49,856 nt of DNA, from NCBI GenBank assembly GCA_020047755.1, contig JAIFNL010000253.1, positions 1 to 49,856 of the forward strand, read 5' to 3'. Origin of the DNA: Bacteroidota bacterium. Lineage in GTDB: Bacteria; Bacteroidota; Bacteroidia; Bacteroidales; JAIFNL01. Each line of letters begins with the position of its first letter. Position 1 is the first letter of the stretch. Positions 1 through 49,856 of the stretch are shown here, one piece after another. The notes beneath the pieces were generated by a model. The model saw only the letters and a program-made list of their open reading frames with translations, was not told the DNA's origin and did not search any database. Position numbers and translations under genes: made by a program.

Positions 1-139
1 AAGTGTTAATGACATAAACGTCAGCTTGTTCATCAAAATTCACTTTACTGTAACCTTTTTCGGCAAACATTCTGCCCATTGTAGAAGTTTCTGAAAAATT
101 AAGTTTACAGCCAAGCGTGTAATATGCAACTTTCTTCAT
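1..139 (-). CDS. mtaB: tRNA threonylcarbamoyladenosine methylthiotransferase MtaB (N-terminal fragment)
   Basis: Only the first 46 codons lie in the window; the gene runs off the left edge. The start is the ATG whose complement is at 137-139. The reading begins MKKVAYYTLGCKLN and continues with SETSTMGRMF and DVYVINT, which is the N-terminal UPF0004 domain of the MiaB/MtaB radical-SAM family. The Cys in TLGCKLN is the first of three Cys that bind the auxiliary iron-sulfur cluster. The enzyme adds a methylthio group to t6A37 of ANN-decoding tRNAs. The Lys-Leu-Asn after the Cys, where MiaB usually has Gln-Met-Asn, favours MtaB over MiaB. The radical-SAM and TRAM domains are outside the window. 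Confidence 0.85.
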   Translation of the reverse strand, partial: MKKVAYYTLGCKLNFSETSTMGRMFAEKGYSKVNFDEQADVYVINT

Positions 140-566
140 TGAATTTAATTGTATTATTTTTTGATAATGAGCATTTTAAAGCTAATTTTTACAAATAAAA
201 AAATACAAAAGCTTTTGCTCAAATTTTAAATTAATTGTAGTAAAAATAAGTTTAGTTATTTAAAACATTCATTTTCAGCTCTAATTAAAATTTTAGTTTT
301 GATTAATAAAGATGGGCAAAATTAAATAAAAGCATGTATAAATAAAGAGAAATTTGTCTTCTTTTTTTAAAGTGTTGAAAAATAAGCACTCATGCTGTTA
401 TGTATGGAACAAATGTATTTGTTACTTATTATATTTCAATTACTTATAAAAATTTACACGTCAATAAAAAACAAGCTGAAAACAAATTTGCTCATTTTTC
501 AAAAATTCAGCAAAATTAATTTCCAGCTTACTTTATCAAAAAAAAATATCTAAAATTTCAAAAAAG
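140..566. other. intergenic region between mtaB and the PhoH gene
   Basis: This 427-base AT-rich stretch lies downstream of the minus-strand PhoH gene and upstream of mtaB. It must hold the mtaB promoter if that gene is not co-transcribed, but no convincing TAnnTTTG box was found on the minus strand. No ORF, RNA gene or strong terminator hairpin was recognised. Confidence 0.5.
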
Positions 567-1889
567 CTATAAAAGACTACCTGCCAAGTCTGCCAAATGA
601 CTTCTTTCTCCTTTTATCAAATTAATGTGTGCAAAAATATGCTGCCCGTCCATTCTATCAGAAAGATAAGAAAGTCCATTGGATTTTGAATCTAAATAAG
701 GCGAGTCAATTTGTTGAATATCACCACAAAAAACAAATTTAGTTCCTTCGCCTGCACGAGTAATGATAGTTTTAACTTCGTGAGGTGTAAGGTTTTGCGC
801 TTCGTCCACAATAAAAAATATTTGAGAAAGTGTGCGTCCACGAATGTAGGCAAGTGGCGAAATAAGTAGCTTTTCGGTTTCCACCATTTTGTCAATTCGC
901 TGATATTCTTTGCTTTGAGGAGCAAAACAATGTTTAATAACGGTTAGGTTATCAAAAAGCGGCTGCATATACGGCGAAATTTTATTTTTAGCATCACCAG
1001 GCAAATAGCCTAAATCTCTGTTAGCCAAAGGAACAATAGGTCGTGCTAATAGAATTTGCTGAAAGTCTTTCCGCTGTTCGAGAGCAGCAGCAAGCGCAAG
1101 TAAGGTTTTTCCAGTTCCAGCTTTTCCCATCAAAGTAACAAGTTTTATGTTTGGATCCATAAGTGCATCAATAGCAAAGGTTTGCTCTGCATTTCTTGGC
1201 GAAATTCCGTAAACTTTAACCTTTTCTACTTTTGTAAATTTGTCGCTATCAGCATGATAATGAGTGAGAACGCTCGAAGAAGCTCCTTTCAAAATGCTGT
1301 ATTCATTGGCTTTAAAATCTTGTTCTAAATCAAATTTTTCTTTTTTAACGCCTTCTTCGCTTTTGTATATTTCCGAAATAAGCTTATCATCAATGTTTTC
1401 GCAAATGCTAATGCCTCTTTCTAAGGCTTCGAGGTTGCGAACTTTACCGGTTTCGTAGTCTTGCGCCATAATTCCGAGCGACTTGGCTTTCATTCTAAAA
1501 TTAATGTCCTGAGTAACGAGAATTGTCTGTGTATCAGGAAATTGTTTGTGATAATAAGCAGCAACTGCCAAAATTTTGTTATCGGCACTTTGTTCAGTAA
1601 AAGAAGCTTTCATTTCGGGCGTGAAACTTTTGCCAAGTTCTAGCGTCAAAGTTCCTCTATCTTTGCCTAAAGAAATGGCATTATTTGTCAATTTATCGCC
1701 TGAAATTTTGTCCAATTCGCGCATAAATTCGCGAGCTTGCAAATTGATAAGGCTGCTTCCTTTTTTAAACTGGTCGAGCTCTTCGAGAACAGTAATGGGA
1801 ACCACAATATCATTTTCTTCAAAATGATAAATAGACATGCAATCGTGAAGAATCACGTTGGTATCGAGTACAAATATCTTTTTTTTCAT
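567..1889 (-). CDS. PIN domain-PhoH family ATPase
   Basis: This 440-residue protein has two domains. Residues 1-145 are a PIN nuclease fold with conserved acids at D9 (VLDTN), E36-E37 (VLEELD), D103 (SADNKI) and D128 (TQDINF). Residues 230-440 are a PhoH ATPase with Walker A GKAGTGKT at 255-262 and Walker B IFFIVDEAQ at 357-365, followed by FCGDIQQID. The PIN-PhoH fusion is a known bacterial family (YlaK/PhoH2 type) with proposed RNA helicase and ribonuclease activity. The gene starts at an ATG and stands alone, about 70 bases downstream of the start-distal end of the SpoIIE gene. All key residues are present, so it should be active. Confidence 0.92.
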   Translation of the reverse strand: MKKKIFVLDTNVILHDCMSIYHFEENDIVVPITVLEELDQFKKGSSLINLQAREFMRELDKISGDKLTNNAISLGKDRGTLTLELGKSFTPEMKASFTEQSADNKILAVAAYYHKQFPDTQTILVTQDINFRMKAKSLGIMAQDYETGKVRNLEALERGISICENIDDKLISEIYKSEEGVKKEKFDLEQDFKANEYSILKGASSSVLTHYHADSDKFTKVEKVKVYGISPRNAEQTFAIDALMDPNIKLVTLMGKAGTGKTLLALAAALEQRKDFQQILLARPIVPLANRDLGYLPGDAKNKISPYMQPLFDNLTVIKHCFAPQSKEYQRIDKMVETEKLLISPLAYIRGRTLSQIFFIVDEAQNLTPHEVKTIITRAGEGTKFVFCGDIQQIDSPYLDSKSNGLSYLSDRMDGQHIFAHINLIKGERSHLADLAGSLL

Positions 1890-1958
1890 AAGGTTTATTT
1901 TATATTGTTTTGTAAGTTTTCAATAAATTTTTATATCAAAATACTAGTTTCAAAAGAG

Positions 1959-2993
1959 TCAAATTTTAAATCCAATTATCAGGATATCATCTATTTGAGC
2001 GTATTTTCCTTTCCATTCTTCAAATTTATCGTCCAAAATATAATTTTGGTCTTCGAGTTTGCTTTTTTGTATTTCGAGAAGTAACGATTTGAGGCGAGAA
2101 ATAGAATATTTTTTATTGTTTTCGCCTCCAAATTGATCAGCATAACCATCTGAAAACATGTAAATTGCATCACCATCGGCAAGGTCGATAAGTTGGTTTG
2201 AGAAACTATGCCCTTCGCTTCGATAATCAAACCCAACCGGCATTCTGTCGGGCTTTACATGTATAAATGTATGGGCTTCATTACGTTCAATTTTTATCGA
2301 ATTATTATCCAAAAATAAATGCTCATCGTCTGTTTTTTCGCGAATAATAAAAATAGGATTATAAGCACCAGCATATTCTAATTGCCTAGTTTCTCGATTA
2401 ATAACACAAAGAGACATGTCCATTCCATCTTTTGAACCACCTGCTTTTCCTGTCTGCCTAAGCGATTCTATTATATGCAATCGCAACCGATTTAATATTT
2501 GGTTAGCATGCAAAATTTCTGGTTTGTTAATTATTTCATTCAAAAAAGAAATACCCAACAGGCTCATAAATGCGCCTGGAACGCCGTGTCCAGTGCTGTC
2601 AGCCACAGAGATATAAATGCGATTATGTTTTTCAACCAACCAATAAAAATCACCACTTACTATTTGCTTTGGCTTAAATAAAATGAAATATTCTTTAAAA
2701 TATTGTTCAAATAAACTATCTGGAGGTAAAACTGCTTTTTGAATTTTTCGGGCATAAATAATGCTCTCTGTAATTTCAATATTTTGAGTCATTATTTCTT
2801 CCAATTGATTTTTCATGAAACTATTTTTTTCAATAGCCTCATTTTCAAACTTTTTAATTTTCACTTTATGTTTTGCTAACAAACCATAATAGTTTTTCAA
2901 AAGTTTTCGATTATGTAGATATAAATAAAGAACACTTGCCAATAGCAAAACAAAAAAAGGAATCCATATTATTTTGGCAATAAATGTTATCAT
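1959..2993 (-). CDS. membrane-anchored SpoIIE/PP2C-type serine phosphatase
   Basis: The protein has 344 residues. One transmembrane helix (about 7-27) is followed by a short coiled coil (40-80) and a SpoIIE-type phosphatase domain (85-344). The linker motif ESIIYARKIQKAVLPP is the usual Bacteroidota signature in front of this domain. Metal-binding acids are visible in VSGDFYW (D115), ADSTGHGVPGAFMS (D132), DGMDMS (D189, D191), FSDGYADQFGG (D282, D286) and QIDDILI (D335, D336). Such phosphatases usually dephosphorylate anti-sigma antagonists (STAS proteins), but no STAS or anti-sigma gene is nearby. The sensor input would have to come through the short N-terminus, which has no recognisable periplasmic domain. 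Confidence 0.85.
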   Translation of the reverse strand: MITFIAKIIWIPFFVLLLASVLYLYLHNRKLLKNYYGLLAKHKVKIKKFENEAIEKNSFMKNQLEEIMTQNIEITESIIYARKIQKAVLPPDSLFEQYFKEYFILFKPKQIVSGDFYWLVEKHNRIYISVADSTGHGVPGAFMSLLGISFLNEIINKPEILHANQILNRLRLHIIESLRQTGKAGGSKDGMDMSLCVINRETRQLEYAGAYNPIFIIREKTDDEHLFLDNNSIKIERNEAHTFIHVKPDRMPVGFDYRSEGHSFSNQLIDLADGDAIYMFSDGYADQFGGENNKKYSISRLKSLLLEIQKSKLEDQNYILDDKFEEWKGKYAQIDDILIIGFKI

Positions 2994-3080
2994 TTTATCT
3001 ACTAATAAAGAATAAATACTATTTTTTTATTACACAAAAGGCAAATACCCATTTTACAAAATTATATAAATAAATTGATA

Positions 3081-3168
3081 GCGTAACTTGATAGTGACCG
3101 AAATTCTAAGAAAAGTAAAATTACGCAATTTTCCCCAAATTCTAATAACAAATTGTTAAATTGTTAAA
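3081..3168. repeat. dispersed intergenic repeat, copy A
   Basis: The core reads ACCGAAATTCTAAGAAAAG followed by TAAAATTACGCAA and then AAATTCTAATAACAAA. It matches copy B at about 47428-47512 nearly base for base over roughly 70 bases, with one indel and a few substitutions. Copy A continues into three tandem AATTGTTA-like units at its right end. Confidence 0.65.
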
Positions 3169-3324
3169 TTGTTATTTTATCACGAAAAATTAGAAAATTT
3201 AGAATTTTAGCTAACTTTTCAAAAAGCACCATTTTTTTACACTATCAATAATTTGCATTTTATTCAGAATTAAATCATTGAAAATTAATTAGATTCTATT
3301 TATAAAGTCTGATTTTATTATTAG

Positions 3325-3371
3325 CAGCCTGGTGGGCTTTAGTCAAAATCTTAGAATTGATGGCTAAAGTC
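3325..3371. repeat. inverted repeat with TAAAG core
   Basis: GGCTTTAGTC at 3335-3344 and GGCTAAAGTC at 3362-3371 form an imperfect inverted repeat (8 of 10 pairs). A small AGCC/GGCT hairpin sits at its left. The block is richer in GC than its surroundings. From memory, related GGCTAAAGCC elements recur in Bacteroidota intergenic DNA; this would be a degenerate copy. Confidence 0.35.
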
Positions 3372-3431
3372 TAACTTTCATGCTATTTTTTTACATCTAC
3401 GGCTATTTGTTTTTAACTTTACAAAACAAGC

Positions 3432-5522
3432 CTAATTAACTTCAGTTACATTTATATATTTGTTTTTCAAATAATTATAAATATCAACTTGAGCTCTGAC
3501 TTTTACTCCCGAGTCGTCAGTTTTAGGGACATTTACCAGATTTTCATCAATAAAACAGGCATTTGTATTATCAGCAAGTTGAATTGATAGAATATCTATC
3601 AATTCTTGCTTGATAATCGGGTTGGTAATTGGAATAGCAGTTTCGATGCGTCGATACAAATTGCGCTTCATCCAATCAGCAGAAGCAAAGTAAGTTAAGT
3701 CTTCACCATTGCTGTGAAATAACCAAACACGTGCATGTTCTAAATATTTATCAACAATACGAATAAGTCTGATATTTTTGCTATATTCCTGATTTGGAAC
3801 CAATCGGCAAACTCCTCTTACTAACAAGTCAATTTTCACACCGGCAAGGCTTGCTTGATACAAAAGTTCGACGAAAGCTTTAGCTTCCAATCCATTCATT
3901 TTAGCCAAAATGTAGGCTTTTTTCCCTTCTTTTGCATTTTTTATTTCATTGTTTATCAAATCTTTAAGCTTATCAATCATGTTAAATTGAGCAACTAATA
4001 TTTTCTTGAAAACAGGTTTGTATTTTAAATCTTCGAGATATAAAAATAACTCGGTCAAGTCAGAAATCATTTCTTCATCGGAAGTAAAAAATCCGTGATC
4101 TGCATAAAGTTTTGCGGTTTTTTCGTTAAAATTACCGGTGCTCAAATACGCATAACTTTTCAAGGGCTTTTCGTTGCTCGATTTTCGAATAACTAAAGCC
4201 ACTTTGGCATGAACTTTTATTCCGGGAATGCTATGAATAATTTTAATACCCGCTTTTTGCATTTTTTCGGCAAAAGTTAAGTTCATTTCTTCATCAAACC
4301 TCGCCTTATATTCTACAAAAACAGTAACATCTTTTCCATTTTGAGCTGCGCTTATTAGAGCATTTACTATGGCAGAATTTTTAGCAACACGATACTGTGT
4401 TGTCTTGATTGCCTGCACTTTAGGGTCAATAGCCGCTTGTGTAAAAAACCGGATTACATAATCATAAGTTTGGTATGGATAGTTCAAAAGCCATTCTCGT
4501 TTTTTTATTGCTTCAAACATCGAATCGTATTCATTAAGTTCTGGCAATGGCAAATTTGGGAGTTTTACTCTTTCCAAAGCAGGCGACAAAGGATTTGGAA
4601 AGTCAAATAAATCGGACATTCCGGAATATCTCGAACCCGGAACTAAATCGTCTTTTGACAAATTAAAAACATTTCGCAATATTTTCAAAAAACTTTTTGG
4701 CATCATATCATCATACACAAAACGCGCCGGATCACCTGTTTTTCGTTGCGACAGACTACTTCTTATTTTTTTTACAATATTGCCCTGAAACTCATCTTCG
4801 ATAAGTAAGTCCGCACTTCGCGAAAGTTTTATACTATACGATGAATCAATAAGATAGCCCGGAAATAGTTTATCTAAATTGTGCTTAATAATATCGTCAA
4901 TCATAATAATAAAATGATTGTCGCTTTCTCCCTTAGGCAACTCAATAAAACGAGGTAAATAGCTCAAAGGCAGCTTAATAATTGCATATTGTGGTTTTCC
5001 GTACTTTTTCTTCTTTTTCTTTTTCTTTTTGCTGAAAAGCTTTACTGCCAAGTAAATAGCATTGTCTTGCAAAAATGAAAGTACATTTCCTTCAGCCAAC
5101 AAAGCTGGCTGAATTGCAGGCAAAATTTCTTGATAAAAATAGTTTTCTAAAAAATCTTTTTGTACAATATTTAATTCCTCATTTTGACAAAAAATAATAT
5201 TATTTTGTTTTAATTCGGGTAAAATATCATGCTCAAATATCCTATTAAATTCTTTTTGCTGGCTATTAACTTCGATATTGATAGAATTTAATACCTCTTT
5301 TGGGTCGTAATCTAGCGAATTACTTTCAACCCCAATAGAGCTTCGATAATAAGCAACTCGCACTTTGTAAAATTCCTCCATATTGGAAGAATAAATTGCA
5401 AGAAATTTAATTCGCTCATAAAGAGGAAGTTGCTTATTTGCAGCTTCCATTAAAACACGAAAATTAAAAGAAAGCCAGCTAATATCTCTATTGTAAAATT
5501 TAAAATTTGTTGCTACTTCCAT
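3432..5522 (-). CDS. ppk1: polyphosphate kinase 1
   Basis: PPK1 transfers the gamma phosphate of ATP reversibly onto polyphosphate. The start chosen is ATG at 5522 (MEVATNFKFYNRDISWLSFN), giving 696 residues; a longer reading from 5528 begins with TTG and adds only two residues. N-terminal domain about 1-100, head domain about 100-315, two PLD-like catalytic domains thereafter. The phosphorylated His is H438 in IKVHAKVALV. FVEYKARFDEEMN and YLSTGNFNEKTAK are conserved family segments. Length is normal for the family. Odd point: residues 165-173 are nine consecutive lysines (codons alternating AAA/AAG) in the head domain, where family members usually have a short, mixed-charge loop. Confidence 0.95.
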   Translation of the reverse strand: MEVATNFKFYNRDISWLSFNFRVLMEAANKQLPLYERIKFLAIYSSNMEEFYKVRVAYYRSSIGVESNSLDYDPKEVLNSINIEVNSQQKEFNRIFEHDILPELKQNNIIFCQNEELNIVQKDFLENYFYQEILPAIQPALLAEGNVLSFLQDNAIYLAVKLFSKKKKKKKKKYGKPQYAIIKLPLSYLPRFIELPKGESDNHFIIMIDDIIKHNLDKLFPGYLIDSSYSIKLSRSADLLIEDEFQGNIVKKIRSSLSQRKTGDPARFVYDDMMPKSFLKILRNVFNLSKDDLVPGSRYSGMSDLFDFPNPLSPALERVKLPNLPLPELNEYDSMFEAIKKREWLLNYPYQTYDYVIRFFTQAAIDPKVQAIKTTQYRVAKNSAIVNALISAAQNGKDVTVFVEYKARFDEEMNLTFAEKMQKAGIKIIHSIPGIKVHAKVALVIRKSSNEKPLKSYAYLSTGNFNEKTAKLYADHGFFTSDEEMISDLTELFLYLEDLKYKPVFKKILVAQFNMIDKLKDLINNEIKNAKEGKKAYILAKMNGLEAKAFVELLYQASLAGVKIDLLVRGVCRLVPNQEYSKNIRLIRIVDKYLEHARVWLFHSNGEDLTYFASADWMKRNLYRRIETAIPITNPIIKQELIDILSIQLADNTNACFIDENLVNVPKTDDSGVKVRAQVDIYNYLKNKYINVTEVN

Positions 5523-6039
5523 ACTCAACTAATAATTTGTTTTAGTGCCATTTATATCATTTTTTGGAATGCAAAAAAGCCTAAAATTAGTGTTTTTTTA
5601 TAAAAAATGAACTATTTTGACAAAATAGTTTCTATTGAAGGAACTATTTTTAACATTTCCAAAGCATTGTTTTTTTTGCGTAATATTACAACTTTTATTT
5701 GAAATTTCCTCATTTTTATAGTCTTTTCTTACTCAAAAAAAATAGTTTTTTTAATTTTCCAGATTTATTTTAATTTTTCAAATTATTTTCTATTTTAACT
5801 AAAAATAATTTCGTTTTTTATTGACTTTTTGCTTTTTTTTTCGTAAAATGTTAATAAATATTAATTCCCAAAGGTGTCCGAATTTGAACAAAACAAGCTC
5901 CACAAACGTGCAATTATAATCAAAAACGAAAGAAAATTAAACTATAACAAGCTGTATATTAATAAATTATAAAAATTGGCATAAAAAATGATATTCATTG
6001 ATAAACGTAAGATTCTAAAAAAAAATAGGAGGATTTATT
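5523..6039. other. divergent intergenic region
   Basis: This 517-base region lies between divergent ppk1 and the WM-repeat gene and must carry both promoters. It has long runs of A and T. The only recognisable elements are a TTGGCAT-N5-ATG sequence at 5976-5990 and a strong ribosome binding site at 6027-6033, both serving the right-hand gene. No further gene was seen. Confidence 0.5.
5976..6033 (+). promoter_or_regulatory. possible sigma-54-like promoter and strong Shine-Dalgarno site
   Basis: AGGAGGA at 6027-6033, six bases before the ATG at 6040, is a full Shine-Dalgarno sequence, which is rare in this window. Upstream, TTGGCAT-N5-ATG at 5976-5990 resembles the -24 half of a sigma-54 promoter (TGGCAC-N5-TTGC), but the -12 half matches poorly. 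No TAnnTTTG box was found here. The ribosome binding site is well supported; the promoter reading is weak. Confidence 0.35.
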
Positions 6040-6798
6040 ATGAAACGAAAAAATATAAATTTAGCAACTTTAAAACTTAGCATTATTGCAGTTTTAATAA
6101 TTATGTCGTTTTCGGCAAAAGCACAAATTGACGAATTTGCAGCAACTGAAGAAACTGATAATGAACTACTTTTAGAAAAATGGATGACCGATGATTTGTA
6201 TTTCGATTTAGACTATAAAGGTTTATTGTGCTCAGACAAAGGTCTTTCGCTCGAGGCATGGATGATGAGCGACAATTATTTTTCAAAAAATTATAGCCCT
6301 CTGTTAATTAGCAACTTAGATGAAAAGCTAGAAGTCGAAAACTGGATGATACAAACAATTTATTGGCAATGCCCAAGTAATTTTCTAAATACACCCAGCA
6401 CCGAAAATAGTTTTGAAATAGAAGCATGGATGCTTTCGCAAAACTACTGGAATCCGTCCTTTAATCTGCTCAATGACCTGACTACCAACGATAATTTGCT
6501 GCAAATAGAACCATGGATGCTATCTTCTAACTATTGGAGGTCGCCTGCCGATGATTTGAAATGCGAAGACGAAAATATCGATACCGAAGCCTGGATGATT
6601 TCGGATAATTATTGGAGTCCAAGCTATTCGCCCTGCGAGCACGTTTCTGATACTCACCTGGAGATAGAAAATTGGATGAGTAACGACAACTATTGGAATA
6701 ATAAATGTATTTTAAAAATTTTGTCTAAAGAAGTACTTGATAATGAAATATTTATAGAAAACTGGATGGTTGACGAAAATTATTTTATTGTTCAATAA
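6040..6798 (+). CDS. secreted WM-repeat protein, function unknown
   Basis: The 252-residue product has a signal peptide (residues 1-28, hydrophobic core LSIIAVLIIMSF, likely cleavage after SAKA). The rest is eight repeats with the invariant pattern E-x-W-M-x4-Y-[FW]. The Trp residues are at 48, 74, 102, 130, 159, 185, 212 and 242, a period of 26-30 residues. The positions before the Glu alternate hydrophobic residues (LEVENWM, FEIEAWM, LQIEPWM). Spacers are acidic and five carry a single Cys. The protein ends two residues after the last YF-I. No known domain was recognised; similar uncharacterised repeats may exist in other Bacteroidota. The gene is monocistronic, with a strong ribosome binding site and its own terminator. 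Confidence 0.8.
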   Translation: MKRKNINLATLKLSIIAVLIIMSFSAKAQIDEFAATEETDNELLLEKWMTDDLYFDLDYKGLLCSDKGLSLEAWMMSDNYFSKNYSPLLISNLDEKLEVENWMIQTIYWQCPSNFLNTPSTENSFEIEAWMLSQNYWNPSFNLLNDLTTNDNLLQIEPWMLSSNYWRSPADDLKCEDENIDTEAWMISDNYWSPSYSPCEHVSDTHLEIENWMSNDNYWNNKCILKILSKEVLDNEIFIENWMVDENYFIVQ

Positions 6799-6838
6799 TT
6801 AAAGAAACAAAAACGGCTGTTTTCTTTCAAACAGTACA

Positions 6839-6868
6839 AAAAAAACCGGATTAATTCCGGTTTTTTTT
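6839..6868 (+). terminator. intrinsic terminator of the WM-repeat gene
   Basis: Stem AAAAACCGGA (6841-6850) pairs with TCCGGTTTTT (6856-6865) around the loop TTAAT, and eight T follow the GC core. It lies 40 bases after the stop codon. Confidence 0.85.
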
Positions 6869-6898
6869 GTTATTTATATTTATTCTAAATAAAAATAG

Positions 6899-6906
6899 TA
6901 TCTTTG
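6899..6906 (+). promoter_or_regulatory. -7 box of a Bacteroidota promoter (DUF255 gene)
   Basis: TATCTTTG matches TAnnTTTG and is followed by CA, as is common. No clear -33 TTTG is at the expected distance. It lies 121 bases before the ATG at 7028 and only 13 bases before the alternative ATG at 6920, which argues against the longer reading frame start. Confidence 0.45.
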
Positions 6907-7027
6907 CAAAACAAAATAAATGAGGTTGGATAGCTCTAAAATAAAGACTATTAAACTCATTTACAATAAAATAACAAGTAAAACGGAGCAATCATTTTGG
7001 ATTCAACCCAACATTAAAAAGAAAAAC

Positions 7028-9052
7028 ATGAATAGAAAATATAAAAACAGACTGGCACACGAAAGTAGCCTTTACTTGCAGCAACATGCTGAAAATCCGG
7101 TAGATTGGTTTTCGTGGGGCGAAGAAGCTTTAAAAAAAGCAAAAACGGAAAATAAATTACTGCTCATAAGCATTGGCTATTCTTCGTGCCACTGGTGTCA
7201 TGTAATGGCGCACGAATCATTTGAAAATGAAGATGTTGCAAAAATAATGAACGAACATTTTGTTTGCATAAAAATAGATAGAGAACAACGCCCTGATATA
7301 GACCAGATATACATGACTGCTGTTCAATTACTTACAGGAAGAGGTGGCTGGCCCTTAAACTGCATAGCCTTACCTAACGGACAGCCGTTTTTTGGCGGTA
7401 CCTATTTCCAAACCGAAAAATGGAAATTTGTCCTCAATTCATTAGCAAATTTATGGAAAACAGAACCTCAAAAAATCAAAGAAGTTGCTGATAATTTAGA
7501 AAAAGGTCTGAAATCTATTGACATCATTGAGACGAAAAATACTGAGAAAGAACTTGATAAAGAAGTATTTACCAGTTCAGTTCATAATTTAAAAAACGCT
7601 TTTGATTTTGAAAATGGTGGCTTTGGTGGCGCACCCAAATTTCCAATGCCTGGAATGCTTCGGCTATTATTTCGCTACTACTTTACAGAAAAAGAACTCG
7701 ATGTGAAGCAATTCCTCGATTTGACACTACAGAAAATGTCGCATGGAGGTATTTATGACCAAATAGGCGGTGGTTTTTCAAGATATTCGGTTGATAATAA
7801 ATGGAATGTACCTCATTTTGAAAAAATGCTTTATGATAATTCGCAACTTGTGTCGTTGTACGCCGAAGCGTTCAAATTATCTAAAAATGAGGAGTATAAG
7901 CTAATTGTGTACGAAACGCTAGAATTTATAGCCAATGAATTAACCTCCCACGAAGGCGCATTTTTTTCTGCGCTCGATGCAGATAGCGAGGGGCATGAGG
8001 GCAAATATTACGTATGGACTGAAACAGAAATAGATAGCTTTGTTTCAGAAGATAGTGCTTTTTTCAAATCCTATTTTGGTATAACGAAGTTTGGAAATTG
8101 GGAAAATGGCAAAAATATACTATTTAGACCTTTTGAAAACGAATATTTCATAAAAAAACATTCCATTTCAACACAAAAATTATTCGAACTAGTTTCAAAA
8201 AACAAACAAATTTTAATCGAAGAACGCCAAAAACGAATAAAACCTGCGCTCGACGACAAAATTCTTTGTTCGTGGAATGCTTTAATGTTGATTGGGTATT
8301 TAGATGCTTATGAAGCGTTTAGCGAAGAGGAATTTTTACAAAAAGCCATTGTCGCAGCGCATTTCATCGAAGAAAAAATGCTACAACCCAACGGAAAGTT
8401 ACTACGCGCCTACAAAGATGGAAATGCGAATATAGATGCTTTCTTAGATGATTATGCATTTGTAATTCAAGCATTTATACAATTATCAAAAAATATACTC
8501 AACAACAAATACATTGAAATAGCTTTAAAATTGACCAATTACGCATTTGAACATTTTTTCGATACAAAATCGGGTATGTTTTATTACAGTTCAAATACTA
8601 ATAATGAGCTGTATATGAGAAAAATGGAACTAAATGACAATGTAATTCCGTCTTCTAATGCAATAATGGCTACAAACTTGTACACGCTAAGCATTTTGAT
8701 GCAAAACAATGATTATCTTTCTATTAGCAAGCAAATGCTGGCAAATATAAAACCCGAATTGGAACAAAATGCTTATTTCAAATATCAATGGAATTATTTG
8801 TACAGCTTAATGAGTTCAGAATCAGTTGAAATTATAATAACCGGAAAAAAAGCAAAGCAATTTTTAAAACAACTAAATACGGAATTTTTACCCGGTGTAA
8901 CACTTTTTGCAGCGGAAAACGAAAATAATTTAGCTATTTTCAATAATCGGTTTTCAAACGAAAAAACACTGATTTATATTTGCCGCAATAATACTTGCAA
9001 TATGCCAGTTGAATCGGTAGAGGAGGCTCTGAATTTGATGAAAGGAAAATAA
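7028..9052 (+). CDS. thioredoxin-fold DUF255 (YyaL-type) protein
   Basis: The start chosen is ATG at 7028 ([14 protein letters not shown]), giving 674 residues, because homologues begin just before the RLAHESSPYL motif. An in-frame ATG at 6920 would add 36 unconserved residues and lies almost on the promoter. Residues 1-165 are a thioredoxin-like domain with the CxxC pair C54-H-W-C57 (SSCHWCHVM) and GGWPLN. The remainder resembles the six-hairpin alpha/alpha barrel of N-acylglucosamine 2-epimerase and cellobiose epimerase relatives, with [10 protein letters not shown] and [16 protein letters not shown] well conserved. The family is widespread, but its biochemical role is not settled. The gene is intact and monocistronic. 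Confidence 0.88.
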
Positions 9053-9070
9053 TTTGTAGGTAATTTTTTT

Positions 9071-9107
9071 TAAAAAACACGCCAAAAGTAGAAACTTATG
9101 GCGTGTT
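9071..9107 (-). terminator. intrinsic terminator between converging genes
   Basis: AACACGCCA (9076-9084) pairs with TGGCGTGTT (9099-9107). Read on the minus strand the stem is followed by six T, so it best serves the lipoprotein gene at 9158-10084. The plus-strand gene ending at 9052 may share it. Confidence 0.7.
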
Positions 9108-9157
9108 GATTTTCAGAAAGTTATAATAGTGCCTAAAAGAAAACACTATCTATTTTT

Positions 9158-10084
9158 TCAGTGAGTTGACCGTGTTTTAACAATTGCATTTCTAAGTGAT
9201 GCAACTATTGTCGAAATATTGTTAAGTTGCTCATTTGTAATGTCAAGGGCTTCATTGCCTTTTATAGTGATTACTTTGTTAATTGTATCAACATCAACCA
9301 CTTCCTTATTTATAAAATTGATTTCAATTTTATCATACACTTTTTTGAGCAAAAGTAATTTCTTTAAGTACACTTGAACAGTTTTGTCCTTCTGATTTTC
9401 GCTAAGAAGTTGAATCAGTGTATTTAACGAGAATTTTTGAACAACTATTCTTTCTAAAATATCATCGTGATTCTGCTCGCGTTGATAAATATTTGTAGCT
9501 ATGTAAAGTGCTTCTATCCAGCCACCTGTAATAATTAAAGTAGCGGTACTACTTCTATCATTTTCCTTCAAAAACTGGTCAGCTTTGGAGTAAGTTCTAT
9601 TAATAATAGTCAAAAGAGAATCGTTTGTAGCAATATTTTTCTCCATTTCTTGAAAAACAGAAGCAGCATGCTCATCGGGAATCCCTATTTTACTCGAAAG
9701 TTCTTTTAAAGCAGACAGTGAATTTAATGCTTCTTGATTTTTATTAAAAATCTTTGAATAACTCAAATCAACACCAAACACACCAATATTTAAAGCCATG
9801 TCTGCACTTGTTGCAAAACGCTCAATATTAGTTGTATTGCTCAAAAGGTCTTTGTAAAAATTACCGTTTGTACGTTGCATCAAAGTTGCCATTTCTAAAG
9901 GCGAAGGCTCTTTATAAAAGATTTTAATCATTTTATCAGAGAAAGAACTGTCAGATTGCTGACTAAAAGCCTTTTCCGAAGCATCATTTACTTCCTTTTC
10001 ATTCACTTCGTTGTCAGCACAGCCCACAAGAAAAATAAAAAAAATGAAAACTATATTTAGTACTGAAGAGTATTTTTTATTCAT
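9158..10084 (-). CDS. lipoprotein of unknown function
   Basis: This 308-residue protein begins with a lipoprotein signal peptide; the lipobox FLVGC puts the acylated Cys at position 22, followed by ADNEVNEKEV, an acidic tether. The mature part is largely predicted helical (for example SLLTIINRTYSKADQFL, GGWIEALYIATNIY and DDILERIVVQKFSLN) with no motif of a known enzyme. A segment near 75-110 (NTTNIERFATSADMALNIG, then GVDLSYSKIF) is Gly- and Ser-containing and could be a conserved core of a Bacteroidota family I cannot name. It starts at an ATG and stands alone between two long gaps. Function unknown. Confidence 0.75.
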   Translation of the reverse strand: MNKKYSSVLNIVFIFFIFLVGCADNEVNEKEVNDASEKAFSQQSDSSFSDKMIKIFYKEPSPLEMATLMQRTNGNFYKDLLSNTTNIERFATSADMALNIGVFGVDLSYSKIFNKNQEALNSLSALKELSSKIGIPDEHAASVFQEMEKNIATNDSLLTIINRTYSKADQFLKENDRSSTATLIITGGWIEALYIATNIYQREQNHDDILERIVVQKFSLNTLIQLLSENQKDKTVQVYLKKLLLLKKVYDKIEINFINKEVVDVDTINKVITIKGNEALDITNEQLNNISTIVASLRNAIVKTRSTH

Positions 10085-10596
10085 ATTTATTTATCTTTAT
10101 AATTTTCGAAAAACACTTGTTAATATTTTATCTATACGTAGTTTCCTTTTTAATTGTTAAAATTTGAATTCAAAATCTAAAAAATGCAAGGCAACTTAGT
10201 AATATTTGCCGATTTTTTATCAATTAGCGACATTATTTTATAGCAATAAAGAAATTATTTTATAATTATCTCAAATCTCAATAGTTTTAAAACTGTAATT
10301 AAATAAATAGAATAAAATGTAAATCAATGAAATAACACTAAAAAATTCTATTTTATAACCACATTTTTGCAAATTATTTATAAAGTAAAATTAATAAAAA
10401 AATGAAAATAAATCTAATTTATACATTATTTTTTTTTATGAAAAACGCAACAAATTACAAATAACCAAATTATACAAAATAAATACTTTTTTTAATCATT
10501 TCCTGAAAAAATACTATTTTTAAAGAACGAATTTATTCTCATATTATTTTTTAGATAGTGCAAGATAAATAAATTTCATCGAAAATAGTAATAATT
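10085..10596. other. intergenic region, nothing recognised
   Basis: This 512-base, extremely AT-rich gap lies between the lipoprotein gene and queA, both on the minus strand. The lipoprotein promoter should lie at its left end, but no TAnnTTTG box was identified on that strand. A 20-codon hydrophobic ORF at 10402-10464 (plus) has no supporting signals. Confidence 0.5.
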
Positions 10597-11811
10597 TTAA
10601 GGAATAAGCAAGCAACTGTCGCCATAGCTTAAAAATCTAAAATTTTTAGCTAAAGCAAAATTATAAACATCTTTCCATTTTTCGCCAATAAAAGCCGAAA
10701 TAAGTAATAATAGCGTACTTTGTGGCTGGTGAAAATTGGTTATCAAAACATTAACAATTTTAAACTTATAAGTAGGAACAATCATTATTTGCGTATCAGC
10801 TTCTAAAAATGCAATTTTTTTCCGTTCCATAAAACCTAAAACAGCAGCTAGTGCGTCTTCAATTTTTACCTCTTTATTTAATTGATAAGCGTCCCATTGC
10901 AAAATTTTTACGACCTCGGTTTCTGCGAATTTTTGTGCAAGAATCTTTACTCCAATCCAGTAAATGCTTTCCAAAGTTCTTACGCTTGTGGTTCCGACTG
11001 CAATAATTTTGCCTCGGTGTGCTAAAATATCCTTTATAACATCTTTATTTACAATAAAATGCTCTGAGTGCATTTCATGTTCGCCTATTTTTTCCGATTT
11101 TACGGGTTTGAAAGTCCCTGCTCCTACATGCAAGCTAAGTTCTGCCAATTTTATATTTTTAGAAATTAATTTTTCCAAAACTTTTTCGGTAAAATGTAAC
11201 CCAGCCGTTGGCGCGGCAACAGAGCCTTTGTGCTTGGAATAAATTGTTTGATAGCGCGTTGTATCTAATTCTTCACTTTCTCGGTTCAAGTAAGGCGGAA
11301 TAGGAATAAAACCGTTATTTTCAATAAGTTCGGCAAATGAAAAATCTCCATTCCAAGTAAATTCAATAATCCATGCCTCTGGTAATTGCTCTATTTTTTC
11401 AGCTTGAATTACAAATTCTAATCCATTAAAAATGAACTTTTTATAAACACTTTCCGATTTCCACTTCTTTGCATTTCCTACAATGCACTTCCATTGCACT
11501 TTGTGCTTTGCACTAAAAGATTGCTCATAATCAGAAGGAAAATAGGGTTCTAAGCAAAATATTTCAATTTTTGCCCCTGTTTTTTTCTCAAAATTCAAAC
11601 GTGCCTGAATTACTTTTGTATTATTAAAAACAATCAAACTATTGCTAATCAAAAAATTATCTATATTAGAAAATTTATTTTCGGTTATAGAATCATTTTT
11701 AAAAATAAGAAGTTTTGAGGCATCTCTTTCTGCTAATGGATATTTTGCTATACTAAAATCAGGCAAATTGTATGTATAATTTTCTATTAAAATATTTTTA
11801 TAATCTTCCAT
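10597..11811 (-). CDS. queA: S-adenosylmethionine:tRNA ribosyltransferase-isomerase
   Basis: QueA transfers and isomerises the ribosyl moiety of SAM onto 7-aminomethyl-deazaguanine in tRNA to form epoxyqueuosine. The 404-residue product has the family N-terminus LPDFSIAKYPLAERDASKLL, the conserved SVAAPTAGLHFTEKVL in the middle, LSLHVGAGTFKPV and VGTTSVRTLES, and the C-terminal ITNFHQPQSTLLLLISAF. It is longer than the usual 340-360 residues because of insertions around 50-130 and 280-310, as in other Bacteroidota members. It starts at an ATG and appears monocistronic. No other queuosine gene is in the window. Confidence 0.94.
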   Translation of the reverse strand: MEDYKNILIENYTYNLPDFSIAKYPLAERDASKLLIFKNDSITENKFSNIDNFLISNSLIVFNNTKVIQARLNFEKKTGAKIEIFCLEPYFPSDYEQSFSAKHKVQWKCIVGNAKKWKSESVYKKFIFNGLEFVIQAEKIEQLPEAWIIEFTWNGDFSFAELIENNGFIPIPPYLNRESEELDTTRYQTIYSKHKGSVAAPTAGLHFTEKVLEKLISKNIKLAELSLHVGAGTFKPVKSEKIGEHEMHSEHFIVNKDVIKDILAHRGKIIAVGTTSVRTLESIYWIGVKILAQKFAETEVVKILQWDAYQLNKEVKIEDALAAVLGFMERKKIAFLEADTQIMIVPTYKFKIVNVLITNFHQPQSTLLLLISAFIGEKWKDVYNFALAKNFRFLSYGDSCLLIP

Positions 11812-12208
11812 TTAATTATTATATTCCACATTAAAACTATCTCCAAAAACTAAAACAATCCAAGAAAGCTCTAAAAAATCAATTTATTCGATTTGTCTTT
11901 GAATATCAGACTTTTAGCTTCAGTTTTGGTTACAACTCAAAATGGCAAATTTAACATATTTTTATTTGCCTTGCAATTTCAATTATTAAAATTTAGATTA
12001 TTTTTTGCACGTTTATTTCTAAAAATAGCATTAAAATAATTAAATTTGCACTTTAATTGATAGTAATATTTATGGATTTAGTACTTGCTCAAGCAAAAGT
12101 AAAAGTATTGTAATCTGAAAATAAGAATTTTACAGTTAAAATACTACAAAAAAATGTAAAATTCGACAACAAAAAACGAGCTATTTTGAACGAATAAAAC
12201 AAAAATAT
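11812..12208. other. divergent intergenic region queA / DUF2027
   Basis: This 397-base gap carries the promoters of two divergent genes. On the plus strand a TAAATTTG box lies at 12041-12048. Nothing else was recognised. Confidence 0.5.
12041..12048 (+). promoter_or_regulatory. -7 box upstream of the DUF2027-Smr gene
   Basis: TAAATTTG matches TAnnTTTG and is followed by CA. It would give a leader of about 155 bases. No clear -33 box is visible. Confidence 0.35.
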
Positions 12209-13330
12209 ATGAAATTTATAAAAGGTGAAAAAGTTAAATTTTTGAATAACGTAGGTGGTGGCGTAGTTGTTAAAGTCCTAAATAACAACATGGTAGAAGT
12301 TAAAACTGACGATGGCTTTGAATACCCAGTACTTGTAGATGAGCTAATTAGCATTGACGAGGATATTACAAACCGCCAATATGGTTTCAAAACAGAAACA
12401 GACAAGGTTCGCGAAAAAGTGAAAATGCCTAAAAAAGAAGTGTTTGTACGATTTAACGACGATGACGAAGATGATGATTTTGACGAAATTATCTATCCCC
12501 TGCCATCGCAAGTAGCTGAAAAAGAGGAAGAAAATGCAAGCGATGATATTAATTTATTTTTTGCGTTTGTTCCAACAGAAACCAATATAGAAAAAGCTGA
12601 CTTTATGGCATACCTCGTAAACGACAGCAATTACTACATAATGCTGAATGTTTACAATAATTCAGCCACTGAATTTTGGAATAAACAAGCCACAATATCA
12701 CCAAACTCAAAAGAGTTGCTAGATACTTTCAAAAATTCAAAAGTAAATGAGTTAGAAGATTTTACGTTTCAACTGCTTTTTTACAAAAAAACAAAACATG
12801 ACAAAAAGGCAGTGATTCAAAAGGAACTAAAAATAAATGCAAAAAATTTCTTTTTACCAAAAAAGTTTGTAGAAAATGACTTTTTTTACGAAGATTCGAT
12901 GATTATTTCGCTACTAAATGAAGATGGAATGCGCGAGGCAATTGAAAATTTAGTAAAAAAAGATATAGAAAAAGCATTGAGTGAAAAATTAAAAGCCCAA
13001 AATGCTGAAAAAAATTCTAATTTTATAAAAAATATTCAGCCAAAAAACCAAGAAAAAATTGTGGATTTACATATTCACGAACTCATCGAAGATGAAAGTG
13101 GTCTCTCTCGCAATGATATCTTAGAAATACAGATGAAAAAATTCAACTCAGAGCTTGAAGATGCTATAAAAAAACATCTCGGACGAATTGTTTTTATTCA
13201 CGGCGTGGGCAATGGCAGGTTAAAACTAGAAATATCAAATACACTGAAAAAACCTAAGTATAAGAAACTTAGCTACCAAGACGCTTCGTTCAAAGAATAT
13301 GGCTATGGGGCAACTCTGGTTATACTCTAA
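12209..13330 (+). CDS. DUF2027 and Smr domain protein
   Basis: This 373-residue protein is typical of Bacteroidota. The N-terminal segment (KFIKGEKVKFLNNVGGGVVV then VEVKTDDGFEYPVL) is a small SH3-like barrel of the type found in MutS2 relatives. An acidic linker (NDDDEDDDFDE, about 90-100) leads to the DUF2027 middle domain (about 115-230). The C-terminal Smr domain (about 288-373) has DLHIHELIED and FIHGVGNGRLK. Smr domains bind or cut nucleic acids; here the HGxGxG loop is intact. MutS ATPase domains are missing. The gene is followed after 37 bases by the rhomboid gene, probably an operon. The precise role is not known. Confidence 0.88.
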   Translation: MKFIKGEKVKFLNNVGGGVVVKVLNNNMVEVKTDDGFEYPVLVDELISIDEDITNRQYGFKTETDKVREKVKMPKKEVFVRFNDDDEDDDFDEIIYPLPSQVAEKEEENASDDINLFFAFVPTETNIEKADFMAYLVNDSNYYIMLNVYNNSATEFWNKQATISPNSKELLDTFKNSKVNELEDFTFQLLFYKKTKHDKKAVIQKELKINAKNFFLPKKFVENDFFYEDSMIISLLNEDGMREAIENLVKKDIEKALSEKLKAQNAEKNSNFIKNIQPKNQEKIVDLHIHELIEDESGLSRNDILEIQMKKFNSELEDAIKKHLGRIVFIHGVGNGRLKLEISNTLKKPKYKKLSYQDASFKEYGYGATLVIL

Positions 13331-13367
13331 ACACAATAAACTATACATTACCAAGTAATTACAACAA

Positions 13368-14057
13368 ATGGAATCATCAGAAAAAAAAGAAATTGTTCGA
13401 AGTATATTTTTGCCAATTTTATTTGTCGTAATTACTTGGTTTATAAAAATTAGTGAATTTTATACACACAATAGTTTTTCCTATTTTGGCATCAAACCAA
13501 GGGATACTTTTGGCTTACTTGGAATTGTATTTTCGCCGTTCTTACACTCTGATTTCCAGCATCTTTGGGCAAATTCTATCCCCATGCTTATTTTAAGTAT
13601 TGGTATTTTTTACTTTTACAAGCAAATTGCATTCAAAACCATTGGTTTAATGTGGTTTTTAACGGGTTTAGGAGTCTGGATTATGGGTCGAACTTCTTAT
13701 CACATAGGTGCAAGCGGCTTAATTTATGCATTCACTACCTTCCTGTTTTTCAGCGGTATTCTGCGCAAATACATGCCTTTGATAGCCATTTCGCTGCTTG
13801 TAGCATTCTTGTATGGAAGTCTGGTTTGGGGCATTTTCCCTATGGAAACTGGCATTTCATGGGAGGGGCACTTAATGGGCTTTTTAGCCGGAATTGTAGT
13901 TGCCTTCTTCTACAAATCGGAAGGTCCACAACGAAAAAAATACGTGTGGGAATTAGAAGACGATGATGATGAAAACCAAGATATATCTATTTCAATAACA
14001 GATACTTACGACGTGAATTATATCTACAAAGAAAGTGAAAATGCAAATGTGAAATAA
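13368..14057 (+). CDS. rhomboid family intramembrane serine protease
   Basis: The product has 229 residues and about six transmembrane helices between residues 12 and 182. The catalytic dyad is visible: S116 in HIGASGLIYA (the GxSG motif) and H168 in WEGHLMGFLAG. HLWAN at 65-69 corresponds to the conserved HLxxN of helix 2. The C-terminal cytoplasmic tail (183-229) is very acidic (ELEDDDDENQD). Rhomboids cleave transmembrane helices of other proteins; the substrate here is unknown. It follows the DUF2027-Smr gene by 37 bases and converges with the HD gene on the other strand. Confidence 0.88.
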   Translation: MESSEKKEIVRSIFLPILFVVITWFIKISEFYTHNSFSYFGIKPRDTFGLLGIVFSPFLHSDFQHLWANSIPMLILSIGIFYFYKQIAFKTIGLMWFLTGLGVWIMGRTSYHIGASGLIYAFTTFLFFSGILRKYMPLIAISLLVAFLYGSLVWGIFPMETGISWEGHLMGFLAGIVVAFFYKSEGPQRKKYVWELEDDDDENQDISISITDTYDVNYIYKESENANVK

Positions 14058-14070
14058 AAAAAATTGACAA

Positions 14071-14715
14071 CTAACGACTTAATTCTATTTCGTGTCTAAT
14101 ATTTTCGCGCGCGCGTTGTTCAAAATGCTCAAAAAAATAGGACGTGAAATAAATTTTCTCTCTATCTAAAAATCGCAACAATACCTCTTTTCTTTTTTTA
14201 GTGTAAAGAAATAATAGCACAAATTTGTATTCGAGCCTAATTTTCTTTGAATAATTTTGGTATTCCACAAAATCGGACGCCAAAATAGCTAAATCTAAAT
14301 CCAAAAGTAGTTTTGAGTCAAAATTATCATCAAAAGGTAAGTGTTTTTTAGTTGAAAGAATTAATTTTCTTATTTTTTCTATTTTTTCGGGAATAAAATT
14401 AAGTAAAAGCAGTTGTTTTTGTGCAAAATCTGCACTTTTTTCTTCATTATCGTGTTTTTTTGCATCATAAACCACATCGTGGTATAAAATTGCTAAAAAT
14501 AAACTTTCAAAATCATGAATTTCAGATTCAAAAAGAGAAAGTTGGGCAATCATTTTTTCAATATGAGAAAAATTATGATAATAGCGTTTTTTTGAACAAT
14601 ACGCATTTTCTATCTCCCCCAAAAGATGTTTTTTTAAAGAGAAATCGGTACAAAAAGACTTTGTAACTTGATCAAAAATAGCGAAAATTTTCGTATTTTT
14701 GCAAAAATCTACCAC
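14071..14715 (-). CDS. HD-domain metal-dependent phosphohydrolase
   Basis: The 214-residue product has the metal ligands of the HD superfamily: RYYHNFSHI (H47, H51), ILYHDVVYD (H79, D80) and a later D near DLDLAILASD. The arrangement matches the predicted phosphohydrolase family COG4339, whose substrate is unknown. The start is taken as GTG at 14715, overlapping the 3' end of the upstream gene by seven bases; the first in-frame ATG lies inside the conserved domain, so GTG or another non-ATG start must be used. The overlap suggests translational coupling with the propeller-like secreted protein, although the two have no obvious common task. Confidence 0.75.
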   Translation of the reverse strand: MVDFCKNTKIFAIFDQVTKSFCTDFSLKKHLLGEIENAYCSKKRYYHNFSHIEKMIAQLSLFESEIHDFESLFLAILYHDVVYDAKKHDNEEKSADFAQKQLLLLNFIPEKIEKIRKLILSTKKHLPFDDNFDSKLLLDLDLAILASDFVEYQNYSKKIRLEYKFVLLFLYTKKRKEVLLRFLDREKIYFTSYFFEHFEQRARENIRHEIELSR

Positions 14716-16247
14716 CGTTCAAGTTTAAAAATTAAAATATAAAAAATTCTATAAATTAGCGAAATTGAAGTTCCGGCAACGTTTGTAGCTTTTATATAAA
14801 CTCGATTTTCTCCTTCCGACAGATTTATTATTTGCGAAATTCTAGCATTGCAAGTTGAATCTTCGCGAGAATAAGCAAATGCCACATTATCAAAATATAA
14901 CGAATCGTTGAAAAAAATCTGTACTTGTTTAAGAGAATCCATAGATTGAATGCAAGCTTCTAGCTGAAAAACCTTATCATTTGTAGTTAATATCGTATCC
15001 TTGGGGTTGTGAAAAACAATTTGAGGCAATAAATAATCGGAAATACCATCGCGAGTTAGCTTTACTAAAGCAAAATCCCACCCCAAATGCTCATTTGAAT
15101 AAGAAGAACCAGCAATTATAAGACCTTTGTCCTTAGTTTCGACAACATTGGTGGCATAATCGTAACCATTTCCTCCAAACTGCTCTTCCCACTCCAATTC
15201 TCCAGCCCTATTTATGTATAAAATCCAAAAATTATCAAATTGTCCGCCCACATCGCGTGTGAAAGCCGAAATAGCAAAGCCTCTATCATAGGTTTCTGCA
15301 ATGTCAGTAGCTTCCTCCCACTCCACATCGCCATAAGTAAAATCCCACTGTTTGTTCCCCAAATTATCAAGCTTTATCACACGTACATCATAATTTGTCT
15401 GATTTCCAACCTTTGTATAACCACAAACCGCAAAGCCATCGTCGTAAGTTTGTGTTACAGAGGTACCTACATCCCAAGTTTGATGCTTCATGTTATAATC
15501 CCACTCAAAGTTTCCGGCACCATCTGATTTCAATACCCAAGTCGTTTTGTAAGCGCCACCCGATGAAACGTAACCTACAGCGATGAAACCGCCATCGGAA
15601 GTAGAACGAACTTGCAAAAGTTCATCTGCTTTTTTTCCTCCACCAATTTGGTCCCAAAGCAAATTTCCAAGACTATCAACTTTTATAAGCCAGCCATCTT
15701 TTTCTATTTCAGTATTAAATTCGGTAAAACCAGCTAAAACAAAACCGCCATCGGTAGCATCATAAGCCAATGAATTTGCACCTTCATTATACTTTCCTGC
15801 CCCAAATTTTTTCTCCCAAACTTTATTTCCATTTTTATCTAATTTTGCAATCCAAGCATCTGTTGTAAGCCATCTATCGTTGTAAGCAAGCCCCGATACA
15901 GCAAAAGTAGAATCAGGAAGTTGCATTATATCAGTAACATGCGCATGGTAAGAGTCTTGAAACGAACGTCCCCAAATTTCTTTTCCGTCGGCAGTAAATT
16001 TCACTATCCAAGGGTAGCGATTTCCGCGCTTTACCTCCGATACCACATACCCCTGCTGTCCAAAATCCTTTTCACCACTTTCTAAATATCCAGCAATAAC
16101 AATAGAACCGTCTAAGGTTTCTATAACGCAACTAGCTTCGTCCCAATTACTTCCACCAATCGTTCTTGCCCAAGAAGTTGTATATTGCGAAAAAGCAAAA
16201 TTTTGCACAAGCACAAATATTAAAAAGAAAAAGATTTTTTTATACAT
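14709..16247 (-). CDS. secreted seven-repeat propeller-like protein
   Basis: The 512-residue product has a signal peptide (residues 1-20, MYKKIFFFLIFVLVQNFAFS). It contains seven repeats of about 50 residues built on the pattern [TD]-x-DGGF-x-[LI]-AG-[FY] ... W-[IVL]-x-K-x-D-x-x-G-x-x-x-W-[DE]. Examples are ATDGGFVLAGFTE, STSDGGFIAVGYV and QTYDDGFAVCGYTK. Seven such units suggest a closed seven-bladed beta-propeller. A C-terminal domain of about 100 residues (after GISDYLLPQIVFHNPKD) looks like an Ig-like beta-sandwich. No Por secretion-system C-terminal signal was recognised. Likely periplasmic or surface-located; ligand unknown. Confidence 0.8.
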   Translation of the reverse strand: MYKKIFFFLIFVLVQNFAFSQYTTSWARTIGGSNWDEASCVIETLDGSIVIAGYLESGEKDFGQQGYVVSEVKRGNRYPWIVKFTADGKEIWGRSFQDSYHAHVTDIMQLPDSTFAVSGLAYNDRWLTTDAWIAKLDKNGNKVWEKKFGAGKYNEGANSLAYDATDGGFVLAGFTEFNTEIEKDGWLIKVDSLGNLLWDQIGGGKKADELLQVRSTSDGGFIAVGYVSSGGAYKTTWVLKSDGAGNFEWDYNMKHQTWDVGTSVTQTYDDGFAVCGYTKVGNQTNYDVRVIKLDNLGNKQWDFTYGDVEWEEATDIAETYDRGFAISAFTRDVGGQFDNFWILYINRAGELEWEEQFGGNGYDYATNVVETKDKGLIIAGSSYSNEHLGWDFALVKLTRDGISDYLLPQIVFHNPKDTILTTNDKVFQLEACIQSMDSLKQVQIFFNDSLYFDNVAFAYSREDSTCNARISQIINLSEGENRVYIKATNVAGTSISLIYRIFYILIFKLERW

Positions 16248-16403
16248 AAAAAAACATAAAAATTTTATAACATTAAAGTATTCTACTTATTTTAACATAA
16301 AATTATATATGCAACTTAATGCTAAAAAACAGTTCAGTCAATTCATTTTCAAAAGAATAAAATCAATTTGCATTTGTAAAACAACTAAAACACTTAATAT
16401 GTA

Positions 16404-17738
16404 TCAAAAATTATACCTATCAGGCGAACTGTCTTTAATTATTTTATTTGCAATTTCTTGAACTTGGCTTGATAAATTCGCAAAATCTAAGCCTTTAATA
16501 AATCTATTTTCCATCACTATTTTACCATTTATTATGCTGGTTTCCACATCATTTCCAGTCATAGAAAACACAATGTGCGAATAAATATCATAAATAGGCA
16601 TCAAATGAGGCTTAAATAAATCAACAATCAATAAATCAGCCTTTTTGCCTTTTTCAAGCGAACCTATTTCATGCTCTAAGCCCAAAACCTGAGCACCTCC
16701 AATAGTTGCCATTTTCACCATTTCTTTAGCATTGGCAAGCGAAGGATTTGAATTGACAAGTTTATGAACAAAAGCAGCCGTTCTAAGGTCTTGAAAAATA
16801 TCTAAATTATTATTACTCGCCACACCATCAGTTCCTATGCCTACCTTTACTCCTTTTGCTAGCAATTTAGGAATTGGAGCTACTCCACTGGCTAACTTCA
16901 TGTTACACTCAGGATTGTGCGCCACACCCAGCCCGTATTTTGCATACAAATCAATATCGTGTTCAGTCAAATGAACGCTATGTGCCGCAATTACATTAGA
17001 ATCCAAAATACCAATAGATTCTAAATACTCGGTTGGTGTTAGTTTGTGAAGTTTTTGAATTTCAACCACTTCCCACTGAGTTTCTGCCAGATGAATATGA
17101 AGTTTTATGGCATGCTTATCAGCAAAAGATTTTACTTTTTGGAGTAGGTTTTTGGAACAACTATAAGGCGAATGAGCACTTATTGCAATATTAATTAGCG
17201 TATTATTTTTCCAATTCTGTAAAAGTTCTTCGGTATGAATAATTCCAATTTCGGGCGAAGCTGCCGAAGGAGTTGGATAATCTATAATTCCTTCGCTCAA
17301 AACGGCTCTCATTCCAAATTTTTCGGTAACTTCAGCTGCTTCTTGCACATAAAAGTACATATCATTGTAAGTAGTCGTTCCCGAAAGCAACATTTCGGCA
17401 ATAGCCAAGGTAGTTCCAAGTTTTACCGTTTCGGCATTGATATACTTAGCTTCACTCGGAAAAACAAACTCATGAAGCCAACTTTTAAGGGCAATATCAT
17501 CAGCAAAGCCTCTAAAAATAGTCATCGCAGAATGAGTATGCGTGTTGATAAGTCCAGGCATCACAAGTTTTCCTTTTGCCTCAATACTTTTTAAAACAGG
17601 AAAATTTATTCGCAATTTTTCACTATCGCCAATTTCAACAATTTTCCCCTTGTCAATTATAATAGCACCATCGTTAATAATGCTAAAATTCTTATCCATG
17701 CTAAGAATCTTAGCACCAAAAATTCCAATATCATTCAT
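16404..17738 (-). CDS. mtaD: 5-methylthioadenosine/S-adenosylhomocysteine deaminase-type amidohydrolase
   Basis: The 444-residue protein belongs to the ATZ/TRZ-like amidohydrolases. Zinc ligands are in GLINTHTHSAMTIFRG (HxH), KLHIHLAETQ, IAAHSVHLTE and GIGTDGVASNNNLD. SAHSPYSCS and MLLSGTTTYNDMYFY are conserved in MtaD-like enzymes that deaminate methylthioadenosine, SAH or adenosine. Chlorohydrolase, guanine deaminase or other purine deaminase specificity cannot be excluded from sequence alone. It starts at an ATG and lies 75 bases downstream of cdd on the same strand, so the two nucleoside deaminases may be co-transcribed in a purine/pyrimidine salvage unit. Confidence 0.82.
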   Translation of the reverse strand: MNDIGIFGAKILSMDKNFSIINDGAIIIDKGKIVEIGDSEKLRINFPVLKSIEAKGKLVMPGLINTHTHSAMTIFRGFADDIALKSWLHEFVFPSEAKYINAETVKLGTTLAIAEMLLSGTTTYNDMYFYVQEAAEVTEKFGMRAVLSEGIIDYPTPSAASPEIGIIHTEELLQNWKNNTLINIAISAHSPYSCSKNLLQKVKSFADKHAIKLHIHLAETQWEVVEIQKLHKLTPTEYLESIGILDSNVIAAHSVHLTEHDIDLYAKYGLGVAHNPECNMKLASGVAPIPKLLAKGVKVGIGTDGVASNNNLDIFQDLRTAAFVHKLVNSNPSLANAKEMVKMATIGGAQVLGLEHEIGSLEKGKKADLLIVDLFKPHLMPIYDIYSHIVFSMTGNDVETSIINGKIVMENRFIKGLDFANLSSQVQEIANKIIKDSSPDRYNF

Positions 17739-17813
17739 TGAAAATTAGTTTAATTTTTCAGAAAAGTTTTTATGTAAAACTCTAAATATTTTTTTTAATT
17801 TTAGACTAAATAA

Positions 17814-18296
17814 TTATTCCAGCATTTCTTTTTCAAAATTCAAAGGCAAAAGTTGCTTTGCGCTTTCAATAATTTGAATATTTGTTTTGCTAATCAAAAT
17901 AATTTTAATAGGCTTTTGAAACCTCATTTCAGTTTCAAGCATCACTTGCCTACATGCTCCACAAGGTGGAACTGGCTTTGCAATAAGGCTTTGCTTTGTT
18001 TTTGCGGCAATTGCAATTGTTTGCACTGCACTCTGCGGAAATTGCGAATTTGCATAGAAAAGAGCAACTCGCTCTGCACACAAGCCCGAAGGGTAAGCGG
18101 CATTTTCCTGATTACTTCCTACCACTACTTCGCCATTTTCGAGCAACAAAGCAGCCCCTACGCTAAAATTAGAATAAGGAGAATAGGAATTTTTTGTAAT
18201 TTCTATAGCTCTAGAAATTAAAGCTTTATCCTCAGAAGATAATTCTGGCGAATCAATAGAATACTCAAAAACAGTAGTTATAATTTCTTTTTTCAC
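17814..18296 (-). CDS. cdd: cytidine deaminase
   Basis: This 160-residue homotetramer-type cytidine deaminase has zinc ligands C73 (in SGLCAERVAL), C112 and C115 (in PPCGACRQV), and catalytic E75. The substrate loop ENAAYPSG is present. It converts cytidine and deoxycytidine to uridine and deoxyuridine. The start appears to be GTG at 18296, since no in-frame ATG precedes the conserved core. It is followed after 75 bases by the MtaD-type gene. Confidence 0.92.
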   Translation of the reverse strand: MKKEIITTVFEYSIDSPELSSEDKALISRAIEITKNSYSPYSNFSVGAALLLENGEVVVGSNQENAAYPSGLCAERVALFYANSQFPQSAVQTIAIAAKTKQSLIAKPVPPCGACRQVMLETEMRFQKPIKIILISKTNIQIIESAKQLLPLNFEKEMLE

Positions 18297-18699
18297 GCTT
18301 ATAATTGTTTGTTATTAAGTTACTGTTTATAAACTATTTAAACAGAATTTTAAACGATAATAAATACTAAATTTAATGAACCTTTTACTTTTATCCCCAA
18401 AAAGCCCAACAACAACATAAATAGTATATTCGCTCTAGTTTTAAATATTGAACAAAGTTAGAAAAAAAAAACAAAATTTTACAATTTTTTAGTACTTTTG
18501 CGAAATTTTCAACCTTAATTTAAAGTTTTGATAAAATTAAAAGATATTAAAGAATTAATAATCAAAAAAATATGAAGGATTGAAAGTTTTTTTTTTCGTA
18601 TTAAAAATCAAAAAAAACTTATTTTTTCAGATTATTATCCGATAAAAATTCATTATAAAAAAAATATTTCGATTTGTCTTAACAAAAAAACAATATACT
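18297..18699. other. divergent intergenic region cdd / thrC
   Basis: This 403-base gap includes a TACTTTTG box at 18493-18500 that leaves a leader of about 200 bases before thrC. The leader has a run of ten or more T near 18590 but no GC-rich hairpin before it, so no attenuator or riboswitch can be supported. Confidence 0.45.
18493..18500 (+). promoter_or_regulatory. -7 box upstream of thrC
   Basis: TACTTTTG matches TAnnTTTG and is followed by CG. No -33 TTTG lies 19 bases upstream. The implied leader is unusually long, about 195 bases. Confidence 0.4.
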
Positions 18700-19926
18700 A
18701 TGACTAAATTTCATTTTGAATGTACAGATTGCAAAACGTTATATAAAGAGCATGAAACAATGTATTTATGCCCAAAGTGCGAAATAAAAAATACTCCTGA
18801 AAATCCGCCACTTGGTGTGCTAAAAACAATATACAACTATTCAGCAATTAAACAAAAATACCCGAAAAATTTATTCCAAAAAATAAAAGAAAATAATTAT
18901 CTCGATTTACTTCCTATACAAAATATTGAAAATCAAAGTAATTTGAAAATTGGAAAAACCCCTCTCATTCAACTAAAAAAGCTAGGAAAACACGAGCTTA
19001 TTTTTAAATTATATTTAAAAGATGACTCCCAAAATCCAACTTATTCATTTAAAGATAGGGCTTCTGGTCTGGTTTCTGCTTATGCAAAAGAAAACAACAT
19101 TACTACAATAGTTGCCGCCTCTACTGGTAATGCAGGTTCCTCATTAGCAGGAATTTGTGCTTCTCAAGAACAAAAAGCAATTATTTTTGTACCCGAAAGC
19201 GCACCTAAAGCTAAACTAACACAAATAGTTATGTATGGTGCTCAAATAGTGCCAGTTGCAGGTACTTACGACATGGCTTTTGATTTGAGCATAGAAGCAA
19301 GCAAAAAATTTGGCTGGTACAACCGAAATACTGCCTACAATCCACTCACTATAGAAGGTAAAAAAACAGTAGCTTACGAAATTTACGAACAACTAAACCA
19401 GCAATCGCCTGACAATGTGTTTGTTCCAGTTGGCGACGGCGTAATTATTTCAGGAGTTTACAAAGGATTTGAAGATTTACTCCATCTTGGATTAATTGAA
19501 AAAATGCCCACAATTTATGCCGTTCAAGCCGAAAACAGTAGCAATTTGATTGATAACTTAACAAACGAAAAGTTTATTTCTAAACCAAGCAAAACGATAG
19601 CTGATTCTATTTCGGTTGATATTCCACGAAATTTTTATATGGCAAAAAAATACCTGCTTACTTATTCTGGGAAAACAGTTAAAATCTCTGACGAGGAAAT
19701 TATTATGGCATCGAAATTTTTGAGTATGCATACCGGATTATTTTCAGAACCAGCCTCGGCTACAGCCTATGCAGGAATGTATAAAATGGCTATTTTAGGC
19801 AGAATTTTAAAAGATTCTAAAAATGTAGTACTCTTAACTGGTAGCGGATTAAAGGATTTGAATGCGGTGCAAAGTGTAATCGAAATTCCAAAATCTATAA
19901 AAAAGATAGACGATTTAGTTGTATAA
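18700..19926 (+). CDS. thrC: threonine synthase
   Basis: This PLP enzyme converts O-phosphohomoserine to threonine. The 408-residue protein starts with a zinc-ribbon-like segment (C8, C11, C24, C27) found in many threonine synthases of this class. The PLP Schiff-base Lys is K118 in NPTYSFKDRASGL; the phosphate-binding loop is AASTGNAGSS. VPVGDGVIISGVYKGF and LLTGSGLKD are also family-typical. No other threonine biosynthesis gene is adjacent. The nucleotidase gene follows after 49 bases and may be co-transcribed. Confidence 0.92.
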   Translation: MTKFHFECTDCKTLYKEHETMYLCPKCEIKNTPENPPLGVLKTIYNYSAIKQKYPKNLFQKIKENNYLDLLPIQNIENQSNLKIGKTPLIQLKKLGKHELIFKLYLKDDSQNPTYSFKDRASGLVSAYAKENNITTIVAASTGNAGSSLAGICASQEQKAIIFVPESAPKAKLTQIVMYGAQIVPVAGTYDMAFDLSIEASKKFGWYNRNTAYNPLTIEGKKTVAYEIYEQLNQQSPDNVFVPVGDGVIISGVYKGFEDLLHLGLIEKMPTIYAVQAENSSNLIDNLTNEKFISKPSKTIADSISVDIPRNFYMAKKYLLTYSGKTVKISDEEIIMASKFLSMHTGLFSEPASATAYAGMYKMAILGRILKDSKNVVLLTGSGLKDLNAVQSVIEIPKSIKKIDDLVV

Positions 19927-19975
19927 CTATTTAATAACCAACAATTTTTTCATCAATTTTCAAAAAGATATATAA

Positions 19976-21739
19976 ATGAAAAGGCGAAAATTTATAAAAA
20001 ATATACTTTCATTTGCAGCCGCAATGCCGCTTTTGAGCTTTAAAAATTTAACTATGGGAAATATAAAAAAACTCCGAATTTTAATAACAACAGATGTGCA
20101 TGGGGCAATTTTCCCTTTCGATTTTATCAATAATAGCGAGGAAATCAGCTCTTTAGCACAAGTACACACGTATGCAGAAAGTCTTAAAAAACAGGGACAC
20201 GAGGTTATTTTGTGCGACAACGGCGATATTCTTCAAGGGCAGCCTGTTGTGTATTACTCCAATTTTGAAAAAACGCAAAGCCAACATTTACTTTCGCGTG
20301 TAATGAACTACATGAAATACGACACGGGAACTGTTGGAAATCACGATATTGAAGCTGGGCACGATGTATATGACAAATTTACAAAGGAGCTAAATTTTCC
20401 TTGGTTAGCAGCAAATGCTATCGACAAAAAAACGAAAGAACCTTATTTTCAACCCTATAAAATAATTGAAAAAGATGGTGCAAAAATAGCTATTTTAGGC
20501 TTAATTACTCCCGCAATTCCCAAGTGGCTACCCGAAAAAATATGGGAAGGTATGGAATTTGAGGACATGATAGAATCTGCAAAAAAATGGGTTACTATCA
20601 TTCACGAAAAAGAAAAGCCGGATTTAGTTGTAGGAACTTTTCATGCGGGCATTGATTATACCTACGGAAACCAAACAGCAGAAAGTTACAAAAATGAAAA
20701 TGCCACAAAACTTATTGCTCAGCAAGTCGAAGGTTTTGATATTATCATTGGCGGGCACGACCATCAGCTTTATAAAGAGTGGATTGCAAATCCCAAAGGC
20801 AAAAAAGTTCTGGTGCTTGACCCAAAAAATTCGGCGCAATATCTTGCCGAAATCAAAGTAGAAATTGACTTAGATAGCGAAGTAGATTTCTATAAGAAAA
20901 AAATATCGGGTGAGTTGGTTAAAGTATCTGATATTAAAGTAGATAAAGACTTCATGAAAGAATTTAGTGCCGATTTTGAGGAAGTGAAGCAATATGTTTC
21001 AAAAGAAATAGGAACGTTCTCAAAATCAATTTCCACACGAGATGCTTTCTTCGGGAACTGCGAATTTATTGACCTTGTACAACAAATTCAGTTAGAACTA
21101 ACTGGCGCAGATATTTCTTTTGCCTCACCACTTTCATACAATGCCGAAATTCGACAAGGCAAAGTGTATATTCGCGATATGTTCAAGTTATATAAATTTG
21201 AAAATTTACTTTATACCATGAAACTTTCCGGAAAAGAAATAAAAGATTACTTAGAATTTTCGTACTCGAAATGGTTCAAAACCATGAAGAGTAAAAAAGA
21301 TAGTATGCTTTTGTTTGTAGAAAACGCCGATGGAAGTAAAAGGCTTGAAGGTCAGTTTTTTAATTTTTCGTCGGCAGCTGGAATTGACTACGAGGTAGAT
21401 ATTACAAAAAACATTGGGCAACGAGTACACATAAAGCAAATGTCTGATGGTAAGCCATTTGATGAGAAAAAATTCTACAAAGTTGCAGTAAATTCGTACA
21501 GAGGAAATGGCGGAGGAAACCACTTAACCGATGGCGCAGGAATAGCAAAAGAAGAACTGGCTTCGCGCATAATTACTTCCACCGAAAAAGATTTACGTTA
21601 CTACATTATTAAATGGATTGAAGAAAAGCAAATAATTGAACCTCAAAGTTTTGGAAACTGGAAAGTTGTGCCTGAACGATTCTGGAAAAAAGCAAAATAC
21701 AAAGATTATGATATTTTGTTTAACCAACAGCGTTTCTAA
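19976..21739 (+). CDS. exported 5'-nucleotidase / 2',3'-cyclic phosphodiesterase family metallophosphatase
   Basis: The 587-residue protein starts with KRRKFIKNILSFAAA, a twin-arginine-type signal (RRxFIK), so folded export to the periplasm is likely. The metallophosphatase domain (about 33-300) has the motifs TTDVHGAIFP (D40, H42), DNGDILQG, GNHDIEAGHD, FHAGIDY and GGHDHQLY. The C-terminal 5'-nucleotidase domain (about 325-560) has ISTRDAFFGNCEF, ADISFASPL and NSYRGNGGG. The protein probably hydrolyses extracellular nucleotides for nucleoside uptake, which would feed salvage enzymes such as the nearby cytidine deaminase; that link is inference. Confidence 0.9.
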   Translation: MKRRKFIKNILSFAAAMPLLSFKNLTMGNIKKLRILITTDVHGAIFPFDFINNSEEISSLAQVHTYAESLKKQGHEVILCDNGDILQGQPVVYYSNFEKTQSQHLLSRVMNYMKYDTGTVGNHDIEAGHDVYDKFTKELNFPWLAANAIDKKTKEPYFQPYKIIEKDGAKIAILGLITPAIPKWLPEKIWEGMEFEDMIESAKKWVTIIHEKEKPDLVVGTFHAGIDYTYGNQTAESYKNENATKLIAQQVEGFDIIIGGHDHQLYKEWIANPKGKKVLVLDPKNSAQYLAEIKVEIDLDSEVDFYKKKISGELVKVSDIKVDKDFMKEFSADFEEVKQYVSKEIGTFSKSISTRDAFFGNCEFIDLVQQIQLELTGADISFASPLSYNAEIRQGKVYIRDMFKLYKFENLLYTMKLSGKEIKDYLEFSYSKWFKTMKSKKDSMLLFVENADGSKRLEGQFFNFSSAAGIDYEVDITKNIGQRVHIKQMSDGKPFDEKKFYKVAVNSYRGNGGGNHLTDGAGIAKEELASRIITSTEKDLRYYIIKWIEEKQIIEPQSFGNWKVVPERFWKKAKYKDYDILFNQQRF

Positions 21740-21777
21740 AAACAAATTTTAATAAAAAGCAATTTTACATATCAAAG

Positions 21778-21809
21778 ACCCACAAAATTTCAAAATTTTG
21801 TGGGTTTTT
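21778..21809 (+). terminator. intrinsic terminator after the 5'-nucleotidase gene
   Basis: ACCCACAAAATTT (21778-21790) pairs perfectly with AAATTTTGTGGGT (21793-21805), followed by four more T. The stem may also shield against read-through from the converging TIR gene. Confidence 0.85.
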
Positions 21810-21838
21810 ATGTAGAAAATGAGTAGTCAAAGCAAAAT

Positions 21839-22762
21839 TTACTCCATTTTTTTTATCTCTTCTTCTAATTTTACAATTTGTTCGTTCAATTTTGCAATCT
21901 CATTTTCGGAAGCCATTCTTTGTTTGGGGTCTTTTTCTAATACCAGATTACTTTCGTATTCATCTAATAATTTATATAGCATTTGTAATCGCTTATAATT
22001 AGATTTTTTCCTAAAGTCAGTAATTTCATCTAAGTCGATTGAAACACGATTTTTCAATTCTTTTTCCATCTCTTTTTTAGGCTCGTTTTGCGTGATGCTT
22101 ATGTTCACATTAGAGCCACTAACTCCTTGAAAAACAAAGTTTCCAGAGCCTGAAACATTCGTATTGTTAGTTGTAATTTGCTCATTCGCTTGAGTAGAAA
22201 CTTGCTCATTTACTTTTTTAGAAACAGCGTCGATAAGAGTTTTAAAATTGTCTTCGCGGTGCATTTCGGGGGTAAGTGAGTTTATATCTGTCAGAATATT
22301 AACCACTTCGCCAAAATTATCGAACACACGCTTGTAGGTTTTGTAATCGTCGCCAATTACCGTAATTGCATCAGTACCAAACTCTTTAATTGCATCATCG
22401 AGTTCTTGCTTTTTATCCTGCCAAAATTTTAGGTATCTAAGACGAGGAATAGGTTCATAAATAGCCGCATCACCAAGCACAATAGGAAAAATACGCTCTT
22501 TAAATTTCAAATTCCGATAAATTTCTAAAAGTTCATACATACAATAATGCGATTTGAGATATTTATCGCTAATAACAACTACTACGGCATTTCCTTCACC
22601 TATTTTATCCATAAAATCGGTAATAATTCCCTTGAATCCCAAGTCGCGTTTGTCGCGTTTCAGCATAATTTCTTTTGTTTGGAAAGCAGCATCTAATTCA
22701 TTTACAATTTTTTCGCTTTCGCCACCCCAAGCATACGATAAAAATATTTCGGCATTTTTCAT
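21839..22762 (-). CDS. TIR-domain protein with coiled-coil tail
   Basis: The 307-residue protein has a TIR domain at about 3-165: AEIFLSYAWGGES (beta-A and BB start), VVVVISDKYLKSHYCMYEL with C74 and E77 in the C-x-x-E position of the NAD-cleaving TIR glutamate, and RIFPIVLGD. Residues 203-225 form a Gly/Val/Ser-rich segment (GSGNFVFQGVSGSNVNIS) of a kind I associate with bacterial conflict proteins. Residues 228-307 are a charged coiled coil that may oligomerise or recruit a partner. It stands alone, with no ThsA-like or STAND partner next to it. A defence or abortive-infection role is inference; the domain call is firm. Confidence 0.85.
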   Translation of the reverse strand: MKNAEIFLSYAWGGESEKIVNELDAAFQTKEIMLKRDKRDLGFKGIITDFMDKIGEGNAVVVVISDKYLKSHYCMYELLEIYRNLKFKERIFPIVLGDAAIYEPIPRLRYLKFWQDKKQELDDAIKEFGTDAITVIGDDYKTYKRVFDNFGEVVNILTDINSLTPEMHREDNFKTLIDAVSKKVNEQVSTQANEQITTNNTNVSGSGNFVFQGVSGSNVNISITQNEPKKEMEKELKNRVSIDLDEITDFRKKSNYKRLQMLYKLLDEYESNLVLEKDPKQRMASENEIAKLNEQIVKLEEEIKKME

Positions 22763-22960
22763 TGTTTATTTTTTTAAAAAGTGTTATAACTATTCGCCAA
22801 TTTCATGTTTTTGCTATAAATTTTAAATAATTGCATTTTTTTTACTTCTTTTCAATTATAAAATCTATATTTTTTGACAATACAAATATAATAAATAAAA
22901 TAAATTTCTACACTTTTTAGTAAAAAATTTTGTTGGTCGCCAAAATAAACAAAATGAATA

Positions 22961-23004
22961 AAAAAATGCCGTTTTACATTTTTTCGTATTAAATGCAAAA
23001 CGGC
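22961..23004 (-). terminator. terminator downstream of leuB
   Basis: GCCGTTTTACATT (22968-22980) and AAATGCAAAACGGC (22991-23004) form a long stem with one mismatch. On the minus strand it is followed by a run of T (22961-22966 complement). It begins 24 bases beyond the leuB stop. Confidence 0.7.
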
Positions 23005-23027
23005 TCAAAATACCTAAAAATTTTTTA

Positions 23028-24092
23028 TTAAGCACTCAAAATATAATTTACTATCCAGTCGCCAACTTGTGAAGTAGTCTTTGCATTTTCGTGTGTAATA
23101 TCCTCAGTAACAAAGCCTTCATCGAGCGATTTTTCTACGGCTTCTTGCACCAAAGCAGCTTCTTTTGGCAAGTTCAAGGCATAATCTAAAAGCAAAGCAG
23201 CAGATAAAATAGTTCCCAACGGGTTGGCAATATTTTTACCGGCAGCTTGCGGATACGAACCGTGAATAGGCTCAAATACAGAGGTATGCAAGCCAATGCT
23301 TGCCGATGGCAACAAGCCCAAAGAACCTGTAATTACGCTAGCCTCGTCGGTCAAAATATCGCCAAACATATTTTCGGTAACCACCACATCAAAAAATTTG
23401 GGGTTTTGAATCAATTTCATGGCAGCACTGTCCACGTACATAAAATCAATGGTTACTTCGGGATTTTCAATAGCCAGTTCTTGCACTGTTTCGCGCCATA
23501 AACGCGAGGAAGCCAATACGTTAGCTTTGTCCACAGCAGTTAATTTTTTGCGGCGTTTCATCGCATATTGTATAGCTAACTTGGTAACTCGTGTAATCTC
23601 TTCTTTAGTGTAAATGAGTGTATCAAAGGCAGTTAATCCATTTTCACTTCGCCCGCGTGGCTCTCCAAAATAAATTCCGCCTGTAAGTTCTCTAATTACC
23701 ACAAAATCAGCTCCTTCTATCAGTTCGCGCTTCAATGGCGATTTGTCGATAAGCGATTTGAAAGTTGTAACCGGTCGAATATTTGCAAAAAGCCCCAACG
23801 CCTTACGCATTGCAAGCAAACCTTGCTCAGGACGAATTTTTGCCTTTGGGTCGTTGTCGAAACGCGGGTCGCCAATGGCTCCAAAAAGTACGGCATCTGA
23901 TTTCATACAAAGTTCGTGAGTTTCAGCAGGATAAGGGTTTCCAACTGCATCAATAGCACAAGCTCCTATTAAGCCAAAAGTAAATTCAAATTGATGATTA
24001 AACTTTTTTGCTATTGCATTTAAGACTTTTTCAGCCTGTTCAACTATTTCAGGACCAATGCCATCGCCGGGTAATTTTGCTATTTTATACAT
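23028..24092 (-). CDS. leuB: 3-isopropylmalate dehydrogenase
   Basis: The start chosen is ATG at 24092 ([20 protein letters not shown]), giving 354 residues; a TTG one codon earlier is unlikely. The protein is of normal length and belongs to the isocitrate/isopropylmalate dehydrogenase family. [14 protein letters not shown], the substrate segment around [16 protein letters not shown], and [12 protein letters not shown] with [14 protein letters not shown] are typical of LeuB. It oxidatively decarboxylates 3-isopropylmalate in leucine synthesis. No leuA, leuC or leuD is in the window, which is unusual because these usually form a cluster in Bacteroidota. Confidence 0.92.
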
Positions 24093-24467
24093 CAATATTT
24101 TAGTTTAAAATTATTTTGAAATATGTTATTTTGATATTAAAAGCATTTTATAACTAATTTGGTATTTTAATTTTATCAAAAGATATAATTAAATGCCTAA
24201 ACACAAACTACAAATATAAAAAATGATTTTACTTTTAAAACACATAATTCTTTTGCTATTTTTGTAGGAAAATAAAAATAGAATAACTACTTTTGTTTGC
24301 TTTGAAAATTTCATTTTAGAAAACTATTTAATTATCTAATTTACATATAATTAGATTCAATATTAATCTCTATATCAATCGAAAAAATGCAAAAAAGAGA
24401 AGATAAAATTTAACAAACTCTTAATAATCGAAAAAAATTTGAGTACATCACAAAAAAAACAAAACTT
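24093..24467. other. divergent intergenic region leuB / acyl-CoA synthetase
   Basis: This 375-base gap contains a TATTTTTG box at 24257-24264 (plus) and a short AT hairpin, ATCTAATT (24334-24341) with AATTAGAT (24349-24356). No gene was recognised. Confidence 0.45.
24257..24264 (+). promoter_or_regulatory. -7 box upstream of the acyl-CoA synthetase gene
   Basis: TATTTTTG matches TAnnTTTG. No clear -33 element is visible. It implies a leader of about 200 bases that includes the hairpin at 24334-24356. Confidence 0.35.
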
Positions 24468-26138
24468 ATGATTAACGAAAATTTCACAAAATACATCGAA
24501 AATGCAATTATTGACAACTGGAACATGCCGGCTTTTACCAATTATGAAAGTATTTCGGTTACTTATGGCGAAGTTGGGATAAAAATAAAAGAATTACATT
24601 TTATTTTTAAAGAGCTTGGAATAAAAAAAGGCGATAAAATAGCTTTAATAGGCGGAAATTCGGTAAATTGGGCTATATCATACTTAGCAACAGTAAGTTA
24701 CGGAGCGGTTTTAGTTCCACTTTTAGCCGATTTTAAACCCAAAGATATTACTCATTTGGTTAATCATTCCGATTCAATTGTATTTTTTAGTGAAGAAAAA
24801 TTAGCGTCACCCTTAAAAATGAGTGAATTTCCAAATTTAGAAATTCTATTTTCACTTACCGATTTTTCGATAAAATATGCAAAAAATGAAAAAAATATTG
24901 CCAAAATAGATAAAGCCGTTGCTTCATTTGCTCAAAAATTACCAAGCAAAGAAAACTATGATTTAGAAGAAATTCCGAATAATAATTTGCTCGAAATACT
25001 CTATACATCAGGCACTTCCGGCTTTTCAAAAGGCGTAATGCTCAACCATAACGCACTTGCAGCCAATGTGCGCTATGCCCGTAAAAATATGCCCCTCGAA
25101 AGTGGCGATAGTATCTTGTCGTTCTTACCTTTGGCACATGCCTACGGTTGTGCTTTTGAATTTCTATATCCATTTTCGATTGGTTGCCATATTACTTTTT
25201 TGGGTAAATTGCCTTCGCCTCAAGTACTTATAAAAGCTTTTGGCAAAGTGCAACCGCGCTTAATTTTAAGTGTGCCTCTAATTATTGAAAAAATTTACAA
25301 GAAAAAAATAAAGCCACAACTCGAAAAAAAATCGATTCAAATTTTATTAAAAATTCCAATTATTAAGGAAAAAATTTACAAAAAAATTAACGATTCGATG
25401 ACCGAATCTTTTGGCGGAAAATTTAAAGAAGTTGTAATAGGTGGCGCAGCATTAAACCCCGAAGTGGAACATTTTTTGAAACGCATAAATTTCAAATTTT
25501 CAACAGGTTATGGAATGACAGAATGTGGTCCACTCATTTCATACGATGGCTGGCGCACTAGAAAAGTAGGAAGTACTGGAAAAAAAGTAGATACTCTTGA
25601 AATAAAAATAAGCAAAGAAACCCCAGAAAGTGAAATAGGCGAAATTTGTATGCGAGGCGAAAATGTAATGCTTGGCTATTACAAAAACGAAACAGCAACA
25701 AAAGACGCTCTCGACAGCGAAGGCTGGCTACACTCAGGCGATTTAGGAACAATAGATGAAAATGGCTATATTGAAATAAAAGGCAGGAGCAAAAGTATGA
25801 TTCTCGGACCTTCGGGGCAAAATATTTACCCAGAAGAAATTGAAGCTCAGATAAATCACTTTAAATTAGTTGGAGAATCGTTGGTAATAGAATGTGACGG
25901 TAAATTATGTGCCTTAATTTTCCCCGACCAAGAAATTCCAGAGACAAAAAATATGTCGAAAGATGAAATGTTAAAACAAATAAATGACGATATTAGCAAG
26001 CTAAACAAGGACTTACCTGCTTACATGCGCATTGCAACTGTTGAAATAAAAGAGCAAGAATTTGAAAAAACGCCAAAGAAAAGTATCAAACGCTTTTTAT
26101 ATACATCGGATAATTTTCAAATTCACAAAATAAGTTAA
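24468..26138 (+). CDS. AMP-forming long-chain fatty acid-CoA ligase family protein
   Basis: This 556-residue member of the ANL superfamily activates a carboxylic acid as acyl-AMP and probably transfers it to CoA. The P-loop-like A3 motif is ILYTSGTSGFSKGV (177-190). GYGMTECGPLIS is the A5 motif and LHSGDLGTIDENGY with IKGRSKSMI the A7/A8 region. The C-terminal Lys region (KTPKKSIKRFLY) is present. The size and motifs match the bacterial FadD-like (COG1022) branch that Bacteroidota often carry in several copies. Chain-length specificity cannot be read. It starts at an ATG and has its own promoter box and terminator. Confidence 0.88.
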   Translation: MINENFTKYIENAIIDNWNMPAFTNYESISVTYGEVGIKIKELHFIFKELGIKKGDKIALIGGNSVNWAISYLATVSYGAVLVPLLADFKPKDITHLVNHSDSIVFFSEEKLASPLKMSEFPNLEILFSLTDFSIKYAKNEKNIAKIDKAVASFAQKLPSKENYDLEEIPNNNLLEILYTSGTSGFSKGVMLNHNALAANVRYARKNMPLESGDSILSFLPLAHAYGCAFEFLYPFSIGCHITFLGKLPSPQVLIKAFGKVQPRLILSVPLIIEKIYKKKIKPQLEKKSIQILLKIPIIKEKIYKKINDSMTESFGGKFKEVVIGGAALNPEVEHFLKRINFKFSTGYGMTECGPLISYDGWRTRKVGSTGKKVDTLEIKISKETPESEIGEICMRGENVMLGYYKNETATKDALDSEGWLHSGDLGTIDENGYIEIKGRSKSMILGPSGQNIYPEEIEAQINHFKLVGESLVIECDGKLCALIFPDQEIPETKNMSKDEMLKQINDDISKLNKDLPAYMRIATVEIKEQEFEKTPKKSIKRFLYTSDNFQIHKIS

Positions 26139-26194
26139 TTAATTGATTATTAATCACTTACTGGTATTCTGTAAATTAGCTTTTCACATTTACA

Positions 26195-26234
26195 AAAAAA
26201 CAACTTGCTATTTTGTTGCTGCAAGTTGTTTTTT
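26195..26234 (+). terminator. intrinsic terminator after the acyl-CoA synthetase gene
   Basis: AACAACTTGC (26199-26208) pairs with GCAAGTTGTT (26221-26230), followed by four more T (six T in all). It is 60 bases after the stop codon. Confidence 0.85.
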
Positions 26235-26335
26235 CAAATGTACCTAGCCAATTTCAAGTAATTCAAATTTAACATTCTTTCTACAAAGGTTGTATGTTCA
26301 AAATACCAATTTACTTTATTTTAATTAAACAAACG

Positions 26336-26366
26336 TTGCATATTAGATATTGTTTAATTATCTTTG
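26336..26366 (+). promoter_or_regulatory. Bacteroidota-type promoter of the second SpoIIE gene
   Basis: A TTG at 26336-26338 and TATCTTTG at 26359-26366 are separated by 20 bases, close to the TTTG-N19-TAnnTTTG consensus. The ATG at 26389 lies 23 bases downstream, which supports that start over a TTG at 26350 lying upstream of the -7 box. Confidence 0.55.
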
Positions 26367-26388
26367 GGAAACTTTTATTAAATTAAAG

Positions 26389-27579
26389 ATGAATCCAAAT
26401 CGTGCAAACTCGTCGAACCCAACACAAAAAAAGGCTGACCTAAAAAATCAAGCACCAGAAAAAGACATGCCTGAAAATGAGGAAAAACAAAACCACAAAA
26501 CTAAAAAAGAAGCACAAAACTCTGACGAGCAAGAGTTTAAGCAAAAGTATCTTAAAGCACGCAACAAAACCATTGATTTGTTTGGGCGGCACATGGATAA
26601 TATTAAGCTTAAAAATGAAATAAAAGAGCAACGTGATGAAATAGAGAGACAAAGAAAAAAAATAGAACTTGCTTACAACCGTGCACGCAAGCGCACCATC
26701 GAACTTTACGGAAAGCACTCTGAACTTAAAAAAGCTACAAAACGCATTGAATTTCAACAACATGAACTTCTAAAAACAAACAAAGAACTAGAAAAGAAAA
26801 ACCGCGAAATAAACGATAGCATTGAGTATGCGAAAAAAATACAAGATGCAACACTACCGTCTATAAAAAAAATGAACAAATACATTAAAGATTTTTTCAT
26901 TCTTTTTATGCCACGCGATGTAGTAAGTGGCGATTTTTTCTGGTTTCATCGCAAAGAAAATGAGCTATATATGGCTGTTGCAGATTGTACCGGACATGGA
27001 ATCCCGGGAGCTTTTATGTCTATTTTGGCGAGTACTTTGCTAAATGATATTATAAGTCTCAACATATTTTCGTCACCTGCAGTTATACTAAAAGAACTTA
27101 ATAGCCGAATAGTCAAAGCATTACAGCAAGATGCAAACCAAGAACAATCCGATGGAATGGATATTTCGCTTTGCAGAATAGACATAATAAACAAGGAATT
27201 TGAAATTGCATGTGCAAACCAAGATGCTTATCTAGTGCTAAATAATGAATTGATATTAATTGAAAGTGATTTGTTTTCGGTAGGTGGAAACCTTGGAAAT
27301 CAATTAGAAATAGAATATACCAATCGACATTTTCAAATACAAGAAAATACCAAGCTTTATTTGCTTTCTGATGGTTTTAAAGACCAATTTGGTGGTTCTA
27401 AAAATAAAAAATACGGTATTTACAAACAGCAAGAATTGTTCACAAATTGTCAAACTGTTCCATTTGGAGAGCAAAAAGAATTTATGGAAAAAGAATTTAA
27501 GCGTTGGAAACATAAAAACAAACAAATAGATGACATTCTAATCTTTGGAATTGAATTAGATAGCCTAGAGATTTGCTAA
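26389..27579 (+). CDS. soluble SpoIIE/PP2C-type phosphatase with coiled-coil N-terminus
   Basis: The start chosen is ATG at 26389 (MNPNRANSSNPTQKK), giving 396 residues. No membrane helix is present. Residues 1-48 are charged and disordered. Residues 50-140 are a coiled coil containing an internal duplication: ARNKTIDLFGRH (57-68) and ARKRTIELYGKH (99-110) with similar flanks. The linker DSIEYAKKIQDATLPS precedes the phosphatase domain (about 152-396), with metal acids in VSGDFFW (D182), ADCTGHGIPGAFMS (D199), SDGMDIS, SDGFKDQFGG and QIDDILIFG. It is a cytosolic paralogue of the membrane SpoIIE phosphatase at 1959-2993. The partner is unknown. Confidence 0.85.
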   Translation: MNPNRANSSNPTQKKADLKNQAPEKDMPENEEKQNHKTKKEAQNSDEQEFKQKYLKARNKTIDLFGRHMDNIKLKNEIKEQRDEIERQRKKIELAYNRARKRTIELYGKHSELKKATKRIEFQQHELLKTNKELEKKNREINDSIEYAKKIQDATLPSIKKMNKYIKDFFILFMPRDVVSGDFFWFHRKENELYMAVADCTGHGIPGAFMSILASTLLNDIISLNIFSSPAVILKELNSRIVKALQQDANQEQSDGMDISLCRIDIINKEFEIACANQDAYLVLNNELILIESDLFSVGGNLGNQLEIEYTNRHFQIQENTKLYLLSDGFKDQFGGSKNKKYGIYKQQELFTNCQTVPFGEQKEFMEKEFKRWKHKNKQIDDILIFGIELDSLEIC

Positions 27580-27625
27580 AAAATAATTATGCCTGAAAAA
27601 AAACACTAACCAAGTGAAATAAAGT

Positions 27626-28360
27626 TTATAAGCTAAAATTTTTCACCATTTTTCGTCGAAAAGCTAAAAATTCATTTTCTTTGTCTAAGGCTTCTTTCTT
27701 AAATAATTTCCTAAGTGCCTTAATTTCATACAATAAAGCTTCTTCCTTTGTACTTAGGTATTGCAAGTAAATTTCATTTTGCTGCTGCAAAAAATTATCA
27801 ATAATTCGCTTGCGGCGTTCTATCAAATAAGGTCTATTCAATTTGCAAGTTTCAATAGTATAGCAAAGTTTCTGATTATCAGAGGAAATAGTTCCATCTT
27901 CTTTAAAATCCAAATCATCTTCGGGGTTTTCAATTTCGGGGTGAAAAAATAAATTTTCCTCCAGCTGATTGTATTTCTCGGCTAAATGGTGTATATTTTT
28001 ATAATCGGCGTCGTCAAATTCTACCCGTTTTTTTATTAGCTTAAAATGGTTGGTTTTATTTCCATTACAAACAGGGCATGCCACAAGCAAATTGTCCCAC
28101 GAATAGGCGAGCCAGTAGTAAATACTTTTAGGTCTAAAATGCTCAACATCAAATCGTTCTATCTTTTGTTCGCAAAAAGCGCACTTGTTGCGATACAAAT
28201 TACTCAACGCAGTTTTTACGTCTTCTTTTTTATAACGACTACTATAAATGCCTTGGGTTTGAAATTTTTTAAGCTTAATAATTTCTCGCCGCCGTTCATT
28301 AGTGGTTTCCGAAGTTAAAGATGCCGGAATTTTTGAAAAATCTTTGTTGATATGAATCAT
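27626..28360 (-). CDS. HNH endonuclease, PtuB-like (Septu-type effector)
   Basis: The start chosen is ATG at 28360 (MIHINKDFSKIP), giving 244 residues; a TTG three codons earlier is less likely. The treble-clef HNH core is complete: zinc Cys C60 and C63 (CAFCEQ), DVEHFRPK (71-78, catalytic H74), WDN (N90), C95 and C98 (ACPVCNG) and H105 (NKTNHF). This matches the HNH family (TIGR02646 type) found as PtuB in Septu and in Ec78-type retron systems. It lies 38 bases downstream of the TPR-ATPase gene on the same strand, the usual ptuA-ptuB order. A nucleic-acid-cutting effector gated by the ATPase is inferred from that family. Confidence 0.85.
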   Translation of the reverse strand: MIHINKDFSKIPASLTSETTNERRREIIKLKKFQTQGIYSSRYKKEDVKTALSNLYRNKCAFCEQKIERFDVEHFRPKSIYYWLAYSWDNLLVACPVCNGNKTNHFKLIKKRVEFDDADYKNIHHLAEKYNQLEENLFFHPEIENPEDDLDFKEDGTISSDNQKLCYTIETCKLNRPYLIERRKRIIDNFLQQQNEIYLQYLSTKEEALLYEIKALRKLFKKEALDKENEFLAFRRKMVKNFSL

Positions 28361-28398
28361 TTCAAACAAAATTGCTTTGAAAATTAAACACGAAAAAA

Positions 28399-29889
28399 CT
28401 AAGCTTTGGTTTCTAATTTGTCAAGTTCGAGGCTAATCAAATCTGAAATATCACTTTCGGTTACACTTGCTAACTTGCTGATTTTTTCAGAGATAGCTTC
28501 ATGTATTTTTACGCTCAAAAAAGAATTTCCTGTTTTGAGACTTTCCACCGAAGGTCTAAATGCAAGAGGTACAGCATCTTGCAAACCAAACAAAGGCGAA
28601 GTTATAATGCTATTAACGGTCAAATCCGTTATTTTTTTCAAAGGTTTTGATATTTTGGCAACCCCTCTTTCTTTGTAAAGCTTAAAAAATAAGGCATCAG
28701 AACTAGCTCCCAGCAATAAAAGCGGGCTATGCGTAGAAAAAAAGAACTGAATATTGGGAAACCAAAAGCGAAGTTTTTGCACTATTTTCTGCTCCCAGTT
28801 TGGGTGCAAGTAAGCCCCCAATTCATCAACCAAAACAATGCCCTTGTAGTCTTGAATTACATCTACATCTGGTTGATTTTCAGATAATTTGCTAAGTAAA
28901 TCGCTTATCCAGCTAATTATACTTTTAAAACCATCGGAAAGTTGGTCGAAATGAATTTGCTTATTTTGTTCTTTAAAAACGATATCACCTTCTACGTTGT
29001 GTGTAATTTGCACTTTATTTTCGAGCAAAGCTTCCAACATTCGCTTGGCATCTTTGTATTTCAACATTCCTCCATGCAATTTTTCCTTGCGCTCCACCTC
29101 TTTTAACCAATCTAGTGGCGAGCTAAGGTATTGATTGAAGTCAAAAAGTGTCAAATAACCCGAATTATCGCGCTGACTGCTGCTGTAACGCAAGCGATTT
29201 ATTCCGTAAGCAAAAATATTGGGGTGGGAATTTTTTTGCAGTTTATAATTTTCTTCAAAAACGTAATTTTCGCCATTAGAGTCTGTTGCTGAGAGACTTA
29301 ACTTTTTGCCTTCCGCCATTAAATCGTCATTTTCTTTCAAAGCCTTAAAAATAGCTTGATGCCCATCATTTCCCTTCAAAGCCAACAAAATAGATTGCAG
29401 CAAAATGGTTTTTCCATCGCCATTTTCGCCCAAGAAGAAAATTTCCTTTTTTTCGCTCAAGTCGTCTAAATAAATATTCTCGAGCGAAAAATAATTTTTC
29501 ACATGAATTGTTTGCGCATACGACTTTTTAATTGCGCGTTCTATCAACTCGCCAGTATGCTTAATATATTCATTGTCAGGATTTAACTCAACAGCAATTC
29601 GATAGTCGGCTTTTGCTCCTTCATAATCAGAAAGAAACAATTTTGCTTGGCTTCGCCCATTAAAAGCCTCAAAATTCTGTTCATCTAAATTTATCGACCT
29701 AGAATAGTTTTTAATAGCTTTTTTAAATTTTCGCAAATTGTAATTTGCATCAGCCAAAGCAGAATAAAAACGCGGCTCTCTGGGATAATTTTCAATAGCC
29801 CGCTTTGATAAATCGGCTAATTCTTTCCAATTTCCATCGCGCACTAGCGTCTTTATTTCTAATTCAAAATATTTTTTATCGTCTGACAT
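28399..29889 (-). CDS. TPR-AAA/ABC ATPase, PtuA-like (Septu-type sensor)
   Basis: The start chosen is ATG at 29889 (MSDDKKYFELE), giving 496 residues. Residues 5-110 are about three TPR units (YSALADANYNLRKFKKAIKN and AFNGRSQAKLFLSDYEGAK). The ATPase domain follows: Walker A GENGDGKT (154-161), signature-like LSDGFKSI (317-324), Walker B GIVLVDELGAYLHP (350-363) and switch His in FSTHSP (384-389), as in OLD/RecF/PtuA-type ATPases. No TOPRIM domain is present, so it is not an OLD nuclease. The HNH gene follows it. Its start is 38 bases after the stop of the signal-peptidase paralogue, so transcription may come from there. The N-terminal TPR array is not part of the classical short PtuA. Confidence 0.85.
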   Translation of the reverse strand: MSDDKKYFELEIKTLVRDGNWKELADLSKRAIENYPREPRFYSALADANYNLRKFKKAIKNYSRSINLDEQNFEAFNGRSQAKLFLSDYEGAKADYRIAVELNPDNEYIKHTGELIERAIKKSYAQTIHVKNYFSLENIYLDDLSEKKEIFFLGENGDGKTILLQSILLALKGNDGHQAIFKALKENDDLMAEGKKLSLSATDSNGENYVFEENYKLQKNSHPNIFAYGINRLRYSSSQRDNSGYLTLFDFNQYLSSPLDWLKEVERKEKLHGGMLKYKDAKRMLEALLENKVQITHNVEGDIVFKEQNKQIHFDQLSDGFKSIISWISDLLSKLSENQPDVDVIQDYKGIVLVDELGAYLHPNWEQKIVQKLRFWFPNIQFFFSTHSPLLLLGASSDALFFKLYKERGVAKISKPLKKITDLTVNSIITSPLFGLQDAVPLAFRPSVESLKTGNSFLSVKIHEAISEKISKLASVTESDISDLISLELDKLETKA

Positions 29890-29927
29890 TTTATTTTCCA
29901 ATAAAAAGTAATTAATTCATTTCAAAA

Positions 29928-30812
29928 TCAAAAAACTACACCAATAATATGATTTTCAGGTATTAAAATTAATTTATTTGTCTCTAAAAGTACCAAAAAA
30001 TAATTATACTTAAATTTATATTCATTGGTTTGAATATCATTTATAAATAATTTTCCATTCTTTATTTCAACCTTATTCTGTTCGTAATACAGAATTAACG
30101 GCTTAATATACGAAAAATTTCGCGAATTAATCGTTATTTTTTCATTTTTTTTCGGTACAAAAAAACTATTTTCAGAAAACTGCTTGCATGAAAAACTTGC
30201 TAAAATGTTAAGCGTCTCAGAATTAATTTTATGCTTTTTCAATAATGTATCTTGTTGAATATCTGAAAACAAGAACGAATTTGTGTTCACCGAAAAAGCT
30301 CCAATATAATTTGCCAAATTTTGTGGCTCCAAATTATATTTTTCGGTAATTTCACTTGCCAAATTTTGTAGCCAAACTCGTACCCAATGATTTTTTACAA
30401 TAAAGGTATCCTTTGTGTTTTTAATGGTCAATTTATTGACATCAATACGAACGCTATCGCCTGCAATAGCAAGACATTTAGCTAGTTGTATTTGCTTTCT
30501 GTCTATGGGAATATCATTTTGCTCTACCGAATTAAAAGCCAAAAAATCGAAATGCTCAATTTGAGAAAGTGAAAAAAAGCGAAAATAAGGGATTTGAAAA
30601 CTACTTAAATAAGAATTTGCAGTAGAAAATGGAATTTTACTTTTAACCAAAGGCAAAGCGATGGGCGTGATAGGAAAACGACCTCCAAATGTAAATTTAT
30701 CAATCCAAACAAGCTTATTTTCGTAGTAAAAAGGCTCAAAAATGAAATTTCGGACAAAAATGGCGAGAAAAAAAGCCAAACCCAAAGCTCTAAACCAAAT
30801 TTTTAAATTCAT
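29928..30812 (-). CDS. signal peptidase I paralogue lacking the catalytic residues
   Basis: The 294-residue protein aligns with LepB encoded just upstream, but key residues are missing. After the N-terminal helix (7-22) the segment FIFEPFYYENKLVWIDKF aligns with the LepB segment carrying the Ser-Met active site and has no Ser. The box AKCLAIAGDS (111-120) aligns with IKRCVAVPGDS, with Ala at the position of the general-base Lys. The C-terminal box with Gly-Asp-Ser is replaced by ETNKLILIPENHIIG. The overall S26 fold seems kept. It probably acts as a non-catalytic partner of LepB or has a new role. A second S26 gene beside lepB is common in Bacteroidota. Confidence 0.75.
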   Translation of the reverse strand: MNLKIWFRALGLAFFLAIFVRNFIFEPFYYENKLVWIDKFTFGGRFPITPIALPLVKSKIPFSTANSYLSSFQIPYFRFFSLSQIEHFDFLAFNSVEQNDIPIDRKQIQLAKCLAIAGDSVRIDVNKLTIKNTKDTFIVKNHWVRVWLQNLASEITEKYNLEPQNLANYIGAFSVNTNSFLFSDIQQDTLLKKHKINSETLNILASFSCKQFSENSFFVPKKNEKITINSRNFSYIKPLILYYEQNKVEIKNGKLFINDIQTNEYKFKYNYFLVLLETNKLILIPENHIIGVVF

Positions 30813-30853
30813 ATCAACAAATTGACTGCTTAACTTTATATAATAGTTCGTTA

Positions 30854-30936
30854 AACTTTGCCAAAGTGCAGTTTGTAAATTGCTAAATAGTTAATTATCT
30901 GCACAATAATCAGAACAAGTAAACTTTGGCAAAGTT
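30854..30936. repeat. paired palindromes between the two signal-peptidase genes
   Basis: ACTTTGCCAAAGT (30855-30867) and AACTTTGGCAAAGTT (30922-30936) are each palindromes and are also inverted repeats of each other. Nested between them are GTGCAG (30866-30871) and CTGCAC (30899-30904). The RNA could fold as one long hairpin or two short ones. The element lies in the 244-base gap inside the presumed lepB transcript. Confidence 0.5.
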
Positions 30937-30987
30937 CTGTTATTTAATTCATTAGAAAAAAATTAACGAAGTATTGTTTATAGTAAG

Positions 30988-31031
30988 CGAAATTCTAAAA
31001 AAAATAGCATATCACTTTTTTTAGAATTTCG
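30988..31031 (-). terminator. perfect 16-bp inverted repeat after lepB
   Basis: CGAAATTCTAAAAAAA (30988-31003) pairs perfectly with TTTTTTTAGAATTTCG (31016-31031). It starts 26 bases after the lepB stop. The T run is inside the stem, so it is not a classical terminator, but its place suggests a 3'-end or processing hairpin. Its arm shares the CGAAATTCTAA core with the dispersed repeats at 3.1 and 47.5 kb. Confidence 0.5.
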
Positions 31032-31056
31032 TGGGTTCAAGTTACCCAATCAAATT

Positions 31057-32400
31057 TTAATCGTGCACGAAGCTAAATAACCTACTCCAACGGATTTTAT
31101 TGAACAATCCTTCGTCGGGGTCAATCGAAAGCCAGATGAAAGCAGCTTTTCCAACTACGTGGTCTTCAGGCACAAAGCCCCAGAAACGCGAGTCAGCAGA
31201 ATTGTGTCGGCTATCACCCATCATAAAGTAATAATCCATTTTGAAGGTATATTCGGTAGTTTCTTTTGAGTTAATAAAAATTTTTCCGTCTTTAATTTCA
31301 AAATCATTGCCTTCGTAAACGTCTATTGCTCTGCGATATAAAGCAATGTTTTGCATCGAAAGCTTAATGGTTACATTTTTTTGAGGCACCCAAAGCGGAC
31401 CAAAATTATCTTCATTCCAAGCAAACTTAGGATCGTTAGGGAAAATGTACGAAGCATAAGCACCTTCTGGCATTTCGACTTGTTTCACCGATTTTACATT
31501 GGCAAAGGTTTTAATAATTTCTACATTTTTAGCAGTTAAAGGCAATTGGTACAAATGAGCCGAAAGCATGGACGCTTTTATGTCGTCTTGAGAAATACCC
31601 AATTTTCTAAGTTTCAAAACATTGAGGCTTGTTCCATCGGTTTCGATGTCGTATTTGTATTGCAAATCATCAGCAGCCTCGTGCGGCAAACCGTTTACAT
31701 AAAGCATACCATGTTTAATAATAATAGAGTCGCCAGGCACTGCTACACAACGTTTTATGTAATTTTCTTTTTTATCGACAGGTCTAACAGCAATGTTGAA
31801 GTTTGAAACCAAATACTCATAACCAAGCTGACGTTTCAAAGCATAATAGCTTTGTTCTTGATGTTCAAGCACAACGGTATCACCTTCGGGAAAATTAAAA
31901 ACCACCACATCGTTGCGTTTTACATTTTGCCAACCAGCTAATCGCTTGTACGGCTGTTGAATCCAAGTCAAAAACGATGGTGTGTATTTCGAAAACGGCA
32001 TTGTATGATGCACAAAAGGAAACGAAAGCGGTGTATTCGGCATTTTGGGACCATAATTTGCTTTGCTAACAAACAAATAATCACCAACTAAAAGCGTTTT
32101 TTCCATCGAAGAAGTAGGAATTGTAAATGCTTCGATAAAAAACAGACGAATAATACTTGCTGCAATTACAGCAAATATAAGAGCATCAACCCATTCTGTT
32201 ACCGAATTTGACTTTTTTGGGTCGCGTGGTTTCCAAAAAGCCCAGCGCACTTTTTGAGAAATGTACATGTCGTAAATAACGCCTAAACCAATTAGTAACC
32301 AGTAGCTTCCTATCCAAATAACAAACAAAAGATAAATAAAGCTCACCACTGCAAACTTAAACCACTTGTTGCTCAATACATTTTTTATAGTTTCTTTCAT
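31057..32400 (-). CDS. lepB: signal peptidase I
   Basis: The start chosen is ATG at 32400 (MKETIKNVLSNKWFKF), giving 447 residues. It has an N-terminal membrane region (about 14-45) and a second helix (about 72-90) before the active site. Catalytic Ser is S98 in IPTSSMEKTLLVGDYLFVSK; the general base Lys is K216 in YIKRCVAVPGDS. The C-terminal box MMGDSRHNSADSRFWG is intact. The protein is longer than the E. coli-type enzyme because of insertions (about 125-205 and 235-330) typical of Bacteroidota. It cleaves signal peptides of exported proteins at the periplasmic face. Confidence 0.93.
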   Translation of the reverse strand: MKETIKNVLSNKWFKFAVVSFIYLLFVIWIGSYWLLIGLGVIYDMYISQKVRWAFWKPRDPKKSNSVTEWVDALIFAVIAASIIRLFFIEAFTIPTSSMEKTLLVGDYLFVSKANYGPKMPNTPLSFPFVHHTMPFSKYTPSFLTWIQQPYKRLAGWQNVKRNDVVVFNFPEGDTVVLEHQEQSYYALKRQLGYEYLVSNFNIAVRPVDKKENYIKRCVAVPGDSIIIKHGMLYVNGLPHEAADDLQYKYDIETDGTSLNVLKLRKLGISQDDIKASMLSAHLYQLPLTAKNVEIIKTFANVKSVKQVEMPEGAYASYIFPNDPKFAWNEDNFGPLWVPQKNVTIKLSMQNIALYRRAIDVYEGNDFEIKDGKIFINSKETTEYTFKMDYYFMMGDSRHNSADSRFWGFVPEDHVVGKAAFIWLSIDPDEGLFNKIRWSRLFSFVHD

Positions 32401-32700
32401 GCTCAAAATTTATGTTTTTCTTTAAAAAAAATCTCTGTAAATTAAAATTTTATATTGATTTTCAGGAATTAAACTTATTCATCAAAATTATTTATAAAAC
32501 GTAAAGAAATAAAAAATAATTCATTTTACGTATTAATTTACGTTAAAAATAGCTAATAAAAATATAAAATAGCTAAATTTTAGAGAATTGTTAGTTAATT
32601 CATTAATTAACAATAAAATACAAGAGTAAAACCGACAAAAAAAATTAAAAGAATGATGTATTAATTTGAAAAAAATTATGTATTTTTACAAAAAAAACTG

Positions 32701-33162
32701 ATGAAAACAATACACAAATTAGATTCTATTTTTGCTCCTTTAGACAATTCGCTAGGTATTGTATTAATAATAAGTGGCATAGCTGCTAGTTTTCATACTT
32801 TAAGTGCTTTATTTTTAAGCGTTGTTGGTATATTTTTGACATTCACAAAATCATTTTCAACAATTTATTTTGAAAAAAAAATAATAAAATCGGGTATTTT
32901 GTTGTTTGGAATTATACCTTATGCAAAAGTAATTGATATTCAGGATTCAATGAAATTAAAACTTATAAAAAAACATTCAGGATTTAGAATGTATAGCAGG
33001 AGTAATAGGCAATTAGATGTGCATTCTAGCGATTTTAGAATCATACTTTTAAATTCTAAAAATAATAAACTGGTAGAATTAACAAAAAATGCGACTCAAG
33101 AAGCCGCACAAAAAGAAATTTTTAATTTAAAAACAAAACTAAATTTGCAAATTTGCACTTAA
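32701..33162 (+). CDS. small membrane protein, function unknown
   Basis: The 153-residue protein has two hydrophobic helices at about 17-34 and 36-53 (NSLGIVLIISGIAASF and SALFLSVVGIFLTF). A soluble part follows that resembles a small beta-rich, PH-like module (KKIIKSGILLFGIIPYAKVI; HSSDFRIILLN). No enzyme motif is visible. It starts at an ATG and is followed after 24 bases by the PAP2 phosphatase gene, so the two are probably an operon. Confidence 0.65.
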   Translation: MKTIHKLDSIFAPLDNSLGIVLIISGIAASFHTLSALFLSVVGIFLTFTKSFSTIYFEKKIIKSGILLFGIIPYAKVIDIQDSMKLKLIKKHSGFRMYSRSNRQLDVHSSDFRIILLNSKNNKLVELTKNATQEAAQKEIFNLKTKLNLQICT

Positions 33163-33186
33163 TTATCATGTCAAAAATTAGATAAA

Positions 33187-34098
33187 ATGCAAGAAAATAT
33201 ATTACATTTTTTTCAAACACTCGCTACTCCAGCTCTCGATTTTGTGTTTGAAGCAATTACATTTTTAGGCGAAGAATATGTTGCTATTGCAATTATTTCG
33301 TGGGTTTATTGGAATTTTTCCAAAAAAGAAGGCATCATTCTAGCCTTAGTTTTCATGATTTCTACTTTCATAAATCAATTTACAAAAATTCTTTTTCACA
33401 CTCAAAGACCGTTTATGGTACTCGAAAATATTGAGGGCAAACGCCAAGCTACTGCAACTGGATATTCTTTTCCGAGTGGGCACGCACAAGGAGCTTCTAC
33501 GCTTTATTATAGTCTTTTTTTGATATTCAAGCGGCAATGGATATTAATTTGCGCAATTATTTTGGCTTTTTTGGTGGCAATTTCAAGAGTTTATTTGGGC
33601 GTGCATTGGCCCATAGATGTTACTTTTGGTCTAATTTTTGGCTTTCTGATTCCTTTTCTTTTTTACTCTGTCTTGCACAAAAACTATGAAAACGCAGAAC
33701 ATTTTCAAAGTCTGTTAATCAAAATTCTTTTGTCGGCTTATTTTTTATCAACACTCTTATTTTTATATAATTTTTTCATCTATCAAAATGAACTAGAATT
33801 TAATGACGCTTATAAAGTGCTTGGAGTTTTTACAGGCACTATTTTGGGTTATTTCTTTCAAGAAAAACAAGTCCGATTTGCTGTTGAACAAAAAACAAAA
33901 GCTAAAATAATTCGCTACGCGCTAGGAATAGCTACAACGATAGGATTGCTAATCGGGCTAAAAATACTTTTTGCCGCGCCTCTTATTTTTTTGTACCTAC
34001 GCTACTTAATTGTTGGTGCTTGGATTACAGGATTTTATCCTATGTTAGGAGTTAAATTAAGACTTTTTGAAAAATGTAAATGTGAAAAGAAATTCTAA
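33187..34098 (+). CDS. PAP2-family membrane phosphatase
   Basis: The 303-residue protein has several transmembrane helices and the three PAP2 motifs: K67-x6-RP (KILFHTQRP, ending 75), PSGH (96-99, in GYSFPSGHAQG) and SR-x5-H (SRVYLGVH, H140). Such enzymes dephosphorylate lipid phosphates, for example undecaprenyl diphosphate or phosphatidate, at the outer face of the inner membrane. The C-terminal 130 residues form further helices not shared with the shortest members. It converges with the broken TonB receptor. Confidence 0.88.
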   Translation: MQENILHFFQTLATPALDFVFEAITFLGEEYVAIAIISWVYWNFSKKEGIILALVFMISTFINQFTKILFHTQRPFMVLENIEGKRQATATGYSFPSGHAQGASTLYYSLFLIFKRQWILICAIILAFLVAISRVYLGVHWPIDVTFGLIFGFLIPFLFYSVLHKNYENAEHFQSLLIKILLSAYFLSTLLFLYNFFIYQNELEFNDAYKVLGVFTGTILGYFFQEKQVRFAVEQKTKAKIIRYALGIATTIGLLIGLKILFAAPLIFLYLRYLIVGAWITGFYPMLGVKLRLFEKCKCEKKF

Positions 34099-34126
34099 TT
34101 TTTAAAATTTCTTTTATTAATCTATG

Positions 34127-34164
34127 CAAAAAAATAGTGCTATGAAATCAAAAAATCATAGCAC
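34127..34164 (-). terminator. terminator of the TonB receptor gene
   Basis: GTGCTATGA (34137-34145) pairs with TCATAGCAC (34156-34164). On the minus strand the stem is followed by TATTTTTTT, so it serves the receptor gene ending at 34185. Confidence 0.8.
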
Positions 34165-34184
34165 CATTAAAAAAATTTACCAAA

Positions 34185-36099
34185 TTATTTATTAAATTCA
34201 ATTTCTACTCCTAAATTGAAATTAAAGCCTGCTTGTGGAATTGCTGCTGTGTAAACACCTGATTGTCCGTACAATCCGCCGTGCAAATTCTTTTTATTCA
34301 ATATGTTTTGAAAATCGGCATAAATACGGAAAAACTTTCCTAATCTATTTGTAGAGAGATTCAAATCAAGCGTGCTATATCCGGGCTGAATATTATCGGG
34401 ATAAGTGGCTGTATTAGCATTATACATTTCGCTAACCCAGCGAAAACGGGGCGAAAGCGTCAGATAGTTAAATAAATCTTGAACTTGTCATTTTTATCAA
34501 TAGCAACGGCATCGGTGTATGAATAAAAAGCATAAGCTAACAACTTTCTGGAAAGTTTGGCATTTAAAAGCAAATCGCCTCCCAATATTTTTTGAGAGCC
34601 AATATTTTCATTTCTAAATCCACCAGTGGTAGAGTTAAAATATTTGTTGTAAACAGCTGTAGTGTAAAGGTTTCGCTCTATCAAGTTGGTTAAATCATTG
34701 TAATAAGCCGAAATTTTAAAATTATAATTTTCAGTTATTTGCTGAGTTAAACTAAATTCATAAGAATTAACAATCTGGTTTTGAAGCTTCCAATCTTGTT
34801 CTGTTTTTTGAACTTCAGCCTGTGAAAGCATTACTACAGAGGGAGTTCCGAATTGTTCGTACTGATAAAATAGCGAAGGAGCTTGAAAGGCTTTTCCGTA
34901 AATAAATTTTAGCTTAGTGGTTTGCGTGGGCGAAATAATTACGCGAACCAAATAAGATAGTTACAAAATCAACGGGGGAATATAAAAATTGACCAAAAGC
35001 CGCAAATCTATTTTCAGTTATCGTCAATTCGTCGTCAATAGTTTCAGCATTTTCGCCAATATACTGATACGAATTGCCCAAAACTTCGTCGTTGGCATAA
35101 GGTGGAATGCTGATTGTGTTTTCAAAATCCATGCCAGCTATAAATTGAAACTTCTCGCTAATATTCTGATTGTAAGACAAAACACCCTGAATTGTTTTGT
35201 CCTTTCCTGTCATATACTGCTCGTAAGTTGTTCCATTGGCAAATGAAACCCATTTATGAAACATCGAACTTTCGTTGAAATTCCTTTTTGTACGTTCCCC
35301 AAAACATATCAGTAGAGGTTTTCCATTTATTGCTTTCGTCATAAATATAAATTGCCGGATTATGCCCAAAAGCATTGCCTTCGTCAAATTGCTGACGATA
35401 ATAGTTAAATGAAAAGTTTTTGTAATCAGCTTTGAAATAAATAGAGTGGTCGTTAATTAATTGCTGCGATTCTTTACGCGCATTCAAATAAAGCGACAAA
35501 TCGTCATTTAGTTTCAATGCCGTTTCAATGCCAGCATCAATGGTGTTAAAACTTCCATAATTTGCATAATAAGAAGCAGTTACATCTTGTTGGGCGGCTT
35601 CTTCGTTTAACACAATATTTATAATTCCCGAAAAAGCATCTGCGCCATAAACCGCCGAAGCAGGACCATAAATAATTTCGATTCTCTCGGCATAACGTAT
35701 TGAAATAGAATTACCTAATGAAATAAAAGTACCACTAGCCGGATTCAATTTATGTCCATTTACAAGCACCAAAAAGCGGTCATTTCCGGCAACTCCTCTA
35801 AATGAATAAAATTCGCCAAAACGTCCCGCACTTTCGGTAATATCAAAGCCCGGAATGTCTTTCAATAAATCAATCAAATCATTGTAACCTCTATCTGTAA
35901 TTTGTTGTTTACTAATAACTTGTATCGAATTGGGAACATCTGAAATGCTTTGTTTGTAACGACTAACCCCAGAAACTTCCTGATTCATAAGCTCTTCCAA
36001 GGTCATGTCAAATAAATCGACAACCGTTGAAGTGTCTTTTTGCGCTTGTAAACCTAAAAACGCAAAAATAAAAACGATTAAGCTAAAAAATTTTGTCAT
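34185..36099 (-). pseudogene. TonB-dependent receptor broken by three frame changes
   Basis: The N-terminal part (ATG at 36099) has a signal peptide (FFSLIVFIFAFLGLQA) and a plug domain (VPNSIQVISKQQITDRGYND, GFDITESAGRFGE, IIYGPASAVYGADAFSGIIN). Three breaks follow. Near 35285-35292 one extra base in an A5-G2 run shifts the frame; deleting it joins WGTYK to RNFNESSMFHKW. Near 34945 the frame changes again, and the usual RYD-type strand before SPTQTTKLKFIYGKAFQAPS seems missing, suggesting a small deletion. Near 34465 a one-base loss breaks DKNDKF from DLFNYLTLSPRFRW. The last part ends in a normal barrel C-terminus (FNFNLGVEIEF). Its family resembles vitamin B12/colicin-type receptors; substrate unknown. 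Confidence 0.8.
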
Positions 36100-36254
36100 A
36101 GTAAATAAGTTTAAATGGTTAAAAATGAAAATAAAAAGCTAGGTATAAATAATTTAAATAACATTGTAATAAAAGAAGCAATAATATTCTAAAGATATAT
36201 AACAAATTTGAGTAATTCGTAAAAAAAAATAAGTAAAGAATAATAATAAAAAAA

Positions 36255-36971
36255 TTATAGCTTAAATAAATCATTCATGCTCAAAATACCTTTTTTGTCT
36301 ATCGAAAATTCAGCAGCCAAAACAGCTCCCAAGGCAAAACCTTTGCGATTTTTTGCCTCATGAATCAAAGAAATTGAATCTTCTTCCGAATCATAAGTAA
36401 TTATATGCGTTCCAGGCACTTCACCTTCCCGTTTTGAGAAAATAGGCAATTCGTCGTAATTATCATAATTATCTAAAGTCCAAGACTTTAAATTAGTACT
36501 CTCCTCTATAATTTGTTCAGCCAAAGTAACAGCCGTTCCACTTGGCTTGTCGAGTTTATGAATGTGATGAATTTCAGTAATTTGCGTGAAATATTGAGTT
36601 TGCTTATTCATCAACTTAGCAAGTAACTCATTCACTTTAAAGACAATATTAACACCAATACTAAAATTGGAGGCATAAAAAAATGTCTTGTTTTGGTCAA
36701 GAACAATTTTTTCCAATTCGTGCTTTTTTTCAAGCCAACCAGTTGTTCCTGAAATAACCGGCAAATCAGCTTCAAAACATTTTTTGTAGTTCTCAAAAGC
36801 CGTTTCGGGTCGTGTAAACTCAATGGCAACGTCGGCATTTTTTAAATTATCGAGCGTAAACTCATTCACTGAATTGACGTCGATTTTAAGCACAATTTCA
36901 TGGTTTCGTTCAAGGGCTATTTTTTCTATTTCTTTGCCCATTTTGCCATAACCTATCAATGCAATTTTCAT
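36255..36971 (-). CDS. dapB: 4-hydroxy-tetrahydrodipicolinate reductase
   Basis: This 238-residue enzyme of lysine/diaminopimelate synthesis has the nucleotide-binding GYGKMG (7-12), SGTTGW, YASNFSIGVNI and the catalytic EIHHIHKLDKPSGTA (H135-H136, K139 and K142 region). It is slightly shorter than the E. coli enzyme, as is usual in Bacteroidota. It starts at an ATG. In many Bacteroidota dapB stands directly before lepB; here a receptor gene and two plus-strand genes separate them. Confidence 0.93.
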   Translation of the reverse strand: MKIALIGYGKMGKEIEKIALERNHEIVLKIDVNSVNEFTLDNLKNADVAIEFTRPETAFENYKKCFEADLPVISGTTGWLEKKHELEKIVLDQNKTFFYASNFSIGVNIVFKVNELLAKLMNKQTQYFTQITEIHHIHKLDKPSGTAVTLAEQIIEESTNLKSWTLDNYDNYDELPIFSKREGEVPGTHIITYDSEEDSISLIHEAKNRKGFALGAVLAAEFSIDKKGILSMNDLFKL

Positions 36972-37118
36972 AAATATACGAAAGTTTTAGTAAATGTTTC
37001 AAATAATAGTATTTTTTTTTATTTTCTCAAAAAAAAATACAAAGAAAGTATTTCAAATATTTGCATAAGTAGTTGTTAAGCAGATATTTGAGGCAAATGT
37101 TAATTGGCTTAATTTTAA

Positions 37119-37763
37119 TCAGCTTACGAAAAATGACTTGAGCTCATCAAAACTATTAACAATCAGACAGTTAGCAGTTTTAAGTTTGTCATAATTTTGG
37201 TGTCCGTGAGTAATAAGGATGCAATCTATTTGCATTGCTTTGGCAACGTCGGCATCGTGTAAGGTATCGCCAATAAGAACAATATCTTGCTTTTTGCAGT
37301 TTATCTGTTTTAAATAATTAAGTCCGTTTTCTATTTTCCCAAAAGCAAAATTATTATCCAATCCTATTATTTTAGAAATGTAAGGCTCTAAACCAAAGTA
37401 TTTTATCTCTTCATCTAATTGCTTCTGTTCTCTTGCCGACAAAATTATTTGTTGTATATTTTGTTTTTGAAACGATTCTAACAAAAAGTGTACGCCTTCG
37501 TGCAGTTTCTGTGTTTTAATTTGGGAATTATAGGTGTGAATAAACTCCATTCCTACAATCGAAAAGTCAACTTCAGTGAAATCAAAACCTGCTTTTTCGT
37601 AGTAATTTTTTACAGGAAAATCGAAAATATTTCGGTATATTTCTTTGTTTATCAACGATTTATTGTATTTTTTCAAAATAAAATTCATCGAATTAACACA
37701 AACATCTACATCGTTAATTAGCGTTCCATTCCAGTCCCAAATAATATGATTATATTTTTTCAT
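37119..37763 (-). CDS. HAD-superfamily phosphatase (phosphoglycolate phosphatase-like)
   Basis: The 214-residue protein has motif I IIWDWNGTLIND, where nucleophile D10 is followed by Asn at the +2 position instead of the common Asp; this DWNGT form recurs in a subgroup of HAD enzymes. Motif II is ILSAREQ and motif IV is VLIGDTLHDADVA. A helical cap lies between about 18 and 85. The substrate is probably a small phosphorylated metabolite. It follows the amidohydrolase gene by 56 bases on the same strand, suggesting an operon. Confidence 0.85.
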   Translation of the reverse strand: MKKYNHIIWDWNGTLINDVDVCVNSMNFILKKYNKSLINKEIYRNIFDFPVKNYYEKAGFDFTEVDFSIVGMEFIHTYNSQIKTQKLHEGVHFLLESFQKQNIQQIILSAREQKQLDEEIKYFGLEPYISKIIGLDNNFAFGKIENGLNYLKQINCKKQDIVLIGDTLHDADVAKAMQIDCILITHGHQNYDKLKTANCLIVNSFDELKSFFVS

Positions 37764-37819
37764 CTAAAAAAAAATTAAGCAATTTGCTGTAAAAAGTATC
37801 GTAAAAAAATAAAAGATTA

Positions 37820-38989
37820 TCACAAATCGAACAAAAATTTCTTAGGATTTATAGTAGTAATTTGCCTAAAAATATCATCACCCACAAAAAGTTTGAAATT
37901 TGTGCGCATATTTTTATATTTTCCTTCCGTTACTACCATGAAAAAATCAGAGCCAAAAAGAGTTCTTTCGCGTAAAATTTTATTTTTTTTGTACAATTCA
38001 ACAAAAATACTAAAAATAGTGGGATCGCTAAGCGAATAGGAAACATCGGAATAAACATTTTTATAGCGAAGCATCAAGTCAATAATTCGTAATACCTTGT
38101 TATCTATGTTATTAACTTTCAGTTTAAGCCAATGTGAAGAGCCTCCAAAATGCCCAAAGTTAAGTTTTAGATTTGGAAAAGTTCTCAAAACAGGTTCCCA
38201 TTTTGAAGGACTGTTAAAATAAGTTCCATAATCGCTAGCCGTCTGAAATTTAACTTTTTCGGTATGTTTAATTAATCTATTTTTGCTGTCGTAATCTAAA
38301 AAAATACTGGTAATTCTTTTTTCGGTAGAATGCACCGAGTCGCCACCGCAATGAGTAACAACCGGAATTCCTTTTTCTTGGCAAATATCAAAAATATCCA
38401 TCAAAATTGGGTGCGAAGGCAAGTAACCCAAAGAAGGATAAATCTTTACACCAAAAAAATTGTATTCATCGGAAAAGGCTTTTATAAAAATTTCTTTTGC
38501 ATCGGGATTGTTAGGGTCGATGGCAATAAATGGAAGAATTTGATTTGGATACTTATTCATTATCAGCTTCATATCATCCATTTGTTTGGTAAGCGATGCA
38601 ACTTCACCTTTTATACCTTGTGTCATGTCCATCAGCAAAGGGCAAAAAATGGTGTTTGGCGAATGAATATTAATAAAATAATCGGCTATTTCGGGCGATG
38701 TTTTGCGAATAAAATTCATAAAATAAGCAAAATAACTCATTTTATCGGTATCCGAAAACGGGTTTATCATATCCAAAAATTTCTCGGTATTATCCAAAAA
38801 TTTCTTTGAATGCAATGGAAAACGCAACTTCAAATATTTTTCGGGAATATACTCATTGTTGAAAAAATGACAATGTGTATCAAATTCAACGTTTTCTGAT
38901 TTCGCTAATTCGTACAAACCAGAATTAGCTCTTTCGCGTGAGCTTGTTTTGTGCTTGGGAAATTTTTGTTTTAACTCTTTGTCTTGCAT
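37820..38989 (-). CDS. metal-dependent amidohydrolase-fold hydrolase
   Basis: The 389-residue protein has a TIM-barrel metal hydrolase pattern: H39-C-H41 (FDTHCHFFN), FGVKIYPSLGYLPSHP, IPVVTHCGGDSVHS (metal His after beta-5), KLNFGHFGGSSHW and the C-terminal GSDFFM with Asp. This fits the COG2159 (amidohydrolase 2) group, which includes decarboxylases and lactonases. The substrate cannot be read from the sequence. It probably heads an operon with the HAD phosphatase. Confidence 0.82.
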   Translation of the reverse strand: MQDKELKQKFPKHKTSSRERANSGLYELAKSENVEFDTHCHFFNNEYIPEKYLKLRFPLHSKKFLDNTEKFLDMINPFSDTDKMSYFAYFMNFIRKTSPEIADYFINIHSPNTIFCPLLMDMTQGIKGEVASLTKQMDDMKLIMNKYPNQILPFIAIDPNNPDAKEIFIKAFSDEYNFFGVKIYPSLGYLPSHPILMDIFDICQEKGIPVVTHCGGDSVHSTEKRITSIFLDYDSKNRLIKHTEKVKFQTASDYGTYFNSPSKWEPVLRTFPNLKLNFGHFGGSSHWLKLKVNNIDNKVLRIIDLMLRYKNVYSDVSYSLSDPTIFSIFVELYKKNKILRERTLFGSDFFMVVTEGKYKNMRTNFKLFVGDDIFRQITTINPKKFLFDL

Positions 38990-39289
38990 CGTTTTGGGTT
39001 TGCTTTTTACAAAAACGTCTAATTTTGTTTTTAGAAGTTTTGTTTACATAATATCTTTATTAAAGAAATCGCTTAGAAATAAACATTTTTCAGTTTTAGT
39101 TATAAAATAACAGTATAATATTTAAGCAATTTAATAATTTGTTATTATAATTTAGAAAAAGTTGTGCTATTTTACTTTTAAAGAATTTGTTAGCAAAGTA
39201 CATGAATAAAAATAAACGCTATTTGTGTTTTTTTATAATTCATATCAATCAAAAAAAAGCATTAAACGTTACTTATCCAAATTACGCTA
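38990..39289. other. intergenic region, nothing recognised
   Basis: This 300-base AT-rich gap lies between the methyltransferase (end of the sensor operon) and the amidohydrolase gene, both on the minus strand. No terminator hairpin or promoter was identified. Confidence 0.45.
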
Positions 39290-39898
39290 TCATTTTTTTT
39301 CGGCAGTTGCTAAAAAAATTGGAAATTTTTTATTTTCTCGGTCAAGCGAAAAAATAGTTTCGACTTGTGCATTGATAAAGCCGGCGTTTTCTACTTTTTC
39401 TTTAAATTGAGCTTTATCGAAACCTAAATGTTTTATCGAATCGTCAGGGTCTGTATGAAAACTGCCATTTTCGGTTTCTAAGTCGGCAATGGCAATTTTG
39501 CCTCCCTTAGCAGCCGCTTTGTAAATTTTTGAAAGCAAAGAATCGATATTTTCGATGTGGTGAAATGCCATGCTCGATACAAATAAGTCGAAATCAGATT
39601 GCATAAACTCTTCATTATCAGCATCAAATAAGCAAGTTTTCACATTGCTAAGTTCTGCTTTTTCCACTTTTTCATCTAACATTTTGAGCATCTTCTCAGA
39701 GTTATCAAAACCATAAACCTCGCCAACCAAGGGTAAAATTTGAATCAGCAACAAACCAGTTCCGGTGCCAATATCGGCAACTTTCATTTGTGGGTTGAGC
39801 TCGATTTTTTTCTCAATAGCCTTAAAAATCTGTTCTGCCAAGAACAATCTACGTGGATTTTCGTCCCAAATTTCGGCTATTTTATCAAATCTATTCAT
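39290..39898 (-). CDS. class I SAM-dependent methyltransferase
   Basis: The 202-residue protein has a Rossmann-type SAM-binding motif VADIGTGTGLLL (GTGTG at 44-48), the acidic residue after beta-2 in YGFDNSEKM, and the FVSSMAFHHIEN strand of ubiquinone/menaquinone-like methyltransferases. The substrate is unknown. It starts four bases after the stop of the large sensor gene, so it is the last gene of a tight minus-strand operon of sensor, kinase, sensor, methyltransferase. It is not a CheR-type methyltransferase. Confidence 0.85.
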   Translation of the reverse strand: MNRFDKIAEIWDENPRRLFLAEQIFKAIEKKIELNPQMKVADIGTGTGLLLIQILPLVGEVYGFDNSEKMLKMLDEKVEKAELSNVKTCLFDADNEEFMQSDFDLFVSSMAFHHIENIDSLLSKIYKAAAKGGKIAIADLETENGSFHTDPDDSIKHLGFDKAQFKEKVENAGFINAQVETIFSLDRENKKFPIFLATAEKK

Positions 39899-39902
39899 TA
39901 TT

Positions 39903-42899
39903 TTATTTTTTTTTCTCGTTTTTTTTAATAATTTCTTTCAATTTTTCATTTTCAACCACAAGTTCTTGCAATTCTTTTATTTTCAGCTCGTTTTGGGCTT
40001 CTTTTTGTTTTGCTTGTTCTAGTTTTTCTTTAAATATGATTTCATTTTCGAGCATTTCTCTATTTTTTTCGGCAAGAATTTTGGATTGTTGCTGCAAGGC
40101 TTCTTGGGCTGCCATCAATTCCTCCATATTTTGTCGAAGAGCTTCTTCGCGCGACTCGATAAGTTCACTTTTTTCAGCCAGTGCTTTTTCTTTTGCAAAA
40201 GATTTTTCGAGGGCTTTTTTCAGAACTCCTTCGTTTTGAAGTATTTTAGCATTTTTTGCTTCAATAGCCGATTTTTGCTTTTGAAGCTCTTCTTGAGTAG
40301 CCATTAGCTCTTCCATATTTTGCCTCAATTCTTCTTCACTTGCCTCAAGACTATTGGTTTTTTCAATAATTAATCGCTCTTTAATTTTCGATTCTTCAAG
40401 AGCCTTTTTCAAAATTGCTTCGCTTCTAGCCAAACGTGTATTGTTAGCCTCTACAAGCACATTTTTCTTTTCCAGCTCTTCGCGTATCGTATTAACCTCT
40501 TCTAAATTTTGAGAAAGTTCCTCGGTTTGTTCCAATATTTTTTGATTGTCTTCGATTGATTTAATTTCCATCAATTTGCGTTCTGTAACATCTGAAGCTA
40601 ACAAAATTATTTTCGACACATTGCCGTAAATGTCAAAAACCGGAGCAAAAGTTGCATAAAGCCAAGCATCTTCGCCATTCTCTTTAACCATTCGCAGTTC
40701 ACTCTGATATATTTCGCTCGCCAAAACTCTATCCCAATTCAATTTAAAATAAGTAATGTCTTGTTTTGGAATAAAATCAAAAATAATTTTGCTTTCCAAT
40801 TGTGTTTCAGTGTATCCCACAGTACTTCTAAACATCTGATTATGATACATTAATATTCCACTTGGGCTTATTTCTACTTTAATGCTCGAAATATTGAGTG
40901 CTGCAATTTGACCTTTGTAATCGAGGTTTCGGATTTCTTCTTCAGTAACATCAATTCCTAAGAACAGTATTTTCTCCACTCCTCCTTCCTTATTCCTTAC
41001 AGCAGTGTAAGTTGCAATCATCCAAATTTCGTTGTCGCGTTTGGTAACGTGTTTTATTCTACCTTCAAAATGCGAACCGCCTCTGGCTAAATTTTCCCAT
41101 GTTTTTCTAAAATTGAGTAAATCATTTTGGTCGATAAATGAAAAAATTTCGCGCCCTTCCACATCCATATTCGATGTATATTCAAGTTTGTGCAAAAACT
41201 TAGTGTTGGCATAAACTAAAATTCCGTCAACATTAAACTCTGCTCTAATTAAGGTATGATTTACTGAATCGGTAAACGAAGTAAGCGTTTCTTCTTGAAG
41301 TTTTGCTTCTTGTTGAATTTGCTTCATTACCTCCATGTTTTGCATCATTTCTTCTTCCTTTTTAGCCAAAGCAAGTCGCTGTTCTTGAGATTCTTTGAGT
41401 AGTTTTGCTGTTCTTACGTTTGTTTTGACTCCCGACAAGGTAGCGGCAATACTTTGCCCCGCTTTGTTCAAAAATTCAATTTGGTGTTCTTCAAACTCGC
41501 TAAAACTAGCAATTTCGATAACTCCAAATACGTCATTACTAAGCATTAAAGGAATTAAAATAATGTTTCGCGGTCTGGCACTTCCCAAGCCCGAAGTTAT
41601 TAAAATATAATCTTCTGGCACAAGTCGCATATAAATTGGTTTTTTTTCTAAAATAACGCGTCCTACCAAGCCTTCGCCATACTCAATTCGTTTTTGCAAA
41701 TATTTTCGCTTATCATAAGCAATTGAGGCAACTAGCTCAATGTGAATATCGTCTTTCTTTTCTTCGTTGAGCAAAAACAAACCTCCTTGATTCGCTTCTA
41801 AACTATTGACAATGTAGCGAATAAGGTTAAATGCAAACAAACTAATATCATTATTGTCGATACGAAGAATTTCGCTAAACTCAGCTAATTTTTTTGTCAA
41901 CCAATTCTGTTTTGTTTCTTTTTCGTTGCGATCCGCATCGCTTTTAGATTTTGCAATCAAACTATTTCTAAAGTTCAAAAGGGCAAATCCCAATTTATCA
42001 TTCTCATTGGTATGATTATAAGCTGTTTGATAATTTTCAGCAATCAATTCATTAACAAATTGTGTTTTCGCCAAAATATCGGTTTGTAAATTTTGCAAAT
42101 CTTTAGCAATTTTACCCAACAAATTATCGCATTCCAAGTTTATTTTAGCATTATAATTGCCTTTTGATAATTCAAATGTTTTACCTGCCAAATATTTAAT
42201 GGGTTGAATAATTGAAAATCGACCAAATAAAACTCCAGCAAAAATAAGCGAAATATTAAAAATAAATAGCGCAAATGTAATAATAAAACTGGTATTATCT
42301 TGCTGTGCTTTCTGAAGTACAATTTCGCGCACAAGCTTGTCAAATTCAACAAATAACGCCTCCGAATTTGTCTCTACATAAGTAACAGCATCGTTTGCTT
42401 TATCCGAAAGTTCGGTTACAAAGCTCGAAGCACTCGCGCTTTGGTCGGTAGAATCGGAAAGCTCTATAATAGTGCGCTTTTGATATGTAACAAGCTGAGC
42501 ATCAAGCAAAACATTTACGCTCTGCTTGTAAGGCTCCCACTGCTCTCGCACGGCAAGCAAAATATATTTGAGCTCATCGGGCAAAGGTTCTAAAGGCTCC
42601 TTAAAATCAGATGAATAGCCACCTTTTTCAAAAACCAATAAATTTTTATCTACTTCTTTTACAAAATCTTCTAACTCATTTTGCTTATTTTTATTAGCTC
42701 TAGCTACGAGTTCTACTGTATAAGCTATTTTTTGAGAAAGCATTCTATTTTTGCCAGCAATTACTATAGCTCTGGAATTATTATCCACACTAAATAAGTA
42801 AAAATACAAGCTTACAAAATCGAAAATTAATATAAATAAAATTACTGCATAAGGTAATGCCAATTTTGTAAATAATTTCCAGTTTTTTATTTTTTTCAT
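39903..42899 (-). CDS. large sensor with PilJ-like, HAMP, GAF and two PAS domains, no output domain
   Basis: The 998-residue protein has a transmembrane helix at about 10-32 and a periplasmic region with a PilJ/NarX-type motif (AGKNRMLSQKIAYTVELVA). A second helix lies at about 205-228, followed by a HAMP-like linker, a GAF domain (about 340-500), a short coiled coil and two PAS domains (about 545-660 and 665-785). The C-terminal 210 residues are a coiled coil with a 60-residue repeat (LRQNMEELMATQEELQKQ and LRQNMEELMAAQEALQQQ). No histidine kinase, methyl-accepting, GGDEF or SpoIIE domain is present. It shares the GAF/PAS and coiled-coil design with the operon's first gene. Confidence 0.82.
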   Translation of the reverse strand: MKKIKNWKLFTKLALPYAVILFILIFDFVSLYFYLFSVDNNSRAIVIAGKNRMLSQKIAYTVELVARANKNKQNELEDFVKEVDKNLLVFEKGGYSSDFKEPLEPLPDELKYILLAVREQWEPYKQSVNVLLDAQLVTYQKRTIIELSDSTDQSASASSFVTELSDKANDAVTYVETNSEALFVEFDKLVREIVLQKAQQDNTSFIITFALFIFNISLIFAGVLFGRFSIIQPIKYLAGKTFELSKGNYNAKINLECDNLLGKIAKDLQNLQTDILAKTQFVNELIAENYQTAYNHTNENDKLGFALLNFRNSLIAKSKSDADRNEKETKQNWLTKKLAEFSEILRIDNNDISLFAFNLIRYIVNSLEANQGGLFLLNEEKKDDIHIELVASIAYDKRKYLQKRIEYGEGLVGRVILEKKPIYMRLVPEDYILITSGLGSARPRNIILIPLMLSNDVFGVIEIASFSEFEEHQIEFLNKAGQSIAATLSGVKTNVRTAKLLKESQEQRLALAKKEEEMMQNMEVMKQIQQEAKLQEETLTSFTDSVNHTLIRAEFNVDGILVYANTKFLHKLEYTSNMDVEGREIFSFIDQNDLLNFRKTWENLARGGSHFEGRIKHVTKRDNEIWMIATYTAVRNKEGGVEKILFLGIDVTEEEIRNLDYKGQIAALNISSIKVEISPSGILMYHNQMFRSTVGYTETQLESKIIFDFIPKQDITYFKLNWDRVLASEIYQSELRMVKENGEDAWLYATFAPVFDIYGNVSKIILLASDVTERKLMEIKSIEDNQKILEQTEELSQNLEEVNTIREELEKKNVLVEANNTRLARSEAILKKALEESKIKERLIIEKTNSLEASEEELRQNMEELMATQEELQKQKSAIEAKNAKILQNEGVLKKALEKSFAKEKALAEKSELIESREEALRQNMEELMAAQEALQQQSKILAEKNREMLENEIIFKEKLEQAKQKEAQNELKIKELQELVVENEKLKEIIKKNEKKK

Positions 42900-42950
42900 T
42901 ATAAATTTCTGAATTTAAAATTATAATAAGTATAAATTAATTATTAAATA

Positions 42951-44558
42951 TCATTTTATTTGTTCAAAAGGCTTTTCGTCTGAAAGATATTTCAGTGGAA
43001 ATGCCATATAACCCTCGTTGCCTTGAATAATAACGCGTGCCCAATTTTCATCTATCTCCAAAATTTGGACTTCTGTGCCTTTATGATAAAGACCTATTAC
43101 ATTCTTTTTTTCTACAGATTTTGACGAGCGCAACCGCAATTTTTTTGCAGTTATGTACATTATTTTGGGCTCAACTACTTCTACTTCTTGCTGTTCCTTT
43201 TTTTCTACTTTGGTTTTATTCATTTGAGAAGCAATGTAAAAGCCCAAAAGAATAATAACTATAAATAGAATCCAAGCACCAATATTTGTTTTTCGTTTAA
43301 CGATTACTTGTTGAGTGGTATTCTTTTTAAAATTTTGATTATCATTACTTTGCACTTTGTTTGAGAAATTTTCCTTCGCTCCTTTTTCCTGCAAAGGAAC
43401 TTGAGTAGAAATTAAATTTTCCGTTTTCAAAGGTACTTCATTTCGTTCGATTTTATCGCTAAATTTATCTCTTTCTACCGAAATTTTTTCCAAATCATCA
43501 ATAATCTCTTGCGCCGAAAGATAACGGTTTATGGGCAGTGGTTCGGTGCAACGCAAAATAATTTTTTCAAGTTTTTTCGAAAAAGTAGCTAATTTTTGAA
43601 TATTTTTACTGTCGCCACTAATCATTTCGGTGAGAATCAAGCCAAAAGAATACAAATCGGAGCGTCCATCAACTTTCAAGTCTCTATCTTTTTGCTCGGG
43701 TGATGCGTATTTTGGTGTTCCTACTTTGTATATATTATCGGCAAAATCATCGGCTAATGCCAATCCAAAATCAATTATTTTTGTATTGTCGCCCCTAAAA
43801 GTAATCATAATATTTTCGGGCTTCAAATCTCTATGAAAAACTTGCTTTTTGTGAACATAATCTAATGCCGAAAGAATTTCTAAAGCTATCTTTTTCACTA
43901 GTTTATGGCTCTGAATTCCAAATTTTCCTATCAAAGTAGTCAAGGGTCTGCCATCGACATACTCCATATAATAAAACGGTCCGTTTTTATCCTCGCCACT
44001 ATCGAAAACGCGTGCAATATTGGGGTGTTCGAGTGCAATAGAATTATGAAATTCTTTGAACAACAGGTCGATATATGTTTGTTTTTCTCTATCGGCAGGC
44101 TTCAATCGCTTAATAACAACTTTGCGCATGTGCCTAATTCCGACGTAGATTTCGCTCATATTTCCTTGATTTGAAAGCAATTGCTCATTGCTAAAAAAAA
44201 GTTCATTTTCCGAAAAAATACTTTTGTCGGAAATCTGCTCACTACTATTGTTTTGGGTTTCGTTTTTTGAATTCGAAACATTTGCCAATTCGTCACCTTC
44301 ATTATATTGATAAAATCCAGATTTGTCGTTTGCTGGTACTTTTTCTTGCTCCGGCTCGTCAATTTGGTAAAAACCAGAAAGATGCGCATTTTCGGGCTGC
44401 GTAAAGTTAGCCAAAGCATTGGCTATAAGCACATCAAGTTCGTCTAACGGAATAGCTTCGTCGCTCGCTTTTTCTTTGAGCAAAGCATATTCATTGGTCG
44501 AAATAATGCCGTCAGCAGCAAATTCGGCTATTAAAATTTTAAGCTTTTCCGAAGCCAT
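42951..44558 (-). CDS. Hanks-type Ser/Thr protein kinase with membrane helix and SH3b domain
   Basis: The 535-residue protein starts with a small helical, TerB-like module (1-55), then two short GFYQ motifs (62-65, 81-84). The kinase domain spans about 120-360: Lys in VVIKRL (K150), HRDLKPEN (242-249), DFG (263-265) and APE-like SPE (286-288). A glycine-poor loop replaces the usual GxGxxG (NQGNMSEIYVG). A single transmembrane helix (425-444) is followed by a bacterial SH3 domain (about 468-526; KLRLRSSKSVEKKNVIGLY), which should be periplasmic and may bind peptidoglycan. It lies nine bases after the upstream sensor gene. Confidence 0.88.
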   Translation of the reverse strand: MASEKLKILIAEFAADGIISTNEYALLKEKASDEAIPLDELDVLIANALANFTQPENAHLSGFYQIDEPEQEKVPANDKSGFYQYNEGDELANVSNSKNETQNNSSEQISDKSIFSENELFFSNEQLLSNQGNMSEIYVGIRHMRKVVIKRLKPADREKQTYIDLLFKEFHNSIALEHPNIARVFDSGEDKNGPFYYMEYVDGRPLTTLIGKFGIQSHKLVKKIALEILSALDYVHKKQVFHRDLKPENIMITFRGDNTKIIDFGLALADDFADNIYKVGTPKYASPEQKDRDLKVDGRSDLYSFGLILTEMISGDSKNIQKLATFSKKLEKIILRCTEPLPINRYLSAQEIIDDLEKISVERDKFSDKIERNEVPLKTENLISTQVPLQEKGAKENFSNKVQSNDNQNFKKNTTQQVIVKRKTNIGAWILFIVIILLGFYIASQMNKTKVEKKEQQEVEVVEPKIMYITAKKLRLRSSKSVEKKNVIGLYHKGTEVQILEIDENWARVIIQGNEGYMAFPLKYLSDEKPFEQIK

Positions 44559-44567
44559 TTTAGTTAT

Positions 44568-47045
44568 TTATTTGTTTTCTTTTAATCGTTGAATTTCTTG
44601 TTTCATTTTTTGCTCCTTGCGCTCAGAGCGTTGCACTAGTTTATCTATAGTTCTACTTTGACTTTCTCTTATTTTGGCAACCTCTTGCACAGCTTCATTT
44701 AATTCGCGCTCTTTAATTTTTTCTTTCGTAATATTGTGAGCTATTTTCAATACTTTGAGAGGAGTGCCACGTTCATCGAGAATTGGCGTGTAGGTTTCGG
44801 CTAGCCAAGTTTCGGCATTGCTAATTATAAAACGCTGTATGGTTTTAACCACTTCACCTTTTCTAAGTTTTTCCCACATAACGCGCGACTCTTGTATCTG
44901 AATATCAGAATATTGAACAAAAGATGTTTGTGGTTTTCCAATTATTTCATGCTTTGGTCTTCCAAATAATTTAGTTACAAAATCATTTACAAAAATAATA
45001 TTTCCATCTAAGTCATACTCTATCAAGAAGGTAGAAGAGTTCAACGCATTGAAAACGCCTTCCATTTCTAATTCTTTTTGTTTTAACTCTTTAATTTTTT
45101 TTGAAAATTGAATATTCAAATTTTCAATTTCTCGCGACTGATAGGTTTCTTTCTTTGACATTTCTTCTTGGGTAGCCTTCAACTCCTCCATATTTTGGCG
45201 CATTTCTTCTTCTTGTGCAGCCATTTGCTCTGCCTGAAATTTTGTTTCTTCGAGCAATTCTTGTGTTTGGCGATTGATTCGAGTGATAGAAATGCTTGAT
45301 GCAATGCTTTTTGCAACCTCTTCGGCAAATTTAATTTTGTATTCTTCAAACTCAACCAAAGCAGCTAATTCAATAATTCCCAATATGTTATCATCTTGAA
45401 GCAATGGAATTATTAGCAAGCATCGTGGCATTGTGCTACCCAAACCAGAGGTCAATTCTACATACGAATCGGGAATATCGGTCAAATAAATAGGCGATTT
45501 TTCAATAGCCGCCATACCTATTAAGCCCTCTCCTATATAAATTTCTTTTTGATGGTAACGTCTTCTGTCATAGGCATAAGAAGCTAAAAGTTCAAATTTG
45601 GGTTTCGATTTGTCCTTATCGCTCAAAATAAACAAGCCACCTTGATTAGCTCCAAGAGTTTCTATCAATTCTTTAAGTACAGCATCGGCAAGTCTATTCA
45701 AATCAGAATGTTCGCGTATTATTTTATTGAAATTGGCAAATCCATCTGAAGTCCATGTTCGTATTTTATCGTCCAAAATTCGTCGTTCTTCCATGCTTTG
45801 ATTCTCCAAAATGCTATTATACATTTTCATAATAGATTGTGCCAGAGCATCATTTTGCTCAAAATAACGAATATCTATTTCATTGAGATCTCTAGCCTGA
45901 ATAGCATCAACTAATTGATTTACATTTTGTTTGTAAATAGCTAGAGCATTTACCTCATTGGCTATTTCATAAATTTCGTCATTTAAGCTAAATTTCAATT
46001 GATTGTATTTTCTCCCCAAGCGTATATCTTGAATTCGATTTATAATTAAACTCAAAGGAGTAGTTACCGTAGTGCGCACAAAATTGATTAAAAAAACTAA
46101 CGCCAAAGCCCAAAAAAGAAAACCCATTGCAACAATAAAAAAAATCATGCGCCGCATTAATGCAGAATGCTTAGAGGTATCAACTTGATGAACAACATAA
46201 GCAACTACTTCATTATTAAAATCATAAAGAGGATAAGCGTATTGATAAAAATTATTTTCTTGAATGAAAACTTCACCATTTTCGGCAGCTTCTGCAAAAA
46301 GCTTACGAGTTACCAAGTCGGAATTGAAAAGATTTGAACTAGCATCGTTAAACATATAAGAACCAACTCTGTGCAATAAAGTATCTCGGTTGTAATCTGA
46401 ATATTCTCTTACTTCCAAATAAACAGCAATAGCTTCATTTTCAGGCATAACAAATTTTTCAAAAACATCTGAAAACGGAAACGAAACATCAACTGCTCCT
46501 AAGTATTTGTAATTTTCGTCAAAAATAGGCGATACTCCTCTAAGTAACAAGCCCGGGCGACCAAGCTCAATACCTGCAAGCCCAACTTGATATTTATTGA
46601 CATGTATAATGCTTTTTCTAAATAATGCGGTATTATCGCCTCTTTCGTCAGTCCAACTTCTAGCAAATGATTTATCGGGAGGCAAATGATAATGAATTTT
46701 TATATTTAACTTACTATTCGTTTTAATCGTTTTATTTAAAATATCAATATTTTTTTTAAGGCTCAACGAAGCTTCGGTAAAATTTAACGTGTTATAATAT
46801 TGAGCATAAGATTCTTTTACAAAAGGCATTTGACCACAAATAGTTGCGCTGTAAAGAGCATATTGGGTAATATTGTTAATCTCCTCGGCAAGCTTTAACT
46901 TTCTGGATTTCACTATTTCCTGCACATCTCCTTCGTAACTTTCCGACAAATACGAACGACTTATAAGCGACAAGCTCACAACCAACAAAATAATTATTAC
47001 CGAAATAAGAAGCAAGATTCGTGTACCAATGCTAATATTTTTCAT
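44568..47045 (-). CDS. membrane sensor with dCache, HAMP, GAF and PAS domains, no output domain
   Basis: The 825-residue protein has a first helix (about 9-30) and a large periplasmic part of the double-Cache type (HYHLPPDKSFARSW, GIELGRPGLLLRGVSPI, YLGAVDVSFPF). A second helix (about 300-324) precedes a HAMP-like linker, a GAF domain (about 430-595) and a coiled coil (MRQNMEELKATQEEMSKK). A PAS domain (about 670-785) is followed by a short C-terminal coil. No kinase, phosphatase or cyclase domain was found. It is the first gene of the four-gene operon and is divergent to prfC. Ligand unknown. Confidence 0.82.
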   Translation of the reverse strand: MKNISIGTRILLLISVIIILLVVSLSLISRSYLSESYEGDVQEIVKSRKLKLAEEINNITQYALYSATICGQMPFVKESYAQYYNTLNFTEASLSLKKNIDILNKTIKTNSKLNIKIHYHLPPDKSFARSWTDERGDNTALFRKSIIHVNKYQVGLAGIELGRPGLLLRGVSPIFDENYKYLGAVDVSFPFSDVFEKFVMPENEAIAVYLEVREYSDYNRDTLLHRVGSYMFNDASSNLFNSDLVTRKLFAEAAENGEVFIQENNFYQYAYPLYDFNNEVVAYVVHQVDTSKHSALMRRMIFFIVAMGFLFWALALVFLINFVRTTVTTPLSLIINRIQDIRLGRKYNQLKFSLNDEIYEIANEVNALAIYKQNVNQLVDAIQARDLNEIDIRYFEQNDALAQSIMKMYNSILENQSMEERRILDDKIRTWTSDGFANFNKIIREHSDLNRLADAVLKELIETLGANQGGLFILSDKDKSKPKFELLASYAYDRRRYHQKEIYIGEGLIGMAAIEKSPIYLTDIPDSYVELTSGLGSTMPRCLLIIPLLQDDNILGIIELAALVEFEEYKIKFAEEVAKSIASSISITRINRQTQELLEETKFQAEQMAAQEEEMRQNMEELKATQEEMSKKETYQSREIENLNIQFSKKIKELKQKELEMEGVFNALNSSTFLIEYDLDGNIIFVNDFVTKLFGRPKHEIIGKPQTSFVQYSDIQIQESRVMWEKLRKGEVVKTIQRFIISNAETWLAETYTPILDERGTPLKVLKIAHNITKEKIKERELNEAVQEVAKIRESQSRTIDKLVQRSERKEQKMKQEIQRLKENK

Positions 47046-47199
47046 AAGTTAATATATTGTATTCTAATATTTTATCTATATAAAATTTGTCTTTTTCTTT
47101 CTTTGAATGCACTCAAAATTTATTTTCATTTTAAATTTTTGAATTTCAGAAAAAAAAATACGTTCTAAACAATTTACAAAAAAACACAATGCTAAAACG

Positions 47200-47263
47200 C
47201 CAAACTTATTTCTAGCGCAAGTAAAATGCAACAAGTTTGGGGCTAATTGCACAACGAATTAGC
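47200..47263. repeat. two tandem inverted repeats
   Basis: CCAAACTT (47200-47207) pairs with AAGTTTGG (47233-47240). Directly after it GCTAATT (47242-47248) pairs with AATTAGC (47257-47263). The block is slightly richer in GC than the rest of the gap. It could be a regulatory or transcript-end structure or a decayed repeat element. Confidence 0.4.
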
Positions 47264-47427
47264 TGATTTATAGGCATAAATTTTAAATATAACCACACAA
47301 ACCAATTAGTAAAAATAGTTGTAATTTTTAGAATTTCAAACAAAAATAGTAAAATTTATTCGTTATTCCAACAAAAATATTGTAATATTTTAATTTTCAA
47401 ATACTTAATAAGTAAAAAATATTAGTC

Positions 47428-47512
47428 GCTAAACTAGATAACAACCGAAATTCTAAAAAAAAGTAAAATTACACAACTTTACCAAAATTCTAATAACAAA
47501 GTATTAAATTGC
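47428..47512. repeat. dispersed intergenic repeat, copy B
   Basis: ACCGAAATTCTAAAAAAAAG, TAAAATTACACAA and AAATTCTAATAACAAA occur in the same order and spacing as in copy A at 3081-3168, with one indel and a few substitutions. Both copies are in the same orientation. Confidence 0.65.
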
Positions 47513-47705
47513 TCTAAGAGCTATTGCTTTTTTATTGCTAAAAACTGTAAATTTTTAATTTTCAAACAATTAAAAAAAAGGTACACGTTGCTAGATTATC
47601 AGAAAAAATTATTTAAAGAGGTAAAAACTTTCATATCAAATTTAAAACCTCTGAAAATTCATTTTTTAAAGAAATTAATTTCATCGAAAAAATAAAATTA
47701 TTTAT

Positions 47706-47713
47706 TACCTTTG
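47706..47713 (+). promoter_or_regulatory. -7 box of the prfC promoter
   Basis: TACCTTTG matches TAnnTTTG and is followed by CG. The ATG is 66 bases downstream. The -33 box is not clear. Confidence 0.5.
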
Positions 47714-47779
47714 CGCCCTGAAAAACACAATTAGGAATTATAAATTTATAGCTTATAATTCATAATTTAACAAAAATAT

Positions 47780-49363
47780 ATGAGTTTTATAGAAGAAATA
47801 GACCGTAGGCGCACATTTGCCATTGTAAGCCACCCCGATGCCGGAAAAACAACTTTAACCGAAAAACTTTTGCTTTTCGGAGGAGCAATTAGAGTTGCAG
47901 GTGCAGTTAAATCGAACAAAATAAAGAAAACTGCCACTTCCGACTTTATGGAAATAGAGCGACAAAGAGGTATTTCTGTTGCCACTTCGGTAATGGGCTT
48001 TGACTACGAAGGCATCAAAATCAACATCTTAGATACTCCCGGGCACCAAGACTTTGCCGAAGATACTTTCCGAACGCTAACAGCTGCCGATAGCGTGATA
48101 GTGGTAATTGACGTAGCCAAAGGAGTTGAAATTCAGACAGAAAAGCTGGTTAAAGTATGCCGAATGCGCAAAACTCCAGTGATGGTTTTCATTAACAAAC
48201 TCGACCGTGAAGGAAAAGACCCGTTTGAATTGCTCGACGAAATAGAAGAAAAACTCGAGCTAAAAGTACGCCCACTTTCGTGGAACATAGGAATGGGAAA
48301 AGAACTAAAAGGCGTTTATAATATTTATAATCAAACTCTTAACCTATTTTCGGGAAAAGACAAGCAAATAGCCGAAGAACCCGAAAAAATAGACGACATA
48401 AACACCCCCGAGTTTGACGAAAAAGTAGGCAAAAAATACGCTAAAACTTTGCGCGAAGAACTAGAAATTATAGACGGAGTGTATCCCGATTTCAGTGTAG
48501 AAGCCTACCAAAACTCGGAAGTTTCGCCAGTATTTTTTGGCAGTGCACTTTACAATTTCGGAATAAAAGAAATCTTAGAATCGTTCATACGAATTGCTCC
48601 CAAGCCGCAAAACAGACAAAGCTCTGTGCGTTTGGTAAGTCCATATGAAGAAAAGTTTTCTGGTTTTGTGTTTAAAATCCATGCCAACATGGATCCCAAT
48701 CACCGCAACCGAATTGCGTTTGTAAAAGTGGTTTCGGGCGTTTTCAAGCGCAACACCAATTACTATCACGTACAAAATCAAAAATGGCAAAAGTTCTCAA
48801 ACCCAACGGCTTTCATGGCTTCAAAGCAATCAATCATTGAAGAAGCTTTTCCGGGCGACATTGTGGGTTTGAACGATGCCGGCAATTTCAAAATTGGCGA
48901 CACACTCACCGAAGGCGAGCAAATGGCTTACAAAGGTTTGCCAAGCTTTTCGCCCGAAATGTTTCGCTACGTAGAAAATGGCGACCCACTCAGGTCTAAG
49001 CAGTTAGCCAAAGGAATCGACCAGCTTTTAGACGAAGGCGTAGCTCAACTTTTCACAAAACTTTCCAACGGTCGAAAAATTATTGGAACCGTGGGAGCTC
49101 TTCAATATGAGGTAATTGAGTACCGTCTGGAGCACGAATACAACGCCAAAGTTCGCTTTGAACCTCTTACTCTTTACAAAGCCGCTTGGGTAAGCGGAAG
49201 CCGCGAAAAACTAGACGACTTGCGGAAACGAAAACATCAGTATATGGCTGAAGACAAGCATGGTAGAAATGTTTTTCTGGCAGAATCATTTTATGCCTTG
49301 CAATTGGCACAAGACAATTATCCAGATTTAAGATTCCATTTTACCTCAGAATTTAACGATTAA
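47780..49363 (+). CDS. prfC: peptide chain release factor 3
   Basis: RF3 is the GTPase that recycles RF1 and RF2 after termination. The 527-residue protein has G1 HPDAGKTT (18-25), the switch regions, G3 [11 protein letters not shown]4 INKLDRE and the downstream domains II and III ([42 protein letters not shown]). [13 protein letters not shown] separates RF3 from EF-G. The length is normal for the family. It starts at an ATG. Its codon use looks less extreme in AT than the neighbouring sensor genes, as expected for a conserved translation gene. Confidence 0.95.
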
Positions 49364-49372
49364 CAAGAACAA

Positions 49373-49415
49373 TTTGATAGTTATTTTATTGAAACACAAT
49401 CAAATAACTATCAAA
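49373..49415 (+). terminator. 3' hairpin after prfC
   Basis: TTTGATAGTTATTT (49373-49386) pairs perfectly with AAATAACTATCAAA (49402-49415) across a 15-base loop, ten bases after the stop codon. No T run follows, so its strength as a terminator is uncertain. Confidence 0.5.
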
Positions 49416-49497
49416 TTCAAATTCTATTTCAAAAATTAAATACTCCTCTAAATTTCACATCCACTCCTATTCCATTTTTAATATCTATATTTTTTTT

Positions 49498-49527
49498 TTG
49501 AAAATTGAAATAAATTTTGTAAATTTG
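49498..49527 (+). promoter_or_regulatory. Bacteroidota consensus promoter of the last gene
   Basis: TTTG ending at 49500 and TAAATTTG at 49520-49527 are separated by exactly 19 bases, a full match to TTTG-N19-TAnnTTTG. It implies a leader of about 115 bases before the ATG at 49652. Confidence 0.6.
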
Positions 49528-49651
49528 AAAAAAACACAATTATCAATTTCATTCAAATTATTTGCGAAACTACAAAACAAATTTTCTATGTCCAATATTA
49601 TTCTAAATTTTATAAAAAAGCATCATTTAAAATTAAAACATCTATAAAGTT

Positions 49652-49856
49652 ATGAAAAAAAATGGTTTACTTACATTCATTTTATTGCTGTGGAATGTGT
49701 CTATTTTTGCACAAGCAAGCGGAAATGCAAACTATTCGCAGCAAGAATATAACTCAAATTTTAGATATTTGAATAAGCAAAGTAGCGAAGTTCCTTACTT
49801 AACGGCTTACGAAAACCAAATAAAATTGCGAGTAAATGCGTTATCTAATGTAAAGG
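49652..49856 (+). CDS. secreted protein, N-terminal fragment
   Basis: The first 68 codons are in the window; the gene runs off the right edge. MKKNGLLTFILLLWNVSIFA is a signal peptide with likely cleavage before QASGNANYS. The mature part (SQQEYNSNFRYLNKQ, YENQIKLRVNALSNVK) is too short to assign. It has a consensus promoter upstream. Confidence 0.7.
   Translation, partial: MKKNGLLTFILLLWNVSIFAQASGNANYSQQEYNSNFRYLNKQSSEVPYLTAYENQIKLRVNALSNVK

Follow-up and report, generated by a model that had tools for sequence, protein, structure and literature searches.

The gene at positions 6040 to 6798 of the window, the whole stretch of 49,856 nucleotides analysed here, encodes an exported protein with eight E-x-W-M repeat units. 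Judged from sequence searches, this protein belongs to a real family that is restricted to one lineage, the Bacteroidales, and has neither a database entry nor a name. The best functional clue in the sequence is a putative sigma-54 promoter with an upstream enhancer site, UAS (5875–5992), which the original prediction had missed. The promoters of the family suggest that the repeat gene is, in all likelihood, under envelope-stress-type control, and the window protein probably numbers among the protective proteins that the cell exports upon attack on its envelope. To the whole explanation, in which the secreted protein is made in response to envelope-stress signalling and acts as a multivalent sequestrant, we give about an even chance. 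The sequestrant or holdase role on its own, like that of ZraP or Spy but in an unrelated protein, is suggested by analogy and is more tentative. Major bacteria of the gut and of sediments belong to the Bacteroidales, and little is known about what their envelope-stress responses produce. Through its promoter and neighbourhood ties, the family may serve as a marker gene for such responses and provides a set of testable targets; in addition, a palindrome is proposed as the binding site of a sigma-54 response regulator that is widespread and uncharacterised.

The window protein and its family

The features of the gene are listed in Table 1. A motif scan recovered all eight E-x-W-M-x4-Y-[FW] units that had been described (8/8), with Trp at 48, 74, 102, 130, 159, 185, 212, and 242 and a spacing of 26–30 residues; the full Shine-Dalgarno sequence and the gene's own terminator-like hairpin were also found where expected. 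When the mature sequence was shuffled 20,000 times, one motif arose in five shuffles and two never, as compared with the eight observed. Secretion, part of the original prediction, is supported by the Sec signal peptide. The codons of the units have diverged as claimed, with differences at E, Y, F, and every variable position. Against the ortholog from the same genus (L002; 43% identity overall), the window protein is identical at 31 of 32 motif residues (E, W, M, Y) and at 65 of 189 other mature positions; the proposed selection on the protein is therefore real. The gene is single-copy in its genome and flanked by ppk (polyphosphate kinase) and a DUF255/thioredoxin-like gene, with no transporter or kinase alongside (Pfam). 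In genome G001, a DUF255-type gene likewise lies downstream of the repeat gene, and a 708-aa ORF occupies the place expected for ppk. The leader of the window gene gave no match to an RNA element in Rfam.

Table 1. Features of the repeat gene and its upstream region (window positions)
Feature	Position	Strand	Basis or remark
Putative enhancer (UAS) half-palindrome pair TGTCCGAATTTGAACA, presumed sigma-54 response regulator site	5875..5890	+	1 mismatch to TGTnCGN4CGnACA
Possible degenerate second UAS GCTCCACAAACGTGCA, 22 bp past the first	5897..5912	+	4 mismatches; weak alone
Putative sigma-54 -24/-12 promoter TTGGCATAAAAAATGAT	5976..5992	+	TGGCA[CT]-N5-[ACT]TG, same place in relatives
Shine-Dalgarno AGGAGG	6027..6032	+	Sequence
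E-x-W-M repeat protein gene	6040..6798	+	252 aa; ORF list and translation
Sec signal peptide, probable cut AKA/QIDE, no lipobox	6040..6123	+	Sequence
Unit 1 EKWMTDDLYF	6175..6204	+	Motif scan
Unit 2 EAWMMSDNYF	6253..6282	+	Motif scan
Unit 3 ENWMIQTIYW	6337..6366	+	Motif scan
Unit 4 EAWMLSQNYW	6421..6450	+	Motif scan
Unit 5 EPWMLSSNYW	6508..6537	+	Motif scan
Unit 6 EAWMISDNYW	6586..6615	+	Motif scan
Unit 7 ENWMSNDNYW	6667..6696	+	Motif scan
Unit 8 ENWMVDENYF	6757..6786	+	Motif scan
Intrinsic terminator-like hairpin with U-run	6836..6870	+	Sequence

In keeping with the original prediction, to which the family was unknown, the protein had no significant match in Pfam (best E 0.079, below the cut-off), NCBIfam (none), PHROGs (E 0.21), or PDB (E 1.9). 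A profile search with the repeat found homologues with the same motif and no match to a characterised domain family. Protein and unit-profile searches, with motifs counted in ORFs, gave a family of 37 distinct proteins in 24 Bacteroidales genomes, four of them in Prolixibacter denitrificans. Members were defined by an N-terminal hydrophobic export segment, at least two E-x-W-M units, and an acidic chain, all of which the window protein has. The unit profile matches in 22 of 393 genomes of the order; at a stricter threshold, across 395 genomes of the phylum, the window's own genome is the sole match. A match in G195 (L011), where the frame is interrupted, was dropped because it lacks E-x-W-M repeats. 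A plasmid gene was also considered and rejected, as tblastn against 72,556 plasmids gave no match, and a text search of the literature for 'exwm' returned a single paper, an unrelated cancer study.

The family proteins are 110–290 aa long and contain 2–8 units with a period of mostly 17–31 aa, the last unit usually forming the end of the protein. The N-terminal hydrophobic segment is present in 37/37 members and a lipobox in 0/37; the net charge of the mature region is negative in 37/37, with a mean of -0.15 per residue. From 170 units, the consensus is [ED]-x-x-L-x-[ILV]-E-x-W-M-x-[DNS]-x-x-[YF]-[WF], in which E (98%), W (100%), and M (99%) are conserved and the Tyr/Trp end is loose. Family-wide, only E-x-W-M is invariant; the Y-[FW] end and the 26–30 period are features of this subgroup.

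Two AlphaFold runs gave mean pLDDT values of 33 and 37, with higher values in the signal helix alone and nearly the entire mature protein below 50 in both, on shallow alignments (1 and 4 sequences) for which low confidence does not prove disorder. A regular solenoid of stacked repeats, raised with the original prediction, gains no support from these models and is ill-suited to the family because the motif spacing varies (mostly 17–31 residues) across relatives. The mature window protein is a long, acidic, and probably flexible chain.

Promoters and candidate regulator

The original prediction held that the gene may be highly expressed; its promoter is, by the predicted elements, of an inducible type. 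Its -12 element is TGA, and the UAS is located 102 bp upstream of the -24 element, the same place as in 17 relatives; the second UAS agrees in position with that of some relatives, L003 and L004 among them. The common layout consists of TGTnCG-N4-CGnACA, often with a second copy about 21 bp on, followed by TGGCA[CT]-N5-[ACT]TG, usually 40–90 bp before the ATG. The distance from the UAS start to -24 is 101–105 bp in nearly all genes and 113–114 bp in two P. denitrificans genes. A sigma-54 element no more than 95 bp from the start is present in 17 of 32 repeat genes versus 9 of 394 neighbouring genes. With a UAS 95–115 bp further up, the counts are 14/32 versus 3/394 (Fisher 5e-15; our Fisher statistics count related genes as independent, and the true significance is lower). 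The three non-repeat genes with this layout encode an HlyD adaptor, an FtsX-type permease, and a small secreted protein. As would be expected for sigma-54 dependence, the window gene has a -24/-12 promoter and an upstream UAS, and its genome encodes RpoN (PF04552, E 5e-52) and activators with a Sigma54_activat domain.

Genome-wide, the pattern UAS-N77-103-TGGCA gave 16 matches in 12 genomes and one in the backward control. Several of the matches lie inside genes and are probably due to chance; those in intergenic regions precede repeat genes, an HlyD adaptor operon, FtsX/MacB permeases, a small secreted protein, and RNA-like stretches. In the window genome, searches with the UAS and -24/-12 patterns returned mostly intragenic matches and no second clear UAS plus sigma-54 target. 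This result, the mismatch in the first UAS, the poor second site, the TGA at -12, and the position of the window gene away from transporter and kinase genes weigh against the stress-output explanation.

The candidate regulator, P0003 (contig C283 of the window genome), contains Response_reg, Sigma54_activat, and HTH_8 (Fis-type HTH) domains (Pfam). Of the 16 genomes that carry a UAS-type repeat gene, a group in which G015 was placed by eye, 15 encode a relative with at least 64% identity; the one exception, G329, is an 82% complete genome. At a 60% cut-off, relatives occur in 4 of 23 other genomes tested (Fisher 2e-6, to be read as above). In eight genomes the repeat genes have other types of promoter; of these, G346 alone has a P0003-type regulator, and G254, G176, G056, and G326 have only relatives of 47–51% identity. 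Among the 15 genomes with no detected repeat gene, relatives were found in G002 (95%), G017 (72%), and G009 (63%). The presence of the UAS therefore tracks the regulator class, and a P0003-type regulator may be the protein that binds the palindrome.

An ECF-type promoter, TGTAAC-N17-GTC[AT][TA], was found at 12 of 34 repeat genes versus 0 of 435 other, neighbouring genes. Both promoter types are present at L020 and L165; at about five relatives, neither is recognisable. As sigma-54 and ECF promoters occur within one family, this family appears to receive input from two distinct extracytoplasmic alarm routes. Three ECF-type repeat genes (L022, L029, and L179; two in G176 and one in G267) are followed by genes for PadR and PspC, a phage-shock pair, and two of the three pairs have a Toastrack domain. 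The window gene, between ppk and the DUF255 gene, is not adjacent to such a pair. A PspC-PadR type of envelope-stress operon with Toastrack is described in a survey (PMC11237479), and the likeness lies in the PadR and PspC genes after these three relatives; under 'secreted' and 'tryptophan', the text of the survey showed no such repeat protein. Upstream of the -35 element of four ECF-type genes (L023, L024, L025, and L028, in G073, G267, and G176), there are (T/C)ACCG(G/A)(T/C)AAA-like boxes, perhaps the site of a further regulator.

Neighbourhoods and possible role

In three lineages, the repeat genes are neighbours of transporter genes (domains verified by Pfam in representatives and assigned by tblastn in the others). 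P. denitrificans has the order kinase, regulator, MacB ATPase, FtsX permease, and two repeat genes, with the kinase-regulator pair divergent from the MacB ATPase operon, two UAS copies and a sigma-54 element before the ATPase gene, and a UAS and sigma-54 element before each repeat gene. In G063, G329, and G259, all from one family (f62), a small protein, a MacB ATPase, and an FtsX permease precede the repeat gene. In G176, a kinase-regulator pair is followed by the repeat gene and then by TolC-HlyD-MacB-FtsX. Here, the repeat gene and the tolC operon have in common a different upstream element, GTGTAAAATATTTTTACA with TGGCATCGTT[AC]TGG; co-regulation therefore survives the change of site. Most other repeat genes, including that of the window, stand alone. 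Sigma-54 control of ABC-type antimicrobial-peptide permeases (COG0577) is enriched in Bacteroidia (PMC12316311), and these statistics give independent support for the transporter half of the regulon.

Two observations were made at these loci. The G176 repeat gene (L030:7863-8323) has an in-frame TGA exactly at the Trp codon of a WM motif, which is either a pseudogene or a sequencing error. A conserved protein of about 95–99 aa, with no Pfam match, is encoded beside MacB ATPases (L130:3382-3681, L123:5779-6081, L166, and L168), and the L130 copy lies behind its own UAS and sigma-54 site.

The explanation we prefer would run as follows. Upon envelope damage, which we infer to be the inducing condition, a regulator of the kind proposed would bind the palindrome at 5875–5890 and switch on the sigma-54 promoter at 5976–5992. 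Sec would export the protein, as the signal peptide predicts, to a location presumably in or beyond the periplasm. There, the repeated L-x-[ILV]-E-x-W-M motifs of the chain would bind one kind of partner many times. The most likely use of such multivalent binding would be sequestration, either of hydrophobic segments that damaged envelope proteins expose or of membrane-active compounds, while the co-regulated MacB/FtsX transporters would remove or repair.

ZraP, which binds zinc, is compact and lacks repeats of this kind. Spy and CpxP (CpxAR/BaeSR regulons) are small periplasmic proteins induced by envelope stress; they are helical LTxxQ proteins under sigma-70 type control. BaeR controls Spy and an efflux pump, a pairing of stress protein and pump that resembles that of repeat gene and transporter here. 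No LTxxQ or metal-resistance type domain (Spy/CpxP/ZraP) was found in the window protein with Pfam. The nearest functional precedent is ZraP of the ZraS-ZraR system in E. coli and Salmonella, where the sigma-54 response regulator ZraR activates this chaperone (PMC7657598). No link in sequence or domains was found between the window protein and ZraP or Spy, and the repeat family differs in being accompanied by MacB/FtsX transporters and partly by ECF promoters. Relatives of the window gene have their promoter layout and neighbourhood in common with MacAB-TolC and further type VII ABC systems; none of the MacB systems described in the literature compared includes the repeat protein.

The transporter neighbourhoods could also be read in other ways. 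The repeat protein might itself be cargo, exported by Sec, taken up in the periplasm, and expelled by a co-regulated MacA-MacB-TolC-type machine as an external signal, antimicrobial, or public good. Adjacency and common promoters with MacB ATPase, FtsX permease, HlyD, and TolC genes fit this, and MacAB-TolC does export proteins that Sec has delivered to the periplasm, among them a small toxin and protein-like signals (PMC5985334). However, most repeat genes, ECF-type included, have no such transporter nearby, multiple unlinked copies occur in several genomes, no conserved processing sites separate the units, and 110–290 aa is large relative to known cargo; we regard the cargo role as unlikely. 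Slightly less probable still, in our estimate, is that the family is a dedicated partner of type VII (MacB/FtsX) and PSP-like systems, a flexible, multivalent E-x-W-M chain capturing membrane-active compounds or damaged lipids or proteins and passing them to the mechanotransmission machine; if true, a soluble binding-protein role would be new for these systems. The same low standing is given to a decoy that soaks up cationic antimicrobial peptides with an acidic chain of regularly spaced Trp and Met before they contact the membrane. The uniformly negative mature chains, co-regulated permeases of the antimicrobial-peptide transport class (PMC12316311), and PspC/PadR neighbours as part of a membrane-damage response are in keeping with a decoy, but acidity does not need an invariant E-x-W-M, and secreted acidic proteins are common.

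Negative feedback, in which the repeats would bind the kinase on its periplasmic side (or that of PspC or anti-sigma proteins) and switch the response off, has precedents in CpxP and ZraP, and the neighbours of relatives include a kinase/regulator pair (L126, L030) and PspC. It needs no eight repeats, though; the window gene is unlinked to the presumed kinase, and a single motif would need to act on two types of sensor that are unrelated, which leaves this role quite improbable. The scaffold guessed at in the original prediction, a structural surface or matrix protein with stacked repeats, is the least credible reading: secretion, repetitiveness, and a repeat number that differs between relatives would suit it, but the irregular period, the lack of a confident fold, of a sorting domain, and of a lipobox, and the stress-type promoters all speak against it. 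Two further candidates were rejected. A RiPP or multicore precursor is disfavoured by the Sec signal, the absent processing sites, and the long variable linkers, and copper binding by Trp/Met, as in CusF, by the absence of conserved His or Cys in the repeat protein.

Other elements near UAS-like sites

Two stretches on the minus strand, L128 (G002 contig C295, from 10531 downwards) and L129 (G063 contig C4), have no plausible ORF and are preceded by the same UAS and TGGCA layout. Both contain GGTTAATAGGT, and a strong hairpin with a U-run closes each of them; neither matched an Rfam family at gathering score. These stretches are possible sigma-54-controlled small RNAs. In the window genome, contig C33 (L059) has on its minus strand two copies (5391-5455 and 5624-5690) of a small-RNA-like element, GGTTAATTTGGTTAATAGGTAGGTTTAAATTGG...GTGTCGTCTGGTAAACGACAC followed by a U-run, with no Rfam match and no clear -24 element; they adjoin two TGTTCG..CGAAC palindromes 22 bp apart. 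In G145, the UAS and sigma-54 layout precedes a gene for a 129-aa secreted protein (L127:9973-10362), a candidate further member of the regulon, the C-terminal half of which resembles a type IX sorting domain.
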